Of a stretch of 64,000 bases of DNA, positions 1-64,000 are shown one piece after another. The notes beneath the pieces are model-generated. The model was given only the letters and a program-made list of their open reading frames with translations, did no database searches and had not been told where the DNA came from. The DNA is from Rufibacter sp. XAAS-G3-1. Lineage in GTDB: Bacteria > Bacteroidota > Bacteroidia > Cytophagales > Hymenobacteraceae. Position 1 is the stretch's first letter. Each line of letters starts with the position of its first letter. The stretch lies in the NCBI RefSeq assembly GCF_013623775.1, contig NZ_JABFAM010000005.1, forward strand, positions 310,001 through 374,000, written 5' to 3'. A program made the position numbers and the translations under genes.

Positions 1-2
1 AC

Positions 3-1382
3 CAGGTAACCACTGAGGCCGGAAAAGACATCACGTTCCTGGATACGCCGGGTCACGAGGCCTTTACCGCCATGCGTGCCCGCGGGGCCAAAGTAACGGA
101 CGTAGTTATCATTGTGGTAGCCGCTGACGATAGTGTGATGCCGCAGACGAAAGAGGCCTTGAACCACGCCCAAGCGGCCGGTTCGCCAATTGTGATTGCC
201 ATCAACAAAGTGGATAAGCCAACCGCTAACCCAGACAAGATCCGTGAGGAACTGGCCCAGTTGAACGTACTGGTGGAAGAGTGGGGTGGTAAATACCAAA
301 GCCAGGAGATCTCGGCCAAGACCGGGCAAGGGATTGACGAGTTGCTGGAGAAAGTATTGCTGGAAGCCGAATTATTGGAGCTGAAAGCGAACCCAGACCG
401 CCGTGCCGTGGGTACCGTGATTGAAGCCGCCCTGGACAAAGGACGTGGCTACGTGGCGACCGTACTGGTACAAACCGGAACGCTGAAAATTGGTGATATT
501 CTGGTAGCAGGCTCGCATTACGGCCGTGTGAAAGCCATGACCGATGTGTTAGGCCGCCGCCATAAGAAAGCCGGTCCATCCATGCCAATCCAAGTATTGG
601 GTATTGACGGGGCGCCGCAAGCCGGCGATAAGTTTGTGGTGATGGAGACAGAGCGTGAAGCCCGCGAGATTGCCGTAAGCCGTCAGCAATTGCAGCGTGA
701 GCAGAGCATGCGAACCAAGAAACACATTACCCTGGATGAGATCGGTCGTCGTTTGGCCATCGGTACGTTCAAGGAACTGAATGTGATTGTACGCGGTGAC
801 GTGGATGGTTCCGTAGAGGCCCTTTCAGACTCCTTACTGAAACTGTCTACCGAAGAGGTACAGGTGAACATCCTTTCCAAAGGCGTAGGTCAGATCTCTG
901 AGTCAGACGTGCTGTTGGCTTCGGCCTCAGATGCGATCATCATTGGTTTCCAGGTGCGTCCGTCTGTGAATGCCCGTAAGCTGGCAGAGAACGAGCAAAT
1001 CGATATCCGTCTGTACTCCATCATCTACAACGCCATCAATGAGCTGAAAGACGCCATGGAAGGTATGTTGGCGCCAACCGTACAAGAGGTGGTAGTTGCC
1101 AACGTAGAAGTACGCGAGGTGTTCAAGATCACCAAGGTGGGAACCATTGCCGGCTGTATGGTCACAGATGGCACCATTACCCGTAACTCCAAGATACGTC
1201 TGGTGCGCGATGGTATTGTGGTACACTCCGGTGAGATCCTGGCCCTGAAACGCTTCAAAGACGATGCCTCAGAAGTGAGACAAGGCTACGAGTGCGGTGT
1301 CAGCATCAAGAACTTCAACGATCTTCAGCAGGGCGACATTATTGAAGCCTACGAAGAGCGTGAGATCAAACGGACGCTGTAA
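3..1382 (+). CDS. infB: Translation initiation factor IF-2, 3' part (5' end outside window)
   Basis: The reading frame is open from the left edge, so the start codon lies outside the window; about 459 C-terminal residues are visible. IF-2 is the GTPase that places fMet-tRNA on the 30S subunit and promotes subunit joining. Visible motifs are the G3 box DTPGHE (positions 42-59), the G4 box NKVD, and SAKTG as G5. The beta-barrel domain II ([14 protein letters not shown]) follows, and then the IF-2-specific domains III and IV ending in the typical [18 protein letters not shown] segment. The missing part would hold the IF-2 N-domain and the P-loop. A clear intrinsic terminator follows 37 bp after the stop. 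Identity is certain; only completeness is limited by the window edge. Confidence 0.98.
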
Positions 1383-1418
1383 TCCAGAAGAGATCAACTG
1401 TTCCTATCAACCAAAGAG

Positions 1419-1447
1419 AGCCCCGCCTGAGAAGGTGGGGCTTTTTT
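1419..1447 (+). terminator. Intrinsic terminator of infB
   Basis: A 10-bp stem (AGCCCCGCCT / AGGTGGGGCT, one G-T pair) with a GAGA loop is followed directly by a run of six T. It lies 37 bp after the infB stop codon. Confidence 0.85.
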
Positions 1448-1882
1448 GTGCTTAGCACCTTAGCCTTTAAGGCTGATTTTCTGAAAAGAGGCCGAAAACA
1501 GCGTGGTGCGCCTTTGAAGAAGGTGGTGGAGAGCAGAACCTATCCTCCACGAGGGGAATTCTTCTACTAGCGTTCTACTACCAGTTCTCTATAGCACGGA
1601 TTTTCGCCGGAGACACCTCACCCCAGTTCCTCCTCCCATCTAAGCTTGTAGGGAAAATTTCTTTTCTTGCTGTTCGGGAGTTCTACTCCTGAACCTGCCT
1701 GCCGGGGAGTTCCACTCCGCGGGGAGCCACGGGTAAAAGAAGGGGAGTGGAACTCCCCGGCAATAGGCTTCTGGAGTGGAACTCCGAAAGAACGGTTTGA
1801 TTCTCTGGAATCTTTTGGAAATAAATAACCGTTCCTTTTTCCTACAAGATGAGCCTCCCACGGAGAGGGGAGCCCCGCTGAT

Positions 1883-1922
1883 GCGTTTCTGGCCTGTTTT
1901 ACTTAAAACAGGCCAGAAACGC
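1883..1922. repeat. GCCTGTTTT-family palindrome, perfect 18-bp arms
   Basis: Arms GCGTTTCTGGCCTGTTTT and its exact reverse complement surround a 4-base loop (ACTT). It is one of the cleanest members of the dispersed family described in the findings. Confidence 0.9.
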
Positions 1923-2180
1923 AGGAACCAAAAGGTAGAGACCAGCCACTGCCTTGTCTCCGGCACGCATTGCTTTCTACGGTTAGTTTTCCCTGCGAGG
2001 GCAGACATCCTTCCCTCAGCGTTTAGGGGCTGGTTTCAGGAAAATGGGCTGGAAACGGCATTGGCGCAGACACTCGGAGGAGCTGCGCGCCCTACGAGGT
2101 CTTTGGAGCGAGCGGCACCAGGTAAGCAGGCCCCAAACGCGAAACCCGGGAGGTCTTCAAGGCCTCATAGGTTTAGAACC

Positions 2181-2253
2181 AATTGGCGCGAGACTTTAGT
2201 CTTGTACCTGGGGATGAAGCGATTCTCCAGACTCGCCGGGAACCACCAGCGCA
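2181..2253 (-). repeat. Composite GAGTCTGGAGA / GAGACTAAAGTCTC repeat, copy A
   Basis: Read on the minus strand it begins TGGTTCCCGGCGAGTCTGG and ends with GACTAAAGTCTCGCGCC. The same layout occurs on the plus strand at 11228-11293 and 27863-27927. Each half is itself a small hairpin. Confidence 0.8.
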
Positions 2254-2345
2254 GAATGGCGGAACAGCGGTTAGTAACTTTCCCCGAATCTCGTTTCGCT
2301 AAGTAGAAGCTGCGTTTTAGGCTTGTTTTCAGTAAAAGAGGGCAT

Positions 2346-2389
2346 AAACAGGAAAGCCTCTTCTAAAAGTAGAAGAGGCTTTCCTGTTT
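2346..2389 (-). terminator. Hairpin downstream of the small secreted protein gene
   Basis: Perfect 19-bp arms (AAACAGGAAAGCCTCTTCT and its complement) surround a 6-base loop. It lies 22 bp beyond the stop codon of the minus-strand gene ending at 2411 and probably terminates it. The strong stem could act in both directions. Confidence 0.75.
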
Positions 2390-2410
2390 ACAAGTCACGG
2401 CTAATAAAGA

Positions 2411-2827
2411 TTAGAAGAGCAGGAACTTGCGGTTGCGTTTGTTCAGGCTCTGCTGGTACATCTTGCCGTTAGGATTATCCTGGTCAATCAACCGTTTAGA
2501 TTTCCGCTGTTTCGCTTTCCGGGTCTTCGCCTTACTCTTATAATCAGTAACGGCAAAGCGGCCTTTACCGGTATCATATTTAATGCCAGGCAAAGCCGCA
2601 TTGGGCTTGGAGGTCATACCGCCGCTGGTTTTGGCAGAGGCTACGGCCTTTTGTTGGTCAAGAAGCATACTGCGATCCATGTTTCCAGCCGCCACTTGGC
2701 CTTTTTTTACGCCATCGGGGCCACGGCGGCTGGTTTTTTTCGCCTTTTGCGCCGTCACTTCAGACGCACTTGCCCCCAGCAGCAGGAGCGTCATGGCAAA
2801 TGCAACGTATCTGAAAAAATTGATCAT
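2411..2827 (-). CDS. Small basic secreted protein of unknown function
   Basis: 138 residues. The N-terminus is a clear signal peptide (MINFFRYVAFAMTLLLLGAS, cleavage probably after TAQ near residue 27). The mature part is very rich in Lys and Arg, especially KSKAKTRKAKQRKSKR near residues 98-113, and has no recognised domain. Its charge and export suggest binding to an anionic partner such as LPS, peptidoglycan or nucleic acid, but that is inference. It stands alone: a long repeat region follows it and the divergent crotonase gene starts about 240 bp upstream. The signal peptide, and a hairpin right after the stop, argue for a real gene rather than a chance frame. Confidence 0.72.
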   Translation of the reverse strand: MINFFRYVAFAMTLLLLGASASEVTAQKAKKTSRRGPDGVKKGQVAAGNMDRSMLLDQQKAVASAKTSGGMTSKPNAALPGIKYDTGKGRFAVTDYKSKAKTRKAKQRKSKRLIDQDNPNGKMYQQSLNKRNRKFLLF

Positions 2828-3014
2828 ATAGAATTGATGCGGAGAGATGTAGGAATATGGGGTGTAACGCTAAACGCAGGTCTACTGTTCCAGAGATGGA
2901 AACTTAAATTTGAGTAAAATATTATACTTTCCTAAGCTTTTTCCCCTAAAAAGCAGAGGTGAAGAGTATTTTTAACGGGTGGGCGGTGAGAGGAACATTC
3001 TGTGTGGATTTCTT

Positions 3015-3022
3015 TATATTTG
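3015..3022 (+). promoter_or_regulatory. Bacteroidota-type -7 box upstream of the crotonase gene
   Basis: TATATTTG matches the TAnnTTTG consensus of Bacteroidota primary-sigma promoters and sits 42 bp before the proposed ATG at 3065. No good TTTG -33 box is seen, so this is tentative. Its position argues against the longer reading frame that would start at 3002. Confidence 0.5.
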
Positions 3023-3064
3023 CGCCTCTTATTTTTGGAAAAACAGACGTTTAGAAAACAGAAC

Positions 3065-3847
3065 ATGGCCCAATACAATAACCTTCTGCTGGAGAACAAA
3101 GGCGGTATTTTGTTTATCACGGTAAATCGTCCTAACAAGATGAATGCCCTCAACATTGAGACGGTAAAGGAAATCAACAACGCCTTTCAGGAAGTGTATG
3201 ATGATACAGAGGTGCGGGGAGTGATCCTGACGGGAAGCGGCGAGAAAGCGTTTGTGGCCGGGGCCGACATCTCTGAGATTGCCGAACTCAACGAGGTGAA
3301 CGGCCGCCGTTTCGCGGAGCGGGGCCAGGAGGTGTTCTCCCTCATTGAGGAGTGCCCTAAGCCCGTGATTGCCGCCGTGAACGGGTTTGCGCTGGGCGGC
3401 GGTTGCGAACTGGCCATGGCCTGCCATATACGGGTAGCCAGCGAGAACGCGCGGTTCGGGCAGCCCGAGGTGAATCTGGGCATTATCCCCGGCTATGGCG
3501 GTACCCAGCGCCTGACCCAATTGGTAGGCAAAGGCAAAGCCATGGAACTGATGATGACCGGCGATATGATCTCGGCCGCCGAGGCCAAGGAGGTAGGATT
3601 GGTGAACCACGTGACTACGCTGGAAGACCTGAACGGCAAGTGCCTGGAGATTATGCAGAAGATTGTCGCCAAAGCCCCGCTGGCGGTTGGCATGATCGTG
3701 GACTGCGTGAATGCCTGGTATGACAAAGAGGAACACGGGTACCAGACTGAGGCCAACTCTTTCAGCCGCTGCTGCGGGTCAGAGGATTTCAAAGAAGGCA
3801 CCTCGGCGTTCTTAGAGAAACGTAAGCCTGTCTTCAAAGGAGAATAA
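3065..3847 (+). CDS. Enoyl-CoA hydratase (crotonase family)
   Basis: 260 residues from the ATG at 3065. An in-frame upstream start at 3002 would overlap the likely promoter. Crotonases hydrate 2-trans-enoyl-CoA to 3-hydroxyacyl-CoA in fatty-acid beta-oxidation. Sequence signs are the first oxyanion-hole segment AFVAGADISE (62-71), the second GFALGGGCELAMA (107-119), and both glutamates used by true hydratases, E115 in GGGCE and E135 in GQPE. IPGYGGTQRL follows as in the mammalian mitochondrial enzyme. With both acidic residues present, a hydratase is more likely than a dehalogenase or isomerase branch. It is monocistronic and ends in a perfect palindrome. The physiological chain length cannot be read from sequence. 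Confidence 0.92.
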   Translation: MAQYNNLLLENKGGILFITVNRPNKMNALNIETVKEINNAFQEVYDDTEVRGVILTGSGEKAFVAGADISEIAELNEVNGRRFAERGQEVFSLIEECPKPVIAAVNGFALGGGCELAMACHIRVASENARFGQPEVNLGIIPGYGGTQRLTQLVGKGKAMELMMTGDMISAAEAKEVGLVNHVTTLEDLNGKCLEIMQKIVAKAPLAVGMIVDCVNAWYDKEEHGYQTEANSFSRCCGSEDFKEGTSAFLEKRKPVFKGE

Positions 3848-3880
3848 TCTTTTTGGCCGCTTCCATTTGTTCCAATCACT

Positions 3881-3938
3881 CAGTTACTCCCGTTTTTAGG
3901 CTGTTTTGCATAAAACAGCCTAAAAACGGGAGTAACTG
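3881..3938. repeat. GCCTGTTTT-family palindrome, perfect 27-bp arms
   Basis: CAGTTACTCCCGTTTTTAGG-CTGTTTT and its exact reverse complement enclose a 4-base loop (GCAT). It is the longest perfect member in the window and starts 34 bp after the crotonase stop codon. Confidence 0.92.
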
Positions 3939-4004
3939 TAAACAGGCAGCTATGTTTCGTTTCTATTCTTATTTGACCATTATCACCTCCGCCTCTAGCC
4001 TAGT

Positions 4005-5504
4005 ATGAGCCTTGCAAAGAAACTGGTAGGGCAAACCGCGGCGTACGGGCTCAGTAGCATTGTAGGCAGGGCCCTCAATTACCTGTTGGTACCCCTCTAT
4101 ACGGGTGTTTTTGAGCGCGAAGAATATGGGGTGGTGACCAAACTCTACGCCATTGTCGCTTTCCTAAACATTGTGTACACCTTCGGGATGGAGACGGCCT
4201 TCTTTAGGTTTGCCAACAAGCCAGGGGTAAACCGGCGGGAACTCTACCATAAGGTGCAGACGCTCATTATGGTCTCTAGCCTTCTTCTAACCGTAGTTAT
4301 TGTCCTCTACGCCTCACCCATTGCGGCGGCCCTGGACTACCCCGGCAGGGAAAAATATATTATCTGGCTAGCCATCACCATGGCCGTAGATGCTGTCTCG
4401 GCCATTCCGTTCGCGCGCTTGCGGTTAGAGAATCAGGCAATTCGCTTTGCTGTTATTCGGCTTACCAATATCTTTCTGGTGATTGGGGGAAACTTGTTTT
4501 TCCTGATTTTCTGCCGACAGGTGTACGAAGGCAAATACCTGGCAGAGCTACGCCCAATAGTGGAGACTATTTACGACCCTGGCCTTGGGGTGGGCTATAT
4601 CTTCCTGGTGAACATGGTGGCCAATTTGCTGTTTATTCCCCTGTTGTGGCGGGAGTTCTCAGATTTTCGGTTTAGGCTGAATCTTGGGGAGATGAAGCCG
4701 ATGGTGGTGTACGCTTTCCCTATTTTAATAATGGGGCTTGCCGGTGCCACCAATGAGATGCTCTCCAGAATCATGCTGGAATACTGGCTGCCCGAAGGCT
4801 TTTACCCGGGGGTAACCACAGACCAAGCATTGGGAGTATTTGGGGCCACCTATAAACTGGCTATTATGATGAGCCTCATGATTCAGGCTTTCCGGTATTC
4901 GGCGGAGCCGTTTTTCTTTTCGCAGGCGCAGGATAAAAATTCCCCCAACACGTTTGCCGTGGTCATGCGGTGGTTTGTGATTGTGTGCGCCTTGGCCTAC
5001 CTGGGCATCAGCGCAAACCTAGACATCTTTCAGTATTTCTTAGGGCAGGAAGAGTACCGCACAGGGTTGGAGATAGTGCCCGTCCTGCTGTTGGCCTATC
5101 TGTTCAACGGGGTGTATTACAACCTTACCGTCTGGTTTAAACTCACAGATAAAACGCATTACGGCACATACATCACCATCTTTGGGGCGGTTGTCACAGT
5201 GGTGGCTAATTACCTGCTTATTCCGGTATTGGGCTACATGGGCAGTGCCATTGCGGCCTTTCTCTGCTATTTTTCTATGTCTGTGGTGTGCTACGTGATT
5301 GGGCAGAAGTATTTTCCGGTGCCGTATCCGTTGAAAGCTATTTTTGGGTACTTGGTTCTGGCTTCTGGCCTTATCTGGCTGGCGTACGCGTGGGAGATGG
5401 AGAATTTCTGGCTTCGGCAGGTGTACCATCTGGGCTTGTGCGGGGTATTTCTGGCCGTGGTTTGGGTGGTGGAAAAACCCATGCAGCGGCAGGTAAAAGG
5501 ATAA
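4005..5504 (+). CDS. Polysaccharide/lipid-linked oligosaccharide flippase (Wzx/MATE-like)
   Basis: 499 residues, almost wholly hydrophobic, with a spacing that fits 12-14 membrane helices. The N-terminus (AKKLVGQTAAYGLSSIVGRA) and the following YLLVPLYTGVFEREEYGVV are typical of the polysaccharide-biosynthesis/MurJ-Wzx exporter superfamily, which moves undecaprenyl-linked saccharides or lipid II across the inner membrane. Charged residues are few and lie in loops. It opens a plus-strand block followed at 19 bp by dut, then a nucleotidyltransferase and envelope proteins, which suits a role in surface-glycan or cell-wall export. The substrate cannot be inferred. MurJ function is possible but not shown. 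Confidence 0.87.
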   Translation: MSLAKKLVGQTAAYGLSSIVGRALNYLLVPLYTGVFEREEYGVVTKLYAIVAFLNIVYTFGMETAFFRFANKPGVNRRELYHKVQTLIMVSSLLLTVVIVLYASPIAAALDYPGREKYIIWLAITMAVDAVSAIPFARLRLENQAIRFAVIRLTNIFLVIGGNLFFLIFCRQVYEGKYLAELRPIVETIYDPGLGVGYIFLVNMVANLLFIPLLWREFSDFRFRLNLGEMKPMVVYAFPILIMGLAGATNEMLSRIMLEYWLPEGFYPGVTTDQALGVFGATYKLAIMMSLMIQAFRYSAEPFFFSQAQDKNSPNTFAVVMRWFVIVCALAYLGISANLDIFQYFLGQEEYRTGLEIVPVLLLAYLFNGVYYNLTVWFKLTDKTHYGTYITIFGAVVTVVANYLLIPVLGYMGSAIAAFLCYFSMSVVCYVIGQKYFPVPYPLKAIFGYLVLASGLIWLAYAWEMENFWLRQVYHLGLCGVFLAVVWVVEKPMQRQVKG

Positions 5505-5523
5505 TTTCCTATATTAGCTGTCT

Positions 5524-5970
5524 ATGACGAGCACCCTTCCTGTTAAAATCATCAATCTGGGCAAGCACCCGCTGCCTGCCTATGCCACCGAGCATTCTGC
5601 CGGGTTAGACCTAAGAGCCAATTTAGAGGCACCGGTGGCCCTGAAGCCTTTGCAGCGTACGCTTATTCCCACGGGGCTTTCCATTGAACTACCCGAGGGA
5701 CACGAGGCGCAGATAAGGCCCCGCAGCGGGCTGGCATTCAAGCACGGCATCTCCATTGTGAACAGCCCCGGCACCATTGACGCCGATTACCGCGGCGAGA
5801 TCAAAGTGCTGCTGGTGAATCTCTCAGACACAGATTTCGTGGTGGAAGACGGCGAACGTATTGCGCAGATGGTCGTAGCTAAATATGAGCGCGTAACGTG
5901 GGAAACCGCAGAAGAACTGACGGAAACCCAACGCGGGGCCGGGGGGTACGGCAGTACCGGGAAACAATAA
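5524..5970 (+). CDS. dut: dUTP diphosphatase (dUTPase)
   Basis: 148 residues, the usual size of the homotrimeric enzyme that splits dUTP to dUMP and pyrophosphate, keeping uracil out of DNA and feeding dTMP synthesis. All five family motifs are visible: AGLDLRA (26-32), RPRSGLA (65-71), the uracil-binding and catalytic loop [10 protein letters not shown] (83-92, with D86 and Y89), the ERIAQMV segment (motif IV), and the flexible C-terminal [10 protein letters not shown] near residues 137-146. The gene begins 19 bp after the flippase gene and is probably cotranscribed with it. Confidence 0.97.
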
Positions 5971-5983
5971 ATTGACTATCTTC

Positions 5984-6023
5984 GGTTTTTACCCTATTTT
6001 AGGAAAAACAGCCTGAAAACGGG
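5984..6023. repeat. GCCTGTTTT-family palindrome, degenerate
   Basis: CGGTTTTTACCCTATTTT / AAAACAGCCTGAAAACGGG, with several mismatches, lies 14 bp after the dut stop codon. Confidence 0.6.
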
Positions 6024-6097
6024 AAGAATGCATATCTAAAATGCAAGACAGCCGTAGGTAGGCCTTACTTAAGCAACCTTTATAAGACACACACACT

Positions 6098-7105
6098 ATG
6101 AGAATCATTGTACCAATGGCCGGCATGGGCAAGCGTATGCGCCCGCACACCCTCACTGTTCCCAAACCCCTTATTCCTATCGCGGGCAAACCAATTGTAC
6201 AGCGGTTGGTGGAAGATATTGCCAAGGTGTGCCAGGAACCTATTGAAGAAGTAGCCTTTATCATTGGTAACTTCGGGAAAGAAGTAGAGGCGCGCTTGCT
6301 CAAAATTGCCGAGTCTGTTGGTGCCGTAGGTTCCATCCATTACCAGGATAAGCCGCTGGGTACAGCCCACGCCATTCTGTGTGCTGAAAGTGCCTTAAAA
6401 GGCAATGTAGTGGTGGCTTTCGCCGATACCCTCTTCAAAGCAGACTTTAAACTAGATACTTCGGCCGAAGGCACCATCTGGGTGCAGAAAGTGGAAGACC
6501 CGCGTCCGTTTGGCGTGGTGAAACTGAATGAGCAGGGACAAATCACGGAGTTTGTGGAAAAACCACAGGACTTCGTGTCTGACCTGGCCATTATTGGTAT
6601 CTATTACTTCAAAGACGGCGAGTACCTGCGCAGTGAGTTGCAGTACCTGCTGGACAATGACATCAAAGACAAAGGCGAGTACCAGATCACCAATGCGCTG
6701 GAGAACATGAAGAGCAAAGGCTCGGTGTTCATTCCCGGCCAAATCTCTGAGTGGCTGGACTGCGGAAACAAAGATTCTACCGTATTCACCAACCAGCGCT
6801 ACCTGGAGTACATCAAAGACGAAGAAGGTTTGGTGTCTGCCAGCGCGCAAGTGAACAACAGCGTGATCATTCCGCCGGTATATTTGGGCGAAAACGTGGT
6901 GCTGAACAATTCAGTGGTAGGGCCGCACGTTTCCATTGGGAACAACACGCAGGTGTCGGGCTCCGTGATCAGTAACTCCATTGTGCAGGAAAGCAGCAAG
7001 GTAAGCCATGCGCACATAGCTAACTCAATGGTAGGGAATTACGTTGTATACGAAGGGGTGCCTTCAGACCTGAGCTTAGGCGATTACAATACCCTGCGTG
7101 GCTAG
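6098..7105 (+). CDS. Sugar-1-phosphate nucleotidyltransferase with left-handed beta-helix tail
   Basis: 335 residues. The N-terminus has the nucleotidyltransferase signature (PMAGMGKRMRPHTLTVPKPL, residues 6-25), with G, R and K residues that bind the NTP phosphates. Further on come ALKGNVVVAFADTLF, which resembles the metal-binding Asp segment, and the sugar-site FVEKP. The last 90 or so residues carry hexapeptide-type repeats (VIIPPVYLGENVVLNNSVVG, then HVSIGNNTQVSG) that form a left-handed beta-helix. Such proteins activate glucose-1-phosphate or mannose-1-phosphate to UDP-, dTDP- or GDP-sugars for surface polysaccharides. The exact nucleotide and sugar cannot be assigned. It sits between dut and a TPR protein in the envelope block. 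Confidence 0.88.
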   Translation: MRIIVPMAGMGKRMRPHTLTVPKPLIPIAGKPIVQRLVEDIAKVCQEPIEEVAFIIGNFGKEVEARLLKIAESVGAVGSIHYQDKPLGTAHAILCAESALKGNVVVAFADTLFKADFKLDTSAEGTIWVQKVEDPRPFGVVKLNEQGQITEFVEKPQDFVSDLAIIGIYYFKDGEYLRSELQYLLDNDIKDKGEYQITNALENMKSKGSVFIPGQISEWLDCGNKDSTVFTNQRYLEYIKDEEGLVSASAQVNNSVIIPPVYLGENVVLNNSVVGPHVSIGNNTQVSGSVISNSIVQESSKVSHAHIANSMVGNYVVYEGVPSDLSLGDYNTLRG

Positions 7106-7119
7106 ACCGGATTAATTTT

Positions 7120-8877
7120 ATGTTGAAAAGAGGACTCACGATAGTGGCCGTTTTGTGCGGGTTGGTGGCAGCGGGAGAAAGAAGCTATGCCCAGTCTGAG
7201 CGCAAAAAAGAGAAACCCACGTCCCCCGAAACCACCGGGGAACCTTCTCTGACCTTAAGCCCGCAGGAGCAGCAGCTAAGTGAGTCCTATTTTGTGGAAG
7301 GCATGAAGTTTTTCGTGTTGGAAGAGTACCCCAAGGCGCTAGACCGGTTCCAACGGACTTACGCCATCAGCCCGAACAACGCCGCCGTCAACTATAAATT
7401 AGCCGAAACCAGTTTGTTGCTGGGCAACGTGCGGGGTGCCCTGCCCTTCGCGAAAGCGGCGCTGGAACTAGAGCCCAAAAACAGGTATTACCATCTGCTA
7501 CTGGCCCAGATCTATACCAACCAGCAGGAGTATGATGAGGCTATCAAAGTCTATGCCCGCCTAACCCAAGAACTGCCCAACACCGAACAGTACCTCTTTA
7601 ACCTGACGGATCTCTATCTCTCCAAAAACCGTTTAGACGACGCTTTGCGGACGTTAGGCCAGATTGAAGAGAAGTACGGGCTCATTGAAGAGATTTCCTT
7701 TAAAAAGCAGCAGATTTACCTCAAGCAGAACAACCTGGTAAAAGCCCTGCAAGAAGGGGAAAACCTGATTTCCTCTAAACCAGAAGAAGTACGCTATTTA
7801 TTGGCCCAGGCCGAGATTCTGGCCGCCAACAAGAAGTTTGCCGATGCCATAACCGTCACCCAGAAAGCCTTACGGGTAGCCCCAGACAATGCCTACGGCC
7901 GACTTATGCTCGCGGATCTTCTGCAACAGCAAGGCAAAACCGCTGAGGCCGATGCCCAACTGGAACTCGCCTTCGGGAACCCTAGCCTGGACATTGATTC
8001 CAAGGTGAAGATCCTGGTGGACTACATCCGGCGGTTACCCAATGAGAAAGTGGCGGCGCAAGCCATCAAATTAGCCGAACTGACCACCAAAGCGCACCCG
8101 CGCGAAGCCAAGGCCTTCGCCGTAGCCGGCGATATCTTTGTGAATGCCGGGCGTAAGTTGCCGGCGCGTGACCATTACGTGAAAGCAGTCGCTTTAGACC
8201 CCGGGCATTACAAAATCTGGCAACAGATAGTGTTACTGGACGGCGAGATGAACCAGAACGACTCCCTCATTGCCCATTCTGAACGGGCACTGGAGTTTTT
8301 CCCTAACCAGCCTATGTTCTGGTTCTACAACGGCACGGCGCACCTCATCAACAAAAACTACCCCAAAGCTACCAAGTCATTGGAGTATGGCCGTCGGCTG
8401 GCCGGGAATAACAGGGAGCTACAATTACAGTTCAATCTCCAATTAGGCGATGCCTATCATTCACAGGAGCAGTATGCACTGTCTGACCAGGCGTATGAGG
8501 CTGCCTTAGCCATAGAGCCTACCAACCCCCATGCCTTAAACAATTACAGTTATTTCCTGTCTATAAGAGGGCAGAACCTGGCCAAAGCGAAAGCCATGGC
8601 GGGCACCCTGGTCGCGCAGTTTCCAGATAATCCTACGTACTTAGATACGTACGCGTGGGTCTTGTACAAACTGAAAGAATACCAGGAGGCAAAGCGGTTA
8701 CTGGAGAAAGCGGTAGCGGCTTCTTCAGACGCCACCATTATTGAACACTACGGCGATGTACTCTACCAACTGGGGCAGCGCGACTTGGCCCTCAAACAAT
8801 GGGTACGGGCGAACCAGGTAGGCGGTGCCTCAGAGGGCATCAGCAAAAAGATCAAAGACAAGAAACTATATGAATAG
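7120..8877 (+). CDS. Exported TPR-repeat protein
   Basis: 585 residues with an N-terminal signal peptide (MLKRGLTIVAVLCGLVAAGE, cleavage near YAQ at 25), so it acts in the periplasm or at the outer membrane. From about residue 55 it is built of many tetratricopeptide repeats, recognisable as pairs of helices with A-x-x-x-Y/F-x-x-A-L spacing, for example EEYPKALDRFQRTYAISPNN. TPR superhelices hold protein complexes together. It starts 14 bp after the nucleotidyltransferase, and its last codons overlap the start of the DUF4292 lipoprotein gene by 8 bp, so the two products are translationally linked and may work together in envelope assembly. No enzyme motif is present. Confidence 0.85.
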   Translation: MLKRGLTIVAVLCGLVAAGERSYAQSERKKEKPTSPETTGEPSLTLSPQEQQLSESYFVEGMKFFVLEEYPKALDRFQRTYAISPNNAAVNYKLAETSLLLGNVRGALPFAKAALELEPKNRYYHLLLAQIYTNQQEYDEAIKVYARLTQELPNTEQYLFNLTDLYLSKNRLDDALRTLGQIEEKYGLIEEISFKKQQIYLKQNNLVKALQEGENLISSKPEEVRYLLAQAEILAANKKFADAITVTQKALRVAPDNAYGRLMLADLLQQQGKTAEADAQLELAFGNPSLDIDSKVKILVDYIRRLPNEKVAAQAIKLAELTTKAHPREAKAFAVAGDIFVNAGRKLPARDHYVKAVALDPGHYKIWQQIVLLDGEMNQNDSLIAHSERALEFFPNQPMFWFYNGTAHLINKNYPKATKSLEYGRRLAGNNRELQLQFNLQLGDAYHSQEQYALSDQAYEAALAIEPTNPHALNNYSYFLSIRGQNLAKAKAMAGTLVAQFPDNPTYLDTYAWVLYKLKEYQEAKRLLEKAVAASSDATIIEHYGDVLYQLGQRDLALKQWVRANQVGGASEGISKKIKDKKLYE

Positions 8878-9631
8878 TAAGAGTTATATCTACGCATTTG
8901 GGTTAAGTTTGCTGGTGTTGGTAGGTTGTCAGAAGAAGGCGGTACCCGTTGCCTCTGGAACCGTGGCCCCGGAAAACATTAACAAAGTAAGCGTTGTCAA
9001 CACAGATTACACGTACTTCTCGGCCAAAGGAAGAGTACAGAGTGAAAGCAGCAAGATAAGTGCGAACCTCACCCTGCGCATGAAGAAAAACGAAGTCATC
9101 TGGGCTTCGGTGCAGGCCCTGGGCTTTGAGGCGGCCCGTCTGAAAGTAACCCCAGACTCAGTATATGTGGTGAACAGGCTCAAAGATGAATTCTTTGCCG
9201 GTTCGTATGACATGCTGCGGCAGCGCTACAACGTAGACGTGGATTTCAATACCCTGCAGGAAATCTTGATCGGGAATTTTGTGCCCAGTGACTCTAAGCG
9301 GGAAAAGCTGGCGCAGGAAGGCCCAGTGCAGCATTTGCGTACCCTGCGCACGAATCTACAGATAGACCAATTTGTGGACACCACCCGCTACAAACTAAAA
9401 CGTACCGAGGTTCGGAACCTACAGACCAAAGATTTCATGACCGTAGATTACCAGGATTTTGAAGATCTGAACGGGAAGCCTTTTGCCATGGCCCTCCTGC
9501 TTTCCATTCAGCAACCGGAGGGAAACGCCTCTAAAACAACGGTGGTGGCCGTGAAGCACCGGCAGGTTTCCACGTCTGAAACTTCCCTGGATTTCCCTTT
9601 TTCCGTACCTTCGAACTATGAACGAAAATAG
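8870..9631 (+). CDS. DUF4292-type lipoprotein
   Basis: 253 residues from the ATG at 8870, chosen because it gives a proper lipoprotein signal (YAFGLSLLVLVGC, lipobox LVGC with C20) and a short overlap with the TPR gene; a start at 8825 would hide the signal. The mature part reads like the LolA/LolB-like fold of DUF4292 proteins of Bacteroidota: a segment with SAKGRVQSESSKISANLTLR near residue 50, then MKKNEVIWASV. Such folds bind lipid acyl chains, so a role in lipoprotein or lipid trafficking is plausible but inferred. The 3' end overlaps the next gene by 14 bp, indicating tight coupling to the LytM protein. Confidence 0.8.
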   Translation: MNSKSYIYAFGLSLLVLVGCQKKAVPVASGTVAPENINKVSVVNTDYTYFSAKGRVQSESSKISANLTLRMKKNEVIWASVQALGFEAARLKVTPDSVYVVNRLKDEFFAGSYDMLRQRYNVDVDFNTLQEILIGNFVPSDSKREKLAQEGPVQHLRTLRTNLQIDQFVDTTRYKLKRTEVRNLQTKDFMTVDYQDFEDLNGKPFAMALLLSIQQPEGNASKTTVVAVKHRQVSTSETSLDFPFSVPSNYERK

Positions 9632-10991
9632 GGCGGGGCTACTTTATCTTTTATTATTCTTTTTCTTGATTGGGTGTCATTCTGCGGAGGCGCAGCAGAA
9701 AAGGACAACCCGTACCCCCTCCAAAACAGCCGCCAAAAAAGCACCGGTCAAAAGCAAAGCGCAGCTGGAGCGCGAAAAAAACGCGAACCTGAAACGTATT
9801 CAGGAGGCTAACCGCATTCTGCAGCAGACCGCCCAGAAAAAGCAGGCTTCCCTGGGGCAGCTCAACGTGATCAAAGAAAAGATTACGGTGCAGAAAGGGG
9901 TGATCACCAACATTTCCTCAGAAATCAGCTACCTTAACCGTGACTTGCGCACCACTGAGCAAAAAGTGGCCGATGCCCAGGCAGATCTGCAGCGGCTTAA
10001 GAAAGAATATTCGCGCCTTATTTACGCAGCCTCCAAAACGGCCAACAGCTACAACAAACTCATGTTCCTGTTTGCCTCAGATTCTTTCAACCAGATGATG
10101 CGGCGCATGAGTTACCTGCGCCAGTACACCGAGGCCCGTAAAAAGCAGGCCGCCGCCATAGAGGAAGTGCAGCAGAACCTCAACCAGCAACTCAACACCC
10201 TTACTTCGCAGAAAAAACAAAAGAGAAGTCTCTTGACCGTACAGCTGAACGAGAACAAGAACCTGCTCTCTATGCATGACCAGCAAGACCAAGTGATTCA
10301 GCAACTCAGTAAGCAGGAACAATCGTTGAAGCAGGAACTGGAGCAACGCCAAAAAGCCGTTCAGCAATTAGACAGGTTGATTGCCGCCAGGGTTCGGGAG
10401 GAAATTGCCCGGGCCGCCGCTGCCGCCAAGGCGAAAGCTGCCCGTGAAGCCGCCGCCGCCGCGGCCAAAGCCGGAAAGCCCGCTGGCACAGGCACCAACC
10501 CCGGCGCGGCCACCAATACCAAGGCTACCGTTTCCCGCACCGACCGGGTGACCCTTACCCCCGAAGCCGCCGTCCTGTCCTCTAACTTCGCGGGGAACAA
10601 AGGCCGTTTCTCCTGGCCGGTAGAACGCGGGTTTATCTCGCAGCGGTTCGGACGGCAGGCCCATCCGGTACTCAAGGGGGTGGTGGTAGAGAACCGGGGC
10701 ATTGATATTCAGACCGGAGCCAATGAACGGGTGAGATCCATCTTCGGGGGGAAAGTATTGACGGTGCAGACCATCCCGGGCATGAACAATATTGTGATGG
10801 TGCAGCACGGCGAGTACTTTACCGTCTACGCCAAACTCCGCACCGTGACGGTGACCGAAGGACAGGAAATCAGCGCCAAACAGACCATTGGTACCGTGTA
10901 CACAGATGCCGAGGGAACCTCTGAGCTTCAGTTCCAAATCTGGAAAAACCAATCCAACCTAAATCCGCAAGGCTGGCTCATGCCGAAATAA
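9618..10991 (+). CDS. EnvC-like murein hydrolase activator with a degenerate LytM (M23) domain
   Basis: 457 residues. The N-terminal export signal (LLYLLLFFFLIGC) might be read as a lipobox or as an ordinary signal. Residues about 35-260 are long coiled coils rich in Gln, Lys and Glu, then an Ala/Gly-rich linker, then a LytM/M23 domain from about residue 330 (FSWPVERGFISQRFGRQAHP). The zinc ligands of active M23 peptidases are missing: the first His of the HxGxD box is Asn (NRGID), and the final HxH is QFQ. The order coiled coil plus inactive LytM is that of EnvC, which activates amidases at the division septum. So activator function is favoured over peptidase. It closes the envelope block. 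Confidence 0.85.
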   Translation: MNENRAGLLYLLLFFFLIGCHSAEAQQKRTTRTPSKTAAKKAPVKSKAQLEREKNANLKRIQEANRILQQTAQKKQASLGQLNVIKEKITVQKGVITNISSEISYLNRDLRTTEQKVADAQADLQRLKKEYSRLIYAASKTANSYNKLMFLFASDSFNQMMRRMSYLRQYTEARKKQAAAIEEVQQNLNQQLNTLTSQKKQKRSLLTVQLNENKNLLSMHDQQDQVIQQLSKQEQSLKQELEQRQKAVQQLDRLIAARVREEIARAAAAAKAKAAREAAAAAAKAGKPAGTGTNPGAATNTKATVSRTDRVTLTPEAAVLSSNFAGNKGRFSWPVERGFISQRFGRQAHPVLKGVVVENRGIDIQTGANERVRSIFGGKVLTVQTIPGMNNIVMVQHGEYFTVYAKLRTVTVTEGQEISAKQTIGTVYTDAEGTSELQFQIWKNQSNLNPQGWLMPK

Positions 10992-10999
10992 AAATTCCT

Positions 11000-11035
11000 G
11001 TTTTGCGCCTGTTTTTCCAGAAACAGGCGCAAAAC
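11000..11035. repeat. GCCTGTTTT-family palindrome
   Basis: Perfect 15-bp arms (GTTTTGCGCCTGTTT and its complement) with a 6-base loop begin 9 bp after the stop codon of the EnvC-like gene. Confidence 0.88.
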
Positions 11036-11104
11036 ACCTTTGAGGGCAGGGGCCCCTTGTGCTTGCCCTTGATTTCCAGATGGCTAGTCTCAAACAGGAA
11101 TTCC

Positions 11105-11142
11105 TGTTTTAAGGCTTTTTTGCCGAAAACAGGTTAGAAAAC
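11105..11142. repeat. GCCTGTTTT-family palindrome, degenerate
   Basis: TGTTTTAAGGCTTTTTTGCC followed by GAAAACAGGTTAGAAAAC. It is a mismatched member and runs directly into the next hairpin. Confidence 0.6.
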
Positions 11143-11181
11143 AAAGGGGTAGAGAACTGCGGTTCTCTACCCCTTTGTTTT
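11138..11181. terminator. Strong hairpin, likely bidirectional terminator
   Basis: Arms AAAACAAAGGGGTAGAGAAC and complement (20 bp) enclose a 4-base loop, with A-rich left and T-rich right flanks. It lies between the plus-strand envelope block and the minus-strand methyltransferase gene and could stop transcription both ways. Confidence 0.65.
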
Positions 11182-11227
11182 GAATGGGAAGTTGATAGCG
11201 TTGAAAGGCGGTTATAGGTTTCAGCTT

Positions 11228-11293
11228 GTGGTTTCCGGCGAGTCTGGAGACTCGCTTCATCCTTTGTCCCGAGACTAAAGTCTCGCGCCAGCC
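11228..11293 (+). repeat. Composite GAGTCTGGAGA / GAGACTAAAGTCTC repeat, copy B
   Basis: Begins GGCGAGTCTGGAGACTCGC, contains TTCATCCTTTGTCC and ends with GAGACTAAAGTCTCGCGCC. It matches 2181-2253 (minus) and 27863-27927 (plus). Confidence 0.8.
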
Positions 11294-11348
11294 AGCAAGT
11301 ATTTGCAGCAGCTAGTTTGTAAATAGGAGGACAAATAAAACATGCCTT

Positions 11349-11442
11349 TTGTCATCCTGGAAGGATCTTGTGGGCAAGCTAGAAAAGCACTAATGAAACA
11401 AATTTGCCGTTCACGGCCAAGATCCTTTCAGGATGACAGGGA
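11349..11442. repeat. TCATCCTGGAAGGATCTTG inverted-repeat element
   Basis: The ends GTCATCCTGGAAGGATCTTG and CAAGATCCTTTCAGGATGAC are near-perfect reverse complements enclosing about 50 bp. Half-copies or diverged copies lie at about 12349-12376 and 45587-45680. Confidence 0.8.
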
Positions 11443-11498
11443 AAAAGAAGTAGTGCTTATTCCTGACCTTGTACTTCGGTTCGATTTCCAGTTACTCC

Positions 11499-11534
11499 TT
11501 TTAAACCTGTTTTCTAAAAAACAGCCCTAAAACG
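11499..11534. repeat. GCCTGTTTT-family palindrome, degenerate
   Basis: CTTTTAAACCTGTTTTCTAA then AAAACAGCCCTAAAACGG. It ends 11 bp before the stop codon of the minus-strand methyltransferase gene at 11545, that is just 3' of that gene. Confidence 0.7.
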
Positions 11535-11544
11535 GAAGCGAAGG

Positions 11545-12264
11545 TCAACGTTTGTAAATAAGGAAAACCGCAGGTTGTTTGTGAAGGTCAGGTACGTTGC
11601 CTTTCCAGTCCGCCACCCGCAGGGTTTTGATGAATTCATTGGAGCCCGTGATGTTGGCGGCAATGCACAGCTTGGTGTCTTTGCTTAAGTGCAGCAGCAA
11701 ATCGTCTATCATCTGTTTGTTGCGGTAAGGTGTTTCCATGAAGATCTGGGTCTGGTCTTTCTGCGCCATTTCTTTCTCCAACCCCTTCAAGGCCTGAATA
11801 CGGTCACGTTTCTCAATGGGCAGATAGCCGTGAAACGCAAACGACTGACCGTTGAATCCCGAGGCCATCAACCCCATCAGAATAGCCGAAGGGCCTACCA
11901 ACGGCACTACTTTCACGCCGTGCTGGTGCGCCAGACGCGCCAACTCCGCCCCCGGGTCTGCCACGCCCGGGCAACCGGCCTCTGAAATTACCCCGGCATC
12001 TTGTCCGGCAAGCAAAGGCTTTAAGGCAGCGGTTAATTCGGCATCAGAGGAATTCTTATCAATAACCGTAATCTGTAGTTCTTCTATGGTTTGGCTGGGT
12101 GCAATGGATTTGATGTAGCGACGGGCGGTGCGGGCATTCTCCACCAGAAAACAGGTGAGCTCCGCCGTTACCTCGGCCACCTGCCGGCAAATGACATCTG
12201 CCGCTGTGTCCTCGGCCAAAACAGTGGGAATTAAGAAGAGAGTGCCTTTGGCGGGTGTGCTCAT
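11545..12264 (-). CDS. SAM-dependent methyltransferase of the tetrapyrrole methylase (RsmI-like) family
   Basis: 239 residues. The fold family covers cobalamin-precursor methylases and RsmI, which 2'-O-methylates C1402 of 16S rRNA. Seen here: the N-terminal LFLIPTVLAEDTAADVI, the segment VISEAGCPGVADPGAELARLA that corresponds to the conserved SDAGTPGISDPG loop of RsmI, and VKVVPLVGPSAILMGLMASG, the SAM-site segment VVPIPGPSA in RsmI. The first half of RsmI, with P-loop-like GNLeDIT, is altered here, which is common in the Bacteroidota paralogue. rRNA methylation is the best guess and the substrate is unproven. It is the last gene of a minus-strand run. Confidence 0.8.
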   Translation of the reverse strand: MSTPAKGTLFLIPTVLAEDTAADVICRQVAEVTAELTCFLVENARTARRYIKSIAPSQTIEELQITVIDKNSSDAELTAALKPLLAGQDAGVISEAGCPGVADPGAELARLAHQHGVKVVPLVGPSAILMGLMASGFNGQSFAFHGYLPIEKRDRIQALKGLEKEMAQKDQTQIFMETPYRNKQMIDDLLLHLSKDTKLCIAANITGSNEFIKTLRVADWKGNVPDLHKQPAVFLIYKR

Positions 12265-12348
12265 GTTTCTTTGGTGTTTTATCTAAAAGGGGTTCAAAAC
12301 AGGAGAAGCAGCTTTTCTCTCTTTTGTCATCCTGATTATCTCCCTGCT

Positions 12349-12376
12349 GTCATCCTGGAAGGATCTTGTGGGCGAA
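12349..12376. repeat. TCATCCTGGAAGGATCTTG half-element
   Basis: TGTCATCCTGGAAGGATCTT followed by GTGGGCGAAC. It matches the left end of the element at 11349-11442; a second partial TCATCCTGAT start lies 25 bp upstream. No right arm is seen. Confidence 0.65.
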
Positions 12377-12492
12377 CTAGATAGACTTGGGCTTAAGCGC
12401 TACAATCGTTCGGGGCCTAGGTTCGTTAGAATGATAGAATTTTAACTGAATTGCCAGAGATTCAAATAGATATTGGTTCAGAATAGGAGTAA

Positions 12493-13260
12493 CTATCCCT
12501 GCAGAAACTCCATGGTTAACCCATAGAATTCCTGCGGTTGTTCGGCGTGAAGCCAATGACCGGCGTTCTCAATGGTTTCTATGCGGGCATTGGGGAAGAG
12601 TTTCTGAATCTGCGGTAAGTCCTGCTCTGGTTTAATGTAGCGCGAGTTGCCGCCGCGCAGAAACAGCGTGGGGTTGGTAAAAGGCGTGTCTGAGTCAATG
12701 TTACTCAGTACTTGAGGCAGGTTTGCTTCAATGGCATCCAGGTTTAGGCGCCAGCCAAAGCTGTTGTCTTCTTTGCGGTACAGGTTTTTGAGCAGGAACT
12801 GGCGGGTACCGTAATCATTTACATTCACGGCCAGTTGGTCATCGGCTTCCTGCCGGTTTTTAACCGAAGCGAGGTCAATGGAGCGGAAACCAGCCAGAAT
12901 ATCATCGTGGTGCGGGGGGTAGTACTTAGGAGCTATGTCAGCGACCAGCAGTTTGGAGAGCTTATCCGGGTTTTGCAGGGCGAAGTTCATGGCTACCTTG
13001 CCACCCATGGAATGACCAATAATCATGGGGTTCTGCAGTTGGTGCTGCTGAATGAACTCCAGCAGGTCATCTGACATGAGCTGGTAACTGAACTCAGGAG
13101 AATGCGGCGAGCGGCCGTGGTTGCGCAGGTCAATCAGGTACACCTGGTAGGTTTTGGAGAACTCGCGGCCCAGGGTCTGCCAATTGTCCAGCGTGCCGAA
13201 GAGACCGTGTAAGATAAGGAGGGGCTGGCCTTCGCCTAAGAGCTTATAATTTAATTCCAT
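12493..13260 (-). CDS. Alpha/beta hydrolase (YbfF-like esterase)
   Basis: 255 residues, a compact single-domain alpha/beta hydrolase. Seen: the oxyanion loop LHGLFGTLDNW (18-28), the YLIDLRNHGRSPHS strand-loop with the family's DxRxHGxS, the nucleophile elbow GHSMGG with S84, and a C-terminal His in AGHWLHAE. This pattern, especially DLRNHGRS, is that of the YbfF/abhydrolase-11 esterase group, which cleaves short acyl esters or acyl-CoA in vitro. The natural substrate is unknown. The gene lies between a methyltransferase and a small membrane protein on the same strand, with spacers of 200 and 40 bp. Confidence 0.85.
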   Translation of the reverse strand: MELNYKLLGEGQPLLILHGLFGTLDNWQTLGREFSKTYQVYLIDLRNHGRSPHSPEFSYQLMSDDLLEFIQQHQLQNPMIIGHSMGGKVAMNFALQNPDKLSKLLVADIAPKYYPPHHDDILAGFRSIDLASVKNRQEADDQLAVNVNDYGTRQFLLKNLYRKEDNSFGWRLNLDAIEANLPQVLSNIDSDTPFTNPTLFLRGGNSRYIKPEQDLPQIQKLFPNARIETIENAGHWLHAEQPQEFYGLTMEFLQG

Positions 13261-13284
13261 GGTCTGGAGGGGTTTCGTAAGAGA

Positions 13285-13324
13285 TGCGTTTTAGGTCTGT
13301 TTTACAGAAAACAGACCCATTTCG
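13285..13324. repeat. GCCTGTTTT-family palindrome overlapping a stop codon
   Basis: GCGTTTTAGGTCTGTTTT and AAAACAGACCCATTTCG form an imperfect palindrome. Its loop contains the stop codon (complement of 13302-13304) of the minus-strand membrane-protein gene, so one arm encodes that protein's last residues. Confidence 0.75.
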
Positions 13325-13880
13325 TTTTGGTTTGGTACGGCACGCGGGGCCAAAGGGCTTTCAGTTGCTCTAAATCTATCAGCAAAGAGGTGATTTTAAG
13401 CTGTTCTCCGTTGGTGAGCGAAAGCGTGAGGTACTGGTAAGAACTCCAGAAGAAGCGTTTAGACAGGCTGCGGGTGTGCGTGATTTCCCTAATGTGCTGC
13501 GGGTTGAGCAGATACTTGCCGCCGGGTTGCAGGAGTAACGCGCTTTTGGTCTCTTTTTCCAATTCCAGGGCATTTTCCCGCTCATAGCGCCAGTACTGAA
13601 AATGCACCAGCAACGTGGGCAAAGCGAACAGAAACAGCACCGTGCCCAAACCAATCGCAATGCCTTTTTCCAACGGCGTATCATTCTGTTCCCGCAGCAG
13701 CATGCCCAGCATGGTACCGCCCAACCAGAAACTGAGCAACGACCAGAACACCATCTTGAACTGGCGCATGGGCGAGAGAAAGAACACCCGCTGCTGTTTC
13801 CTGAACAACCAGGCAAAGAACCGCACGCCGTACTGCGCCGCTATGACTAAGGCGGCTATTTTGAGCAACACGCCTAGCAT
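13302..13880 (-). CDS. Membrane protein of unknown function, PH-like C-terminus
   Basis: 192 residues with hydrophobic stretches near 4-22, about 45-62 and about 75-93, suggesting two or three membrane helices, then a soluble C-terminal half with alternating beta-like segments (YLLNPQHIREITHTRS, YQYLTLSLTNGEQLKITS) that resembles bacterial PH-like domains. I do not recognise the family with confidence. The last ten or so residues are encoded by one arm of a dispersed palindrome, suggesting that the natural C-terminus was replaced when the repeat inserted. It lies between pdxJ and a hydrolase gene on the same strand. Confidence 0.65.
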   Translation of the reverse strand: MLGVLLKIAALVIAAQYGVRFFAWLFRKQQRVFFLSPMRQFKMVFWSLLSFWLGGTMLGMLLREQNDTPLEKGIAIGLGTVLFLFALPTLLVHFQYWRYERENALELEKETKSALLLQPGGKYLLNPQHIREITHTRSLSKRFFWSSYQYLTLSLTNGEQLKITSLLIDLEQLKALWPRVPYQTKTKWVCFL

Positions 13881-13888
13881 AGCAGCCG

Positions 13889-13925
13889 GGTTTTAGGGCT
13901 GTTTTTTAGAAAATGAACCGAAAAA
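13889..13925. repeat. GCCTGTTTT-family palindrome, degenerate
   Basis: GGGTTTTAGGGCTGTTTT then AGAAAATGAACCGAAAAAAGG. It sits between the pdxJ stop codon (13939) and the start of the next minus-strand gene. Confidence 0.6.
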
Positions 13926-13938
13926 AGGAAATATCGCA

Positions 13939-14655
13939 TTAGTAGTTGAGTTGGCGCAAGTAAAGCTGGATGGTGTTCTCCAAACCGTAATACAGCGCGT
14001 CACAAATGAGGGCGTGGCCAATGGAAACTTCAGCCAGGTTAGGCAGTTGCTCTCTGAGGTAGCGCAGATTGTCCAGATCCAGGTCATGGCCGGCGTTCAG
14101 GCCTAAGCCGCAAGTTTGGGCCACGCGGGCCGCCTCGGCGTAGGGTTTTACGGCCGCTTCGCGGTTGGTTAGGTAGTCGTGGGCGTAGGCTTCGGTGTAA
14201 AGTTCAATGCGATCAGTGCCCGTTTCGGCGGCGCCTTCCACCTGCGCGGTAATGGGGTCTACGAAGATGGACGTCCGGATGCCGTGGGCTTTGAACTTGG
14301 CAATCACGTCTACCAGAAAGTCTTTGTGTTTAAGCGTGTCCCAACCGGCGTTAGAAGTGATGGCGTCGGGCGCATCGGGTACCAGGGTCACCTGTTCGGG
14401 CTTTACGGCTAAGACCAGTTTGATGAAATCTGGGGTAGGGTTGCCCTCAATGTTGAACTCGGTAGTCACCACGGCCTTCAGGTCGTATACATCCTGAAAC
14501 CGGATGTGCCGCTCGTCGGGCCGCGGGTGCACCGTGATGCCCTGTGCCCCGAACCGTTCGCAGTCCAGCGCGGTTTGCACTACATTTGGCCGGTTGCCGC
14601 CGCGGGCGTTCCGTAACGTGGCTATTTTATTTATATTTACGCTCAGTTTCGTCAT
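13939..14655 (-). CDS. pdxJ: Pyridoxine 5'-phosphate synthase
   Basis: 238 residues, the normal length. PdxJ condenses 1-deoxyxylulose-5-phosphate with 3-amino-2-oxopropyl phosphate to pyridoxine 5'-phosphate, the last ring-closing step of DXP-dependent vitamin B6 synthesis. Seen: the N-terminal [20 protein letters not shown] (residues 4-23), the [11 protein letters not shown] loop with the catalytic His and Arg, EFNIEGNPT, and [15 protein letters not shown] near residue 180, which matches the phosphate-binding GHDL segment. A TATCTTTG -7 box lies 38 bp upstream. It diverges from the YqeY-like gene. Confidence 0.96.
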
Positions 14656-14692
14656 GGTTCTTTTGCGTTAACGTTCTTCGGGATGAATGGAA

Positions 14693-14700
14693 CAAAGATA
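14693..14700 (-). promoter_or_regulatory. -7 box of pdxJ
   Basis: On the minus strand this reads TATCTTTG, an exact TAnnTTTG match, 37 bp before the pdxJ ATG. The -33 box is weak (TTTC). Confidence 0.6.
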
Positions 14701-14770
14701 AAAGAAACTTGATGTCACTTTCCTAAATGATTTCTGACCCGGGTGCCGTGGCACCTTTACTAAATAAACT

Positions 14771-15232
14771 ATGAGCCTGAAAGAAAAAGTTGAAGCCGGC
14801 ATTAAACAAGCCATGTTGGCTAAAGATAAAGTGCGTCTGCAAGCCCTGCGCGCCATCAAGTCCCAGATTCTGTTAGCCGAAACCGAGAAAGGCGGCGTGC
14901 AGGCCTTAACTCCAGACACTGAGCTGAAACTGCTGACCAAAGCCGCCAAACAACGCCGCGAATCGGCGGAGGTGTACCGCACCCAGTCCCGTACCGACCT
15001 GGAGGAAATTGAACTAGCCGAACTGGCGATCATTGAGGAATTCCTGCCCCAGCAACTGGACGAAGGCGATTTACGCGAGCGTCTGCTGGAAATCATCCAG
15101 CGCGTGGGTGCCTTGGGGCCTTCAGACATGGGCAAAGTAATGGGCGTGGCCTCCCGTGAACTAGCGGGCCAAGCCGACGGCCGGGCCATTTCCAACGCGG
15201 TAAACGCCTTGTTGAACAACACCAACGCCTAA
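14771..15232 (+). CDS. GatB/YqeY domain protein
   Basis: 153 residues, all helical, matching the stand-alone YqeY family (SLKEKVEAGIKQAMLAKDKV at the N-terminus, then LRAIKSQILLAETEKGG, and the C-terminal GPSDMGKVMG segment). The domain is homologous to the tail of the GatB subunit of tRNA-dependent amidotransferase, which touches tRNA, so a tRNA-related role is usually assumed but unproven. It diverges from pdxJ and is followed after 9 bp by the CvpA-like gene, so the two are likely cotranscribed. Confidence 0.92.
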   Translation: MSLKEKVEAGIKQAMLAKDKVRLQALRAIKSQILLAETEKGGVQALTPDTELKLLTKAAKQRRESAEVYRTQSRTDLEEIELAELAIIEEFLPQQLDEGDLRERLLEIIQRVGALGPSDMGKVMGVASRELAGQADGRAISNAVNALLNNTNA

Positions 15233-15241
15233 TTCCCAGGG

Positions 15242-15751
15242 GTGAGTACCTTCGACCTTTTCCTGCTTCTGCCGGTGGCGTACGGCGCTTTCAAGGGTTT
15301 CTTCAAAGGCCTAGTGCTGGAGATTGCCTCTTTGGCGACGCTCGTCATCTTGACCGTCTTCGGAATGAAAATAGTAGGGCTGGTGACGCCGCCCATCCAT
15401 GAGTGGCTGGGTGACAAAGCCGGTTTTCTGCCGTTTCTTCCGTACCTGCTGGTTTTTACCGGCATCGGCTTTGCCGTAAGGGCGGTGGGCAGAATGGTCA
15501 AGAAAGGTGTACATTTAACCCCGCTGGGCATGATGGACAACGTGGTAGGAGCCGGGCTGGGCGGCGCCAAATGGGCGTTTGCCATTTGCCTGCTGGTGTA
15601 CTTCGCCAACGCCACGGGCTTGGACGTGGCCCTGCAAACCGTGCGTGAGTCTGACGTGTACCCGTATTACCTGGATGCCGCGCCCAACGCTTGGGCTTTG
15701 GTGCAATGGATAATCCCCTTCGGGCGCGAGGCGCTGGAGTCATTTGGGTAA
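15242..15751 (+). CDS. CvpA-family membrane protein
   Basis: 169 residues from a GTG start placed 10 bp after the yqeY-like stop codon. Four hydrophobic stretches are visible: about 5-25, 30-50, 62-85 (FLPYLLVFTGIGFAVRAVG) and 100-120. This and the pattern FDLFLLLPVAYGAFKGFFKG are typical of CvpA proteins, first known for colicin V production and linked to envelope stress and bile resistance. No catalytic motif is expected. The reading would otherwise begin at a downstream Met inside a membrane helix, so GTG is preferred. Confidence 0.85.
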   Translation: MSTFDLFLLLPVAYGAFKGFFKGLVLEIASLATLVILTVFGMKIVGLVTPPIHEWLGDKAGFLPFLPYLLVFTGIGFAVRAVGRMVKKGVHLTPLGMMDNVVGAGLGGAKWAFAICLLVYFANATGLDVALQTVRESDVYPYYLDAAPNAWALVQWIIPFGREALESFG

Positions 15752-15764
15752 AATCCGCAACTGT

Positions 15765-15804
15765 CCGTTTTGAGGCTATTTTTACCAAAACAGCCTCAAA
15801 ACGG
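15765..15804. repeat. GCCTGTTTT-family palindrome
   Basis: CCGTTTTGAGGCTATTTT and AAAACAGCCTCAAAACGG, one mismatch, 13 bp after the cvpA-like stop codon. The following 250 bp up to pabA hold two more members and nothing else that I can recognise. Confidence 0.85.
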
Positions 15805-15850
15805 GAGTAAGTCCTGCAAAACCGCAGTTGCTGGTCACCGTCAAGTTTCC

Positions 15851-15902
15851 ATGTTTCTGTTTTAGGCCTGTTTTTGGAAAAACAAGCCTAAAACAGAAAC
15901 AT
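15851..15902. repeat. GCCTGTTTT-family palindrome, 25-bp arms
   Basis: ATGTTTCTGTTTTAGGCCTG-TTTTT pairs with AAAAACAAGCCTAAAACAGA-AACAT with one mismatch. Confidence 0.88.
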
Positions 15903-16000
15903 CTTGTTCGCCTTTGCTGGGTGTTTTCAACGGCTAGCCGAAAGGCTTCTGCGGATGGAGGCGTGGCTGGCTTCTCTCTTCTTCCTCTTTACTAAACAGG

Positions 16001-16046
16001 TTCCTGTTTTAAGCTTGTATTGCCAAAAACAGGCCCAAAACAGGAA
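16001..16046. repeat. GCCTGTTTT-family palindrome
   Basis: TTCCTGTTTTAAGCTTGTAT and AAACAGGCCCAAAACAGGAA. It ends 34 bp before the proposed pabA start. An upstream ATG at 16020 lies inside this repeat and is therefore unlikely to be used. Confidence 0.8.
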
Positions 16047-16079
16047 TATCTTTTTTCGCTTGGTTGCGTTTTCTTCTCT

Positions 16080-16655
16080 GTGCTGCTGCTTTTAGACAAC
16101 TTTGATTCCTTTACCTACAACCTCTTTGACTATTTCCGCCAGTTGGGCGTAGAGGTGGAAGTACGCCGGAATGATGTGCCGCTGGAACAACTCAAAGCCT
16201 TGCCGCTAGAGGGAATTGTCTTGTCGCCGGGGCCGGGCACGCCCGAACGGGCCGGGGTCATGCCCGCCGTCATTGACTATTACCATGACCGCTTGCCTAT
16301 GCTGGGTATCTGTCTGGGGCACCAGGCGTTAGGTCAGTTCTTCGGGGCCAAGGTGGTGAAAGGCCTGCGGCCAATGCACGGGAAAATCTCGGAGATTGAG
16401 TGTGTACCTGATCCCATTTTTGCGGGGCTTCCCGCCAGTATACCGGTAGTGCGCTACCATTCACTGGTGGTACAGGAATCTCCAGCAGATTTGGTACCGC
16501 TGGCGCAAACCTCTGAGGGGGAACTCATGGCGTTCAGGCACGCCCATTTGCCCTTATACGCGTTGCAGTTTCACCCAGAGGCGGCGCTTACCCCGCACGG
16601 ACTGGAAATACTCAGAAATTGGGTGAATATTGCTAATATTACATCTTTAGAATAG
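16080..16655 (+). CDS. pabA: Aminodeoxychorismate/anthranilate synthase component II (glutamine amidotransferase)
   Basis: 191 residues when begun at the GTG at 16080, giving LLLLDNFDSFTYNLFDYF directly after the start as in other PabA/TrpG proteins; the ATG at 16020 would add 20 residues from a palindrome. The class I amidotransferase triad is present: C78 in GICLGHQALG, and His and Glu in LQFHPEAAL. The subunit hydrolyses glutamine and passes ammonia to the chorismate-binding partner for folate (PabB) or tryptophan (TrpE). No partner gene is next to it, so whether it is PabA, TrpG or shared is open. It is followed after 35 bp by a hydrolase gene. Confidence 0.9.
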   Translation: MLLLLDNFDSFTYNLFDYFRQLGVEVEVRRNDVPLEQLKALPLEGIVLSPGPGTPERAGVMPAVIDYYHDRLPMLGICLGHQALGQFFGAKVVKGLRPMHGKISEIECVPDPIFAGLPASIPVVRYHSLVVQESPADLVPLAQTSEGELMAFRHAHLPLYALQFHPEAALTPHGLEILRNWVNIANITSLE

Positions 16656-16690
16656 ATTATACTTACTATCAATACAAGCGATTTTCTCAC

Positions 16691-17461
16691 ATGAATTTGG
16701 AAATCAAGAAGGAAGGCGGGTTTGAGTACATAGATGAGGGCGAAGGCGAAGTGCTGTTGCTCCTGCATGGTCTGTTTGGGGCGCTGAGTAACTGGCAGGG
16801 GGTGGTCTCCTATTTCCACAAAAACTTTCGCGTGGTCATTCCGCTTATGCCGCTGTACGAAATGCCCTTGCCTCAGGCCAGTGTGCCGGGCTTGGTAGAA
16901 TTTGTGGAAGACTTTGTGGCCCATAAAAACTTAGCTGACCTAACGCTGCTGGGAAATTCCCTGGGTGGGCACGTGGCGCTGGAGTTCGCCTTGAAACGAC
17001 CTGAGTACGTGAAGCGGTTAGTCCTGACCGGTAGCTCGGGGTTGTTTGAAGATTCCATGGGCGGTTCTTTCCCCAAGCGCGGCAGCTACAGTTTTGTGAA
17101 AGAACGCATAGAATACACCTTTTATGACCCAGCTGTGGCTACCAAAGACCTGGTAGACGAAGTGTTTGAGATCACCAACAGCAACCCCAAAGCCCTCCGG
17201 ATTATCTACATCGCCAAATCTGCGCAGCGGAATAACCTGAGCAAAGAGCTAGGCAGAATCAAAGCACCCACGCTATTGATCTGGGGCTTGAATGACACCA
17301 TTACGCCGCCTGTGGTGGCCCATGAGTTCAACAGATTGATCCAGAATTCAGAGTTACGGTTCATAGATCACTGCTGCCACGCCCCCATGATGGAACATCC
17401 AACCGCCTTTAACAGTATCTTAGAAGAATTCCTGTTAAAGAACGCTTCGTATGATAGCTGA
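16691..17461 (+). CDS. Alpha/beta hydrolase
   Basis: 256 residues. Seen: the oxyanion loop LHGLFGALSNW (25-35), the nucleophile elbow GNSLGG with S90, an Asp in WGLNDTITPP near residue 203, and a C-terminal His in DHCCHAPMMEHP. The pattern is that of the MhpC/BioH-like group; the substrate is unknown. Its last 11 bp overlap the next gene, which encodes a CBS protein, so the two are translationally coupled. This order, hydrolase, CBS protein, NAD kinase, DUF6089, uppS, bamA, is a frequent arrangement in Cytophagales as far as I recall. Confidence 0.85.
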   Translation: MNLEIKKEGGFEYIDEGEGEVLLLLHGLFGALSNWQGVVSYFHKNFRVVIPLMPLYEMPLPQASVPGLVEFVEDFVAHKNLADLTLLGNSLGGHVALEFALKRPEYVKRLVLTGSSGLFEDSMGGSFPKRGSYSFVKERIEYTFYDPAVATKDLVDEVFEITNSNPKALRIIYIAKSAQRNNLSKELGRIKAPTLLIWGLNDTITPPVVAHEFNRLIQNSELRFIDHCCHAPMMEHPTAFNSILEEFLLKNASYDS

Positions 17462-18116
17462 AGAACTGATAAACCAGATGGTTCCGCCCCTTAGACCCTC
17501 AGACACCGGCGAGAAAGCCGTGCGTTGGATGGATGAGTTCCGGCTGAACCAACTGCCCGTGGTCAAGAACCGAAAATACTTAGGTTTGGTCACCGAAGAG
17601 AACGTCATGGAGGCTAAGAACCCCGAGATGGTCTTAGCGGACATTCCTTTTGATTTTGAGCACGTGCACGTGCAGCAAAACCAACACTTCTACAACGTGA
17701 TGGAACTGGCTATCAAAAACAAAGTGCAGGTGGTGCCTGTGCTGGATGACTTGCAGGAGTATTTGGGCGTAATTACGGTAAATGACACCATTTCGGCATT
17801 CGGTCAGATGTCGGCCATCCAAGGCCAGGGCGGAATTCTGGTGCTGTGCATGGCCGAGCGTGATTATTCGCTTAGTGAAATCAGCCGGTTGGTAGAGTCA
17901 AACAACGCCAAAATCCTGAGCGCCAATGTGTCACCAGATGAAGCCGATATCTTCCGGATAAAGCTGACCCTGAAAATAAATACCGGCGACCTTACCCGCA
18001 TCATTGCTACCTTGGAACGGTTTGGCTATAAGATAACGGCTCAGTTTCAGGATACTTCCAGCGCGCCAGAAGACCAGGATAGATTAGATATGCTTTTACG
18101 CTACTTAAATATTTAA
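17451..18116 (+). CDS. CBS-domain protein with ACT-like tail
   Basis: 221 residues. Two CBS motifs in residues 1-125 (NQLPVVKNRKYLGLVTEENV, and VQVVPVLDDLQEYLGVITVN) form the usual Bateman pair, which binds adenine nucleotides. The last 75 residues (ILVLCMAERDYSLSEISRLV onwards) look like an ACT-type ligand-binding fold. No enzyme domain is fused, so it is a sensor or an adaptor. It overlaps the upstream hydrolase gene by 11 bp and lies 73 bp ahead of nadK, which hints at control by adenylate or NAD state; that is inference. Confidence 0.87.
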   Translation: MIAEELINQMVPPLRPSDTGEKAVRWMDEFRLNQLPVVKNRKYLGLVTEENVMEAKNPEMVLADIPFDFEHVHVQQNQHFYNVMELAIKNKVQVVPVLDDLQEYLGVITVNDTISAFGQMSAIQGQGGILVLCMAERDYSLSEISRLVESNNAKILSANVSPDEADIFRIKLTLKINTGDLTRIIATLERFGYKITAQFQDTSSAPEDQDRLDMLLRYLNI

Positions 18117-18139
18117 CTTTCCTATAGTAGCCAAGGCAC

Positions 18140-18147
18140 TATATTTG
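18140..18147 (+). promoter_or_regulatory. -7 box upstream of nadK
   Basis: TATATTTG, an exact TAnnTTTG match, 42 bp before the nadK ATG. ACTTTCC lies about 21 bp further upstream as a weak -33 box. Confidence 0.6.
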
Positions 18148-18189
18148 TGCTTTCCGTAAATTTATTGCAATCCCTTTGCCTCATCTGTC

Positions 18190-19068
18190 ATGAAAATAGC
18201 AATAGTTGGTAAACCTGTGAAAGAGGAAGTGATTCCTTTTGTGCACCGGCTATTTGACATTTTGGCTCGGCAGGGGGTTCAGGTGACCGTGGCAGACCAC
18301 TTCGTGGAGGCGTTCGCCCCACTTGCCAATATTCCTGCCCACGCAGAAGTATTTACCAGGGAAACCAGTCTGAAAGACGTCAATTATGTGCTGAGTTTAG
18401 GGGGAGACGGTACTCTTTTAGATGCAGTGACCTACGTGGGTGCCTTGCAGATCCCCATCATGGGTATTAACATGGGAAGACTGGGGTTTCTGGCCTCTGT
18501 GCCGTATGCCCAATTAGACATGGCCATTGACTCTTTGCTTAAAGGACACTTTACTTTAGAAGACCGGTCGCTCATCCATCTGGACAGTGACCAGGAAGTA
18601 TTTGATGGCATTAACTTTGGGCTGAATGAGTTCACCATCGTGAAGCGGGATACCTCTTCCATGATTGCGGTGCATACCTACATAGACGGCGAATATCTCA
18701 ACTCTTACTGGGCAGATGGTTTAATAGTGGCAACCCCTACCGGTTCTACGGGGTACTCCCTTTCCTGCGGTGGGCCCGTGATGATGCCGCAGACAAACAA
18801 TTTTGTGATCTCTCCCGTATGCCCTCATAACTTAAACGTACGCCCTCTAGTGGTCTCAGATAAGAGTGTTATTTCCTTTGAGATTGAAGGCCGAAGCACC
18901 AGGTATCTCGTGTCTTTGGATTCCAGATCCAGGCCTGTAGATGCCTCTATCCAGTTGGCGGTCAGGCGTGAAGATTTCAACGCCAGATTGGTGAAATTGA
19001 ACCAGGTGAATTTCCTGACCACCCTTAGAACCAAAATGCACTGGGGGCTTGATCAGCGAAATGGTTAA
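18190..19068 (+). CDS. nadK: NAD kinase
   Basis: 292 residues, normal for ATP-NAD kinase, which phosphorylates NAD to NADP. Diagnostic features are the GGDGT motif (71-75, with catalytic D73), INMGRLGFLAS, NEFTIVKRDTSSMI, and the glycine-rich TPTGSTGYSLSCGGPVM that forms the NAD-binding and active-site loop. It has its own TATATTTG promoter box and is followed by 124 AT-rich bp with a further promoter. The gene lies between a CBS regulator and outer-membrane genes; the neighbourhood does not change its role. Confidence 0.97.
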   Translation: MKIAIVGKPVKEEVIPFVHRLFDILARQGVQVTVADHFVEAFAPLANIPAHAEVFTRETSLKDVNYVLSLGGDGTLLDAVTYVGALQIPIMGINMGRLGFLASVPYAQLDMAIDSLLKGHFTLEDRSLIHLDSDQEVFDGINFGLNEFTIVKRDTSSMIAVHTYIDGEYLNSYWADGLIVATPTGSTGYSLSCGGPVMMPQTNNFVISPVCPHNLNVRPLVVSDKSVISFEIEGRSTRYLVSLDSRSRPVDASIQLAVRREDFNARLVKLNQVNFLTTLRTKMHWGLDQRNG

Positions 19069-19124
19069 ATAAAAACAAAAAATTATAAAATCCTATTACC
19101 TGCTTGTGGTAATAAAAAAAAGTA

Positions 19125-19132
19125 TAATTTTG
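19125..19132 (+). promoter_or_regulatory. Promoter of the first DUF6089 gene
   Basis: TAATTTTG (TAnnTTTG) is preceded at 18 bp by TTG (19104-19106). The -7 box lies 60 bp before the ATG in an AT-rich spacer. It is the best Bacteroidota-type promoter in the window. Confidence 0.65.
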
Positions 19133-19192
19133 TCCGTTGCAGAAGAATGTTCTGCACAGTAAATGGAAGTTCAGTAAGTAATAGTTGATGGC

Positions 19193-20143
19193 ATGAAAAA
19201 AATTTTCTCTACTTTTTTAATTTTGTTTGTTCTCTTTATGGCGGCTGCTCCTGAGGCAGAAGCACAGCGTTTCAATAGGAGAAATCTTTACAACAGCGTG
19301 GGGATCAGTTTGAATGCCATGAATTACTTTGGCGATGTAACCCCAGAATCTGACTTTACCAGCTTACGCCTGAACTCTACCCGCCCAAGTGTGTCAGTAC
19401 ACTTCACCCGTAAATTCACGCCCAGGATTTCTGGTAGAGCCGCTTTGTCCTGGGGAAGAATCACCGGTGATGACAGCAAAAGCGCTGACTTCTCTGAGCC
19501 AGAAAACGAGCCTAGATTCAAGCGTAACCTTAGTTTCAGAAATGACATCAAGGAACTAAGCGTACATGGTATCATTGATTTGTTTGAGAACCGCAGAACA
19601 TACCTTCGTCGCCCAGACTTTACTCCGTATGCCTTTGTTGGTCTAGCGGTGCTACACCACAACCCCAAAGCGTACTATGACGGCGATAATGCCGCGCTGC
19701 CGGCCGGTTGGTATGAATTACAGCCTTTGGGAACTGAAGGGCAGTACGCAAATGGAGGTGGCTATCCAGAGCCTTATAAGAAGGTTCAGTTTGCGATCCC
19801 TTTCGGTTTTGGGGTGAAGTACAAGCTTGCCAGAACCTGGGATGTAGGATTTGAGATTACCTGGCGTAAAACTTTTACTGACTACTTAGATGATGTAAGT
19901 ACTACTTACGCAGATAAAAATGATCTGAGTCAGGCCGCCGCCATCCTGTCTGACAGAAGCGCTGAGAATTCAAGAGCAAGTCAGTACCCCATTATCACTG
20001 AGAACGGGTACAGCAGAATAGAAGGATTTGGCGCTAAAGGAAACCAAAGAGGAGACGCCTCAGATGATGACTGGTACATTACCACTGGGTTTTCTTTAAA
20101 TTATATCCTGGCTCCAGCAAGAAGAGGACCGAAATTCCGTTAA
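19193..20143 (+). CDS. DUF6089-type outer-membrane beta-barrel protein
   Basis: 316 residues. Signal peptide MKKIFSTFLILFVLFMAAAP (cleavage near EAQ at 24). The rest alternates polar and aromatic residues and starts with a typical first strand (YNSVGISLNAMNYFGDVTPE). It ends in LNYILAPARRGPKFR. DUF6089 proteins are Bacteroidota beta-barrels found upstream of uppS and bamA. The function is not established; a structural or porin-like role is assumed. A paralogue follows after 28 bp. Loop residues DDSKSADFSEPENEPRFKRN are acidic and basic in alternation and probably surface-exposed. Confidence 0.85.
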   Translation: MKKIFSTFLILFVLFMAAAPEAEAQRFNRRNLYNSVGISLNAMNYFGDVTPESDFTSLRLNSTRPSVSVHFTRKFTPRISGRAALSWGRITGDDSKSADFSEPENEPRFKRNLSFRNDIKELSVHGIIDLFENRRTYLRRPDFTPYAFVGLAVLHHNPKAYYDGDNAALPAGWYELQPLGTEGQYANGGGYPEPYKKVQFAIPFGFGVKYKLARTWDVGFEITWRKTFTDYLDDVSTTYADKNDLSQAAAILSDRSAENSRASQYPIITENGYSRIEGFGAKGNQRGDASDDDWYITTGFSLNYILAPARRGPKFR

Positions 20144-20171
20144 CTCGGTAACACCTTTTGATTTGAAGTAA

Positions 20172-20960
20172 ATGAGCCTAAAAACAGTACGCACACTCCT
20201 TATTTGCGCCTTGGTACAAATAGGGAGTGTTTTTTTTGTAGTACCTGCTATCGCGCAACAGCAAACGGGGCAACCCAGAACAACCAGTGAGCTAGGGGTT
20301 GGTATTGGCGGAGTCGTGTACAAAGGGGAAGTGGCGCCCAGGTACCGGTTGCAGAGTAACAGGCCTGCCCTCAATATTTTCTATAAAAAAGATATCTCTA
20401 GCTCTTTGGCCTGGAAAGCAAGCGTACTTATTGGGCGAATCAAGGCCGAAGATGAAGCTTATACAGATAACCCGTCCTTTCTGGCCAGAGAGCTGCCTTT
20501 GTCTATGTATAGGCAAGCTACGGTTACCACCAGCCTTCTGGAGCTGAGTGGCGGCATTGACTATAACTTCATGGACTACTATGATTTCAGACGCAATATC
20601 CGCTGGACGCCTTATTTTACGGTAAGTTTGGCCGGGTTGGTGTACAATAACAAAACAACGGCATATAGGAACGGCGTAGAAGACCCTAGTCTTATCTATC
20701 CATCTGGCAGCGGGAAAGACGCAGCCTATAGAACAGGATTTGCTTTTGCCGTTCCCGTTGGTGCCGGCGTAAAGTACGCCCTCTCTGAGCATTGGAACTT
20801 AGGCTTTGAAGCAGGCGTGCGGGTGCTCTTCACAGATGATTTCGACAACCTCACCGATCAGAATGAACAGGTCATGAACCCCCACAGCAGAGACCTGTAT
20901 TTTTACAATGGGGTTAGCATTTCCTATACTTTCTATAAGATACACTGCCCCATTAAGTAA
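20172..20960 (+). CDS. Second DUF6089-like outer-membrane protein
   Basis: 262 residues, with a signal peptide (MSLKTVRTLLICALVQIGSV, likely cleavage near AIA or IAQ at about 32). It follows the same plan as its upstream neighbour: ELGVGIGGVVYKGEVAPRYR as first strand, a central FMDYYDFRRNIRWTPYFTVS that corresponds to LFENRRTYLRRPDFTPYAFV, and FAVPVGAGVKYALSEHWNLG corresponding to FAIPFGFGVKYKLARTWDVG. So the two genes are diverged tandem duplicates. It is followed by uppS. Function unknown. Confidence 0.85.
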   Translation: MSLKTVRTLLICALVQIGSVFFVVPAIAQQQTGQPRTTSELGVGIGGVVYKGEVAPRYRLQSNRPALNIFYKKDISSSLAWKASVLIGRIKAEDEAYTDNPSFLARELPLSMYRQATVTTSLLELSGGIDYNFMDYYDFRRNIRWTPYFTVSLAGLVYNNKTTAYRNGVEDPSLIYPSGSGKDAAYRTGFAFAVPVGAGVKYALSEHWNLGFEAGVRVLFTDDFDNLTDQNEQVMNPHSRDLYFYNGVSISYTFYKIHCPIK

Positions 20961-21037
20961 ATGGGATAACGGTAGCGGAGAATCAAATGTGTATAATGTG
21001 CTAAGCTTTTCCTAAATTGCATTGAAATTTCTTTTTA

Positions 21038-21790
21038 ATGAGCCTGAAGGAAAAGATAGACATAGGCAATTTGCCCCAACACATTGCCGTTATCATGGAC
21101 GGGAATGGCAGGTGGGCAAAGAAAAAGGGCAACCTTAGGATTTTTGGCCACCAAAACGCCATTACGGCCGTGCGCGAAACCGTAGAGGCGGCGGCAGAAT
21201 TGGGGGTGCGCTACTTAACCCTTTACGCTTTCTCAACAGAAAACTGGTCAAGGCCTAAGTATGAAGTAGAAGCCTTGATGCAGTTGCTGGTCAGCACCAT
21301 CCGGAAGGAAACGGAGACCCTGAACAAAAACAATATCCGGTTGCAATCTATTGGTGATGTGGCGGCGCTGCCCCAGGCCTGCAGAAAGCAACTGGAGGAA
21401 GCAATTCAGCTCACCAGCCAGAATACCCGCATGACACTGGTCTTGGCGTTGAGTTATAGCGGCCGTTGGGAATTGGTGAACGCCATGCAAAAGCTTGCGG
21501 CGCAGGTAAAAGCAGGTGAGCTGGCGCCAGAAGAGATCAATGAGGCTACAGTGCAGAGTTGCTTGAATACGGCTGGCATGCCTGACCCAGAGCTCTTAAT
21601 CAGAACCAGTGGGGAGCAACGCATCAGTAACTTCTTGCTTTGGCAGTTAGCGTACACAGAATTGTACATCACAGATTTACTGTGGCCTGATTTCAGGAAA
21701 GAACATCTTTATGAAGCCATACTTGCTTTTCAGCAACGAGAACGTCGTTTTGGAAAGACAAGCGAACAATTACAAAAAGCACATTCTTAA
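21038..21790 (+). CDS. uppS: Isoprenyl transferase (undecaprenyl diphosphate synthase)
   Basis: 250 residues. It condenses isopentenyl diphosphate onto farnesyl diphosphate to give the C55 carrier lipid of peptidoglycan and O-antigen synthesis. Seen: IAVIMDGNGRWAKKKG (16-31, catalytic D21 and the GNGRWA diphosphate site), LTLYAFSTENWSRP, and the C-terminal RTSGEQRISNFLLWQLAYTE followed by WPDF, the IPP-binding region. The stop overlaps the bamA start by one base (TAATG), a translationally coupled arrangement. Confidence 0.96.
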   Translation: MSLKEKIDIGNLPQHIAVIMDGNGRWAKKKGNLRIFGHQNAITAVRETVEAAAELGVRYLTLYAFSTENWSRPKYEVEALMQLLVSTIRKETETLNKNNIRLQSIGDVAALPQACRKQLEEAIQLTSQNTRMTLVLALSYSGRWELVNAMQKLAAQVKAGELAPEEINEATVQSCLNTAGMPDPELLIRTSGEQRISNFLLWQLAYTELYITDLLWPDFRKEHLYEAILAFQQRERRFGKTSEQLQKAHS

Positions 21791-24375
21791 TGAGTAAGTA
21801 CTTTTGGCTGTTATGCCTCTTGGTAATGTCTGGTGTAACTGCCACCGCGCAGATCAGACTAGGTGTGGGAAGCAGCAGCAATGCGGCCACATCCATTGAT
21901 TACGCAAATCCCCGTAAATATAAGATTGGCGGTATCACGGTAAGTGGTGCTAAGTTCCTAGATCCTACTACGTTGATTTCCCTTACCGGGTTGAGAATTG
22001 GTGATGAAATTGATGTTCCGGGTGACGCCATCAGCAGGGCCATTCAAAAACTTTGGGATCAAGGTATTTTGGGCGGGGTAGATGTGCGTGCCACCAAGAT
22101 TGAGGACGATACTATTTATCTTGACTTCTTTCTAACGGAGCGCCCGCGCCTGTCCAGGTTTGACTTCGTTGGAACCTCGAAGGCCCAGTCAGAGGATTTG
22201 CAGAAGTCCATTGCCTTGAACAAAGGGAGGGTAGTGACAGATGCGCTTTTAAACTCCACCCGCACCACCGTTCAGAAGTTCTTCCAGGACAAAGGCTATC
22301 TCAATGCCCAGGTGGTTATCAGGCAAACGCCAGACTCTGTCATTTCTAACAGCGTAGCGCTTGAAATTAGAGTAGACAAAGGGGAAAAGGTTCGTATTGG
22401 CGAACTGGACATTGAGAGAGCCAATCCTGCAACCGGAAAAGCGGAAGGTACTGGTATTGGTGGTTTCTTCTCTGGCCTGTGGAGCAGTGAGGACGATGAA
22501 GTCTTTAGTGAGACCAAACTCAAACGCCAGCTGAAGAAGACGAAGGAAAAGAAATTCTATAAAGTCTTCACGGGCGCTAAATTCAACAAAGCGGAGTACG
22601 AAGAAGATAAAAAGCTTCTTATTGATTTTTACAACGCTGAAGGTTTCCGTGATGCAGCCATCCTCTCTGATTCTATTTATAAAATCAGTGATGACCGCAT
22701 AGGCATCAAGATTGTAGTGGACGAAGGGCGCAGATATTACTACCGCAACATTACCTGGAGCGGTAACTACCTGTATGACGATGCCATGCTGGCCAGAGTA
22801 CTGGGCCTGAACAAAGGAGATGTCTACAACAGAGAAGAACTGGACAAACGTCTGAACTATAACCCCAACGGAAATGACGTGACCTCCCTGTATATGGATG
22901 ACGGTTACCTGTTTTTCCAGATTGAGCCCGTTGAAGTGGCCGTAGAAGGGGATTCCATTGACATTGAGATGCGCTTAAGCGAGGGAACCCAGGCCACAGT
23001 GAACTCAATCACTGTTACCGGAAATACCAAAACCAGTGACCACGTGATTCTACGGGAGTTACGCACCTTACCAGGGCAAAATTTCAGTAGATCGGCTTTG
23101 ATCCGTTCGCAGCGGGAGCTTTCCAACCTGGGGTACTTTGACCCAGAGAAAATTGGAATGGAGCCCATCCCTAATCCAGAAAACGGGACGGTAGACATTC
23201 GGTACACGGTAGAGGAACGGCCTAATGACCAGATTACCTTGTCTGGTGGTTGGGGTGGTGGCCTTGGCGCGGTAGGAACGGTAGGTTTGGTGTTGAATAA
23301 CTTCTCTCTGCGCAAAGCCGCCGATTGGAAAGAATGGCGACCTGTTCCTTCCGGAGATGGGCAACGGTTAGCCCTTAACATTCAGGCCAACGGTAAAAGA
23401 TACCAATCTTATTCCTTATCGTTTACGGAGCCATGGCTGGGCGGACGCAGGCCTAACTCCTTGACAGTGAGTTTGAGCAAATCCATCCAGAGATTCAACC
23501 AGCTAGACGAGTTTGGCCAATCTGAAGATGCGTTCATTGACATTACCGGAGCAAGCGTAAACCTGGGCAGAAGACTGCGGTGGCCAGATGACTATTTTAC
23601 CTTAAGTAATTCTATTTCTTACTTCAGGTATAATATGAGCAATGGCTCTACCATCTTCCAGGGCTATGCAGAGGCAGACCAGATTAGAGATGCGAACAAC
23701 ATCTCCTTTATTACCTCCTTTGCCCGTTCCAGCATTGACAACCCAACCTACACCCGGTCTGGTTCTTCCATTGGCCTGAACGTGACCTTTACGCCGCCTT
23801 ACTCTTTGTTTAAGAGCACGGTCAATAATTTCCAGTGGATTGAATTCCATAAATGGATGTTTGATGCATCTTGGTTCCACTCTTTAAGTGGCGACGGTAA
23901 GCTGGTTTTGAATACCCGTGCCCACTTCGGTTTCATTGGAACATACGGTTCCAACGGAGTAATCGGGCCCTTTGAACGATTCAAGTTGGGTGGTTCTGGC
24001 TTAGGAGGAGGTTCCTTCATTGTGGCTACAGATTATGTGGGCTTAAGAGGCTACGAAGACGAAAGTATCTCGCCAAATGCGGCGGGTGGTATCGCCTTCA
24101 ATAAATATGTGGCAGAATTGCGCTACCCGGTTTCTTTGAACCCAGCGGCTACTGTTTATGTGCTTGGTTTTGCTGAGGCAGGTAATAACTTTGGAAGCTA
24201 CCGTGAATACGATCCATTCAAACTATATCGTTCTGTAGGGGTAGGAGCCAGGGTATTTATGGCCGCCTTCGGTTTGCTGGGCTTTGACTATGGATGGGGG
24301 CTTGACACCGTGCCCGGGCGCCCTGGTGCGAGTGGAGGTCAGTTCCACTTTATCATTGGTCAACAAATCAGATAA
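21790..24375 (+). CDS. bamA: Outer-membrane protein assembly factor BamA
   Basis: 861 residues. It inserts beta-barrel proteins into the outer membrane. Order: signal peptide (1-21), POTRA repeats through about residue 480 (for example YKIGGITVSGAKFLDPTTLI, YRNITWSGNYLYDDAMLARV, and ATVNSITVTGNTKTSDHVIL), then the 16-strand barrel. YSLSFTEPWLGGRRPNSLTV is the usual first part of the barrel, and the chain ends FHFIIGQQIR with the aromatic residue needed for BAM recognition near the end. GLRGYEDESISP corresponds to the conserved VRGF-type L6 loop (here LRGY). Start overlaps the uppS stop. Two OmpH/Skp chaperone genes follow. Confidence 0.96.
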   Translation: MSKYFWLLCLLVMSGVTATAQIRLGVGSSSNAATSIDYANPRKYKIGGITVSGAKFLDPTTLISLTGLRIGDEIDVPGDAISRAIQKLWDQGILGGVDVRATKIEDDTIYLDFFLTERPRLSRFDFVGTSKAQSEDLQKSIALNKGRVVTDALLNSTRTTVQKFFQDKGYLNAQVVIRQTPDSVISNSVALEIRVDKGEKVRIGELDIERANPATGKAEGTGIGGFFSGLWSSEDDEVFSETKLKRQLKKTKEKKFYKVFTGAKFNKAEYEEDKKLLIDFYNAEGFRDAAILSDSIYKISDDRIGIKIVVDEGRRYYYRNITWSGNYLYDDAMLARVLGLNKGDVYNREELDKRLNYNPNGNDVTSLYMDDGYLFFQIEPVEVAVEGDSIDIEMRLSEGTQATVNSITVTGNTKTSDHVILRELRTLPGQNFSRSALIRSQRELSNLGYFDPEKIGMEPIPNPENGTVDIRYTVEERPNDQITLSGGWGGGLGAVGTVGLVLNNFSLRKAADWKEWRPVPSGDGQRLALNIQANGKRYQSYSLSFTEPWLGGRRPNSLTVSLSKSIQRFNQLDEFGQSEDAFIDITGASVNLGRRLRWPDDYFTLSNSISYFRYNMSNGSTIFQGYAEADQIRDANNISFITSFARSSIDNPTYTRSGSSIGLNVTFTPPYSLFKSTVNNFQWIEFHKWMFDASWFHSLSGDGKLVLNTRAHFGFIGTYGSNGVIGPFERFKLGGSGLGGGSFIVATDYVGLRGYEDESISPNAAGGIAFNKYVAELRYPVSLNPAATVYVLGFAEAGNNFGSYREYDPFKLYRSVGVGARVFMAAFGLLGFDYGWGLDTVPGRPGASGGQFHFIIGQQIR

Positions 24376-24404
24376 TTGGAACAGAATTTGTTAAGATAGG
24401 TGTA

Positions 24405-25085
24405 ATGAAGAAGTTGGGGTGCTTTTTGTTTGTAGGCTTGTTCTTTCTGTTTGGGCAGGATGTGGGTGCGCAGCGCTTTGGCTATATAGATTCTGGTTTT
24501 ATCTTGCAGAAAATGCCTGCCTATGCCACAGCGCAGGCCGAGGTAGAAAAACTGTCGCAGACCTGGCAAAAGGAAATTGAGGGCATGCGGGCGGAACTTG
24601 AAAAGCTTCAAAAGAGTTATCAGGCTGAAGAGATCTTGTTAACGCCCGACATGAAAGTGAAGCGGCAGGAAGAACTAACCCGCAAAGATGCCGAAATACG
24701 GGAGTACCAGCGGAAGATGTTTGGGTTTGAGGGCTCTTTGTTTAAAAGACGGCAAGAACTGGTTAGACCCGTACAGGATCAATTATTTGAAGCGGTTGAG
24801 AAGATCGTTCGGCAACGTGGCTTGAACTTCATGTTTGACAAGTCTGGAGATGTGGTGATGTTATATACTGATCCCCGGCATGATTACACAGAATTTGTAT
24901 TGGAAGAGTTAGGCCTTGCCTCCAAGGAACAGAATACGGCAGGTGCCCGCCCCGCAGATGCTTTGGTAGATGATCCCGCCGATGTGCCGCCACTCCCTGC
25001 AGGGGCGGTGACGCCACAAAACCCGACGACTAAAAAAGCAGAACCAATCCGTAAAACAACCCCGGTTAAAAAGAAAAACAATTAA
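24405..25085 (+). CDS. OmpH/Skp-family periplasmic chaperone (first copy)
   Basis: 226 residues with a signal peptide (MKKLGCFLFVGLFFLFGQDV, cleavage near AQ at 23). The mature chain begins RFGYIDSGFILQKMPAY, the typical OmpH/Skp start, and then forms long charged helices (residues 45-110) that make the tentacles of the trimer. The tail is long, Pro/Ala-rich and very basic at the end (KKAEPIRKTTPVKKKNN). Skp holds unfolded outer-membrane proteins for BamA, which is encoded 29 bp upstream. A second, shorter copy follows after 18 bp. Confidence 0.92.
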   Translation: MKKLGCFLFVGLFFLFGQDVGAQRFGYIDSGFILQKMPAYATAQAEVEKLSQTWQKEIEGMRAELEKLQKSYQAEEILLTPDMKVKRQEELTRKDAEIREYQRKMFGFEGSLFKRRQELVRPVQDQLFEAVEKIVRQRGLNFMFDKSGDVVMLYTDPRHDYTEFVLEELGLASKEQNTAGARPADALVDDPADVPPLPAGAVTPQNPTTKKAEPIRKTTPVKKKNN

Positions 25086-25103
25086 ACAACTAAGTAACTT
25101 ACA

Positions 25104-25718
25104 ATGAACAAACTGAAATCTCTGTTAGTAGCCTCCTTTTTACTAGTGAGTGTGGCTTCTTTTGCACAGACAGGAACCGTGAAAGTTGGTTATACCAACG
25201 CCAATTACATCATCAGCCAATTGCCTGAGAGCCGCCAGATTGAATCTGATCTGAAAGCCCATAGCAGCCAATTGGAGAAAGAGCTTCAGAATAAGTACAA
25301 AACGTACCAGGAAAAAGTAGAGGTGTACAAAAAAGGTGCCCCTACCATGACGGATGTGGTGAGAGCAGATAGAGAAAAAGAGTTGACGACGTTGCAAGCC
25401 TCTATTGAAGAGTTTCAGCGTAACGCTGATGCCTCTCTGCAGAAAAAAGAGCAAGCCGCGTTAGAGCCTGTCATGAACAAAATCCAGAAGTCAATTGACA
25501 AAGTGGCCAAAGAGAACGGATACACCCACATCTTTACCGCTGAAGCTTTGTTATACGGCCCCGAAGATGGAAACAGCTTCACTGACCTGGTCTTGAAAGA
25601 CCTGGGCGTAACACCGGCTCCTAAAGGTGCCGCCGCTGCTTCAGCCGCTACCCCAGGTGCCTCAACTTCTCCTAAGCCAGCTGTCCAAAATTCAGCTCCG
25701 GTTAAGAAGAAAAAATAA
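25104..25718 (+). CDS. OmpH/Skp-family periplasmic chaperone (second copy)
   Basis: 204 residues, signal peptide MNKLKSLLVASFLLVSVASF (cleavage at FAQ, 22), then VKVGYTNANYIISQLPESRQ, coiled helices through residue 130, the globular segment YTHIFTAEALLYG, and a Pro/Ala-rich tail ending VKKKK. It is homologous to the gene just upstream, with the same lysine-ended tail, so the pair comes from a tandem duplication. A strong terminator follows. It acts in the periplasm alongside BamA. Confidence 0.92.
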   Translation: MNKLKSLLVASFLLVSVASFAQTGTVKVGYTNANYIISQLPESRQIESDLKAHSSQLEKELQNKYKTYQEKVEVYKKGAPTMTDVVRADREKELTTLQASIEEFQRNADASLQKKEQAALEPVMNKIQKSIDKVAKENGYTHIFTAEALLYGPEDGNSFTDLVLKDLGVTPAPKGAAAASAATPGASTSPKPAVQNSAPVKKKK

Positions 25719-25740
25719 GGTTTAAGACCTCTTTAAGTAA

Positions 25741-25772
25741 AGAGCCGGTGACGATTATCGTTACCGGCTCTT
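25741..25772 (+). terminator. Intrinsic terminator of the bamA-ompH block
   Basis: AGAGCCGGTGACGA / TCGTTACCGGCTCT, a 14-bp stem with one G-T pair and a 4-base loop, is followed by TTATTTTTG. It lies 22 bp after the second ompH stop. Confidence 0.85.
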
Positions 25773-25780
25773 TATTTTTG

Positions 25781-25812
25781 TGCTAAATTTTGAAAAATAG
25801 GCTTAAAACAGA
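25781..25812. repeat. GCCTGTTTT-family palindrome, degenerate
   Basis: TGCTAAATTTTGAAAAATAG then GCTTAAAACAG. Only the right half is well kept. It ends at the start codon of the pseudouridine synthase gene. Confidence 0.45.
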
Positions 25813-26882
25813 TGCAATTACCAGGCGGCATAGAAGACGAGTATGAAGAATTGGCGAATGCTGATTCTGATGAGTTATATGAGCATCACCGCATTCAGGT
25901 GGATAAGGGACAGGCACTATTGCGGATTGACAAATTCCTGATGGATCGCCTGCCTAACGTGACCCGTAACAAACTCCAGGATGCCATCAAAGCCGAATCT
26001 GTACGCATCAATGGAAACCCCACCAAGGCTAGCTATAAAGTAAAGCCGTTGGATGTGATTACGGTTACCCTCGCTACGCCTCCCAGAGACACCGATGTTG
26101 TTCCTGAAAACATTCCTTTAAACATTGTATTTGAAGATGAGGAGTTGATGATCATCAATAAACCTCCCAGTATGGTGGTGCATCCAGCGTATAACAACTG
26201 GTCTGGTACGTTGGTCAACGGATTAGTGTATTACCTGCAGAATTTGCCTACTGCCAGAAACGGAGAAATACGCCCAGGCTTGGTGCACCGGATTGACAAA
26301 GACACGTCTGGGCTGTTGGTGATTGCTAAGTCTGAGTTGGCCATGGCCTTTCTGGCCAGGCAGTTTTTTGACCATTCTATTGAACGAACGTACTATGCCT
26401 TGGTATGGGGAGTACCGGCCCAGACAAAGGGAACCATTGTAGGACACATAGGGCGTAGCGCAAAAGATAGGAAAGTAATGGCGGTTTACCCAGATGGGGA
26501 ATTCGGGAAGCCCGCCGTTACCCATTATGAGGTACTGGAAAGCTTTACGTACTGTAGTTTGATCAAGTGCAACTTGGAGACCGGGCGTACCCACCAGATT
26601 AGAGCGCATATGAAGTACCTGGGGCACCCGCTGTTCAATGATGCTACCTACGGTGGTGATAGAATCTTGAAAGGCCAACAGACAGGCTCCTACAAGGCTT
26701 TCGTCCAAAATACATTTGAGGTCTTGCCCAGACAGGCCTTGCATGCCAAGTCACTGGGTTTTATTCATCCTACTACGCACCAGTTCGTTTTCTTTGAATC
26801 TGACCTCCCCGTTGATTTTGTGGCTGCTTTGGAGAAATGGCGTCAATACGGGCAGGTTCTTCAGAATAGAATCAATTCTTAA
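25812..26882 (+). CDS. RluA-family rRNA pseudouridine synthase
   Basis: 356 residues. N-terminal S4 RNA-binding domain (about 32-85, IDKFLMDRLPNVTRNKLQDA), then the synthase domain with the catalytic motif HRIDKDTSGLLVIAK (the Asp after RI is the nucleophile) and the C-terminal LETGRTHQIRAHM. This architecture is that of RluD/RluC, which make pseudouridines in 23S rRNA. RluD (positions 1911, 1915, 1917) is the likeliest because of size and the S4 domain, but the site cannot be told from sequence alone. The start at 25812 is uncertain; a Met near residue 50 would break the S4 domain. Confidence 0.9.
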   Translation: MQLPGGIEDEYEELANADSDELYEHHRIQVDKGQALLRIDKFLMDRLPNVTRNKLQDAIKAESVRINGNPTKASYKVKPLDVITVTLATPPRDTDVVPENIPLNIVFEDEELMIINKPPSMVVHPAYNNWSGTLVNGLVYYLQNLPTARNGEIRPGLVHRIDKDTSGLLVIAKSELAMAFLARQFFDHSIERTYYALVWGVPAQTKGTIVGHIGRSAKDRKVMAVYPDGEFGKPAVTHYEVLESFTYCSLIKCNLETGRTHQIRAHMKYLGHPLFNDATYGGDRILKGQQTGSYKAFVQNTFEVLPRQALHAKSLGFIHPTTHQFVFFESDLPVDFVAALEKWRQYGQVLQNRINS

Positions 26883-27862
26883 TAAAGAGGTTTAAAACTC
26901 AGCAGGACAGGGGTTATACCCTTCTTGGTTCATTTCTGTGTTTGGAACTGGCTTTTTTGGAGCGATTGGGAGGTGCACGCCTTTCTGAGTTCCCTTGGCT
27001 TGTCCGCTTTTTGCGTTGATTATTAGCATGTGCACGCCGTTTGCTGTCCCCTTGGCTTAGCTGCTTTTTGCGTGAGTGCAAGTGCTGTTCCATCTCTGCC
27101 GATATGCGCTCACGGCCGCGAGGCCCCGTCTTTCCCTCTCGCACTGCCCTTTCGGCCTGGGAAGTTCTCTTCTCTTAGTAGCTGTCTGTCCAGGGCCAAA
27201 AGCGAGGCGCTCTCGGGGAAGACTGGAACTGGGGAAAGTAGTAAAGGCCATTGCAGCAAGGGCAGTTATTGGTTGTACAAGTTATATTGTCCTTATTTTC
27301 CTGTAAAGCCGTATTCCCCTCCTCAGAGGAGTAGGGGTGGGTTCTGTTTCTCTCCGCAATACCGCGACCTCGTAGCGTCTACCAAGTCTGTGAGTGGCTC
27401 TGCCAACTCCGTTTCAAGCCTGTTTTCTCTAAATCTCCTTTAGAACACGCTACCCCCTTACGCTAGCAGATACTCTCCCTTTGAAGGGGGCGAAGGGGGA
27501 TGTTTACGCCTGCTGGTTCACGTATTGCTGGTACGAACGCAATAACTCCCACTCCAAAGACCTTGTAGCGTCTTTAGACCTGCGAGTGTCTGCGCCAGCT
27601 CCGTTTCTACCGCACCCAAACCACAATCTGAAGGGCAGAACAGAAGTCCCCTCCTAAGGTAGGAAGGGCTGGGGGTGGTGGTAACCACAAAGCAAAAGAG
27701 CTACCAATCTGGGCTGCTGAAAGGAGAAGGTTCTAGGGGACTTCAAGCTACTTCCTCTTGATTGCTTATTCACTCATAGCCTCTAAATAATACCAGCATC
27801 ACCTGGCTTTAGCGCTTTAGCCTCTTCTCCGGTATCTATAACTGCTGTCACACAAGCCTGCT

Positions 27863-27927
27863 CATGGTTCCCGGCGAGTCTGGAGACTCGCTTCATCCTT
27901 TGTCACAAGAAGGGAGTCTCGCGCCAG
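27863..27927 (+). repeat. Composite GAGTCTGGAGA repeat, copy C
   Basis: Starts GGTTCCCGGCGAGTCTGG, contains CTCGCTTCATCCTTTGTCAC and ends GGAGTCTCGCGCCAG. It is followed by AAACCTGTGGGGTCTTGG and GACCTCACAGGTTT, a second palindromic module that also accompanies copy A near 2.15 kb. Confidence 0.8.
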
Positions 27928-28228
27928 TTTACTTTCTAAACCTGTGGGGTCTTGGAGACCTCACAGGTTTCCGTCCAGTTTCCGCAAAATACCCCAAAAA
28001 CGCATCAGCGGGGTTCCTCCTCTCTACTGGAAAGGGGCTAAGGATGAGGTTATCTTCTGCGGGAGGTCAGCAACTTATAATGATGCGCAGTATGACTTTG
28101 ATATTTTGATTTCTATGGAGCTTTTATCTATTCAATTCGTTTTTGCACTATTTTTCCAAAAGTGTGCCAAAACTGAGTAGCAAGGAAGTTCTTTCATTTG
28201 ATGGTTGTACAAGTGTTCATGTGCACTG

Positions 28229-28268
28229 CTGTTTTGGGCCTGGTTCTGCAAAAACAGACGTTAAACAG
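28229..28268. repeat. GCCTGTTTT-family palindrome, degenerate
   Basis: CTGTTTTGGGCCTGGTTCTG then AAAACAGACGTTAAACAG. It is among the more diverged members. Confidence 0.5.
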
Positions 28269-28679
28269 TTTCATTTTGCTGAGATTTGGCTCGTGCAATT
28301 TATGGCTTTGCTGTTTTCTGCTTTTGAGTTTTCTTCTGTACTGTGAGCTTACACCTCTGAGCAGGATAAGGAGGGGAATTTTTCCTTCAATCCGCTTTCC
28401 AAAAAAATCCATGGTTCAAGTTTCCTATTTGAAGCTATATGACTGAAGTTTGAAACTTCGGTAAAGCCGCAGCCTCAACATGTCTTTTCTGAAGTATAAG
28501 ATGCAGCACAGAGCCAATTGTTCTGTGCGAACGGGGCATTTCTGCTTTTACCAAAAAAATTACGGCTCAAAACTTAGCTTCTAACGGATTCATAGGCTAT
28601 AGAATATACTTGTGTAAAAAGTAGCCCCAGATTCATAGGATAACCAAAAGTAAGCAGATGATGCTGTTATGAAGGCATA

Positions 28680-28714
28680 AAAAAAGCGCCTCTTAATCTA
28701 AGAGGCGCTTTTTT
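28680..28714 (-). terminator. Bidirectional terminator downstream of the TPR gene
   Basis: AAAAAAGCGCCTCTTA and TAAGAGGCGCTTTTTT form a perfect 16-bp stem with a 3-base loop. The A/T ends give U-runs on either strand. It lies 18 bp past the stop of the minus-strand TPR gene. Confidence 0.85.
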
Positions 28715-28731
28715 GTGTTCTTGAAGGAAGA

Positions 28732-30231
28732 TTACTTCATAGCTTTAAGGCCATTCAATCCATTTGTGGCATCAGCGTTGGCTGGGTCTAAGGTTTTTAC
28801 CTCTTGCCAGTATTTAGTAGCGTTGGCTTTATCCTTTTTGGTATAGTAGTAATAGCCAAGGTAGTTGTTTGCCGTGATTAAGTCTCTCTTGTACTTCTCT
28901 TTATCACCTGCGGTAAGCTTGATAAACTCTTCGTAGTGAGGTTTGGCCAAGCCTTCCTTGGTTTCAGGGTCTAAGTTAGAGTTCACACGGGCTCTCCAGA
29001 AGTGACCATACGCATACGTAGGGTTGCTTTTGGTGATGATCGTGTACACGCTGTCTGCTGTCTTATAGTCGTCGTTCAACTCATGGGTGTACCCATAGTA
29101 GAACAAGTCTGTATTATTGGGAGGTGAAACGGCGAACTTCGCTTTATAGGCCTCAATGGCTTTAGGGTAGTCTTTAAGGCTCAGGTATTGTTTCGCCAAC
29201 AGATCATTGTAAAGCGGATTCTTGGGGTCAACTTTTTTGGCCTGCTCAATAACCGCAATGGCTTCCTGGGGCTTCTTGTTCTCTACCAGCGTATTGGCAT
29301 AGTACTCATAGTCTGACGGGATTCGTTTAGACTCATCATACTTATTGAAGTACGCCGTGATGGCTTCTAATGCTTTGTCATACTGTTTGGTGTCATAGTA
29401 AGTGTATGCCAACAAACGGTTCATGGCAATGTTGTTAGGATCGCTCTTCAGAACAGATTGGATCTCTGTCATGGCATTGGCGTAATCCTTTGTCAGGTAG
29501 AGGATAGAGGCGTACTTAGCACGGGTCTCAGGCGTGTTTTCGGCCATAGATACGTACTTCTTGATGTACTCAGAACTTTTCTCATACTGTTCTGCGCGGT
29601 AATACAGTTCTGCTAACTCAAGGTAGGTGGGAGCGTAGTTGGGGTCTGCTGCCAACGCGGCATCCAACGCTTCTTTTGCTTGGGTAAAGTTGCGGGACTG
29701 TACATAAAGTTGCCCTTTACGCAAGTGCGCTTTCGCAAATTTGCTGTCTGCGGCAAGGGCTTTGTCATAGTTCGCCATCGCCTTACCACCGTCTACCGTC
29801 TTGTTGTGCAGGTAAGCATCACCAAGTAGAACAAACGCGTTCGCATTCTTGGTATCTTTGCTGGTAGCTTCCTCTAAAACCTTAATAGCAGGTGTTAAAT
29901 CTTTTACGCCTGAGGTAACATAGGCTTCCCCAATCATGATCTTGATATTGTTGTCCTTGTTTTTAGTCAGGGACAATGCTTTGTCAAAAAGCTGTTGTGC
30001 TTCGGCTACTTTGTTTTGCTCAAGAGCTGCTTTGCCTTGCTTTACCAAGCTGGCGGCAGCATTGTCTTGTACAGCGTAGGAAGCGAATGCTACTTGCGCC
30101 TGGGTGGACTGTATAACAGATTGTGTCAGTTCAATCTCACCAGAACGCAGCTCATTGTTATGTGCTGAGGCTCCAGCGGCGGTAAAGAAAGCGGCCGCTA
30201 AAACCCCATACGTCTTCCAGTTCTTAGTCAT
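28732..30231 (-). CDS. Exported TPR-repeat protein
   Basis: 499 residues. An N-terminal hydrophobic signal (YGVLAAAFFTAAGASAH) is followed by roughly ten TPR motifs from residue 55 to the end, for example AQQLFDKALSLTKNKDNNIK and AKEALDAALAADPNYAP. Periplasmic location is likely. It lies 39 bp downstream of the PstS-like lipoprotein gene on the same strand and is the last gene before a terminator, so the pair appears to form a unit. Its presence beside TonB/ExbBD genes is common in Bacteroidota as I recall. No catalytic motif was seen; a scaffolding role is inferred. Confidence 0.85.
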   Translation of the reverse strand: MTKNWKTYGVLAAAFFTAAGASAHNNELRSGEIELTQSVIQSTQAQVAFASYAVQDNAAASLVKQGKAALEQNKVAEAQQLFDKALSLTKNKDNNIKIMIGEAYVTSGVKDLTPAIKVLEEATSKDTKNANAFVLLGDAYLHNKTVDGGKAMANYDKALAADSKFAKAHLRKGQLYVQSRNFTQAKEALDAALAADPNYAPTYLELAELYYRAEQYEKSSEYIKKYVSMAENTPETRAKYASILYLTKDYANAMTEIQSVLKSDPNNIAMNRLLAYTYYDTKQYDKALEAITAYFNKYDESKRIPSDYEYYANTLVENKKPQEAIAVIEQAKKVDPKNPLYNDLLAKQYLSLKDYPKAIEAYKAKFAVSPPNNTDLFYYGYTHELNDDYKTADSVYTIITKSNPTYAYGHFWRARVNSNLDPETKEGLAKPHYEEFIKLTAGDKEKYKRDLITANNYLGYYYYTKKDKANATKYWQEVKTLDPANADATNGLNGLKAMK

Positions 30232-30270
30232 TTGTTTTGGTTGTTAGTGTAAGTGAAACTCTGTTTGTAA

Positions 30271-31218
30271 TTATTCTCTGAACCCTACTACCCTTACTGG
30301 CATAGAAGCTGGCACTAAGCCAGACTTTAGGATGATCCTTTGGCCTTTATCACCGGTAATGAAAGATGCAAAACCTGTGCCAAGTCCGGTTCGGGCCTCT
30401 TTGCTTACTATAAAAACCTCTCTGCGTAGTGGATAAGTTCCTTGTGCTAAATAACCTTGATAAGGTTGTACAAAATCATCTTCAGAAGTGGGGTTCTCTT
30501 TGCTGCTGATGCCCACCACATTTACTTTGTTGAGAAAACTAATGGCGGTGCTGTCATGCCGGTCGCTGATCCAGTTCACGCCTATTACTCCAATGGCGTT
30601 TCTATTTTGGGCTACGTAGTCAACCAAGTTTGAGTTTGACGTAGAGGCATACGTATTGGGCGGCAAGGGTTTCTTCTGGTTAATAGAATCAATAATGAAC
30701 CGGGCGGTGCTGGAATTACTATTATCAAACACAATAGTGATCTTGCCATCCTGGGCAGTGGGGTCTAGCTGGCGCCAGGTTGTGGTGGCACCTGTAAAGA
30801 TACTCCTAACCTGTTGTAAGGTGAGGGTGGTATCTGTGTTTTCCTTGTTTAAGATGAGGGCTATGCCGTCTATGGCAATCTTGTTGATCCTGGGGGTTAT
30901 TTTGATTTTATCAAATTCAGCCTTCTCCTGGTCATTCAGTTCCCGTGCCATTATGGCGAAGCGAACGGTATCATTTAAAAGATCATGCACTACCTGTACT
31001 TCAGGTTTATACACAGCATGTACTTTGGCATATTTGTATAACCCCTGAAAGGTCTGGATCTGGGCATCAATGATGGGCGCAAAGGATTCATCTACGCTTA
31101 TTTTGATGCTTCCGCTGGTTGGGGTATCTGCCGTTTTGCCGCCAGACTGACCGCAAGAAGCCGTAGTCAAGGCCACACCCGCAGTACATAGAAAAGCTAA
31201 AAGATTAATCTTCTTCAT
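30271..31218 (-). CDS. PstS-like periplasmic substrate-binding lipoprotein
   Basis: 315 residues. Signal MKKINLLAFLCTAGVALTTA ends in a lipobox with C22. The mature chain has the PBP-like fold of phosphate-binding proteins: GSIKISVDESFAPIIDAQIQ, RFAIMARELNDQEKAEFDKI, NSSTARFIIDSI (compare the phosphate loop SGTR/STA of PstS), and GVIGVNWISD. No PstA/B/C permease genes are near. In Bacteroidota such proteins often stand next to TonB/ExbD, so it might serve an energised outer-membrane process rather than a phosphate ABC importer. That is inference. Its 5' end overlaps the small membrane-protein gene by 14 bp. Confidence 0.82.
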   Translation of the reverse strand: MKKINLLAFLCTAGVALTTASCGQSGGKTADTPTSGSIKISVDESFAPIIDAQIQTFQGLYKYAKVHAVYKPEVQVVHDLLNDTVRFAIMARELNDQEKAEFDKIKITPRINKIAIDGIALILNKENTDTTLTLQQVRSIFTGATTTWRQLDPTAQDGKITIVFDNSNSSTARFIIDSINQKKPLPPNTYASTSNSNLVDYVAQNRNAIGVIGVNWISDRHDSTAISFLNKVNVVGISSKENPTSEDDFVQPYQGYLAQGTYPLRREVFIVSKEARTGLGTGFASFITGDKGQRIILKSGLVPASMPVRVVGFRE

Positions 31219-31462
31219 TTCGTCTGGTTTTTTTGAAATACTGTTGGTACGCCCTCACAAATCTAATCAAACCATAGAAAAGGAGTAGTCCGCCAAAGAT
31301 ATACTTATATTCCTGGGGGAAAGGTATCTGTTTGGGAGTAGAAAGAAGAACGTATAGGCCGAAGCCAAAGTATAAAAGCACCATGAGCAGCGACACATAT
31401 TTCATGATGTTGACATAAGTGTTTCGCTGGGGTGGGCGCTGTGGCCTTCTAGAGTAAGTCAT
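31205..31462 (-). CDS. Small two-helix membrane protein
   Basis: 85 residues with a basic, Pro/Arg-rich N-terminus (SRRPQRPPQRNTY), two membrane helices (about 19-41 and 53-68), and a charged C-terminus (KKTRRNEED). No family recognised. It is probably cotranscribed with the PstS-like gene, whose start codon it overlaps by 14 bp, and lies downstream of tonB beyond a likely terminator. Hypothetical but convincing as a gene because of its coupling and composition. Confidence 0.7.
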   Translation of the reverse strand: MTYSRRPQRPPQRNTYVNIMKYVSLLMVLLYFGFGLYVLLSTPKQIPFPQEYKYIFGGLLLFYGLIRFVRAYQQYFKKTRRNEED

Positions 31463-31526
31463 GGGTCTGCTTCTGGTTTGTCTTCAAGCATAGTACGTGA
31501 ATGATAGGCGGCAGGGTAAAAAAGAA

Positions 31527-31572
31527 CTCCGAAGACAAACCATTCTGAAAGGAATGTCTGTCTCCGGAGCTT
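31527..31572 (-). terminator. Probable terminator after tonB
   Basis: Read on the minus strand, CTCCGGAGACAGACATTC pairs imperfectly with GAATGGTTTGTCTTCGGAG and is followed by TTCTTTTTT. It begins 27 bp after the tonB stop and would partly separate the exb/tonB genes from the downstream PstS-like block. Confidence 0.6.
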
Positions 31573-31598
31573 TTCATTGTAAAGAGCCAGTGCAGTGG

Positions 31599-32423
31599 TT
31601 ACTTAATCACGATGCGGTAAGGAACTGTATATTTTACAGATACTTTACGGCCGTTCTGCTCTCCAGGGTTCCATTTAGGCATCCCCTTGATGACACGTAC
31701 CGCTTCCTCATCAAGACCATAACCAAGGCCTTTCAGAACTTCAATATTGGTGATTTCCCCGGTTGGGCCTACTACGAAAGAGAGTACCACGTTACCTTCG
31801 GCACCAGCACGTTGCGCGGCTGATGGAATACGGAACTTCTCACTCATGTATTTCATCATAGCCCCCATTCCGCCCGGGAACTCAGGCATTTTCTCTACCG
31901 CAATGTACACTTTATCTTCAAAGACTTCCTGAACCGGGCCGGTTGGGCCGGTGCCGTTCTCAATGCCTTCAAGCGTGGGTGGTGCCGTAGGGTCACCTTT
32001 TACGGTCTCAGTACCAGCGTCAGTTCTTGAAAGTTCTTTCACGTCAGGAATCTCTTCCTTCGTTACTTCCTCATCTTTCTTTACTACCGGAGGCGTGAAT
32101 TTAACGGTTGACCGTACGGGTGGCGGTGGCGGTGGTGCATCTGGTGGTGGGGGTGGCGGTGGCACTATCTTCTCAACGGAAGGGGGTGCTGCTAAGTCCA
32201 CTACTTTTACTACCGGAGCTACTGAAACCTCCTCTTCGCCTTTGAACATAGACTGAATCAAAGGAATACTCAAGAAGAGTACAAAGAGAATGATGGAGAT
32301 GACAATTGCCCGGTTTACGTGCTTCGTGTATAATTTACGAAGCATGTACGCTCCATACTCTTTGTTACGGCCTTCAAAGACCATGTCATCAAGAGAGGCG
32401 GTTGCTAAACGTTGATTATCCAT
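31599..32423 (-). CDS. tonB: Energy transducer TonB
   Basis: 274 residues. After a cytoplasmic start that carries an LDDMVFEGRNKEYGAYMLRK element often seen in Bacteroidota TonB proteins, it has one membrane helix (about 34-54), a Pro-rich spacer (PPPPPPPDAPPPPPP near 90-105), an acidic periplasmic section, and the TonB C-terminal domain (PEFPGGMGAMMKYMSEKFRI to YTVPYRIVIK). It transmits proton-motive energy from ExbB/ExbD to TonB-dependent outer-membrane receptors. Its start codon is at the stop codon of the upstream exbD, with a one-base overlap, so expression is coupled. Confidence 0.93.
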   Translation of the reverse strand: MDNQRLATASLDDMVFEGRNKEYGAYMLRKLYTKHVNRAIVISIILFVLFLSIPLIQSMFKGEEEVSVAPVVKVVDLAAPPSVEKIVPPPPPPPDAPPPPPPVRSTVKFTPPVVKKDEEVTKEEIPDVKELSRTDAGTETVKGDPTAPPTLEGIENGTGPTGPVQEVFEDKVYIAVEKMPEFPGGMGAMMKYMSEKFRIPSAAQRAGAEGNVVLSFVVGPTGEITNIEVLKGLGYGLDEEAVRVIKGMPKWNPGEQNGRKVSVKYTVPYRIVIK

Positions 32424-32959
32424 TATTGCGCTCCTCCTTTTTCTGCGTTTCTAAGTAGCGTGGCATCTGCGTTGTCTAACTCCACAATGGCGTACTTTTG
32501 AGTACTGGTGATAGCCATCTCGTCTAAGATATCTACCAGATTCTTATAAGAGGAAGTCTCATCGGCCTTTATTAGTACTACCAGGTTAGGGTTAGCGCGT
32601 GTAGCTTCCAGTACCGTTTTTCTGATACCGTTGGCAGACCAGTTGCTTTCCTCTACCGTAGGAATTGCGCCAACGTTTGGCTGGTGCAAGCCACGGTAAT
32701 AGAAGATTCTGTTGTCTGCGCCAAGTAAAACGGTAAAGGCATTAGATGCTTTCAGCTCATTTTGCTCAACTTCATTTTTTGGCTTCACAGGCATGTTGAT
32801 TTCCATGATCTGTGGTTTAGCCAACGTGGTGGTCATTACGAAGAAGGTAAGCAACAGGAAGCCTAAGTCCACCATGGGCGTCATGTCCACCTTGGTAGAG
32901 CCTTTCTTGGCCCGCTTTTTACCGCCTTCGTCTCCGCCGGACTGTTGTATTTCTGCCAT
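32423..32959 (-). CDS. exbD: ExbD-family biopolymer transporter (second copy)
   Basis: 178 residues. A basic N-terminus is followed by KVDMTPMVDLGFLLLTFFVM, the ExbD membrane helix with the conserved Asp (MVDL) that conducts protons, then a periplasmic domain. It forms the proton channel with ExbB and powers TonB. Unlike the single E. coli ExbD, two ExbD genes lie in tandem here, as is usual in Bacteroidota. This copy is adjacent to tonB. Confidence 0.93.
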   Translation of the reverse strand: MAEIQQSGGDEGGKKRAKKGSTKVDMTPMVDLGFLLLTFFVMTTTLAKPQIMEINMPVKPKNEVEQNELKASNAFTVLLGADNRIFYYRGLHQPNVGAIPTVEESNWSANGIRKTVLEATRANPNLVVLIKADETSSYKNLVDILDEMAITSTQKYAIVELDNADATLLRNAEKGGAQ

Positions 32960-32974
32960 GTCGTTTCCCTTACG

Positions 32975-33580
32975 TTATTTAATAACAGGTTTAACTTCCA
33001 TATCGGTTACAAGATTGAAACGGTTCACGTTTTTGTCTTGTAAGATCTCAATTACACGACCAGCTACCGGGTAGCCTGCTGTTTGGTCTCCTTTGATGGC
33101 TACAATAGACTGGGGGTTAGAGTAGCGGGCCAATTGTACCCAGTCGCCTAACTCATTTCTGGCAGAATCAATAGGAATACCTGGCTGGTTCACCTTTTTC
33201 TGATCTTCGGGTTTCAGAGCCAGATAGGATTTAAGTTGAGAGATGGGAACTCCAAAGGAAGCCAGTGACGCGAAAACGTCTTTCTCTGGCTGGGTGAAGC
33301 CTACTCCGTATTTCTCACTTATCTTATCTATCAGTCTCAGTTTAGTGGCTTTGTCATCTACTCCAAAGAAAACCCGCTCATCATTACCAATACTAATGGT
33401 GATAACGTTGGCATCTGGGGCCTTGATTTCTGTGGTGGCAGAAGGCGTGTCCACTACCAGCACTTCCTCTGGCGCGAACTTCGAAATAAGCATGAAGAAC
33501 GTTACCAGAAGGAATGCCAAGTCCACCATGGGCGTCATGTCCAGGGATGGAGAGGTTCTATGTGGTTTTACCTTAGGCAT
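32975..33580 (-). CDS. exbD: ExbD-family biopolymer transporter (first copy)
   Basis: 201 residues. SLDMTPMVDLAFLLVTFFML is the membrane helix with the proton-carrying Asp. The periplasmic part is longer than in the other copy, with an insert around residues 60-130 (YGVGFTQPEKDVFASLASFG). It lies 15 bp upstream of the second exbD and 27 bp downstream of the ExbB gene. The two ExbD proteins are diverged and might form a hetero-oligomer, which cannot be decided from sequence. Confidence 0.92.
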   Translation of the reverse strand: MPKVKPHRTSPSLDMTPMVDLAFLLVTFFMLISKFAPEEVLVVDTPSATTEIKAPDANVITISIGNDERVFFGVDDKATKLRLIDKISEKYGVGFTQPEKDVFASLASFGVPISQLKSYLALKPEDQKKVNQPGIPIDSARNELGDWVQLARYSNPQSIVAIKGDQTAGYPVAGRVIEILQDKNVNRFNLVTDMEVKPVIK

Positions 33581-33607
33581 TTTTTTCCTTCTATGTTAGA
33601 AGTTCAA

Positions 33608-34465
33608 TTAAATTGTTCTGTTGTTCTCAGTGTGCTGAGCGGCATACGTCTGGATGATGCTGTAAGAAGCCTCATCAATGCTGTAGGTCAACTCATCAAT
33701 CTTGCTGGTAAAGTAGTTGTACGCAATAATAGCGATAGCAGAACCGGTAATACCAAGGGCTGTGTTGATTAAGGCCTCAGAGATACCGTTTGCCAGCTGG
33801 GTAGCATCTGGTGCACCACTTGCCGTTGCAAGGGCCGCGAACGCTTTAATCATACCCAATACCGTTCCAATCAAACCTACCAGGGTAGATACAGAAGCGA
33901 TAGTAGAGATGATGACCAGGTTTTTCTCCAAAACAGGCAATTCAAGGGCAGTTGCTTCTTCAATTTCCTTCTGGATAGCCAAAATACGCTGATCTTTGGT
34001 CATGCCGTGCTCATTGTGCATTTCCTGGTACTTTAACAGACCGGCTTTTACCACGTTACCTACTGAGCCTTTTTGCTGGTCGCAGATAGCGATGGCACCA
34101 TTGATGTCATTCGCGTTCATTTTCTGACGTACGCTTCTCACAAAGTGCTCCAGGCCTTTGCCGCCCTTCGCTTTGCTGATGGTCAAGAAACGCTCAATTG
34201 AGAAAGCGACTACCAGAATGTTAATGGCGATCAAGATGGGTACAATGAAACCTCCCTTGTACACCTGGCCTAGCATGTTGCCTGGCAGAGGGTGGTTGGC
34301 GTTGTCACCGCCCTCAAAGTTGGCTGGGTTACCAAGAATAAACAGATAAATAAGAACAGCAGCAATAATGGCTACCGGAATTACAATACTTGCGAACATT
34401 GAGCCTGCTTTGCCTTCATTCTGTTGTGCTGGTTTTGCAGTTGCAGGTGCACTCTTTTTTTCCAT
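33608..34465 (-). CDS. exbB: MotA/TolQ/ExbB proton-channel family protein
   Basis: 285 residues. It has a hydrophobic helix near 24-44, a second near 75-92, and the pair of long helices near 190-215 and 235-260, with the conserved segment ISTIASVSTLVGLIGTVLGM and NTALGITGSAIAIIAYNYFT that line the channel. N-terminal extension KKSAPATAKPAQQNEGKAGS is basic and Ala-rich. With ExbD it forms the motor for TonB. It is the first gene of the minus-strand block. Upstream are 270 bp of AT-rich DNA with repeated TTAGTTGTT words that probably hold the promoter, although I found no clean -7 box. Confidence 0.92.
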   Translation of the reverse strand: MEKKSAPATAKPAQQNEGKAGSMFASIVIPVAIIAAVLIYLFILGNPANFEGGDNANHPLPGNMLGQVYKGGFIVPILIAINILVVAFSIERFLTISKAKGGKGLEHFVRSVRQKMNANDINGAIAICDQQKGSVGNVVKAGLLKYQEMHNEHGMTKDQRILAIQKEIEEATALELPVLEKNLVIISTIASVSTLVGLIGTVLGMIKAFAALATASGAPDATQLANGISEALINTALGITGSAIAIIAYNYFTSKIDELTYSIDEASYSIIQTYAAQHTENNRTI

Positions 34466-34735
34466 TTTTCTAAAATTTAGGTTTAGTTGTTTGTGTTACT
34501 GTGTTAGTTGTTTGAGTTAGTTGTTAATAATGAATTGGTTGTTAAAAAGTTAAATGCTCTTTTGACATGAATAATTCCCTTAATATCATTAATTCAGTGA
34601 GAGAATGACTCTAGCTTGGGAGCAACCTAGATACAAGCCTAGGGATTTAATCGCAAAATATCAAATAATACCTTAAATTTTACTGAAAAAATCCAATCCA
34701 TTTGCAGTATACTTAAGAATATTGATATTACTCCT

Positions 34736-35551
34736 TTAGCTTGTTTTGGTTTTAGCTTCGTTCCAATAGACATCCATTTGGGCCAAAGTCATCTCACTTA
34801 GTTTCTTCCCCTGGGCAGCAGCTGCCTGCTCCAGGTACTGGAAACGGTGAATAAACTTCTGGTTGGTTTTAGCCAGCGCCTCCTCTGGGTTGAGCTCCAG
34901 AAAACGGGCAAAGTTGATGAGTGAGAAGAAAACATCGCCCAACTCATCGGTTGCTTTGGCCTTGTCCTGGGGGCTTAAATGGGGTTTGTCAAACTCAGCC
35001 TTGAACTCAGCTATCTCTTCTTCCACCTTCTCCCAAACTTTGGAGGGTTCATCCCAATCAAATCCAACGCCGCGGGCCTTCTCTTGGATGCGCATAGCTT
35101 TCACCATGGACGGAAGTGATGAAGGAACGCCTGCCAAAACAGATTTATTGCCCTCCTTCAGCTTTAAACTCTCCCAGTTCTTTTTAACTTCTTCCTCTGT
35201 GTCGGCTTTGGTGTCTCCGTAAATGTGCGGATGCCGGAAAACCAGCTTGTCACATTGGGCATTCAAAACCTCCGCAAGATCAAATTCTCCTTGTTCAGCA
35301 GCAATCTTTGCGTAGAAAACCAGGTGCAGCAGTACGTCGCCCAGCTCTTTTTTGATTTCCGGCATGTCCTGGGTGAGAATGGCCTCAGAGAGCTCGTAGG
35401 TTTCCTCAATGGTGAGGTGCCGAAGGCTTTCCATGGTTTGTTTCCTGTCCCAGGGGCATTTTTCACGCAAATCATCTAAAATATCCAGCAGACGGTTAAA
35501 AGCAGCTAGCTGGGCCTGTCTGGAGTAAGCGGGTACTGCGGGGGTTTCCAT
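34736..35551 (-). CDS. mazG: Nucleoside triphosphate pyrophosphohydrolase MazG
   Basis: 271 residues, close to E. coli MazG (263). It has two MazG domains. The first, near residues 20-115, carries CPWDRKQTMESLRHLTIEET and the Mg-binding E-x-x-E / E-x-x-D pairs (EETYELSEAI, KKELGDVLLHL). The second, near 155-250, carries KVWEKVEEEIAEFKAEF and TDELGDVFFSLINFARFL. It hydrolyses (d)NTPs to monophosphates and thus cleans the nucleotide pool. A TATCTTTG box just 4 bp before the ATG suggests a leaderless or nearly leaderless mRNA. Confidence 0.95.
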   Translation of the reverse strand: METPAVPAYSRQAQLAAFNRLLDILDDLREKCPWDRKQTMESLRHLTIEETYELSEAILTQDMPEIKKELGDVLLHLVFYAKIAAEQGEFDLAEVLNAQCDKLVFRHPHIYGDTKADTEEEVKKNWESLKLKEGNKSVLAGVPSSLPSMVKAMRIQEKARGVGFDWDEPSKVWEKVEEEIAEFKAEFDKPHLSPQDKAKATDELGDVFFSLINFARFLELNPEEALAKTNQKFIHRFQYLEQAAAAQGKKLSEMTLAQMDVYWNEAKTKTS

Positions 35552-35555
35552 ATAA

Positions 35556-35563
35556 CAAAGATA
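35556..35563 (-). promoter_or_regulatory. -7 box touching the mazG start
   Basis: On the minus strand TATCTTTG, identical to the pdxJ box, is followed by TTAT and then the mazG ATG. Transcription would begin close to the start codon. No distinct -33 box is seen. Confidence 0.55.
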
Positions 35564-35669
35564 AACGTAATGTTAGGATTTCATGCGCTATGCGTACTTT
35601 CTTAATAAAACAGTAACACAACAAACCTTGAACTTTACCGGTGCAAGTATAGTGGCGGACTCGTTTTCA

Positions 35670-35829
35670 GAGCTTGTTTGGATTTCAGGTTTGCCGGCTC
35701 AACTAACCAGAGAAAGGTTCTGCGAAAGCGTTTTTTGAGCAGCGTAGCAACGCTACGGGGTGACGCAACCGCGAACGCAGGTTCTTTTTAGGATTGTTTG
35801 CAGCGCAAAGATGAAATGTAAACAAACTC
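35670..35829. mobile_element. MITE-like element, copy 1 (160 bp)
   Basis: It begins GAGCTTGTTTGGATTTCAG and ends GATGAAATGTAAACAAACTC, imperfect terminal inverted repeats. The 3 bases before (35667-35669) and after (35830-35832) are both TCA, a target duplication. Inside are AGAGAAAGGTTCTGCGAAAG and a GTAGCAACGCTAC hairpin. Copies 2 and 3 are at 51435-51594 and 51690-51795. No protein is encoded. GAGC ends plus TNA duplications are those of the IS1031 group of the IS5 family. Confidence 0.88.
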
Positions 35830-35832
35830 TCA

Positions 35833-36300
35833 GGCAGATTTCAGAAAAACACACCTTAAACGGAGCACGTTCCTGCCCAGACCTTGTCCCAGCGAAGAAC
35901 GATTTATTTACTACCATGATGCACGTTCCTGCAGGATTCCATAAATGAAAGACTAAAAAAATAATTTATTTTCTGATGACTCCGCGCAGGGCCGTGCATT
36001 AAAGCGCGCTACTGCCCAACTCTACAGCAGTTGCCTGTAGAAAACAGATACGTTTTCCGCAGGGAATAGACACAAGTCCTTCGCCGTTTTGGCGGTAATT
36101 TTGTAAAAGAAGCCTATAAACGCGGCAGCCCACAGCAGGGAAGGGCTTTGGTAATAAGAAATAGGCTGCTCCAGTACCACCGCTTACCGGCTACTCCGCT
36201 TTCTGCCAGAGCCTTCTGGGGGCGGCCTAATCTCCTGTGGTAAGCCACGTTAAGAGGTGAGTATAGGAGAGATGCCGCTACCTTTGTCTCCTTCTTTGCG
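35833..36300. other. Intergenic DNA without recognised feature
   Basis: After the MITE-like element there are about 470 bp with no family palindrome of the good type and no gene that I can recognise. Short frames lack family-like sequence. The glmM promoter follows at its right edge. Confidence 0.5.
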
Positions 36301-36320
36301 TTGAATCATTTCAATTTTAC

Positions 36321-36328
36321 TACTTTTG
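36321..36328 (+). promoter_or_regulatory. Promoter of glmM
   Basis: TACTTTTG (TAnnTTTG) with TTG at 36301-36303, 17 bp upstream. It overlaps a TTG at 36326 that opens the longer reading frame, so the true start must be downstream, at GTG 36350. Confidence 0.62.
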
Positions 36329-36349
36329 CGTTTTCAAAAACAGGAATCA

Positions 36350-37744
36350 GTGGCACTTATAAAATCAATTTCAGGAATAAGAGGTACAATTGGGGGAGCG
36401 GTAGGGGAAGCCCTTACCCCGGTAGACGTCGTGAAATTTGCGGCGGCGTTTGGCACCTGGGTGCTGCAAACCACCCAGAACGATACCATTGTCATAGGCC
36501 GTGACGCCCGTCTGTCTGGCGAGATGGTTAACAGATTAGTGGCCGCTACGCTACAAGGCCTGGGCATTAACGTCATTGATTTAGGGCTGTCTACCACGCC
36601 AACCGTAGAGATGGCGGTGCCCGCCAAGAAAGCCGGCGGCGGAATTATTCTCACCGCCAGCCACAACCCCAAGCAATGGAACGCCCTCAAACTCCTGAAC
36701 CAGAACGGTGAATTCATCAATGACGCCGAAGGAAAACTGGTGTTGGAGTTAGCCGAGCAGGAGTCTTTCCAGTTTGCCGAGGTGACCAAACTGGGCAAAT
36801 ACACCCAGACTGATAAATTCCTGAAGAAACACATCAAAGCCATTCTTGACCTGCCCCTGGTAGACGTAGAGGCTATCAAATCCAAAGGCTTTAAAGTGGT
36901 GGTAGACGCCGTGAACTCCAGCGGAGGGTTTGCCGTGCCCATGTTGCTGGAAGCCCTGGGGGTAGAGCACATTGAGAAAATTCACTGCGACCCCACCGGG
37001 CACTTCGCCCATAACCCCGAGCCTCTGCCAGAAAACCTGGGCGAGATAGCCCGGGTAATGGAAAGAGGGAACTTTGACTTAGGCATTGTGGTAGACCCAG
37101 ACGTTGACCGGCTGGCGTTGGTGAACGAAGACGGCAGCATGTTTGGCGAAGAATACACCCTGGTAGCCGTGGCCGATTACGTGCTCCAGAACCAGGTAGG
37201 AAACACGGTCTCCAACCTGTCCTCTACCCGCGCCCTGCGCGATGTCACCGAGAAAGCCGGAGGCCAGTATTTTGCCTCGGCCGTAGGCGAGGTGAACGTA
37301 GTGAACATGATGAAAGCCCAGAACGCCATCATTGGCGGTGAAGGCAACGGAGGCATCATCTACCCAGAACTGCATTACGGCCGCGACGCCTTGGTGGGAA
37401 TCGCGCTGTTTTTGACCCATCTGGCTAAATCTGGCCTGAGAATGTCCCGCCTGCGGGCCAAGTACCCTAACTATCATATCTCTAAGAACAAGATTGAGCT
37501 TACCAAAGAGATTGACGTAGACGCCGTACTGGCCAGAGTGCAGAAACAGTACGCCAAACAGCCTATCAATACCATTGATGGCGTGAAAATTGAATTCAAC
37601 AAAGAGTGGGTGCACCTGCGCAAGTCTAACACAGAGCCCATCATTAGAATTTACGCCGAGTCTGAGAACATCTCTACCGCAGATCACCTGGCCAACAAGA
37701 TCATCGGCGACATCAAAGAAATCATCTCAGACAAATCTGAGTAG
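36350..37744 (+). CDS. glmM: Phosphoglucosamine mutase
   Basis: 464 residues from the GTG at 36350, giving ALIKSISGIRGTIGGAVGEA at the N-terminus, the usual start in Bacteroidota GlmM. It converts glucosamine-6-phosphate to glucosamine-1-phosphate for UDP-GlcNAc, cell wall and LPS. Seen: the phosphoserine loop TASHNPKQWNALK, the metal loop VVDPDVDRLALVNEDG, the sugar loop GGEGNGGII, and the phosphate-binding RKSNTEPIIRIYAE near the C-terminus. It is monocistronic; a palindrome follows the stop codon by 3 bp. A phosphomannomutase activity cannot be excluded. Confidence 0.93.
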   Translation: MALIKSISGIRGTIGGAVGEALTPVDVVKFAAAFGTWVLQTTQNDTIVIGRDARLSGEMVNRLVAATLQGLGINVIDLGLSTTPTVEMAVPAKKAGGGIILTASHNPKQWNALKLLNQNGEFINDAEGKLVLELAEQESFQFAEVTKLGKYTQTDKFLKKHIKAILDLPLVDVEAIKSKGFKVVVDAVNSSGGFAVPMLLEALGVEHIEKIHCDPTGHFAHNPEPLPENLGEIARVMERGNFDLGIVVDPDVDRLALVNEDGSMFGEEYTLVAVADYVLQNQVGNTVSNLSSTRALRDVTEKAGGQYFASAVGEVNVVNMMKAQNAIIGGEGNGGIIYPELHYGRDALVGIALFLTHLAKSGLRMSRLRAKYPNYHISKNKIELTKEIDVDAVLARVQKQYAKQPINTIDGVKIEFNKEWVHLRKSNTEPIIRIYAESENISTADHLANKIIGDIKEIISDKSE

Positions 37745-37747
37745 AAT

Positions 37748-37793
37748 TCTCCGTTTAGGGCCTGTTTTACTGGAATCAGGCCCTAAACGGAGA
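37748..37793. repeat. GCCTGTTTT-family palindrome
   Basis: Perfect 17-bp arms TCTCCGTTTAGGGCCTG and complement around 12 bases, beginning 3 bp after the glmM stop codon. Confidence 0.88.
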
Positions 37794-37916
37794 CATCTCT
37801 GTTAATCACAAGGCAGGTAGAACGTCAAATCTTGTTACGGGATACCTGCTACTTGATACCCAAAATATGAACCGTACCTGTTTCACCTGCTGTTGTTGTA
37901 AAAAGTAAAATCTGCC

Positions 37917-39059
37917 ATGCGTGTATATTTAGATAATGCGGCCACTACGCCCCTGGATAAAGAAGTTTTTGACGTAATGGCTCCCTTCATGCTGGAGCAC
38001 TACGGAAATCCATCGTCTATACACGCCCACGGCAGACAGGTGCGCGCCGCCATTGAAGGTGCCCGCAAAACAGTAGCCGGTTTAATCAATGCTTCGCCCT
38101 CTGAAGTGTTCTTTACCTCCGGCGGTACTGAGGCCGATAACCTGGCCCTTATCTGTACCATTCGTACGCTGGGTCTGAAACACGCTATTTCTTCTCCGCT
38201 AGAACACCACGCCGTATTGCACTCGCTGGAAGCGCTGGAGAAAACCGGTGAGATACAGTTAACCATGTTGCGCGTTGATGCTAATGGCGTGCTGGATTTG
38301 CAGCATCTGGAAGAGACATTGGTCTCCCAGCCCCGCACGTTGGTGTCCATCATGCACGCCAACAATGAGTTGGGCAACCTCAATGACCTCCAAACCATCG
38401 CGCATATCTGCCAGAAGTACAACGCCATCTTTCACTCAGACACGGTGCAGACCATGGGCCATTACCGCCATGACGTGCAAACACTAGGCGCGAACTTCCT
38501 GGTAGGCTCGGCGCATAAATTCCACGGGCCAAAAGGCGTGGGTTTCATTTATGTAGATTCATCCATTAAAATCCATCCCTTGATTCAAGGCGGCTCGCAG
38601 GAGCGCAACATGCGCGGCGGCACCGAAAACGTGTACGGCATCATCGGCTTGGCCAAAGCCCTGGAGATTGCGTACCGCGACATGGACGAGCACCACCGCC
38701 ACATCCAAAGCCTCAAAGACCGCATGATTTCTAAACTGCGCGAGCAAATAGAAGACGTGCAGTTCAACGGCCTTTCGGCCGAAGCCGATAAAAGCCTCTA
38801 CACCGTCTTAAATGTGAGCCTGCCGGCCTCAGACATGAACGAGATGCTGCTCTTCAACCTGGACATCAACAAAATATCCGCCTCCGGCGGAAGCGCCTGC
38901 ACCAGCGGCGTAGACCTGGGTTCCCACGTGCTGCGCGCCATCGGCACAGACATGGAGCGGGGCAACGTGCGGTTCTCGTTCAGCAAGTACAACACCATAG
39001 AGGAAATTGATTACGCCGTGGCTACCCTGGCCAAACTGTACCAGAAAGAGACCGTGTAA
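37917..39059 (+). CDS. Cysteine desulfurase (NifS/IscS family)
   Basis: 380 residues, a fold-type I PLP enzyme that moves sulfur from cysteine to a persulfide for Fe-S clusters and tRNA thiolation. Seen: the N-terminal YLDNAATTPLDKEV (4-17), STPLEHHAV-type EHHAVLHSLE, VMHANNELGN (here SIMHANNELGN), the PLP lysine in SAHKFHGPKGVGF, and the mobile Cys loop SGGSACTSGVD. The short Cys loop is typical of the NifS/IscS group I. No iscU, sufU or thiI gene is adjacent, so its acceptor is unknown. Two terminators follow. Confidence 0.93.
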   Translation: MRVYLDNAATTPLDKEVFDVMAPFMLEHYGNPSSIHAHGRQVRAAIEGARKTVAGLINASPSEVFFTSGGTEADNLALICTIRTLGLKHAISSPLEHHAVLHSLEALEKTGEIQLTMLRVDANGVLDLQHLEETLVSQPRTLVSIMHANNELGNLNDLQTIAHICQKYNAIFHSDTVQTMGHYRHDVQTLGANFLVGSAHKFHGPKGVGFIYVDSSIKIHPLIQGGSQERNMRGGTENVYGIIGLAKALEIAYRDMDEHHRHIQSLKDRMISKLREQIEDVQFNGLSAEADKSLYTVLNVSLPASDMNEMLLFNLDINKISASGGSACTSGVDLGSHVLRAIGTDMERGNVRFSFSKYNTIEEIDYAVATLAKLYQKETV

Positions 39060-39086
39060 GCGATTGCTCTACATAGAAAGTGTAGC

Positions 39087-39122
39087 AACAGGAAGTCTCG
39101 CCCATCAAGCGGGGCTTTCTGT
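39087..39122 (+). terminator. Terminator of the cysteine desulfurase gene
   Basis: CAGGAAGTCTCGC pairs with GCGGGGCTTTCTG with G-T pairs and a few mismatches, 30 bp after the stop codon, and is followed by TTTAG. It continues directly into a GCCTGTTTT-family palindrome. Confidence 0.55.
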
Positions 39123-39160
39123 TTAGAGGCTCTTTTTGGTAAAACGGCCCCTAAACAGAA
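39117..39160. repeat. GCCTGTTTT-family palindrome
   Basis: TTCTGTTTAGAGGCTCTTTT and AAAACGGCCCCTAAACAGAA with two mismatches. It shares its left edge with the preceding terminator. Confidence 0.75.
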
Positions 39161-39211
39161 ACGTAACCTGCGGGTGACTGAAAATCAGCTTATATAGTAG
39201 TAGTTTTCTTT

Positions 39212-39287
39212 GCCCTTGTTGGTGTTCTCACCAACAAGCAGAATTGCCACTGCATTTGGGTTTGTTGGTGAGAACACCAACAAAGGC
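39212..39287. repeat. TTGTTGGTGTTCTCACCAA inverted pair
   Basis: Two 28-bp arms, each itself nearly palindromic (CTTGTTGGTGTTCTCACCAA and its reverse version at 39260-39287), enclose 20 bp. Arms differ at two positions. No other copy was noticed in the window. Confidence 0.75.
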
Positions 39288-39356
39288 GGCTTAATTGCTT
39301 ATTGACCTTTTCTAGATTTATAGTATTAGACAGGTTCTAATTATGATACGTAGCAG

Positions 39357-39389
39357 CAGAAAGCCCCGCTCATGAAGCGGGGCTTTCTG
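39357..39389. terminator. Strong hairpin repeating the desulfurase terminator
   Basis: CAGAAAGCCCCGCT and AGCGGGGCTTTCTG, a perfect 14-bp stem with 5-base loop, then TTTTGGGGC. It is a second, cleaner copy of the hairpin at 39087-39122, and again a degenerate palindrome (39388-39425) follows it. The duplicated terminator plus palindrome suggests that the 300-bp spacer arose by repeat insertion. Confidence 0.75.
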
Positions 39390-39497
39390 TTTTGGGGCTG
39401 TTTACAGAAAAATAACCTAAAAACGCGGTCTGGTTTGCCGTAACTAGGCTGAATGTGAAGCAGAACCGTAGTAGCTTTGCAGCATCACTTGACAGAC

Positions 39498-40460
39498 ATG
39501 GCAGACATAGGCAAAGAGGTACAACGCGCCGCCGCATACCTTACCCAAGGCGATTTAGTCGCCATTCCCACCGAGACCGTGTACGGACTGGCCGCCAACG
39601 CCTATGACGAGGCCGCCGTGGTGAAAATCTTCGAAGCCAAGAACCGTCCCGCCTTTGACCCGCTCATTGTGCACACCCACGCTGTTACGGAGGTAACCTC
39701 CATCGTCCGCGAAGTGCCGGATGTGGCCTATCTGTTGGCTGAGCGTTTCTGGCCCGGCCCGTTAACCTTGATTTTGCCCAAAGCGGAGCATATTCCGTTA
39801 CTCGTAACCTCGGGGCATGACTCCGTAGGGGTACGCATTCCCAACCATCCGCTTACGTTGGAACTGCTAAGGCAATTGCCTTTTCCGGTGGCTGCGCCCA
39901 GCGCCAATCCGTTTGGCTACGTGAGTCCTACCACCGCGCAGCACGTGCAGGCCCAGCTGGGTAGCAGAATTCCGTACATCTTAGACGGCGGGGCCTGCGC
40001 CGTGGGCATTGAATCCACTATTCTGAGTTTGAACGGGAACGAGGTAGAGGTGCTTCGGTTAGGCGGACTGGCGTTGGAGGAATTGGAGGAAGTGGTGCAG
40101 ATTTCCAAAGCGCGTATTAAAACGTCCTCCTCTAATCCCGCCGCACCCGGTATGCTCAGTAGCCATTATTCGCCCCGTAAAAAGGTGCTGCTAGGCTCTA
40201 TTGAGGAGAATCTACAGTTAGTAGACCCGGCCAGAGTTGGCACCATCTCCCTGCAAAAGAATTTCCCGCAGGTTCCTATTGGGCAGCAAATCCAGCTTTC
40301 GACCAGGGGAGACCTCGGCGAAGCCGCCCGGTGCCTGTTTTCCGCCCTCCGTTCCCTGGATGAGCAACCCATTGACTTCATTTTGGCAGAGCCGATGCCG
40401 GAGCAAGGCTTGGGTCGCGCCATCAACGACCGTCTGCAGCGGGCCAGCTTCAGAGGATAA
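39498..40460 (+). CDS. sua5: L-threonylcarbamoyladenylate synthase (Sua5 type)
   Basis: 320 residues from the ATG at 39498 (an in-frame ATG at 39477 is possible but adds MQHHLTD). It makes threonylcarbamoyl-AMP, the first step of t6A37 tRNA modification. The YrdC domain (about 5-190) shows GDLVAIPTETVYGLAANAYD, KNRPAFDPLIVH and SANPFGYVSPTTAQHV. A C-terminal Sua5 domain (about 215-320) follows after an APGMLSSHYSP linker, so it is the two-domain form. A degenerate palindrome follows the stop by 8 bp. Confidence 0.94.
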   Translation: MADIGKEVQRAAAYLTQGDLVAIPTETVYGLAANAYDEAAVVKIFEAKNRPAFDPLIVHTHAVTEVTSIVREVPDVAYLLAERFWPGPLTLILPKAEHIPLLVTSGHDSVGVRIPNHPLTLELLRQLPFPVAAPSANPFGYVSPTTAQHVQAQLGSRIPYILDGGACAVGIESTILSLNGNEVEVLRLGGLALEELEEVVQISKARIKTSSSNPAAPGMLSSHYSPRKKVLLGSIEENLQLVDPARVGTISLQKNFPQVPIGQQIQLSTRGDLGEAARCLFSALRSLDEQPIDFILAEPMPEQGLGRAINDRLQRASFRG

Positions 40461-40467
40461 GAAGAAC

Positions 40468-40509
40468 TGCGTTTAGCGGCTGTTTTTCAGAAACCGGCCT
40501 CTAAACAGC
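40468..40509. repeat. GCCTGTTTT-family palindrome, degenerate
   Basis: CTGCGTTTAGCGGCTGTTTT and AAACCGGCCTCTAAACAGC, several mismatches, 8 bp after the sua5 stop codon. A second, weaker member lies at about 40597-40632. A CGAGCCGGAGGCTCG hairpin (about 40541-40555) is between them. Confidence 0.65.
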
Positions 40510-40644
40510 TAATAAGGTTTACCGCATTCTAACGCTGACACGAGCCGGAGGCTCGCGCCAGCGGCTCAACTATTCACAAGCGGTTTCTCTTCTTTTGTTT
40601 TAACCTCAATTCTCAAAAAGCAGCCCCAAAACATTAAACAAACA

Positions 40645-40677
40645 AAAACGCCAGCCTTTTTAAAAGGCTGGCGTTTT
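40645..40677. terminator. Bidirectional terminator
   Basis: AAAACGCCAGCCTTTT and AAAAGGCTGGCGTTTT around one base give a perfect stem with A/T-rich ends. It lies 22 bp past the stop of the minus-strand peptidase gene and between two convergent genes. Confidence 0.8.
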
Positions 40678-40698
40678 CTATTCCAAAGTAAGTTCCGC

Positions 40699-42885
40699 TT
40701 ACAGGTTCCGCAACACAAACTCGGTCATTTTGGTGAATAAGTGAATGCTGGTGTTGCCGCCGCTGATGCCGTGGTTCCGGTTAGGGTAGTAGGCGCTCTC
40801 AAACGGAATATTGGCTTTCACCAGGGCGTTGACCATCTCCACGGAGTTCTGGAAATGCACGTTGTCGTCGCCGGTGCCGTGGATGAGCAGGTACTTGCCG
40901 CGCAGTTTGTTCGCGTGGGTGATAGGGGAGTTGTCATCATATCCTTTGGCGTTGTCCTGCGGCAATTTCAGGAACCGCTCGGTGTAGATGGAGTCGTAGA
41001 AACGCCAGTTAATCACCGGTGCCACCGCGATGGCCGCTTTGAACACATCAGCGCCTTTGGTGATCGCCAGCGAGCTCATGTACCCGCCGTAGCTCCAACC
41101 CCAGATGCCGATGCGGCTTTTGTCTACGTACGGCAGATTGCCCAGGTGCTTCGCGCCTTCAATCTGGTCGATGGTCTCGTAATGGCCCAGGTTCCCGTAG
41201 GTCATTTTCTTGAAATCAGCGCCGCGGCCGCCGGTACCCCGGTTGTCAATTACGGCAATGATGTAGCCTTGCTTGGCGAGGTAGCTGTGCCACAGATAGT
41301 TTCGGCCTCTCCAGCTGTCCACTACTTCCTGGCTACCCGGACCACCGTACAGGAACATCAGCACGGGGTATTTCTTGTTTGGGTCAAAATCAGTGGGTTT
41401 GATGGTATAGCCGTTCAAACTCACGTTTTCAGCGGTCTTGAACTGGAAGAACTCGGGCTTGGGCATGTTGTACGTCGCCAGCGTGTTCTTCAGGTTCTCG
41501 TTGCTCTCCAACACTTTAATCTGCTTCCCGTCTGAGGTGTGCAAACTCACCACCGTAGGCGTGGTGATGGTGGAGTGATAGTCCAGGTAATATTTAAAGT
41601 CGCGGCTCAGGTTGATGGTGTGCGTACCTTTGGCGGGGGTAAGACTTTTCTTGTTCTTGCCGTTCAGCCCGATGCGGTACAAATGACGCTCCAACGGAGA
41701 AACTTCGGTAGAGGAAAAGTACACCAAGTCGTTTTTCTCGTCTACGCCGTAAAAGCTGCTCACTTCCCATTTGCCCTTCGTGATTTGGCGCACCAGTTTG
41801 CCGTTCATGTCATAGAGGTACAGGTGATTGAAACCGTCTTTCTCTGAATTATGCACGAACTGTTTGCCGTTAGCGAGGTAGGTCAAATCATCGGTGATGT
41901 CAATGTAGGCTTTGTCGGTTTCTTTCAGGATGACGTTGCTCTGGCCAGTTTGCGTGTTGGCGTGCAGAATCTCCAGCGTGTTCTGCAAACGGTTCATTCT
42001 CCGGATGGACAACAGGTTAGGTGTGTTGGTCCAGTTGATGCGCGGGATGTACTGGTCGGCCTCAGCGCCGGTTTCCATTTTCACGGTTTTGCCGGAGCCT
42101 AGGTCAAAAGTATAGATGGCCACGGTGGCGTTTTTCTCCCCGGCCTTCGGGTACTTGAACTTGTAGTCTTGCGGATAAAGCGGGCCCCACATCTGCATGT
42201 TGTACTCGGGCACTTGCGTTTCATCGAACTTGTAGAACGCAATCTGGTTTCCCTGCGGCGACCAGAAGAACGCCTGCGCGAACCCGAATTCCTCTTCGTA
42301 CACCCAATCGGTGCCGCCGTTGATGATGAAGTTCCACTTGCCGTCGTTCGTAATCTGGCGCTCCTGCATGGTGGCCAGGTCTACGTAGAACAGGTTGTTG
42401 TCCCGCACAAACGCCACGTACTTGTTGTCGGGCGAGAAGGTGGCGTAGCTCTGCTTACCGCCCTGGCTCAGTTTCTGAAGTTGCTTGCTGGCGCGGTCAT
42501 ACACGTAGAAATGGCCCTTGCTGCTGCGGCGGTAAATGGGCTCGTGCTCGGTCTCAAACAAAATTTTGGTTTCATCGGCGCTGAACGTGTAATCATCATA
42601 GTCCAATGTTTTGCCGTTTACCTTGATGGCCTCGCCCTCAATGATGGTGCTCACCGGCTGACCGGTGGTCACGTCTACCTGCACGATGTCCACGGCCTGG
42701 TTGGCCTGGTCGGCTACCTGGCTGGAGTAGAACTGGCCGTTGCGCATCCAGTTCACGCCGTACACCGAGCGGGCCTGGAACGTGCCTTTCCGGAAAATGT
42801 CGTCTAAATCAAAGTCGCGTTTCTGCTGGGCCTGGGTGCTGACCGCCATCAAAAGGCAGGAAGCCGCCACCAGCCAGCGGTTCAT
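40699..42885 (-). CDS. Prolyl oligopeptidase-family serine peptidase (dipeptidyl peptidase IV-like)
   Basis: 728 residues from the ATG at 42885, which gives a signal peptide (MNRWLVAASCLLMAVSTQAQ). An 8-bladed propeller domain (for example YDDYTFSADETKILFETEHE and TDWVYEEEFGFAQAFFWSPQ; the latter holds the EE pair that binds the free N-terminus in DPP-IV) precedes the alpha/beta-hydrolase domain. Catalytic residues: Ser near 598 in GWSYGGYMSSLA, Asp in HGTGDDNVHF, His in NRNHGISGG. It releases X-Pro or X-Ala dipeptides in the periplasm or outside. It is monocistronic. Confidence 0.93.
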   Translation of the reverse strand: MNRWLVAASCLLMAVSTQAQQKRDFDLDDIFRKGTFQARSVYGVNWMRNGQFYSSQVADQANQAVDIVQVDVTTGQPVSTIIEGEAIKVNGKTLDYDDYTFSADETKILFETEHEPIYRRSSKGHFYVYDRASKQLQKLSQGGKQSYATFSPDNKYVAFVRDNNLFYVDLATMQERQITNDGKWNFIINGGTDWVYEEEFGFAQAFFWSPQGNQIAFYKFDETQVPEYNMQMWGPLYPQDYKFKYPKAGEKNATVAIYTFDLGSGKTVKMETGAEADQYIPRINWTNTPNLLSIRRMNRLQNTLEILHANTQTGQSNVILKETDKAYIDITDDLTYLANGKQFVHNSEKDGFNHLYLYDMNGKLVRQITKGKWEVSSFYGVDEKNDLVYFSSTEVSPLERHLYRIGLNGKNKKSLTPAKGTHTINLSRDFKYYLDYHSTITTPTVVSLHTSDGKQIKVLESNENLKNTLATYNMPKPEFFQFKTAENVSLNGYTIKPTDFDPNKKYPVLMFLYGGPGSQEVVDSWRGRNYLWHSYLAKQGYIIAVIDNRGTGGRGADFKKMTYGNLGHYETIDQIEGAKHLGNLPYVDKSRIGIWGWSYGGYMSSLAITKGADVFKAAIAVAPVINWRFYDSIYTERFLKLPQDNAKGYDDNSPITHANKLRGKYLLIHGTGDDNVHFQNSVEMVNALVKANIPFESAYYPNRNHGISGGNTSIHLFTKMTEFVLRNL

Positions 42886-42940
42886 GGTATGTCTCATTCG
42901 GTTGGTTAGAAAGTTCGTAGCCTTAAAAATAGGTATTTAT

Positions 42941-43097
42941 TGGGAATGAGAGAGGAGAGGATGGAAGGAATGAGAGAATAAAAGAGAATTCTGGAATTGG
43001 CTCTTTTGCTGCTTTTAGCCTGTTTTCTGAAAAAGAGCCGCTAAATAGTACATCAGCCGCTATCATTCCATCCTTCACTCTCTCAATCATTCAATTA
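42941..43097. repeat. Purine-rich/pyrimidine-rich inverted repeat with enclosed palindrome
   Basis: A purine-rich stretch (GAATGAGAGAGGAGAGGATG, about 42945-42977) is answered by the pyrimidine-rich CATCCTTCACTCTCTCAATC at about 43068-43091. Between them is a GCCTGTTTT-family member (43010-43047). The same design, longer, recurs at 55447-55985. It overlaps the last codons of the minus-strand aldehyde dehydrogenase gene by a few bases. Confidence 0.65.
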
Positions 43098-44537
43098 CAA
43101 CTTGATGCACACATTCTGCGGGTCGGTGAAAAAGCGGAGGGCTTCCCAACCGCCTTCCCGGCCTACGCCGCTTTGTTTGGTGCCCCCGAAGGGCGTGCGC
43201 AAATCCCGAAGCAACCAGGTGTTCACCCAGACAATACCGGCTTGCAGTTGATGCGCCACGCGGTGGGCGCGGGTGAGGTCTTGCGTCCAGACGGAGGCGG
43301 CGAGGCCGTATTGCGTGTAGTTGGCGTAGGTGAGGGCTTCTTCCTCGGTGTCAAACGGCATCAACGTGACTACCGGCCCGAAGATTTCCTCAGTGTTGGT
43401 GCGGCAGGTGTGGGGCAGACCTTCAATAACGGTAGGCTGAAGGAAAAAGCCGTTCGCGCAGCGGCTTTCCAGTTGCACCCGTTCGCCGCCGGTGAGCAGC
43501 GTGCCGCCTTCTTCCTGCGCCAGCGCGATGTACTGCTGTACTTTCTGCAAATGCGCTTCTGAAACCAGCGCACCCATGTTGGAGGCAGCTTCCATCGGGT
43601 CACCCACCGTCAGGTTTTTGGTTCTTTCCAGAAAAGCAGCCTTGAAACGCTCGTACAGCGGATGCTCCACCAGAATGCGGGAGCCGCAGAGGCAAATCTG
43701 CCCCTGGTTTGCGAAGGCGGCCTGCACAGCGGTATTCACGGTGCGCTCGAAATCACAATCAGCGAAGATAACGGTGGCGTTCTTGCCGCCCAGTTCCAGC
43801 GACAGTTTCTTGAACATCGGGGCCGCCGTACGGGCGATGGTTTTGCCGGTTTGGGTACCGCCAGTGAAAGAAATAGCCTTGACCTCGGGGTGCTCGCACA
43901 GCGGTGCGCCCACTTTGGGGCCGGTGCCGTGCACGATGTTCAACACACCCGCGGGTAACTGGGCCTCTACGCACAGTTCCGCCAGCAGATGGGCAGTGTA
44001 CGGCGTGATTTCTGAAGGTTTGGCTACCACGCAGTTCCCGGCGGCCAGGGCCGGGGCAATCTTCCAGGTGAACAGGTACAGCGGCAGGTTCCACGGGGAA
44101 ATACAGGCCACCACGCCCAAGGGTTTGCGCACTGTGTAGTTTACCGCCACGCCTTCCATGGTGTGGGCCTCGGAGGCGAAGTGCTGAATTCCCGTCCCGA
44201 AGAAATACAGATTGCTGCTGGCTCTGGGGATATCTACGGTGCGGGAAAGCGAGAGCGGCTTGCCGTTGTCGGTGGTTTCGGCCTCGGCCAACCGCTTCAG
44301 GTTCTGGTCTATCAATTCCGAAAGCTTTATCAAATACCTACCCCGTTTCTCCGCCGAAAGCGCCGACCACGCCTGGAAAGCCGCCTGCGCCGCCTCTACC
44401 GCCACCTGCACATCTCGCTCATCAGAATCCGGAATCTGGGAGTAGATCTCGCCCGTGGCAGGGTTGATATTGGGCAGATACGCGCCAGAAATTGGAGGTT
44501 GGAAAGTGCCGTTGATGTAGTTCTGAAGGTGCAGCAT
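43095..44537 (-). CDS. Aldehyde dehydrogenase, probably 2-aminomuconate-6-semialdehyde dehydrogenase
   Basis: 480 residues, NAD-dependent ALDH fold. Seen: the Rossmann-side ISPWNLPLYLFTWKIAPALA, the LELGGKN loop with catalytic Glu, NQGQICLCGSR with the catalytic Cys after QI (the CLCGSR form is the usual one in hydroxy- and aminomuconic semialdehyde dehydrogenases), and EEIFGPVVTLMPF. In the kynurenine route this enzyme oxidises 2-aminomuconate semialdehyde to 2-aminomuconate. The genes of other steps (dioxygenase at 45.8 kb, decarboxylase at 49.7 kb) lie within 7 kb. Identity as ALDH is firm; the substrate comes from motif and context. Confidence 0.85.
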   Translation of the reverse strand: MLHLQNYINGTFQPPISGAYLPNINPATGEIYSQIPDSDERDVQVAVEAAQAAFQAWSALSAEKRGRYLIKLSELIDQNLKRLAEAETTDNGKPLSLSRTVDIPRASSNLYFFGTGIQHFASEAHTMEGVAVNYTVRKPLGVVACISPWNLPLYLFTWKIAPALAAGNCVVAKPSEITPYTAHLLAELCVEAQLPAGVLNIVHGTGPKVGAPLCEHPEVKAISFTGGTQTGKTIARTAAPMFKKLSLELGGKNATVIFADCDFERTVNTAVQAAFANQGQICLCGSRILVEHPLYERFKAAFLERTKNLTVGDPMEAASNMGALVSEAHLQKVQQYIALAQEEGGTLLTGGERVQLESRCANGFFLQPTVIEGLPHTCRTNTEEIFGPVVTLMPFDTEEEALTYANYTQYGLAASVWTQDLTRAHRVAHQLQAGIVWVNTWLLRDLRTPFGGTKQSGVGREGGWEALRFFTDPQNVCIKL

Positions 44538-44571
44538 GGAAGGAGGCTAGAGGCTAAATGTAAGTCAAAAC

Positions 44572-44720
44572 GTAGCGGCGTTACCCTGTAACGCCGTGGT
44601 TCTCGTGGGCAGGAACGGTTCCATTGAACTATAAAGGGTTTGTAAAATCTAATGCGGCCTGTTTTTGTGGGCAAGGCTTGTCGGGGCTTCGGCCTCGGCG
44701 TTACAGGGTAACGCCGCTAC
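44572..44720. repeat. 149-bp element with perfect 25-bp inverted ends (GTAGCGGCGTTACCCTGTAA)
   Basis: GTAGCGGCGTTACCCTGTAA-CGCCG at 44572-44596 is exactly the reverse complement of 44696-44720, and each arm is itself a hairpin. The inner 99 bp code for nothing recognised. The right arm overlaps the stop codon (complement of 44717-44719) of the minus-strand SDR gene. Confidence 0.82.
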
Positions 44721-45505
44721 AAATTCCCCAATCGTCCGCCATCTACCGGCACGTTGATGCCGTTGATGTAACCGGCGGCAGGAGTAGCTAGAAACGCAGC
44801 AGCGGCGGCCACTTCGGCAGGCTCCGCGAACCGGTTGGCTGGGATACCCGCCAGCATCTCTTTCTCAATCTCTTCTCTGCGAAGGCCGGTTTTCTGCATT
44901 CTGGTTTCGATGAGCGCATGGTGACGGGCGGTGACGGTAGCCCCGGGCAGCACGTTATTTACTGTAATCCCGAAGGAAGCCAGCTCAAAGGAAAGCGTCT
45001 TCGCCCAGTTGGCCACCGCGCCCCTGATGGTGTTGGACACGCCCAAGCCTTTGATGGGTTGCTTCACCGAGGTGGAGATGATGTTGATGATACGTCCGTA
45101 GCCCGCGTCCTGCATGTACGGCACCACCGCCTGCACCAGCACATGGTTAGACAACAGGTGCGCCGCGAAAGCGTTCTCAAATTCCTCCAAGGCTGCATCC
45201 AGCGCGGGGCCGCCCGCCGGGCCGCCGGTGTTGTTCACCAGAATATGGGCCTCGCCTAGTTTTGCCAGATGGGCCTCTAAACGCTCCTGTACTTCGCGCG
45301 GACGGGTGAAATCTGCCACTACGTACTGGTGCTGCTGTCCGGCTTGGGTGGAGAGTTCCTGCAAGGTTTCCCGTAGCCGTTCTTCGTTGCGAGCTACCAA
45401 GGTGACGGTAGCACCTAGTTGCGCTAACTCCAGGGCCACCGCTTTCCCGATGCCCTGCGTACTGCCGCAGACCACGGCGTGCTTGTGCTGTAAATTCAAA
45501 TCCAT
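44717..45505 (-). CDS. Short-chain dehydrogenase/reductase
   Basis: 262 residues from the ATG at 45505, giving NLQHKHAVVCGSTQGIGKAV right after the start; an upstream in-frame ATG at 45592 would add 29 residues without homology. Rossmann fold with TGxxxGxG-like GSTQGIG (12-18), NNTGG (NNAG equivalent), the catalytic Ser in IINIISTSVKQ, and where YxxxK is expected it reads GLGVSNTIRGAVANWAKTLS. Tyr is replaced by Ser or Asn and only the Lys (NWAK) is present, so activity is doubtful, or it belongs to an atypical branch. Between an aldehyde dehydrogenase and a dioxygenase gene of the kynurenine set. Confidence 0.85.
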   Translation of the reverse strand: MDLNLQHKHAVVCGSTQGIGKAVALELAQLGATVTLVARNEERLRETLQELSTQAGQQHQYVVADFTRPREVQERLEAHLAKLGEAHILVNNTGGPAGGPALDAALEEFENAFAAHLLSNHVLVQAVVPYMQDAGYGRIINIISTSVKQPIKGLGVSNTIRGAVANWAKTLSFELASFGITVNNVLPGATVTARHHALIETRMQKTGLRREEIEKEMLAGIPANRFAEPAEVAAAAAFLATPAAGYINGINVPVDGGRLGNL

Positions 45506-45586
45506 TGTAAAGAGTGCTGAGTCTTGAGTGCTGAGTTCTGAGTGAGCAAAATAAGGAATAATGCGGTGATCTGCTTCCTGCCTTCC

Positions 45587-45680
45587 TGTCATCTTGGAAA
45601 GATATTGTAGGCAAGTGGTAGTAGCGCTTTGGGTAAACGTTGGTCAAGTTCCCTAACAAGATCCTTTTAGGGTGACAATA
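45587..45680. repeat. TCATCCTGGAAGGATCTTG element, diverged copy
   Basis: CTGTCATCTTGGAAAGATAT on the left and CAAGATCCTTTTAGGGTGAC on the right are a diverged version of the inverted ends at 11349-11442, with about 50 bp inside. Confidence 0.7.
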
Positions 45681-45841
45681 AGGGTTCCCTGTCTGTTCAC
45701 TGCCCTTTATTCTGATGTTTAAGGGCTACTTTTCAGAAATTAGCTTTAAAATGGTGCCTATCTTTTATGCAGGAGGTTTCGTACCTTGGAGCAGTCTCTG
45801 GCGGGAGCCAAAGACGCATTCTGTACCCAAACGCTAGTATC

Positions 45842-46369
45842 ATGGCTTTACAACCCGCCTTCAACTTCAAGAAATGGATAGAGGAACACCGGCACCTGCT
45901 CAAGCCGCCGGTGGGCAACCAACAGGTGTACAAAGACAACAAAGATTTTATTGTGATGGTGGTGGGCGGCCCCAACTCGCGCAAAGATTACCACCTCAAC
46001 AACGGCGAGGAATTCTTCTTCCAACTGGAGGGCGACATTGTACTCAAAGTCATTGACAACGGTGAATTCAAAGACATTCACCTCCGCGAAGGCGATATTT
46101 TCCTGCTTCCGCCCAACGTGCCGCATTCCCCGCGCCGAGGCCCCAACACCGTAGGCTTGGTGATGGAACGCTACCGCGATGAAAGCGAACTGGACGGTTT
46201 CCAGTGGTACTGCGAGAACTGCCACACCAAGCTGTACGAAGAGTTTATTCCGGTCTCAGACATTGTGGGGCAGTTGCCGGTGGTCATGAATGCCTTCTGG
46301 GCCTCAGACGAAAAACGAACCTGCTCCAACTGCGGTGAGGTCATGGCGAAGCCGGAGGTGGCACAGTAG
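45842..46369 (+). CDS. nbaC: 3-hydroxyanthranilate 3,4-dioxygenase
   Basis: 175 residues from the ATG at 45842; an upstream ATG at 45767 would add 25 non-homologous residues. It opens the ring of 3-hydroxyanthranilate to 2-amino-3-carboxymuconate semialdehyde. A cupin: Fe(II) ligands H51, E57 and H95 (YHLNNGEEFFFQLEG and NVPHSP) are all present. Two CxxC pairs, CENC (124-127) and CSNC (161-164), form the rubredoxin-like second iron site of the bacterial and fungal enzymes. Length and spacing match the Cupriavidus enzyme. It is the key marker for the kynurenine catabolic set here. Confidence 0.97.
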   Translation: MALQPAFNFKKWIEEHRHLLKPPVGNQQVYKDNKDFIVMVVGGPNSRKDYHLNNGEEFFFQLEGDIVLKVIDNGEFKDIHLREGDIFLLPPNVPHSPRRGPNTVGLVMERYRDESELDGFQWYCENCHTKLYEEFIPVSDIVGQLPVVMNAFWASDEKRTCSNCGEVMAKPEVAQ

Positions 46370-46468
46370 TAAAGTGCTGCTGCATTTGTACATCAGTTGG
46401 CCGCTATTCTGAGTAAAATACTGAATTGTCTAAAACATCCGTTAAACTGTAAGTAAGAACAAAGTAGT

Positions 46469-46696
46469 ATGACCAGAGAAGTTTTGATACAACGCACCAT
46501 CGATAATCTTTCTAAGCTGCCTGACCAGAAGCTGAAAGAAGTGTCTGATTTTGCAGAATTCCTATTAAGTAAGTTGGAAGATAGCCTCTTAACAGAAGGA
46601 ATTCAGAAGTTGGCAATGGATTCCAAAGCATTCCAGTTCTTGGAAGAGGAGGAAGAATTATACACTGAAGCTGATTCAAAAGAAAAGTATACGTGA
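46469..46696 (+). CDS. Antitoxin-like small acidic protein (partner of the MazF-type relic)
   Basis: 75 residues, acidic with a helix-rich N-terminus (LIQRTIDNLSKLPDQKLKEV, then SDFAEFLLSKLE) like DUF2281-type antitoxin or VapB-like proteins, and a charged C-terminus (LEEEEELYTEADSKEKYT). It stands directly before the toxin gene, and its TGA overlaps the toxin's GTG start (GTGA, 46693-46696), a four-base translational-coupling arrangement typical of toxin-antitoxin pairs. With a frame-shifted toxin downstream, the antitoxin may no longer be needed. Family assignment is tentative. Confidence 0.65.
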   Translation: MTREVLIQRTIDNLSKLPDQKLKEVSDFAEFLLSKLEDSLLTEGIQKLAMDSKAFQFLEEEEELYTEADSKEKYT

Positions 46697-47017
46697 GGAA
46701 AGGAGATATTCTACTGATCCCGTTCCCTTTCACAGATTTAACGGGACAGAAGAACAGGCCTGCCTTGGCCTTGGTCACCACAACTGCAGACATCACAGTA
46801 GCTTTTATTCCTTCTCAGATAAAGTGGCAGGAAGAGCACGATTTAAAACTTGGGCCATCTGCTGAAAAACGGCCTTAAAAAGACCTCTTTGGTAAGGCTT
46901 AGCAAATTAGCTAACCTTGACAAGGAGTTGGTGATTGGAAAATTAGGCCATCTTCTGGAGGCAGAGATTCAGCAGTTGAATCAAAACTTAATCAAGTTAC
47001 TCCAACTAGAAAAGTAG
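46693..47017 (+). pseudogene. MazF/PemK-type endoribonuclease toxin gene with a one-base frameshift
   Basis: The first 61 residues in the GTG-started frame read RKGDILLIPFPFTDLTGQKN and onwards (typical PemK/MazF start, with IPFPFTDL and the RPALALVTT strand), then end at a TAA at 46876. In the +1 frame the reading goes on with NGLKKTSLVRLSKLANLDKE and ends at TAG 47015-47017, exactly the normal C-terminal half of MazF toxins (LKK-S-VRL-KL-TLDK). The shift lies in an A5 run at 46865-46869; removing one A restores the full frame of about 108 residues. It may be a real inactivation or a homopolymer sequencing error. Confidence 0.85.
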
Positions 47018-47091
47018 AAAAAGCCTCCAAAGCTTACATAAATGCGGGTTCTATCATGAAGGCAAAGTCATGCTTCTGTTTATGAACAGAC

Positions 47092-47434
47092 ATGGATAAT
47101 AGCATCATTAGATACACGCTGTCATTTGTCATCTTTCTTGCACCATTAGCAGGATTGACACTGTGGATCTACATATTCTGTAAAGGCTACCTAGGTTCAA
47201 ATTTCAAGAGGTTGCTTTTTTTCCTGTTGCTGTGCCTGCTACCGCTTGCCCTACTTATGGATAGTTTATTTTCTGTTTCAAATTAGCCCATGGCCAGAGT
47301 TGATTCTTCCTGCGGTCATGTGGTTTATATATCCATTCATGTATCTGTTTGTGCTGGGAGGAGTAGTAATGTTGCTGAGCATATTGGTATTGGGAGGAGC
47401 TAAACTGTTTGATAAAAGTAAATCTCACTACTAG
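47092..47434 (+). CDS. Small membrane protein(s), perhaps one gene split by a frameshift
   Basis: Two overlapping reading frames of 64 and 62 residues (47092-47286 and 47246-47434) are both strongly hydrophobic. The first (YTLSFVIFLAPLAGLTLWIY, then FLLLCLLPLALLMDSLF) has two helices; the second (PELILPAVMWFIYPFMYLFV, then LGGVVMLLSILVLGGAKLF) two more, ending in a basic tail. A shift near 47280 would join them to one four-helix protein of about 113 residues. No family recognised. Alternatively they are two genes with a 41-bp overlap. A hairpin follows. Confidence 0.55.
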
Positions 47435-47439
47435 GAAAC

Positions 47440-47475
47440 CAAAGGCCCGCCTTCCCCAAAGAAAGCGGGCCTTTG
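47440..47475. terminator. Convergent terminator
   Basis: CAAAGGCCCGC and GCGGGCCTTTG with a 14-base loop. It lies between the small membrane protein gene (plus) and the YebC gene (minus) and could serve both. Confidence 0.65.
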
Positions 47476-47485
47476 CTATGTTGTA

Positions 47486-47525
47486 CGTTTAAGTGCCGTT
47501 TTTTAGAAAACAGGCTTAAAACGCG
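47486..47525. repeat. GCCTGTTTT-family palindrome
   Basis: ACGTTTAAGTGCCGTTTT and AAAACAGGCTTAAAACGCG with mismatches. It ends one base before the stop codon of the minus-strand YebC gene at 47527. Confidence 0.75.
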
Positions 47526-47526
47526 T

Positions 47527-48258
47527 TTATTCGTCTTCTGTGTCTTCTTTCATGTTATGGTACACGGCCTGTACGTCATCGTCTTCTTCCAGGCGGTCTA
47601 GCAACTTGGCCATGTCTTCCTGCTGCTCCGGCGAAAGTTCCTTCAGAACGGTAGGGTAACGCTGCAACTCAGAGGTTTTTACGTCAATACCGCGTTCTTC
47701 CAGGGCTTTCTGCATGGCCCCGAAATCTGGGAAAGAGGTTTGGATGATGATTTCGTTTTCCTCTTCGTCCTTGTCAATGCTCTCCAGCCCGAAGTCAATC
47801 AAATCCAGTTCCAGTTCCTCCAGATCCAGGCCTTCGGCGTTCAGGTGGAACACGCCTTTGCGCTCAAAGATAAAGTCGAATTGGCCGGTGCGGCCCAGCT
47901 CGCCGCCGGTGCGGTTGAAGTGCATGCGCACGTTGGCCACGGTGCGGTTCACGTTGTCAGTAGCGGTTTCTACCAGCACGGCCACGCCGTGGGGGCCGTA
48001 GCCTTCATATACTACCTCAGAGTAATCATTTTCTTCCTTGCCTTGGGCGCGTTTAATGGCGGCTTCCACGCGGTCTTTGGGCATGTTCACCCCTTTGGCG
48101 TTCTGGATGCACACGCGCAGACGGGCGTTGGTGTCTGGGTCTGGGCCGCCAGATTTCACAGCCATCACAATCTCTTTCCCTATGCGGGTGAACTGCTTGG
48201 ACATCATGTCCCAGCGTTTCATCTTCCGGGCTTTCCGGAACTCAAATGCTCTTCCCAT
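47527..48258 (-). CDS. YebC/PmpR-family transcriptional or translational regulator
   Basis: 243 residues, normal length. Starts GRAFEFRKARKMKRWDMMSK (residues 2-21), as in YebC. NVNRTVANVRMHFNRTGGEL corresponds to the conserved second domain, and the chain has the usual acidic C-terminus (LEEDDDVQAVYHNMKEDTED). YebC proteins were first described as DNA-binding regulators; recent work on some members indicates a role in translation of Pro-rich stretches. Which applies here cannot be read from sequence. It is a single gene without a functional tie to the kynurenine genes. Confidence 0.94.
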   Translation of the reverse strand: MGRAFEFRKARKMKRWDMMSKQFTRIGKEIVMAVKSGGPDPDTNARLRVCIQNAKGVNMPKDRVEAAIKRAQGKEENDYSEVVYEGYGPHGVAVLVETATDNVNRTVANVRMHFNRTGGELGRTGQFDFIFERKGVFHLNAEGLDLEELELDLIDFGLESIDKDEEENEIIIQTSFPDFGAMQKALEERGIDVKTSELQRYPTVLKELSPEQQEDMAKLLDRLEEDDDVQAVYHNMKEDTEDE

Positions 48259-48323
48259 TGCGGTTTTCTAAAACGAAGTACAGGCAAATATCGGGAAAAA
48301 CGGCGGATAGCCCAAGCGGGTTG

Positions 48324-49181
48324 CTATACATGTTCGGCTAAATAATCTTCCAGCCGCAGGTGGCCTTTGGCCGGGGCCACGCAGTCGGTTTGGGCGACTT
48401 CCACAAAGAAGGCGGCTTTCTCATAGAGCGATTGGTTGAGCAGGCGCACCATGGGCAGAAAGGTACGAACCAGCCAGTAAGGCACTCTGGGCACCGGCTT
48501 GTTTTTGCCCACCGCCTTGCCCACCAGTTCCGCCAACTGCAGCCGCGAATACGCCACCGGGCCACCCAGTTCTATGGTAGACACCGGAAGGGTGAGGGCC
48601 TGCACGCAGGCTTCGGCCACTTCATGCTCGTGAATGGGGTTGGTGATGGCGTCGCCGGGGCCGAAGGAAGCCAGACGCCCTTTGCGGGCCAACGGCAACA
48701 GATTCAGGAAAGCCGAGAAAAGAACCGGGGGTTTGATGATGCTATTGGGGATTCCGCTTTTCCGAAGGGCCTTCGTGAAGTCTTCGTGGGCCTTGAAGTA
48801 CGCCACATTGGGGTGATTCTCTCCGCTGAAAGCCGCCACGTACACAAACTTCTTTACCTGCCCGTAGGCTTGCGCCAGCTTGAGTACATTCAGGTTGCCC
48901 TGGTAGTTTACCTCATGGAACGAAGCGCGGCTATCGTCTGAAAGGCTAAGGCTCTTCCCCAACGCCGAGATGATGTAGTCTACCCCTTCCAGCAAAGCGG
49001 GCGTAAGCGTTCCGGGTTCAGTGGGGTCACAGACCATGACCTCGTCTACCCACGGGGTAAGCTGCTCTGCTTTGAGGGGAGTGCGGGCGGTGGCCCTTAT
49101 TCTATAGGATTGCTGTCTAAGCACTTCCAACACCGATGAACCCAGGCTACCGGTGCTTCCTAAAACAAGTACAGTTTCCAT
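48324..49181 (-). CDS. NAD(P)-binding atypical SDR (NmrA-like)
   Basis: 285 residues from the ATG at 49181, which places the dinucleotide-binding motif LGSTGSLGSSV right at the N-terminus; an ATG at 49208 would add nine residues. The Rossmann fold continues with VDYIISALGKSL, VKKFVYVAAFSGENHPNVAY, and PNSIIKPPVLFSAFLNLLPL. No YxxxK catalytic pair of classical SDRs is seen, so this is the atypical, NmrA/HSCARG-like or complex-I-associated branch that may sense or bind NAD(P). It lies on the minus strand between yebC and the ridA relic. Confidence 0.82.
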   Translation of the reverse strand: METVLVLGSTGSLGSSVLEVLRQQSYRIRATARTPLKAEQLTPWVDEVMVCDPTEPGTLTPALLEGVDYIISALGKSLSLSDDSRASFHEVNYQGNLNVLKLAQAYGQVKKFVYVAAFSGENHPNVAYFKAHEDFTKALRKSGIPNSIIKPPVLFSAFLNLLPLARKGRLASFGPGDAITNPIHEHEVAEACVQALTLPVSTIELGGPVAYSRLQLAELVGKAVGKNKPVPRVPYWLVRTFLPMVRLLNQSLYEKAAFFVEVAQTDCVAPAKGHLRLEDYLAEHV

Positions 49182-49350
49182 AGGCAGGAGAGAAAGGGGG
49201 GTAGTCATATTCCTACATTTCCCTAAACTAAGCGTTTTTTACCGATTTTTCAAATAAAGTGCATTCAGATGTGCAAATCTTCAATGGAACGCCTGCTGGG
49301 CTGAGGAAGAAGACCTTGGCAGAAATATGATGCTTGCCTTCCTTACTACT

Positions 49351-49388
49351 GTTTTTGGCCTGTTTCTGGAAAATCTGCTAAAAAACGG
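49351..49388. repeat. GCCTGTTTT-family palindrome flanking the ridA relic
   Basis: CTGTTTTTGGCCTGTTTCTG then AAAATCTGCTAAAAAACGG. It replaces the natural 3' end of the ridA-like gene. Confidence 0.65.
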
Positions 49389-49537
49389 CATCCGGCGCAA
49401 GAGGTGGTGGCTTCAATCTCTACCAAAAGGGCAGGATTAACCAAGGCGGTCACTTCTACCATGCTGGCCACTGGCCTAATGTCTTTGAATAACTCGCCGT
49501 GGGCGCGCCCTGCTTCCTTCCAATGGCTGATGTCGGT
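49389..49537 (-). pseudogene. Decayed RidA-family gene, C-terminal part only
   Basis: On the minus strand this reads TDISHWKEAGRAHGELFKDI, then RPVASMVEVTALVNPALLVE and IEATTSCAG, which is the C-terminal third of a RidA/YjgF-type enamine deaminase (compare TDIDRWEEAARAHGEFF-type helix and the LVEIEA strand). It has no start: a TGA stands just before the Thr at 49538-49540, the first two thirds are missing, and the natural stop is lost into a palindrome (49351-49388). Another palindrome (49547-49581) flanks the other end. RidA members hydrolyse imines and enamines; in some kynurenine pathways a member of this family acts on 2-aminomuconate. That role is only suggested. Confidence 0.85.
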
Positions 49538-49546
49538 TCACCGGTT

Positions 49547-49581
49547 TCAAGCCTGTTTTTTGAAAACCAGGCGTAAAACCC
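49547..49581. repeat. GCCTGTTTT-family palindrome on the other side of the ridA relic
   Basis: GTTTCAAGCCTGTTTTTTG then AAAACCAGGCGTAAAAC with one mismatch on each side. Confidence 0.75.
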
Positions 49582-49664
49582 GAAGCCGTTTCTCTTGGAG
49601 CAAGACAATCTGGAAGAGTTTTCGTAAGTTGAGCAACGGTTCCTGATTGCTTGCCCTGCTTCCC

Positions 49665-50717
49665 ATGTCGCACCAGCCCCTTAAAATTGACATCCACACG
49701 CACATTCTGCCGGAACGGTGGCCCGATCTGCGGGAGCGCTACGGCTATGGTGGGTTCATCAGGTTGGAGCACCACAAGCCCTGCTGCGCCCGCATGATGC
49801 TGGACGACCGGTTTTTCCGCGAGGTTCAGGAAAACAGCTGGGATCCATCGGCCCGCCTGCGGGAGTGCGACCAACACGGCGTGCACGTGCAGGTATTGAG
49901 CACGGTGCCCGTCATGTTCAGTTACTGGGCCAAGCCCGAACACACCTGGGATCTATCCAAAATCCTGAACGACCATATTGCCGGGGTGGTAGCGCGGTAC
50001 CCCACGCGGTTTGTGGGCCTGGGCACCTTGCCCATGCAGGACACAGAGCTGGCCATCAAAGAACTGGAGCGCTGCATGAAAGAACTGGGACTGGCCGGCG
50101 TGCAGATAGGCTCCAACGTGAACGACACCAACCTGGATGATGCCGCCCTGTTCCCCATTTTTGAAGCCGCCGCCCAGTTAGGAGCCGCTATCTTTGTGCA
50201 CCCCTGGGACATGATGGGCGAAAAGAAGATGCGCAAGTACTGGCTGCCGTGGCTCGTGAGCATGCCCGCCGAGACCTCCCGCGCCATCTGTTCCCTCATC
50301 TTCAGCGGAGTTTTGGAACGATTGCCCAACCTGCGATTGGCCTTCGCCCACGGCGGCGGTTCGTTTCCCTTCACCCTGGGCCGCATCCAGCACGGCTTTG
50401 ACGTGCGCCCCGACCTTTGCGCCGTGGACAACCCCGTTGCGCCCGAAACCTACGTGGGCAAATTCTGGATTGATTCACTGGTGCATTGCCCCAACACCTT
50501 AGATTATGTGGTGAAGCAGTTTGGGGCCGATAAAGTGGCGCTAGGCTCAGATTACCCGTTCCCGCTGGGCGAACTGGAGCCGGGCCAACTCATTGAGTCT
50601 ATGCCGTATACTGACCAGGTAAAAGAACTTCTTCTGGGCGGAGCCGCTTTGCAGTGGCTGGGTTTGGAGAAAGAACGGTTTCTGGTGCAAAAGCTTCAGC
50701 AGACAAACCAAAGCTAA
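49665..50717 (+). CDS. nbaD: 2-amino-3-carboxymuconate-6-semialdehyde decarboxylase (ACMSD)
   Basis: 350 residues from the ATG at 49665. An amidohydrolase-superfamily TIM barrel that decarboxylates ACMS to 2-aminomuconate semialdehyde, diverting the product away from quinolinate. Zn ligands: [20 protein letters not shown] with H11 and H13, the His in [10 protein letters not shown], another in [12 protein letters not shown], and an Asp in [10 protein letters not shown]. The segment [16 protein letters not shown] resembles the substrate-binding loop of known ACMSDs. The gene is close to the dioxygenase gene (45.8 kb) and upstream of kynureninase. Confidence 0.95.
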
Positions 50718-50810
50718 GCCTAAATCCCGCTCGCCTCCCGGGCGCGGGTGAGCTACGTGCGGACTCCGGCGGTGTGGATGAAGTTGAACGTGTTAAATAA
50801 TCTGAATCTT

Positions 50811-51425
50811 ATGAAAACGTATATCAAGTTCATTGTTTCAGTTGCCCTACTGTTTGCTTTTAAGCCTACAAGTTCTTTTGCGCAAATAAACAAAAACGAA
50901 TTAGCGTTAGGGCTGGGCCTTGCTTCGGGTAATGGATATCCTGTTTACAGGCTTCCAGACAGTGATGGCGGAATATATACGGCAATGCTTTATGCAGAAT
51001 ATGGTCTAAGCAATTTATTTAGCGCGGGGCCCTACTTTCTGTATTCACGTGAAGTGGCTACTTATACCAATGATTATTATCCTGCCTTAAACTCAAAAGA
51101 TGTCTGTTCTGGGTATGACGTTGGGGTGAGAGGTTCTTTCAATACAGGCTCCTTCCTATTTACACAATCAAACGTACACCTTTACTTTACAGGGTTTTAC
51201 GGTTATACCTTTAGGTCTGTGGTGTATGATAAAAAAAACATATACCGAGATGACTTCAATACCAAAGTACATGATGCCTATCATGGAGGATTAATTGGGC
51301 TATCCTATCATTTACATCCCAAAATTGAATTGTATGGTGAAGCCGGTTTCTCAAAAGAGTTAATACTGGGGGTAGGCTTTCGGTTCTTGGTGAAAAGAAA
51401 TAATAAGACATCATCAGTTATTTAA
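50811..51425 (+). CDS. Secreted or outer-membrane beta-barrel-like protein of unknown function
   Basis: 204 residues from the ATG at 50811, which begins a signal peptide (MKTYIKFIVSVALLFAFKPT, cleavage near FAQ at 25); an upstream ATG would hide it. The mature part alternates Gly, aromatic and polar residues (NELALGLGLASGNGYPVYRL, then FNTGSFLFTQSNVHLYFTGF, ending LGVGFRFLVKRNNKTSSVI), which suggests an 8- to 10-strand outer-membrane barrel. Base use is more AT-rich than in the flanking enzyme genes, which might mean horizontal acquisition. No family recognised. Confidence 0.72.
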   Translation: MKTYIKFIVSVALLFAFKPTSSFAQINKNELALGLGLASGNGYPVYRLPDSDGGIYTAMLYAEYGLSNLFSAGPYFLYSREVATYTNDYYPALNSKDVCSGYDVGVRGSFNTGSFLFTQSNVHLYFTGFYGYTFRSVVYDKKNIYRDDFNTKVHDAYHGGLIGLSYHLHPKIELYGEAGFSKELILGVGFRFLVKRNNKTSSVI

Positions 51426-51434
51426 CTGACGTTA

Positions 51435-51594
51435 GAGCTTGTTTACATTTGAGGTTTGCTGGCGAAAATGACCAGAGAAAGGTTCTGCGAAAGCGTTTTT
51501 TGAGCCGCGTAGCAGCGCTACGGGGCGAGAAAAAGGCGAACGCAGGTTCTTTTTATGGCCGTTTGTAGCGCAAAAATGAAATGTAAACATGCTC
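51435..51594. mobile_element. MITE-like element, copy 2 (160 bp)
   Basis: Ends GAGCTTGTTTACATTTGAGG and AAAATGAAATGTAAACATGC-TC; the TIR core GAGC[A/T]TGTTTACATTT is perfect but for one base. Both flanks carry TTA (51432-51434 and 51595-51597). It has exactly the same length as copy 1 at 35670-35829 and the same interior (AGAGAAAGGTTCTGCGAAAG, GTAGCAGCGCTAC hairpin). Confidence 0.9.
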
Positions 51595-51597
51595 TTA

Positions 51598-51689
51598 GAC
51601 TCACCTTTCTTTAGACAGGTATCTGGGGCAGATTGGTTTAAACTATTATGCAATTTCAAGATATACCTTGGGTAGTACGAACAGCTCTA
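51598..51689. other. Spacer between two inverted MITE-like copies
   Basis: About 90 bp separate two oppositely oriented copies. The region is AT-rich and contains no gene and no further repeat that I can identify. Confidence 0.5.
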
Positions 51690-51795
51690 GAGCATGTTTA
51701 CATTTCATCTTTGCGCTGCAAAATGCCATAAAAACGCTTCCGCAGAACCTTTCTCTGGTCATTTTCGCCAGCAAACCTCAAATGTAAACAAGCTT
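51690..51795. mobile_element. MITE-like element, copy 3, internally deleted (106 bp)
   Basis: Starts GAGCATGTTTACATTTCATC and ends CAAATGTAAACAAGCTT, the reverse orientation of copy 2. It matches copy 2 end to end except for about 54 missing central bases, including the hairpin. Flanking triplets are CTA and TTA, two of three identical. Confidence 0.8.
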
Positions 51796-51832
51796 TTAAC
51801 CTTATCGCTTTCCTAGCTTCTCGCTTTTAAAC

Positions 51833-51882
51833 ATCTTGCGTTTAAGGCCTGTTTTTCTAAAAACAGGCCTTAAACGCAAGAT
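51833..51882. repeat. GCCTGTTTT-family palindrome, perfect 24-bp arms
   Basis: ATCTTGCGTTTAAGGCCTGT-TTTT and its exact reverse complement enclose two bases. It lies between the MITE pair and kynU. Confidence 0.92.
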
Positions 51883-51978
51883 TGCATACAGAAGAGTTCC
51901 AGTTAAAGTTTTTATGGTGGTCTAACGCCTGTTAGGTAATTTAGCCAACCGTTCATTGTTGATTTTCCTATAACCCGC

Positions 51979-53250
51979 ATGTCTTTTCAAAATACCCTTG
52001 CCTTTGCCCAGTCGTTAGATCAGGCAGACCCGCTTCGTTCTTTTAGAGGTCAGTTTTATATTCCGCAGCATAACGGGAAAGATACCGTCTACCTCTGCGG
52101 TAATTCTTTGGGTTTGCAGCCTAAGAGCGCCAGGGCCGCCTTGGAAGCGGAGATGGCGAAATGGGCAGAGCTAGGCGTGGAGGGGCACTTTACCGGGGAA
52201 AACCAATGGTTTACGTACCACACAGGCTTGGCGGAACCTACGGCCAGAGTAGTGGGGGCCAAGCCCGGGGAAGTGGTGGTGATGAACCAACTCACGGTGA
52301 ACCTGCACCTCATGCTGGTTTCCTTCTATCGGCCGCAAGGGCAGCGGTATAAAATTCTGACCGAGGCCGGAGCTTTCCCCTCAGACCAGTATGCCCTGGA
52401 GAGCCAGGTGAAATTCCATGGATTTAATCCAGATAATGCCATCATTGAGGTAGCGCCGCGCGAGGGGGAGCACATCCTTCGTGCCGAGGACATCATCAGA
52501 ACCATTCAGGAACACGGGCAAGAGCTGGCGTTGGTGATGATGGGTGGCGTGAACTACTACACGGGGCAGGTCTTTGACATGGCGGCAATCACGCAGGCGG
52601 CCCATGCGGTGGGTGCCACCTGTGGGTTTGATCTGGCCCACGCGGCCGGTAATGTGACGTTGCAATTGCATGATTGGGACGTGGACTTTGCCGTGTGGTG
52701 TACCTATAAATACATGAACTCGGGCCCGGGCGGAACTTCGGGGGTGTTTGTGCACGAGCGCCACGCGCAGAACCCAGAGTTGCCCCGGCTTGCCGGTTGG
52801 TGGGGCCATGACCAGAGCGTGCGGTTCCAGATGAAAAAAGGCTTTATTCCCATGGCGGGGGCCGAAGGATGGCAACTGTCCAACAGCCAGATTCTGCCCA
52901 TGGCCGTGCACAAAGCCTCATTGGAACTCTTTGACCAGGCGGGCATGGAAAACCTGCGGGCCAAAAGCGAGCAACTGACCGGCTATCTTGAATTCTTACT
53001 CAAAGGACTACGGCAGCCCAAAGAAGCTCTGGAGGTGATTACCCCTGAAGAGCCATCGGCCAGAGGCTGCCAACTTTCGCTGCTGGTGCACCAGAACGGG
53101 CGGCAATTGTTTGAAACGCTCATGGCCAACGGCTTCATCCTGGACTGGCGCGAACCCAACGTGATACGGGTAGCACCCACCCCGCTGTACAATACCTTTG
53201 AAGACGTGTACCGGTTCGGGCTGTTTCTGGTGGCGCATTTCAATCAATAG
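51979..53250 (+). CDS. kynU: Kynureninase
   Basis: 423 residues. A PLP enzyme that splits kynurenine or 3-hydroxykynurenine to (3-hydroxy)anthranilate and alanine. Seen: the N-terminal LYLCGNSLGLQPKSARAALE-type motif (here VYLCGNSLGLQPK), FDLAHAAGNVTLQLHDWDVD with the Asp that contacts the PLP ring, the Schiff-base lysine in WCTYKYMNSGPGGTSG, and RLAGWWGHDQ. GGTSG is the usual phosphate-side loop. It lies 1.3 kb downstream of the ACMSD gene with a small barrel-like gene and mobile repeats between. Confidence 0.96.
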   Translation: MSFQNTLAFAQSLDQADPLRSFRGQFYIPQHNGKDTVYLCGNSLGLQPKSARAALEAEMAKWAELGVEGHFTGENQWFTYHTGLAEPTARVVGAKPGEVVVMNQLTVNLHLMLVSFYRPQGQRYKILTEAGAFPSDQYALESQVKFHGFNPDNAIIEVAPREGEHILRAEDIIRTIQEHGQELALVMMGGVNYYTGQVFDMAAITQAAHAVGATCGFDLAHAAGNVTLQLHDWDVDFAVWCTYKYMNSGPGGTSGVFVHERHAQNPELPRLAGWWGHDQSVRFQMKKGFIPMAGAEGWQLSNSQILPMAVHKASLELFDQAGMENLRAKSEQLTGYLEFLLKGLRQPKEALEVITPEEPSARGCQLSLLVHQNGRQLFETLMANGFILDWREPNVIRVAPTPLYNTFEDVYRFGLFLVAHFNQ

Positions 53251-53275
53251 ACCTACCTCCCACAGGTGTTTAAGG

Positions 53276-53319
53276 CAGCGTTTAGAGGTGTTTTTCAGAA
53301 AAACGGCCTTTAAACGCTG
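53276..53319. repeat. GCCTGTTTT-family palindrome
   Basis: CAGCGTTTAGAGGTGTTTTT and AAAAACGGCCTTTAAACGCTG with two mismatches, 25 bp after the kynU stop codon. A further degenerate member lies at about 53397-53440. Confidence 0.78.
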
Positions 53320-53505
53320 CTTCTTTTATAAAATACCAGTAGGTTAAAAGATAGCTTCTGAGAAAGAGTACGTTAGCTGGTTTCTGGCTCTGTTGTTTTT
53401 TTCTTCTTTTTCTGAAAATAAGCCGGAAACAGGCGCGTAGTTTCCGTATGAAGTAGGCCATTATACGAAGCTTATGAGCGCCTCCTTCCAGAAACAGCAG
53501 CGGCC

Positions 53506-54813
53506 ATGGATATGTACCTGATTTCATTTGTGGTGATAGGAATCGCCGCTTTGGCCATGGCCTGGTTGCCTATCTGGTTTAAGGAGGTGCCTTTCTCCTA
53601 CACCATGCTCTTTATTGGCGTAGGATTTCTGCTCTATAAATTGCCATTAGGGCTGCCAGAGCCAGATCCGCTGCGCCAGAATGAATTAGCCTTGCACCTG
53701 TCAGAACTGTGCGTCATTGTCACGCTCATGGGCACGGGCATCAAAATCAACCGCAGGTTTTCCTTGTATAGTTGGCAGGTACCGTTGCGGCTGGTGAGTT
53801 GGACTATGTTGCTCTGCATTGGGGCGCTGGCCTGCATAGCGTGGTGGTGGCTCGGTTTTCCGGTGGCCTCGGCGGTATTGCTGGCCGCGGCCCTGGCGCC
53901 CACAGACCCGGTGCTGGCCTCTGATGTGCAGGTGGGGCCACCCAGTGAGGAAGTGGAAGACGCCACCCGCTTCGCCCTCACCGCCGAGGCTGGCCTGAAT
54001 GACGGCATGGCCTTTCCGTTTACCTGGTTGGCCATCGCTTTAGCCCTGCACGGACTGAACCCCGAAAACTGGTTAGGGCATTGGCTTGCCTATGATTTGC
54101 TGTACCGCATTGTGGTAGGCGTAGGAATGGGTTTTCTGCTGGGCAAAGTGTTGGAGTACCTTTTGTTTAAACTCCCTAAGAAGGGGAGTTTCCCCCAGAC
54201 GCAGGACGGATTTGTGGCCATCTCGGCTACGTTGCTGGTGTACGGGCTTACTGAAATGGTGCACGGCTACGGGTTCGTCGCCGTCTTTGTGACGGGCCTT
54301 ACCCTCAAACACTACGAAAAGGATGCTGGTTACCACCGAGAAATGCATGATTTCACCGACCAGATTGAGCGGATTCTGGTTGTGATTGTCTTGATTCTGT
54401 TGGGCGGAAGCATCAGCCGGGGTTTGTTAGAGGCACTTACCTGGCAGGGGGCGGTGGTGGGCATCGGCTTTCTGTTAATCATACGGCCGCTGGCTGGGTA
54501 CATTGGTCTTTTGGGTGTTCCGGTGAAAACACGCGAGAAATGGGCCATCAGCTTTTTCGGGATTAGAGGCATTGGATCCATTTTTTACGTCTCCTTTGCT
54601 TTGGGCGAGGCCGAGTTCGTGAACCCAGAGGAAATATGGGCCATTGTAGGGTTCACCATTCTGCTTTCCATTTTCATTCACGGCGTCTTGGCCACTCCTG
54701 TCATGCGGCACTTAGACAAAGCCCGGAGGCCAGGGGATTTCATTGATCCTGAGCAGGCCGCACAGGAAATGTCAGAAGATGAAAAAAGCGGCACGGCCGA
54801 AAACGCTGCATAA
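53506..54813 (+). CDS. Cation:proton antiporter (CPA1/NhaP type)
   Basis: 435 residues. About 12 hydrophobic helices fill residues 3-410. The central segment AALAPTDPVLASDVQVGPPS (about 128-147) has the ATDP-type motif and the ND-like site LTAEAGLNDGMAFPFTWLAI (about 158-177), the LxxEsglND signature of NhaP/NHE-type sodium-proton exchangers. The C-terminal 40 residues are charged (FIDPEQAAQEMSEDEKSGTA). It exchanges Na+ or K+ for H+ at the inner membrane and maintains pH. It lies after kynU; no functional link is implied. Confidence 0.9.
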   Translation: MDMYLISFVVIGIAALAMAWLPIWFKEVPFSYTMLFIGVGFLLYKLPLGLPEPDPLRQNELALHLSELCVIVTLMGTGIKINRRFSLYSWQVPLRLVSWTMLLCIGALACIAWWWLGFPVASAVLLAAALAPTDPVLASDVQVGPPSEEVEDATRFALTAEAGLNDGMAFPFTWLAIALALHGLNPENWLGHWLAYDLLYRIVVGVGMGFLLGKVLEYLLFKLPKKGSFPQTQDGFVAISATLLVYGLTEMVHGYGFVAVFVTGLTLKHYEKDAGYHREMHDFTDQIERILVVIVLILLGGSISRGLLEALTWQGAVVGIGFLLIIRPLAGYIGLLGVPVKTREKWAISFFGIRGIGSIFYVSFALGEAEFVNPEEIWAIVGFTILLSIFIHGVLATPVMRHLDKARRPGDFIDPEQAAQEMSEDEKSGTAENAA

Positions 54814-54835
54814 TACATTGCTATAACTTTGCTTG

Positions 54836-55453
54836 ATGCCGTCCTTAGCAACAGAATTCCGTGCGCAGTCTGCTTCTTTCCAATTAGCCATGCCAGACGC
54901 AGAGGTGTATCTGGTGCCTGATTTCATTTCTGAGGAAAAGCAGATGCCGTTACAACAGACATTGGAGAACAACATAGCGTGGCGGCAGGAAAAAATCAGA
55001 ATGTTCGGCAGGCAGATAGATCAGCCAAGGCTCACCGCCTGGTACGCCGATGCCGGTAAAGCCTACACCTACTCTGGGCTTACCTGGGAGCCGCTGCCCT
55101 GGCTCCCCGATTTGTCAGAACTGAGAAGCCAACTGGAAAAACTCACCGGTGCGGCCTTCAACAGCGTTTTGTTGAATCTCTACCGAAACGGACAAGACAG
55201 CATGGGCTGGCACGCCGATGATGAGCCGGAACTAGGCCGGAACCCGATTATCGCATCAGTAAGTCTGGGCCAGGAGCGCACGTTCTCATTCCGGCATAAG
55301 CAGCAAAAAGACCTGAAACAGCAACTCGTCTTGCCTTCCGGAAGTCTGCTGCTCATGGCTGGCCCCACCCAGCATTTCTGGCACCATCAACTCCCTAAAA
55401 CCACCAAACCTCTGCAACCCAGAATCAACCTCACGTTTAGGTTTATTGAATGA
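54836..55453 (+). CDS. alkB: Alpha-ketoglutarate-dependent dioxygenase AlkB-type
   Basis: 205 residues from ATG 54836 (a TTG three bases upstream is not needed). It oxidatively removes methyl groups from damaged bases. Seen: the nucleotide-recognition lid, then the Fe(II) ligands HxD in SMGWHADDEPELGRNPIIAS (a signature of the AlkB family), a distal His in AGPTQHFWHHQLPK, and the RxNLTFR motif in QPRINLTFRF that binds 2-oxoglutarate. The 5' end is only 22 bp after the antiporter gene. It converges with the ogt gene, another alkylation-repair enzyme, across a 530-bp repeat region. Confidence 0.93.
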   Translation: MPSLATEFRAQSASFQLAMPDAEVYLVPDFISEEKQMPLQQTLENNIAWRQEKIRMFGRQIDQPRLTAWYADAGKAYTYSGLTWEPLPWLPDLSELRSQLEKLTGAAFNSVLLNLYRNGQDSMGWHADDEPELGRNPIIASVSLGQERTFSFRHKQQKDLKQQLVLPSGSLLLMAGPTQHFWHHQLPKTTKPLQPRINLTFRFIE

Positions 55454-55590
55454 ATGAGAGAATGAGGGGATTTGGAGATGAGGAGATGAGGAGATTTGGA
55501 AATTTGAAAATTTGAAAATGAACCTGTTTAGAGTTTTTCATTAACCGCATTTAAAGGAATTTCTCTGGGGCAAGTGCCCGCTTTTACCGT

Positions 55591-55628
55591 CGTTTTTAGG
55601 CTATTTTTATGAAAACAGGCTAAAAACG
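55591..55628. repeat. GCCTGTTTT-family palindrome
   Basis: CGTTTTTAGGCTATTTT and AAAACAGGCTAAAAACG, one mismatch. It shares the TTATGAAAAC loop region with its neighbour at 55671-55706, so both were probably copied from one source. Confidence 0.82.
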
Positions 55629-55670
55629 AGAGGTTTATTTGTACACTGCCGTAAGCGTCCGTCTGTACCC

Positions 55671-55706
55671 CGTTTTCAGGCTACTTTTATGAAAACAGGC
55701 GCAAAA
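55671..55706. repeat. GCCTGTTTT-family palindrome
   Basis: CGTTTTCAGGCTACTTTTAT then GAAAACAGGCGCAAAA, several mismatches. It is 42 bp downstream of a near-identical member. Confidence 0.7.
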
Positions 55707-55979
55707 TTCTAAACAGCTTCAATGAAAAGATGTTCAGTGGGGAGATTGGAGTTATTTTCTATAGCCGTCTACAGCCCGTATTTACTTCCGTGACTTCCTA
55801 GAAGCAGATCCCAAAGCACGGAAGTAAATCCGAGCATAATATCAAAAATCATCTCCACATCTTCTCATCTCCACATCTTCTCATCTCCACATCTTCTCAT
55901 CTCCACATCTTCTCATCTTCTCATCTCCAAATCTTCTCATCTCCTCATCTCCTCATCTCCAAATCCCAAAATCTCTCAT

Positions 55980-56483
55980 TCAAAAAAGAGCCGTTTGGTA
56001 CGTGCCTATCATCTTGGCTTCGTGCTCCAGAAGCCATTGTTTTCGCCAGAGGCCCCCGGCATACCCGGTCAGCTGCCCTTGCGCTCCTACCACGCGGTGG
56101 CAAGGCACCAGCACCAGCCAGGGGTTGGCTCCGTTGGCCGCGCCCACGGCCCGTACCGCTCCGGCATTGCCCATTCGCTTGGCCAAGCCTAAGTAATGAT
56201 CAGTGCGGCCCGCCGGAATCTGTTGCAAGGCCTGCCATACCTGTTGCTGAAAAGGAGTGCCTTGGGCGAGCAATGGGATGTTAAAGGTTTGGCGGTTACC
56301 GGCAAAATATTCTTCTAGCTGGGTGGCCGCCTGCGTCAGGCAAGGAGGTGAAACAGGGCTGTCCGTTTCTGGGCCGTTTTCCAGAAAAGAAGCCCTAACC
56401 AGATGGTTTTCCGTAGAGGTTAGCTGGATAGTGCCAATGGGAGAAGGCACATGGCGCACAAAGAGCAACGGAGGAACAGGCAT
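55980..56483 (-). CDS. ogt: Methylated-DNA--protein-cysteine S-methyltransferase
   Basis: 167 residues, the single-domain Ogt form. It repairs O6-alkylguanine by suicide transfer to its own Cys. Seen: FQQQVWQALQQIPAGRTDHY, GAVRAVGAANGANPWLVLVP and the active site PCHRVVGAQGQLTGYAGGLW, where the first Cys is the acceptor. Residues about 30-42 (VRASFLENGPETD) are encoded by a stretch resembling a GCCTGTTTT palindrome (56361-56397), which would be an unusual case of a repeat inside a coding region. It converges with alkB. Confidence 0.95.
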   Translation of the reverse strand: MPVPPLLFVRHVPSPIGTIQLTSTENHLVRASFLENGPETDSPVSPPCLTQAATQLEEYFAGNRQTFNIPLLAQGTPFQQQVWQALQQIPAGRTDHYLGLAKRMGNAGAVRAVGAANGANPWLVLVPCHRVVGAQGQLTGYAGGLWRKQWLLEHEAKMIGTYQTALF

Positions 56484-56589
56484 GGCAAGGCTTTTTCACA
56501 AATTTTAACCTAAGTTTACCTCTTCTTTCCGTAGAATGCACTATTTCAGGGCGGTTTCTGCGCCCGCAGATTTTATGTAACGTAAATTG

Positions 56590-57939
56590 ATGGAGAAAAC
56601 CACCCAACTCAGTGTCATGGGCGGGGGCCTGGTAGGCTGCCTGCTGTCTTTGTACCTGGCCAAACAAGGCTACCGGGTGGATGTCTACGAACGAAGGCCA
56701 GACCTGCGCCGCACCGACATTGGCGGCGGCCGCTCCATCAACCTCGCCCTGAGTGACCGGGGCTGGCGCGCGCTGGAAACCATCGGCATAGCCGAGGATA
56801 TCAAGAAAGTGGCCATTCCTATGTACCGCCGCATCATGCATGACAAGAACGGCAACCTTTCTTTTCAGCCGTACGGGCAGGAAGGACAGGCTATCTATTC
56901 TGTTTCGCGGGGTGGGCTGAACCAAGCCTTATTAGACCTGGCCGAGGCCGAGCCTACCATCTCATTGCATTTCCAGCAGCAGGTCATGGAGGTGGAAGTA
57001 GCCACCAACAGAGTGACCATGCTGGATAATAGCACCGGCCAGGCGCGCCACATTCAGCCAGACGTGATTTTCGCCGCCGATGGGGCGTATTCTATGGTGC
57101 GGCTGTCGTTGCAGAAAACAGACCGGTTCAATTATGAGCAAAGTTACCTGGACTACGGCTACAAAGAACTCACCATTCCGCCTGCGGCCGATGGTAGCTG
57201 GCAATTGGAGAAGAACGCGCTGCACATCTGGCCGCGGGGGCAGTACATGATGATTGCGCTGCCCAACGTAGACGGCTCTTTCACCTGTACCCTGTTTTTC
57301 CCTTATGAAGGCGAACCCTCGTTTCAGTTTTTGCAGACCGAGGCCCAGGTAAACGCCTTCTTCCAAGAGGTTTTCCCAGATGTGACCGCGCTTATGCCAG
57401 ACCTGGCGCAGGAGTTCTTTGAAAACCCCATTGGCTCACTGGTGACCATCAAATGCCTGCCCTGGCGGCACAGCGGCAAAATCCTCTTGCTGGGAGATGC
57501 GGCCCACGCCATCGTGCCGTTCTACGGCCAAGGCATGAACGCCGGGTTTGAGGACTGCACCGTGTTGCGTGGCCTGCTGGAACAGCACCAAGACGATTGG
57601 GAAACGATCTTCCAGACCTTTCAGGACGTACGCAAACCCAATACAGACGCCATCGCAGATTTGGCTGTCTATAACTTTATTGAGATGCGGGACAAAGTGG
57701 CTGATCCTCGTTTTTTGCTGCAAAAGAAAATAGAAGCCAAAATCACCGCTCAATACCCAGATTCCTGGCTTCCGCTGTATTCCATGGTCACCTTTTCCCC
57801 AGATATTCCGTATGCAGAGGCACTGGCCAACGGGCAGCGGCAAGAAGAGATTATGCGCCAGTTAATGGAATATATTGAGAAAGAAGGAGATTATGACAAA
57901 CCCCTGGTGCAGCAGTACCTTCAGGCCAAACTGACGTAA
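56590..57939 (+). CDS. kmo: Kynurenine 3-monooxygenase
   Basis: 449 residues from ATG 56590; a TTG three bases upstream is an alternative. A class A FAD-dependent hydroxylase that turns kynurenine into 3-hydroxykynurenine with NADPH and O2. Seen: the FAD fingerprint SVMGGGLVGCLLSLYLAKQG (8-27) ending in YERRPDLR, the DIGGGRSINLALSDRGWRAL segment typical of KMO, and LLGDAAHAIVPFYGQGMNAG (near 300) followed by FEDC, the second FAD/substrate region with the KMO FYGQGMNAGFED signature. It is separated from kynU by three non-pathway genes. Confidence 0.96.
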   Translation: MEKTTQLSVMGGGLVGCLLSLYLAKQGYRVDVYERRPDLRRTDIGGGRSINLALSDRGWRALETIGIAEDIKKVAIPMYRRIMHDKNGNLSFQPYGQEGQAIYSVSRGGLNQALLDLAEAEPTISLHFQQQVMEVEVATNRVTMLDNSTGQARHIQPDVIFAADGAYSMVRLSLQKTDRFNYEQSYLDYGYKELTIPPAADGSWQLEKNALHIWPRGQYMMIALPNVDGSFTCTLFFPYEGEPSFQFLQTEAQVNAFFQEVFPDVTALMPDLAQEFFENPIGSLVTIKCLPWRHSGKILLLGDAAHAIVPFYGQGMNAGFEDCTVLRGLLEQHQDDWETIFQTFQDVRKPNTDAIADLAVYNFIEMRDKVADPRFLLQKKIEAKITAQYPDSWLPLYSMVTFSPDIPYAEALANGQRQEEIMRQLMEYIEKEGDYDKPLVQQYLQAKLT

Positions 57940-57949
57940 GCCAACTTTC

Positions 57950-57986
57950 GTTTTTAACCCGGTTTTCTAAAAAGACGCTAAAAACA
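57950..57986. repeat. GCCTGTTTT-family palindrome, degenerate
   Basis: CGTTTTTAACCCGGTTTTCT and AAAAGACGCTAAAAACACC, beginning 10 bp after the kmo stop codon. Confidence 0.6.
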
Positions 57987-58070
57987 CCACCTTTGTAGTA
58001 ATTTCCTTTACCCAACTACAAACACCTGTCCTGCCGCTTTGCAGAAGGTGAGGTGAACTGATTTTTTTAC

Positions 58071-60953
58071 ATGATACTTTCCCGCTTAAAAGATTACTAC
58101 CTGGCCATAGGCTCCTTTGTGTTGGTGCTGGGGATCACCCTCTATGCCTATTACGTGTCCAAAACCAATGACCAGGTGGAGGATGCCCAGCTGTTTGAAA
58201 TCAGGAAAGTGCAGATCAAGGCTACCTTGGAACGGCGCATGGGGTATTATCTGCAGATTCTGAAAGGAGTCAACGGCTTGTTTGCCGCGTCAGATACCGT
58301 TACCCGGGCAGATTTCCAGAAGTATTTGGGTTCGCTACAGGTAGGCAAAAACTACCCGGGAGTACAGGGCATAGGGTTTGCGGTAATGGCTACCCCAGAA
58401 CAAGTGCCTTTGTTGGAAGAACGGGTGCGGGCAGAAGGCTTCCCTAATTTCCAAGTGCATCCGGCCGCGCCGCGCACAGAATACTCCGCCATTATCTTCC
58501 TTGAGCCCATGACCGCTTCCAACAGGCGGGCGTTTGGGTTTGACATGTTCAATGATCTTACCCGCCGCGAAGCCATGGAGGCCGCCCGTGATTTCAACCT
58601 TCCGGCCATGACCGCAAAAGTGAAGCTGGTGCAGGAGGGTGACGCCAACGTGCAACCCGGCCTGCTTATTTACATGCCGGTATACTTTGGCGGAAAAGAT
58701 CCCGTGGATTTGATGGCGCGCAGAAACCGCTTGAAAGGCTTTGTGTATGCTCCCTTCAGGGCAGCTGACCTTTTTACCAATACCATTGGCAATGACTTCA
58801 ATGATATCAGTATTTCCATTTATGACGGGAAAGAGGTAAAAGAAGAGGCGCTGCTGTATAGAAACGTGGCTGACATAGGCCTGTCTGAGAGCAGTGATAG
58901 TTTATTGCTGTCTACCGATGTCATGCGTATTGCCGGCCGCACCTGGACGTTGCGCTACAAAGCCACCCGGGCCTTTTCAGAAGCCTCGGGCATAGACCAG
59001 CATGATCTCATTCTGCTGGGCGGCAGCATTATCAGTTTGCTTATCTTCTTTGTGATCTGGTCTCTGCAACGCTATCTGCGGTCAAACCAGCTCACCGAAC
59101 TCATTACCAAGAATACCACCGCCGGCCTGTTCATGCTGGACGAACGGGGCTACTGTACCTTCCAGAATCCGGCGGCCAAGCGCTTGCTGGGCTATGACCT
59201 GGACCAACTGAAAAGCAAGCCTTTGTATGAGATCGTGCACCAGGGCAAGGAGGCCGGAAACCTGTCGCCTGAATTAGTCTCCCAAAAATCCTTCCTCTTT
59301 GAAGACACCTTCCTCTGCCACAATGGTAACCCAATTCCGGTGGCCTGTTCCACGCGTTTTGTAAAGCAGGGTGGCGCGGTGGTTGGGCATATTCTGGAGG
59401 TGCGCGACGTGACCGAAGAGAGAAAAGCCCAACAGGCCCTCATAGAAAGCGAGGCCCGCTTCCGGAACATGGCAGACAGTGCCCCGGTATTGATCTGGAT
59501 CACCGATGAGAAGAATAACTGCACGTACGTAAACCGGCAGTGGCTTAAGTTTACGGGCTCTAAATTTGAGGACAATGCGGAAAAAGGATGGCTGCAGTTC
59601 ATTCACCCCGACGACACAAAACAAATGGCCCAATCTTACCTACAGGCGGCCGAAGCCAGGAATGAGTTCAAAGTAGAATACCGCCTGCGCCGCCGCGACG
59701 GGGAATACCGCGGCGTGGTCACCATGGGGATTCCCCGGTTCAGTACCGAGGGGGGCGAGTTCCTGGGTTACATCGGGTCGGCGATTGACATCAGCGACCG
59801 GATCAAGATGGAGCAGAAGCTGAAGCAAATAGCAGATACGCTGCAGTATATCTTTATGCAGGTACCGGCCATTGTGGGGCTGGTGCGGGCAAAAGATTTC
59901 AGGTACACGTTGGTTAACTCGTATCTAAGCAAGTTGTACGAAGGCAGAGCGGCGGTAGGCGTAAACGCCGTTGAGACTTTGCCAGAGGAACGGCGCGAGC
60001 GGTTCAAGGCAATCATGCAGCGAATCAGAGACACCGGTGAGCCGTACGTGGGGCAGGAAGTAGCCATTCCCTTTGAAACCGCCGAAGGCCAGCAGACACT
60101 ACGCCATTTCAACATTGTCTACGAGCCCATCAAAAACAGCAACGGGCAAGTGGAGTCTATCCTCACCTTTGCCGTAGAAGTGACAGAGCAGGTGAAAAGC
60201 CGCGAGCAACTCTCCGCCATCAATGATGAGCTGAACCAGAAAAACCAGGAGCTTACCCGCATCAACAATGACCTGGACAACTTCGTGTACACCGCTTCCC
60301 ATGATTTGCGCTCTCCGCTGGCCAACCTGGAAGGCCTTACTTCGGCCTTGCTGGAAACGGTAGAGGGGAAAGAAGGCAGTGAGGAACAGCTATTGCTGCA
60401 AATGGTGGCCTCTTCCATTGCTAAACTCAAAGGCACCATCCATGACCTTACAGAGATCAGCAAAGTGCAGAAAGACCTAGACTCCCAGGCCGAGGTGCTT
60501 TCCTTTGCCGAGGTGCTGGCCGGGGTAGAGGACGACATTGCTCCTTTGATACAGGAGGCCGGCGTTCAGTTGAAAACCACCTTTGAGGTAAAGCAACTGC
60601 AATACGCGCGCAAAAACCTGCGCAGCATTCTCTACAACCTGGTTTCCAACGCCGTTAAGTACCGAGACCCTTCCCGGGAACTGACGGTGGCCATCAATAC
60701 CTATCGGCAAGAAAATCACGTCGTGCTTACCGTAGAGGACAACGGCCTGGGCATTCGCGAAGACCAACAGCAGAAGCTGTTCACCATGTTCCGGCGGTTC
60801 CACTCGCACGTAGAGGGTACCGGCATTGGACTGTACATTGTCAAACGCATCATCGAGAACAACGGCGGCCGCATTGACGTGTGCAGTGAGCCCGGCCGGG
60901 GCACCAAATTCATGGTCTACTTCAAAGAGATGTCTCTTCAAAAGGATAGCTGA
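58071..60953 (+). CDS. CHASE-PAS sensor histidine kinase
   Basis: 960 residues. Order: TM1 (about 12-30), an extracytoplasmic CHASE-type domain (about 40-290, with GVNGLFAASDTVTRADFQKY and PGVQGIGFAVMATPEQVPLL), TM2 (about 311-331), three PAS/PAC domains (near 340-455, 462-585, 590-715), a short coiled coil, then the dimerisation and phosphoacceptor region with ASHDLRSPLANLEGL (H744), and the ATPase domain with LRSILYNLVSNAVKYRDP, DNGLGI and GTGIGLYIVKRI. No receiver or output domain is fused and no response regulator is adjacent, so it is an orphan. CHASE ligands are often small extracellular signals; unknown here. Confidence 0.92.
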   Translation: MILSRLKDYYLAIGSFVLVLGITLYAYYVSKTNDQVEDAQLFEIRKVQIKATLERRMGYYLQILKGVNGLFAASDTVTRADFQKYLGSLQVGKNYPGVQGIGFAVMATPEQVPLLEERVRAEGFPNFQVHPAAPRTEYSAIIFLEPMTASNRRAFGFDMFNDLTRREAMEAARDFNLPAMTAKVKLVQEGDANVQPGLLIYMPVYFGGKDPVDLMARRNRLKGFVYAPFRAADLFTNTIGNDFNDISISIYDGKEVKEEALLYRNVADIGLSESSDSLLLSTDVMRIAGRTWTLRYKATRAFSEASGIDQHDLILLGGSIISLLIFFVIWSLQRYLRSNQLTELITKNTTAGLFMLDERGYCTFQNPAAKRLLGYDLDQLKSKPLYEIVHQGKEAGNLSPELVSQKSFLFEDTFLCHNGNPIPVACSTRFVKQGGAVVGHILEVRDVTEERKAQQALIESEARFRNMADSAPVLIWITDEKNNCTYVNRQWLKFTGSKFEDNAEKGWLQFIHPDDTKQMAQSYLQAAEARNEFKVEYRLRRRDGEYRGVVTMGIPRFSTEGGEFLGYIGSAIDISDRIKMEQKLKQIADTLQYIFMQVPAIVGLVRAKDFRYTLVNSYLSKLYEGRAAVGVNAVETLPEERRERFKAIMQRIRDTGEPYVGQEVAIPFETAEGQQTLRHFNIVYEPIKNSNGQVESILTFAVEVTEQVKSREQLSAINDELNQKNQELTRINNDLDNFVYTASHDLRSPLANLEGLTSALLETVEGKEGSEEQLLLQMVASSIAKLKGTIHDLTEISKVQKDLDSQAEVLSFAEVLAGVEDDIAPLIQEAGVQLKTTFEVKQLQYARKNLRSILYNLVSNAVKYRDPSRELTVAINTYRQENHVVLTVEDNGLGIREDQQQKLFTMFRRFHSHVEGTGIGLYIVKRIIENNGGRIDVCSEPGRGTKFMVYFKEMSLQKDS

Positions 60954-60990
60954 TTTAAGCCTGATTTCTGAAAAACAGGCTTAAATCAGC
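60949..60990. repeat. GCCTGTTTT-family palindrome containing the kinase stop codon
   Basis: Perfect 15-bp arms GCTGATTTAAGCCTG and complement. The TGA at 60951-60953 within the left arm is the stop codon of the sensor kinase gene. Confidence 0.85.
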
Positions 60991-61025
60991 TTGCTAAAAG
61001 GCAACCGAAATGCAGGAGAGGCCAG

Positions 61026-61601
61026 TTAACCCAGCAGCGGGAGCAGCACATCAGGGTCAATCTTCTCCAGCATCTGCTCTACCTGCTGGCGGGTGAAGCG
61101 GCCGTTTACCTGAAGCATCAGAAAAGAGTTGCCGTGCTTGCGGTAGCCCACAATTTCCTGTACCTGCTCATTAGACTGCCTTATCCGGAACTGCAAGGCG
61201 CCGGGTGCCTCGTCTAACAGCGGTATGGCCGCATAATTGTCTTTCTGCAACACTTGGTCTAACTCCTGGGTAAGGCTTCGTTCCAGCAGCCGCTGGGCTT
61301 TGTTGGTGGTGGGGGTGAAGGTAAGAACCCGCACCGAAGTAATGTTAGCCAACGCCGCCCGAAGAGTGGTGTCAGTGGTTTCCTTCGCTAAATACCGGGA
61401 GACAAGCCCTACCGGAACTGTGGTTCCCTTAAAGCCTGCCTCATTTTTGTACTTCTGGTAAAACTCGGTTGTTGACTGGGCGGCAGGCAAATTATTGGTG
61501 CTGCTGCAAGCCTGCATAATGCACAGCAAGACAGCCGCCAAAAACGGCGAAAGCTGACGAAAGGCCGGTTTCTGAGATCTATTAACGACTGGAGTAAGCA
61601 T
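61026..61601 (-). CDS. DUF4252-like lipoprotein
   Basis: 191 residues. A long N-terminal stretch precedes a lipoprotein signal (LAAVLLCIMQAC, lipobox Cys C32). The mature part resembles DUF4252 proteins of Bacteroidota: a short helix (FYQKYKNEAGF), then FVSRYLA-like LVSRYLAKE, SVRVLTFTPTTNKAQ, and YRKHGNSFLMLQVNGRFTRQ. Function unknown; family members are exported and small. The family call is tentative because only short motifs match. It is a single gene between the kinase and an acetyltransferase. Confidence 0.68.
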   Translation of the reverse strand: MLTPVVNRSQKPAFRQLSPFLAAVLLCIMQACSSTNNLPAAQSTTEFYQKYKNEAGFKGTTVPVGLVSRYLAKETTDTTLRAALANITSVRVLTFTPTTNKAQRLLERSLTQELDQVLQKDNYAAIPLLDEAPGALQFRIRQSNEQVQEIVGYRKHGNSFLMLQVNGRFTRQQVEQMLEKIDPDVLLPLLG

Positions 61602-61713
61602 AGCAAATGATGTTTTTTACCTCTTCTACGGAAAAGAGGGCGAAAACGCTTGCCGCACAAAAAACAGAAAGGGCCTTTACTTGAGAGACTCCCTTCGGGC
61701 TTAGCCCGCACTA

Positions 61714-62193
61714 TTACACTTCCTCGGTGCTTTGGGGCTGTCTGTGGTAGATATCGGGGGTGTGGAGTTGCATAAACCGTTCTGGATGAGGCAGCGGCTC
61801 AAACCCGAACTGGGTGTACAGGCTATGCGCGTCTTCGGTGGCTAACATCCACCGGCGGAGCCCCTGCAACTCGGGATGGCTTCTAAACGCTTGCAACATC
61901 CATTTAGACAGGCCCTTGCCTCGGTAGTCTTCCAGCACAAATACATCGCATAAATAGGCGAACGTGGCATAGTCGGTGATCAGACGGGCGAAGGCCACCT
62001 GCTTTCCTTCAGCATAGATGCCTAGGCACAAAGAATGCTCAATGGCCTTTTTGACCACTTGCTTAGGAATACCCCTTGACCAATACACCTCACGTAAGAA
62101 GCCGTGTATCACTTCTAATTGCAGCAGGTCTTTGTCAAAGCTTAACAGATAACCGTCTTTGTTTACTTGTGGGGCGGGAGTGGAGAAGTGCAT
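61714..62193 (-). CDS. GNAT-family N-acetyltransferase
   Basis: 159 residues. The GNAT core is visible: GIYAEGKQVAFARLITDYAT (strands 2-3), LCDVFVLEDYRGKGLSKWML with the acetyl-CoA pyrophosphate loop RGKGLS, and the C-terminal DAHSLYTQFGFEPLPHPERF. These enzymes transfer acetyl groups to amines; the substrate is not predictable. It starts with MHFSTPAPQVNKDGYLLSFD. The gene is single; a 112-bp spacer follows downstream to the DUF4252-like gene. Confidence 0.87.
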   Translation of the reverse strand: MHFSTPAPQVNKDGYLLSFDKDLLQLEVIHGFLREVYWSRGIPKQVVKKAIEHSLCLGIYAEGKQVAFARLITDYATFAYLCDVFVLEDYRGKGLSKWMLQAFRSHPELQGLRRWMLATEDAHSLYTQFGFEPLPHPERFMQLHTPDIYHRQPQSTEEV

Positions 62194-62413
62194 GCGGGGA
62201 GGTATTTATTGACTCCAATATCACCATTGAGGTTTTAAAACAAAAGAATAAGATAGAATAGTTATATGCAATTCTTCAAAAGCAGGTTATGCCAGCCTTC
62301 CAGTTCATGGTCAACCTCTGAAAACCTGGTAAGAGAACCGGCCAGACAGGTTGTTGAGGAGAGCGTTTTAGGCCTCTTTTTCTGTAAACGGCTTAAAAAC
62401 ACCGGTGCCTCTT

Positions 62414-62508
62414 GGGCAGTTCTCTTAATTAAAGTAATGATGTCGCTCGCTTGCGGTACGCGAGCGAGTGTCCCCCTTTAGTTGATGATTACTTTTCCAG
62501 AACTGCCC
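62414..62508. repeat. GGGCAGTTCT inverted element with central hairpin
   Basis: GGGCAGTTCT at the left and AGAACTGCCC at the right, extended by AAAGTAATGATG and the rough inverse CATCAACTAA-like ATGATTACTTT, surround the strong hairpin TCGCTCGCTTGCGGTACGCG-AGCGA. The layout is that of a small composite palindromic unit of another kind than the GCCTGTTTT family. Confidence 0.7.
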
Positions 62509-62542
62509 TCTCTTCTGGATGTGGAGCAGAATTGGAACGTCT

Positions 62543-62584
62543 GTAAACAGCAAGAGCCCGCCAAAGCGGACTCTTGCTGTTTAC
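62543..62584 (-). terminator. Terminator of the coiled-coil protein gene
   Basis: GTAAACAGCAAGAGCCCGC and GCGGACTCTTGCTGTTTAC, 19-bp arms with one mismatch and a 4-base loop, 60 bp beyond the stop of the minus-strand gene ending at 62644. Confidence 0.75.
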
Positions 62585-62643
62585 AAGGATTGAAAGATAG
62601 AATATAGTATAGAACGTAGATAGTAGTTTGTATAGTGGTTGGC

Positions 62644-63150
62644 TTATTTATTAGAGACCATTTTTTTATCTGCTTCTTTTTCTTTGGCGGCCATTTTCTG
62701 GGCCGCTTCTTTTTCCTTTAAGGCCTGGGCACGTTCCTGCGCGGCTAATTTTTTAGCGGCCTCTTTTTCCTTCAGGGCTATCTTAGCCTCACGCTCTTTT
62801 TCTTTGGCGGCCATGGCTTTCTCCTTCAAAGCGTCTTTTCTCTGCTGCTCTTTTAACTTTAGGGCCTCTTCTCTTTCTTTTAGAGCAATTCTTTTAGCTT
62901 CTTCTCTCTGAAAATACGCTTCATCCAGCGCATCATATTTAGCATCTATCAGGGCTTCGCGGGCTATTTGTTTATGTTTGGCTAGCTCTTTCCGCTCCTT
63001 GGCTTTTTGCTTTGCCAGTTCTTCCCGCTCTTTTTGCTTTGCCTTCAGCTCGACAGCACGTTCTCTCTCTCTTTGCTTGGTTGTTTGCGCGTACGTGGAG
63101 CCTATTGCCAAGGCAAGCACAAATAGCAGAAGGGTAAGTCTTTTTAGCAT
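62644..63150 (-). CDS. Exported Lys/Glu/Ala-rich coiled-coil protein
   Basis: 168 residues. Signal peptide MLKRLTLLLFVLALAIGSTY (cleavage near YAQ at 22). The remainder is almost entirely Lys, Glu, Ala, Arg and Leu in repeated heptad-like units, such as LKAKQKEREELAKQKAKERK and LKEKEAAKKLAAQERAQALK, with LKEKEAA recurring. It predicts one long, highly charged helix, as in periplasmic or outer-membrane-anchored rods. No domain or activity is apparent. Low-complexity composition makes homology calls unreliable. Confidence 0.72.
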   Translation of the reverse strand: MLKRLTLLLFVLALAIGSTYAQTTKQRERERAVELKAKQKEREELAKQKAKERKELAKHKQIAREALIDAKYDALDEAYFQREEAKRIALKEREEALKLKEQQRKDALKEKAMAAKEKEREAKIALKEKEAAKKLAAQERAQALKEKEAAQKMAAKEKEADKKMVSNK

Positions 63151-63440
63151 AGCATTAGTTGTTTGTAATTGTATAAAGAGCTAGTGTCAGCACAAATGAC
63201 AATACAATATTTGATAGATACAAATAATTATTCTAAAAAATGCATATTTAATTAATGAATATAACTTAGCTAAGTATCTGTTGATTGATGGCAAAAGCAC
63301 GGGAAAAGAGGGTAATCCAAGAATAAACATGAATGTAGCCCTGGGTTTCTGTTTGGCATATAAGACGCAGAAGAAGTCTGTTTTGCTAGAAACTTCACTC
63401 CAGAAGTGTTTCCCACAAATATGCCGCTACAAGTGCGGCC
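63151..63440. other. AT-rich intergenic region
   Basis: Upstream of the coiled-coil protein gene lie about 290 bp with unusually high AT content (for example TTCTAAAAAATGCATATTTA). It presumably contains that gene's promoter but no clean TAnnTTTG box was found. No gene is seen. Confidence 0.5.
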
Positions 63441-63444
63441 AAAA

Positions 63445-63480
63445 AAACGGGCCTGTTGTTTCAATACAACAGGCCCGTTT
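63445..63480 (-). terminator. Terminator of asnS
   Basis: AAACGGGCCTGTTG and CAACAGGCCCGTTT, perfect 14-bp arms around 8 bases. An A run (63441-63447) gives the U run on the minus strand. It lies 28 bp past the asnS stop codon. Confidence 0.8.
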
Positions 63481-63508
63481 CAAACATAGGCAATGAAACC
63501 CTTATAGC

Positions 63509-64000
63509 TTAGAACTCTGCACTCTTAGGGAAGCGCGGGAAAGGAATCACGTCTCTGATGTTGCCCATACCGGTCACGAACAGCAGCAACCGTTCAAAAC
63601 CCAGTCCGAAGCCGCTGTGCGGAACGGTGCCGAAGCGACGGGTGTCAAGGAACCACCACAATTCTTTTTCGGGTACGCCCATCTCCTGCATGCGGGTCAC
63701 CAGTTTCTCGTAATTTTCCTCGCGCTGGCTACCACCAATGATTTCGCCAATGCCGGGGAACAGCACGTCCATGGCGCGCACGGTTTTTCCGTCTTCGTTG
63801 AGCTTCATGTAGAAACTCTTGATGTCTTTGGGGTAGTTGGTGAGAATAACCGGCTTTTTGAAATGTTTCTCTACCAGGTAGCGCTCGTGCTCACTCTGTA
63901 AATCGGTGCCCCAGTCTACTTTGTATTCAAATTTCTGCTTGGCGGTTTTCAGAATCTCCACGGCCTCGGTGTAGGTCAGGCGCTGGAAGTCGTTTTCCAC
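63509..64000 (-). CDS. asnS: Asparagine--tRNA ligase, C-terminal part (5' end outside window)
   Basis: About 164 residues of the 3' end are visible; the start lies beyond the right edge. A class IIb aminoacyl-tRNA synthetase that charges tRNA-Asn. Seen: [20 protein letters not shown] with the ATP-binding GxDLxxxHE pattern, [20 protein letters not shown] (the FxxNYPKxxKxFYM segment that separates AsnRS from AspRS and LysRS), and motif 3, [20 protein letters not shown], followed by [14 protein letters not shown] at the C-terminus. Followed by a terminator. Confidence 0.96.

Follow-up and report, generated by a model that had tools for sequence, protein, structure and literature searches.

Three copies of a short repeat lie in the 64,000-nucleotide stretch of the Rufibacter sp. 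XAAS-G3-1 genome analysed here (the window), and they raise the question of which transposase moves such a small unit and what its interior contributes. The first-pass annotation had described them as MITE-like elements with GAGC ends, and we recovered all three at the positions, sizes and flanks given there: TCA/TCA, TTA/TTA, and CTA/TTA for an inverted third copy of 106 bp. Copy 1 (35670-35829, + strand, 160 bp) lies between a MazG-domain gene (34736-35551, - strand) and a phosphoglucomutase/phosphomannomutase-family gene (36326-37744, + strand). Its target duplication, TCA, occupies 35667-35669, with the right duplicate at 35830-35832. The left terminal inverted repeat (35670-35685, + strand) reads GAGCTTGTTTGGATTT, which is GAGCTTGTTTAAATTT with two changes, and the right terminal inverted repeat occupies 35814-35829 (- strand); between them lies the hairpin core (35686-35813, + strand), which scores 99 bits (E 1e-23) against R1, a covariance model of the core. 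Copy 2 (51435-51594, + strand, 160 bp) starts 9 bp past the stop codon of an ORF at 50748-51425 and is flanked by TTA at 51432-51434 and at 51595-51597; its core (51451-51578, + strand) scores 131 bits (E 3e-32). Copy 3 (51690-51795, - strand) is missing approximately 54 bp between short TTTTT repeats. Between copy 3 and a kynureninase-like gene, at 51833-51882, lies a perfect inverted repeat of 24 bp whose arms are separated by a loop of 2 bases.

The element is abundant in its own genome (G000, a 5.3-Mb draft in 73 contigs). With at most one mismatch allowed, the 16-bp end motif was found there at 142 + 139 sites, compared with 1 + 0 for the reversed control pattern, and the family is therefore not a product of chance. 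Since half of these 281 end sites corresponds to one end per element, we estimate that this Rufibacter genome holds approximately 140 copies. A BLAST search with the 160-bp unit recovered at least 40 sense copies, complete or almost so, with identities of 91-100%, a lower bound because 40 of 200 candidates were scored. Identical 3-bp flanks were observed in 45 of the 54 own-genome elements that have both ends in the retrieved loci, with one instance of CCA and TNA in the other 44, so that TNA duplications predominate as the first-pass annotation had claimed. When the flanks of these 54 elements were paired at random, identity occurred in a mean of 18.2 and a maximum of 28 elements in 1000 shuffles, and flank bases 4-6 are identical in none of the 54. 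A pattern scan of named genomes returned at least 75 stretches, from Pontibacter, Rufibacter, Botryobacter, Adhaeribacter and Saprospiraceae/Saprospirales MAGs. Among the matches listed, TNA flanks are present in 51 of the 70 copies with both ends, the 70 being what is left of 75 loci after removal of 2 that end at contig ends and of 3 of the remaining 73 with fewer than 12 of 16 end matches. The 39 full-length own-genome copies include two identical pairs and have a median identity to the consensus of 95.6%, which fits the fairly recent movement proposed earlier.

Shorter forms of 53 bp (n = 3), 106-111 bp (n = 5) and 146-154 bp (n = 3) also occur among the 54 own-genome elements. The earlier reading of copy 3 as a unit lacking about 54 central bases holds for its length and its gap, with the amendment that it is one rung in a ladder of such forms. 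The 53-bp forms (L066 2226-2278, L073 2061-2113 and L081 1927-1979) consist of little beyond both ends, and all have perfect TNA duplications; a like form is found in another species (L089 665-717, genome G012). Inspection by eye placed the junctions of the inspected 53- and 106-bp forms at the short direct repeats TTTGC and TTTTT. Because the junctions sit at direct repeats and the same 53-bp form is present in G012, the shorter forms seem to have arisen by repeated deletion and not to be subfamilies of their own. One right end, at L063 5161, is a lone end with no partner and a weak core match only (E 0.55). Further lone end motifs in the own genome, at L064 2554 and L071 1862, have no partner at element distance and no clear core. 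A composite element assembled from distant end pairs (3797 and 4526 bp) was rejected: the left ends and the 4526-bp right end have nearer partners.

Own-genome copies L002, L062 and L079 are inserted inside another repeat, uninterrupted paralogues of which, including one at window 55520-55638, align straight through the insertion point. The empty paralogue has a single TNA-like triplet and the filled site has two, most clearly for L079 compared with L015 (TGA) and for L062 compared with L060 (TAA). At the 51.4-kb locus that holds copies 2 and 3, all 15 of the other Rufibacter genomes retain the downstream gene, and the stretch fetched from each contains no match to the core; given that conservation does not extend to the upstream neighbour, we read this as absence from the locus and not as a clean empty site. 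Like the paralogous empty sites, this result favours the earlier interpretation. A second, unrelated repeat of approximately 201 bp lies at window 55520-55720, with ends GAACCTGTTTAGAGTTTTT / GAAGCTGTTTAGAATTT and flanks AAT/AAT, and three copies of the 160-bp element family are inserted in repeats related to it. A 921-bp IS5-family element on contig C17 of the own genome (L052 1116-2036, ATC/ATC) has ends similar to those of this second repeat.

Insertion sequences of the IS1031 group of the IS5 family are defined in ISfinder by ends that start with GAG and by a 3-bp TNA duplication. A search of eight relatives for end pairs approximately 900 bp apart recovered two copies of an 878-bp element in G012, flanked by TAA/TAA, and an 876-bp element in G021 (Adhaeribacter soli); broken ones are present at contig ends of G026. 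The G012 protein matches NF033580 with 152 bits (cut-off 110) and both PF13340 (DUF4096) and PF01609 (DDE_Tnp_1) above cut-off, and on these profile matches it is an IS5-family transposase; we take SIDSQ, ADAAY and TERAF, at 99, 173 and 215, to be its candidate D-D-E motifs. Relatives of the transposase at E 1e-60 or better occur in 20 of 150 genomes of the bacterial family. Ends were sought at 28 of 35 transposase places. Thirteen transposases are 71-100% identical to the G021 query, and ends are available for all of these except the one in G458. The resulting 12 IS elements are 864-880 bp long, and their ends either read GAGCNTGTTTAAATTT or differ from it by one change each. GAG stands at both ends in 10 of them, the others being G499, with GAT at both, and the second G012 copy, with GTG at one. 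Eight of the 12 have identical TNA flanks, and four have unequal ones, such as TAA/TCA in G021. An IS relative at 49% identity has the end GAGCTTGTTTGGATTT, identical to the left terminal repeat of copy 1. Relatives at a greater distance (approximately 43%) have ends like GAGNGTGTTNGGGAATT where these could be identified; approximately eight of the more distant relatives have no convincing ends.

The 160-bp element is present in 12 of 16 Rufibacter genomes and the full-length IS in one (G012). We found no IS transposase of this type in the own draft, where the best match is 46% over 58 amino acids. A PF01609 search of the own genome returned three transposases, including the IS5-type transposase on C17 (L052). 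We rejected the latter as the partner: its ends differ (GAASCTGTTTAGAGTTT), and it is part of the second repeat family. The full-length IS that the first-pass annotation had asked for, with a transposase and the 16-bp ends of the element, was confirmed in G012, G021 and other relatives and not found in the own draft; the autonomous element with matching ends is one that relatives carry. The element itself is short, lacks transposase coding capacity and has terminal inverted repeats, target duplications and many copies, all of which are typical of MITEs. With matching ends, TNA duplications and a full-length IS in relatives, the assignment as a MITE linked to the IS1031 type of the IS5 family is well supported and in our view very likely; it is of a known kind. 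By eye, the interiors of the IS and the MITE have no evident sequence in common beyond the ends, and the core occurs elsewhere behind other ends, so the further suggestion that these units are derivatives of such an IS is not borne out.

The interior has a feature that the first-pass annotation did not contain: the whole 160-bp unit forms one imperfect hairpin, with a core of approximately 128 nt. The predicted fold of copy 2 has -77.3 kcal/mol on the + strand (z -9.0) and -54.6 kcal/mol on the - strand (z -6.7). With DNA parameters, folds of the element are stable too, at means of -34.4 and -26.5 kcal/mol for the two strands. Across 51 rows chosen for diversity (alignment A2) we observed double-sided changes in 48 of 69 pairs (390 cells), counted on the same rows from which the structure was derived, and with cells that are not independent between related sequences; a further alignment, A4, is fitted to the covariance model. 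Shuffled controls gave a mean of 139 cells and slid versions at most 136, and none of 500 shuffles reached 390. With one row per genome (22 rows, from 35 model matches minus 13, of which 11 were antisense and 2 were shorter neighbouring copies), double changes remain in 40 of 47 pairs. The conserved internal loops are tandem GA/GA, GAA/GAA and G-U/U-U/U-G. GA/GA is kept in 44 of the 51 rows and GAA/GAA in 27, and these positions are fully paired in only 2 rows and 1 row, respectively. No Rfam family was matched at gathering score by window 33000-54000 or by 11 further loci, most of which contain element relatives; below that score, microRNA families account for 14 of 24 matches in one search and for 3 of 3 in another.

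In two single copies of the own genome one hairpin arm has, by eye, turned into the complement of the other, as template switching from arm to arm would produce. In L080 a perfectly paired arm occupies the position of the family's GAA/GAA loop, and in L070 the left arm matches, by eye, an unusual right arm that is also present in the copy at 35670. Arm-to-arm copying seems to occur in these single copies and could make part of the covariation. The internal loops persist and are rarely fully paired, an argument against copying between arms being the sole force.

The pairing is also biased toward one strand. The RNA fold of the + strand is the more stable one in all 51 rows. Restricted to the 44 core pairs for which half or more of the rows are Watson-Crick, the count is 134 G-U cells and 44 A-C cells, an A-C on one strand being what would be a G-U on the other; by pair, 24 lean toward G-U and 6 toward A-C (p 0.0014). 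The terminal repeats, which act as DNA, have 25 G-U and 18 A-C cells. In the 22 rows from 22 genomes, the counts are 61 versus 23 cells and 19 versus 5 pairs (p 0.007). Outside Hymenobacteraceae they are 25 versus 11 cells and 14 versus 4 pairs (p 0.03), and inside this family (11 rows) the bias is not significant, at 24 versus 12 cells and 11 versus 9 pairs (p 0.82).

Mutations private to single copies were tallied for G000 and four named genomes, in the latter with the columns fixed by the search pattern left out. Those of G000 comprise 10 that give G-U, 9 that give A-C and 13 that are otherwise unpaired; for the five genomes together the numbers are 27, 24 and 34. Because private mutations have no such bias, the G-U excess does not look like the result of biased mutation, and decay of single copies seems to proceed regardless of it. 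In the four named genomes 77 of 115 private mutations fall in paired columns, compared with 82 expected. In G000, under a stricter rule than for the other four, they are rarer in paired positions (32 of 61 versus 69%, p 0.008), and weak constraint on single copies in the own genome is possible.

The core recurs behind ends other than those found in Rufibacter, and in distantly related bacteria the shape of the hairpin is better preserved than its sequence. Among 59 genomes searched, the own genome included, 20 have an element match, spread over 4 of 27 genera. Saprospiraceae/Saprospirales copies have the same core with other ends, such as GAGCCTATCCGAAAACC in L103, whose right end is shared by L159, and GAAG-type ends in L127 and L160. 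The covariance model R1 (129 positions, 42 of the 51 rows kept), applied with stricter filters, found the hairpin core in 8 of 394 other Bacteroidia genomes, from six other family codes (f22, f43, f44, f53, f57 and f73), and did not find it in 386 of the 395 Bacteroidia genomes searched. Three of the eight foreign genomes have weak matches only, with a best E of 6e-6 to 3e-5 per genome. With the threshold at E 0.01, R1 matches number 81 in G262, 49 in G369 and 14 in G141, including a few antisense doubles. No match was found in plasmid or phage collections searched in distant mode.

The ends of these foreign elements differ between lineages: GAAGTGGTTTAAACTT in G369, with flanks such as ATA, TAT and ATT; GAGCCTGTTTAAAATT in G285, with flanks TTA or TAA; and GAGACTGTTTAAGTTT in G141, with flanks TCA. 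Where the ends pair at 13 of 16 positions or better, the element is 157-163 bp long. G369 also has four IS5-family elements of 927-929 bp whose ends, GAAGTGATTTAAACTTTT and GAACTCATTTAAACTTTT (or GAAGTC...), are very like those of the local hairpin elements. In G262, one IS5-type element has an end, GAAGCTGTTTAAGGTTTT, similar to those of some hairpin units (L188, for instance, has GAAGCTGTTTAAGGGG); other hairpin ends vary there, and identical flanks were seen in only 1 of 9 scored copies. A relative matching NF033580 was not found in G141 or G081, and the matches in G285 and G414 are below cut-off. G369 is the one genome outside Hymenobacteraceae in which closely matching local IS ends were observed. 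The 7.7-Mb genome G262 (f22) also holds head-to-tail arrays (L214-L227) of up to 7 hairpin units with 140-165-nt spacing, all on one strand within an array. By eye, the terminal stems of these arrays vary by locus yet remain complementary, and in L217 and L219 the closing arm is kept by the last unit only.

From the sequence comparisons, we infer that an IS5-type transposase moves the 160-bp unit. The gene-less MITE carries the 16-bp ends of an IS5-family, IS1031-type IS from the same bacterial family, and the transposase of that IS, acting in trans, would cut at GAGC and insert the unit into a TNA triplet, which is duplicated. The interior is a portable module of approximately 128 nt rather than an evident IS remnant, folding together with the ends into a single long hairpin, and it has been kept at near-constant length across several Bacteroidia families while the ends were swapped. 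Base pairing has been maintained by double-sided changes on one particular strand. Spreading lineages most likely need the fold, either in order to propagate or to survive the act of insertion, and it would act as RNA or as strand-specific single-stranded DNA, not as a per-copy benefit to the host. An IS5-end MITE with a portable hairpin core, selected for its fold on one strand in propagating lineages, is probably the best description. Because mutations private to single copies are unbiased, the need for the fold would lie at the level of the lineage; that selection acts there, on one strand, as RNA or single-stranded DNA, is the reading we favour, with a little more reserve. More tentatively, the strand-specific hairpin of approximately 128 nt may itself be the unit of inheritance, a passenger of several Bacteroidia families that depends for its spread on folding as RNA or single-stranded DNA and takes its ends from whichever IS5-type transposon is available.

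An ordinary IS5-type MITE in which the hairpin is a by-product of a palindrome, with arms kept complementary by replication template switching and a fold that is not selected, is unlikely, although the arms of L080 and L070 look corrected by eye and MITE transcripts are said to fold in general (PMC10969869). Arm copying should erase internal loops, yet the loops are kept; it acts on both strands alike, on copies in both orientations, and does not predict a G-U excess on one strand, an excess that is moreover absent from private mutations. It also leaves without explanation the motifs and the length of approximately 160 bp that are common to families with different ends. Selection for cruciform DNA, or for the geometry of the double-stranded unit from end to end, as in transposase synapsis over approximately 160 bp, would account for the narrow length range of well-paired full copies and for the stability of the folds under DNA parameters, and we consider it a good deal less probable than selection on a single-stranded fold. 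A cruciform predicts no strand bias, because both strands are exposed and every G-T on one strand corresponds to an A-C on its complement, and a bias was observed; the shorter forms of 53-111 bp also have duplications, which speaks against geometry, although they may have shrunk after insertion.

Very unlikely, in our judgement, is a host-beneficial regulatory RNA, whether an RNase III site or an mRNA stabiliser, that is mobile by chance and of which each copy is kept for its effect on a neighbouring gene. Structured transcripts of Correia/ERIC-type MITEs do affect mRNA (PMC10969869, PMC2649163), and of the 109 copies with usable flanks, which remain from 114 once duplicates and those lacking a neighbouring ORF on one side are skipped, 108 fall in the intervals separating ORFs of 90 codons or more. 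However, the + strand of the element agrees with same-strand neighbours in 32 cases and opposes them in 27, and since this orientation is unbiased there is no hint of a cis-acting RNA. Private mutations are likewise without wobble bias, and the 51.4-kb copies have no counterpart at the locus in the other Rufibacter genomes. A MITE whose fold is selected in the lineages that propagate it remains our preferred reading.

Several known systems resemble the element in part. P. gingivalis belongs to the class Bacteroidia, as does Rufibacter; REP/REPIN elements are not known to make target duplications; and for ERIC we know of no matching IS and of no sequence shared with the Rufibacter element. GAGC ends and 3-bp duplications rule out membership of the 160-bp element in REP/REPIN, which are short, GTAG/CGTC-tagged palindromes mobilised by RAYT (PMC3733652). 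The MITE-like elements of P. gingivalis (BrickBuilt and MITE464/PgRS) likewise lack a transposase, have ends that match full-length IS5-family elements and, in several cases, have GAG-type ends as here (PMC4596501). BrickBuilt and 464/PgRS differ in having internal tandem repeats and interiors said to be dissimilar, and the duplications of BrickBuilt vary in length and sequence; the available text of that report mentions neither a conserved hairpin core nor exchange of ends around one core (PMC4596501). The Correia/CREE (NEMIS) elements of Neisseria are likewise small and mobile, with inverted repeats and a conserved core structure, and RNase III can act on their transcripts; they differ in ends and host, and conservation across bacterial families is not described in the available portions of these papers (PMC2649163, PMC10969869). 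ERIC elements of enterobacteria are repeats of similar size that can affect transcripts (PMC10969869). The partner IS agrees with the IS1031 group (PMC2516522, PMC3196728): it has ends that start with GAG, a 3-bp target and a single-ORF transposase of approximately 256 amino acids in approximately 880 bp. The 160-bp element itself, unlike that group, has no transposase.

Neither Rfam nor the open-access literature searched yielded a match to a conserved one-strand hairpin core with exchangeable ends, and no such element was reported for Rufibacter or Pontibacter in that literature. Bacteroidia genomics thereby gains a repeat that is defined by a covariance model and matches no Rfam family. The usual view of a MITE interior is that it fills the space separating two transposase binding sites; in this element it is the interior that is conserved, and the ends can be exchanged. 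If the tentative view of a passenger hairpin is true, the element would use DDE transposases by way of an RNA-level or single-strand step, and to our knowledge no such step is known for IS5-type transposons. With pairing that is kept and biased toward one strand at the level of lineages, set against private mutations that are unbiased, the possible dependence of a small DNA transposon on a folded RNA or single-stranded form becomes directly testable.
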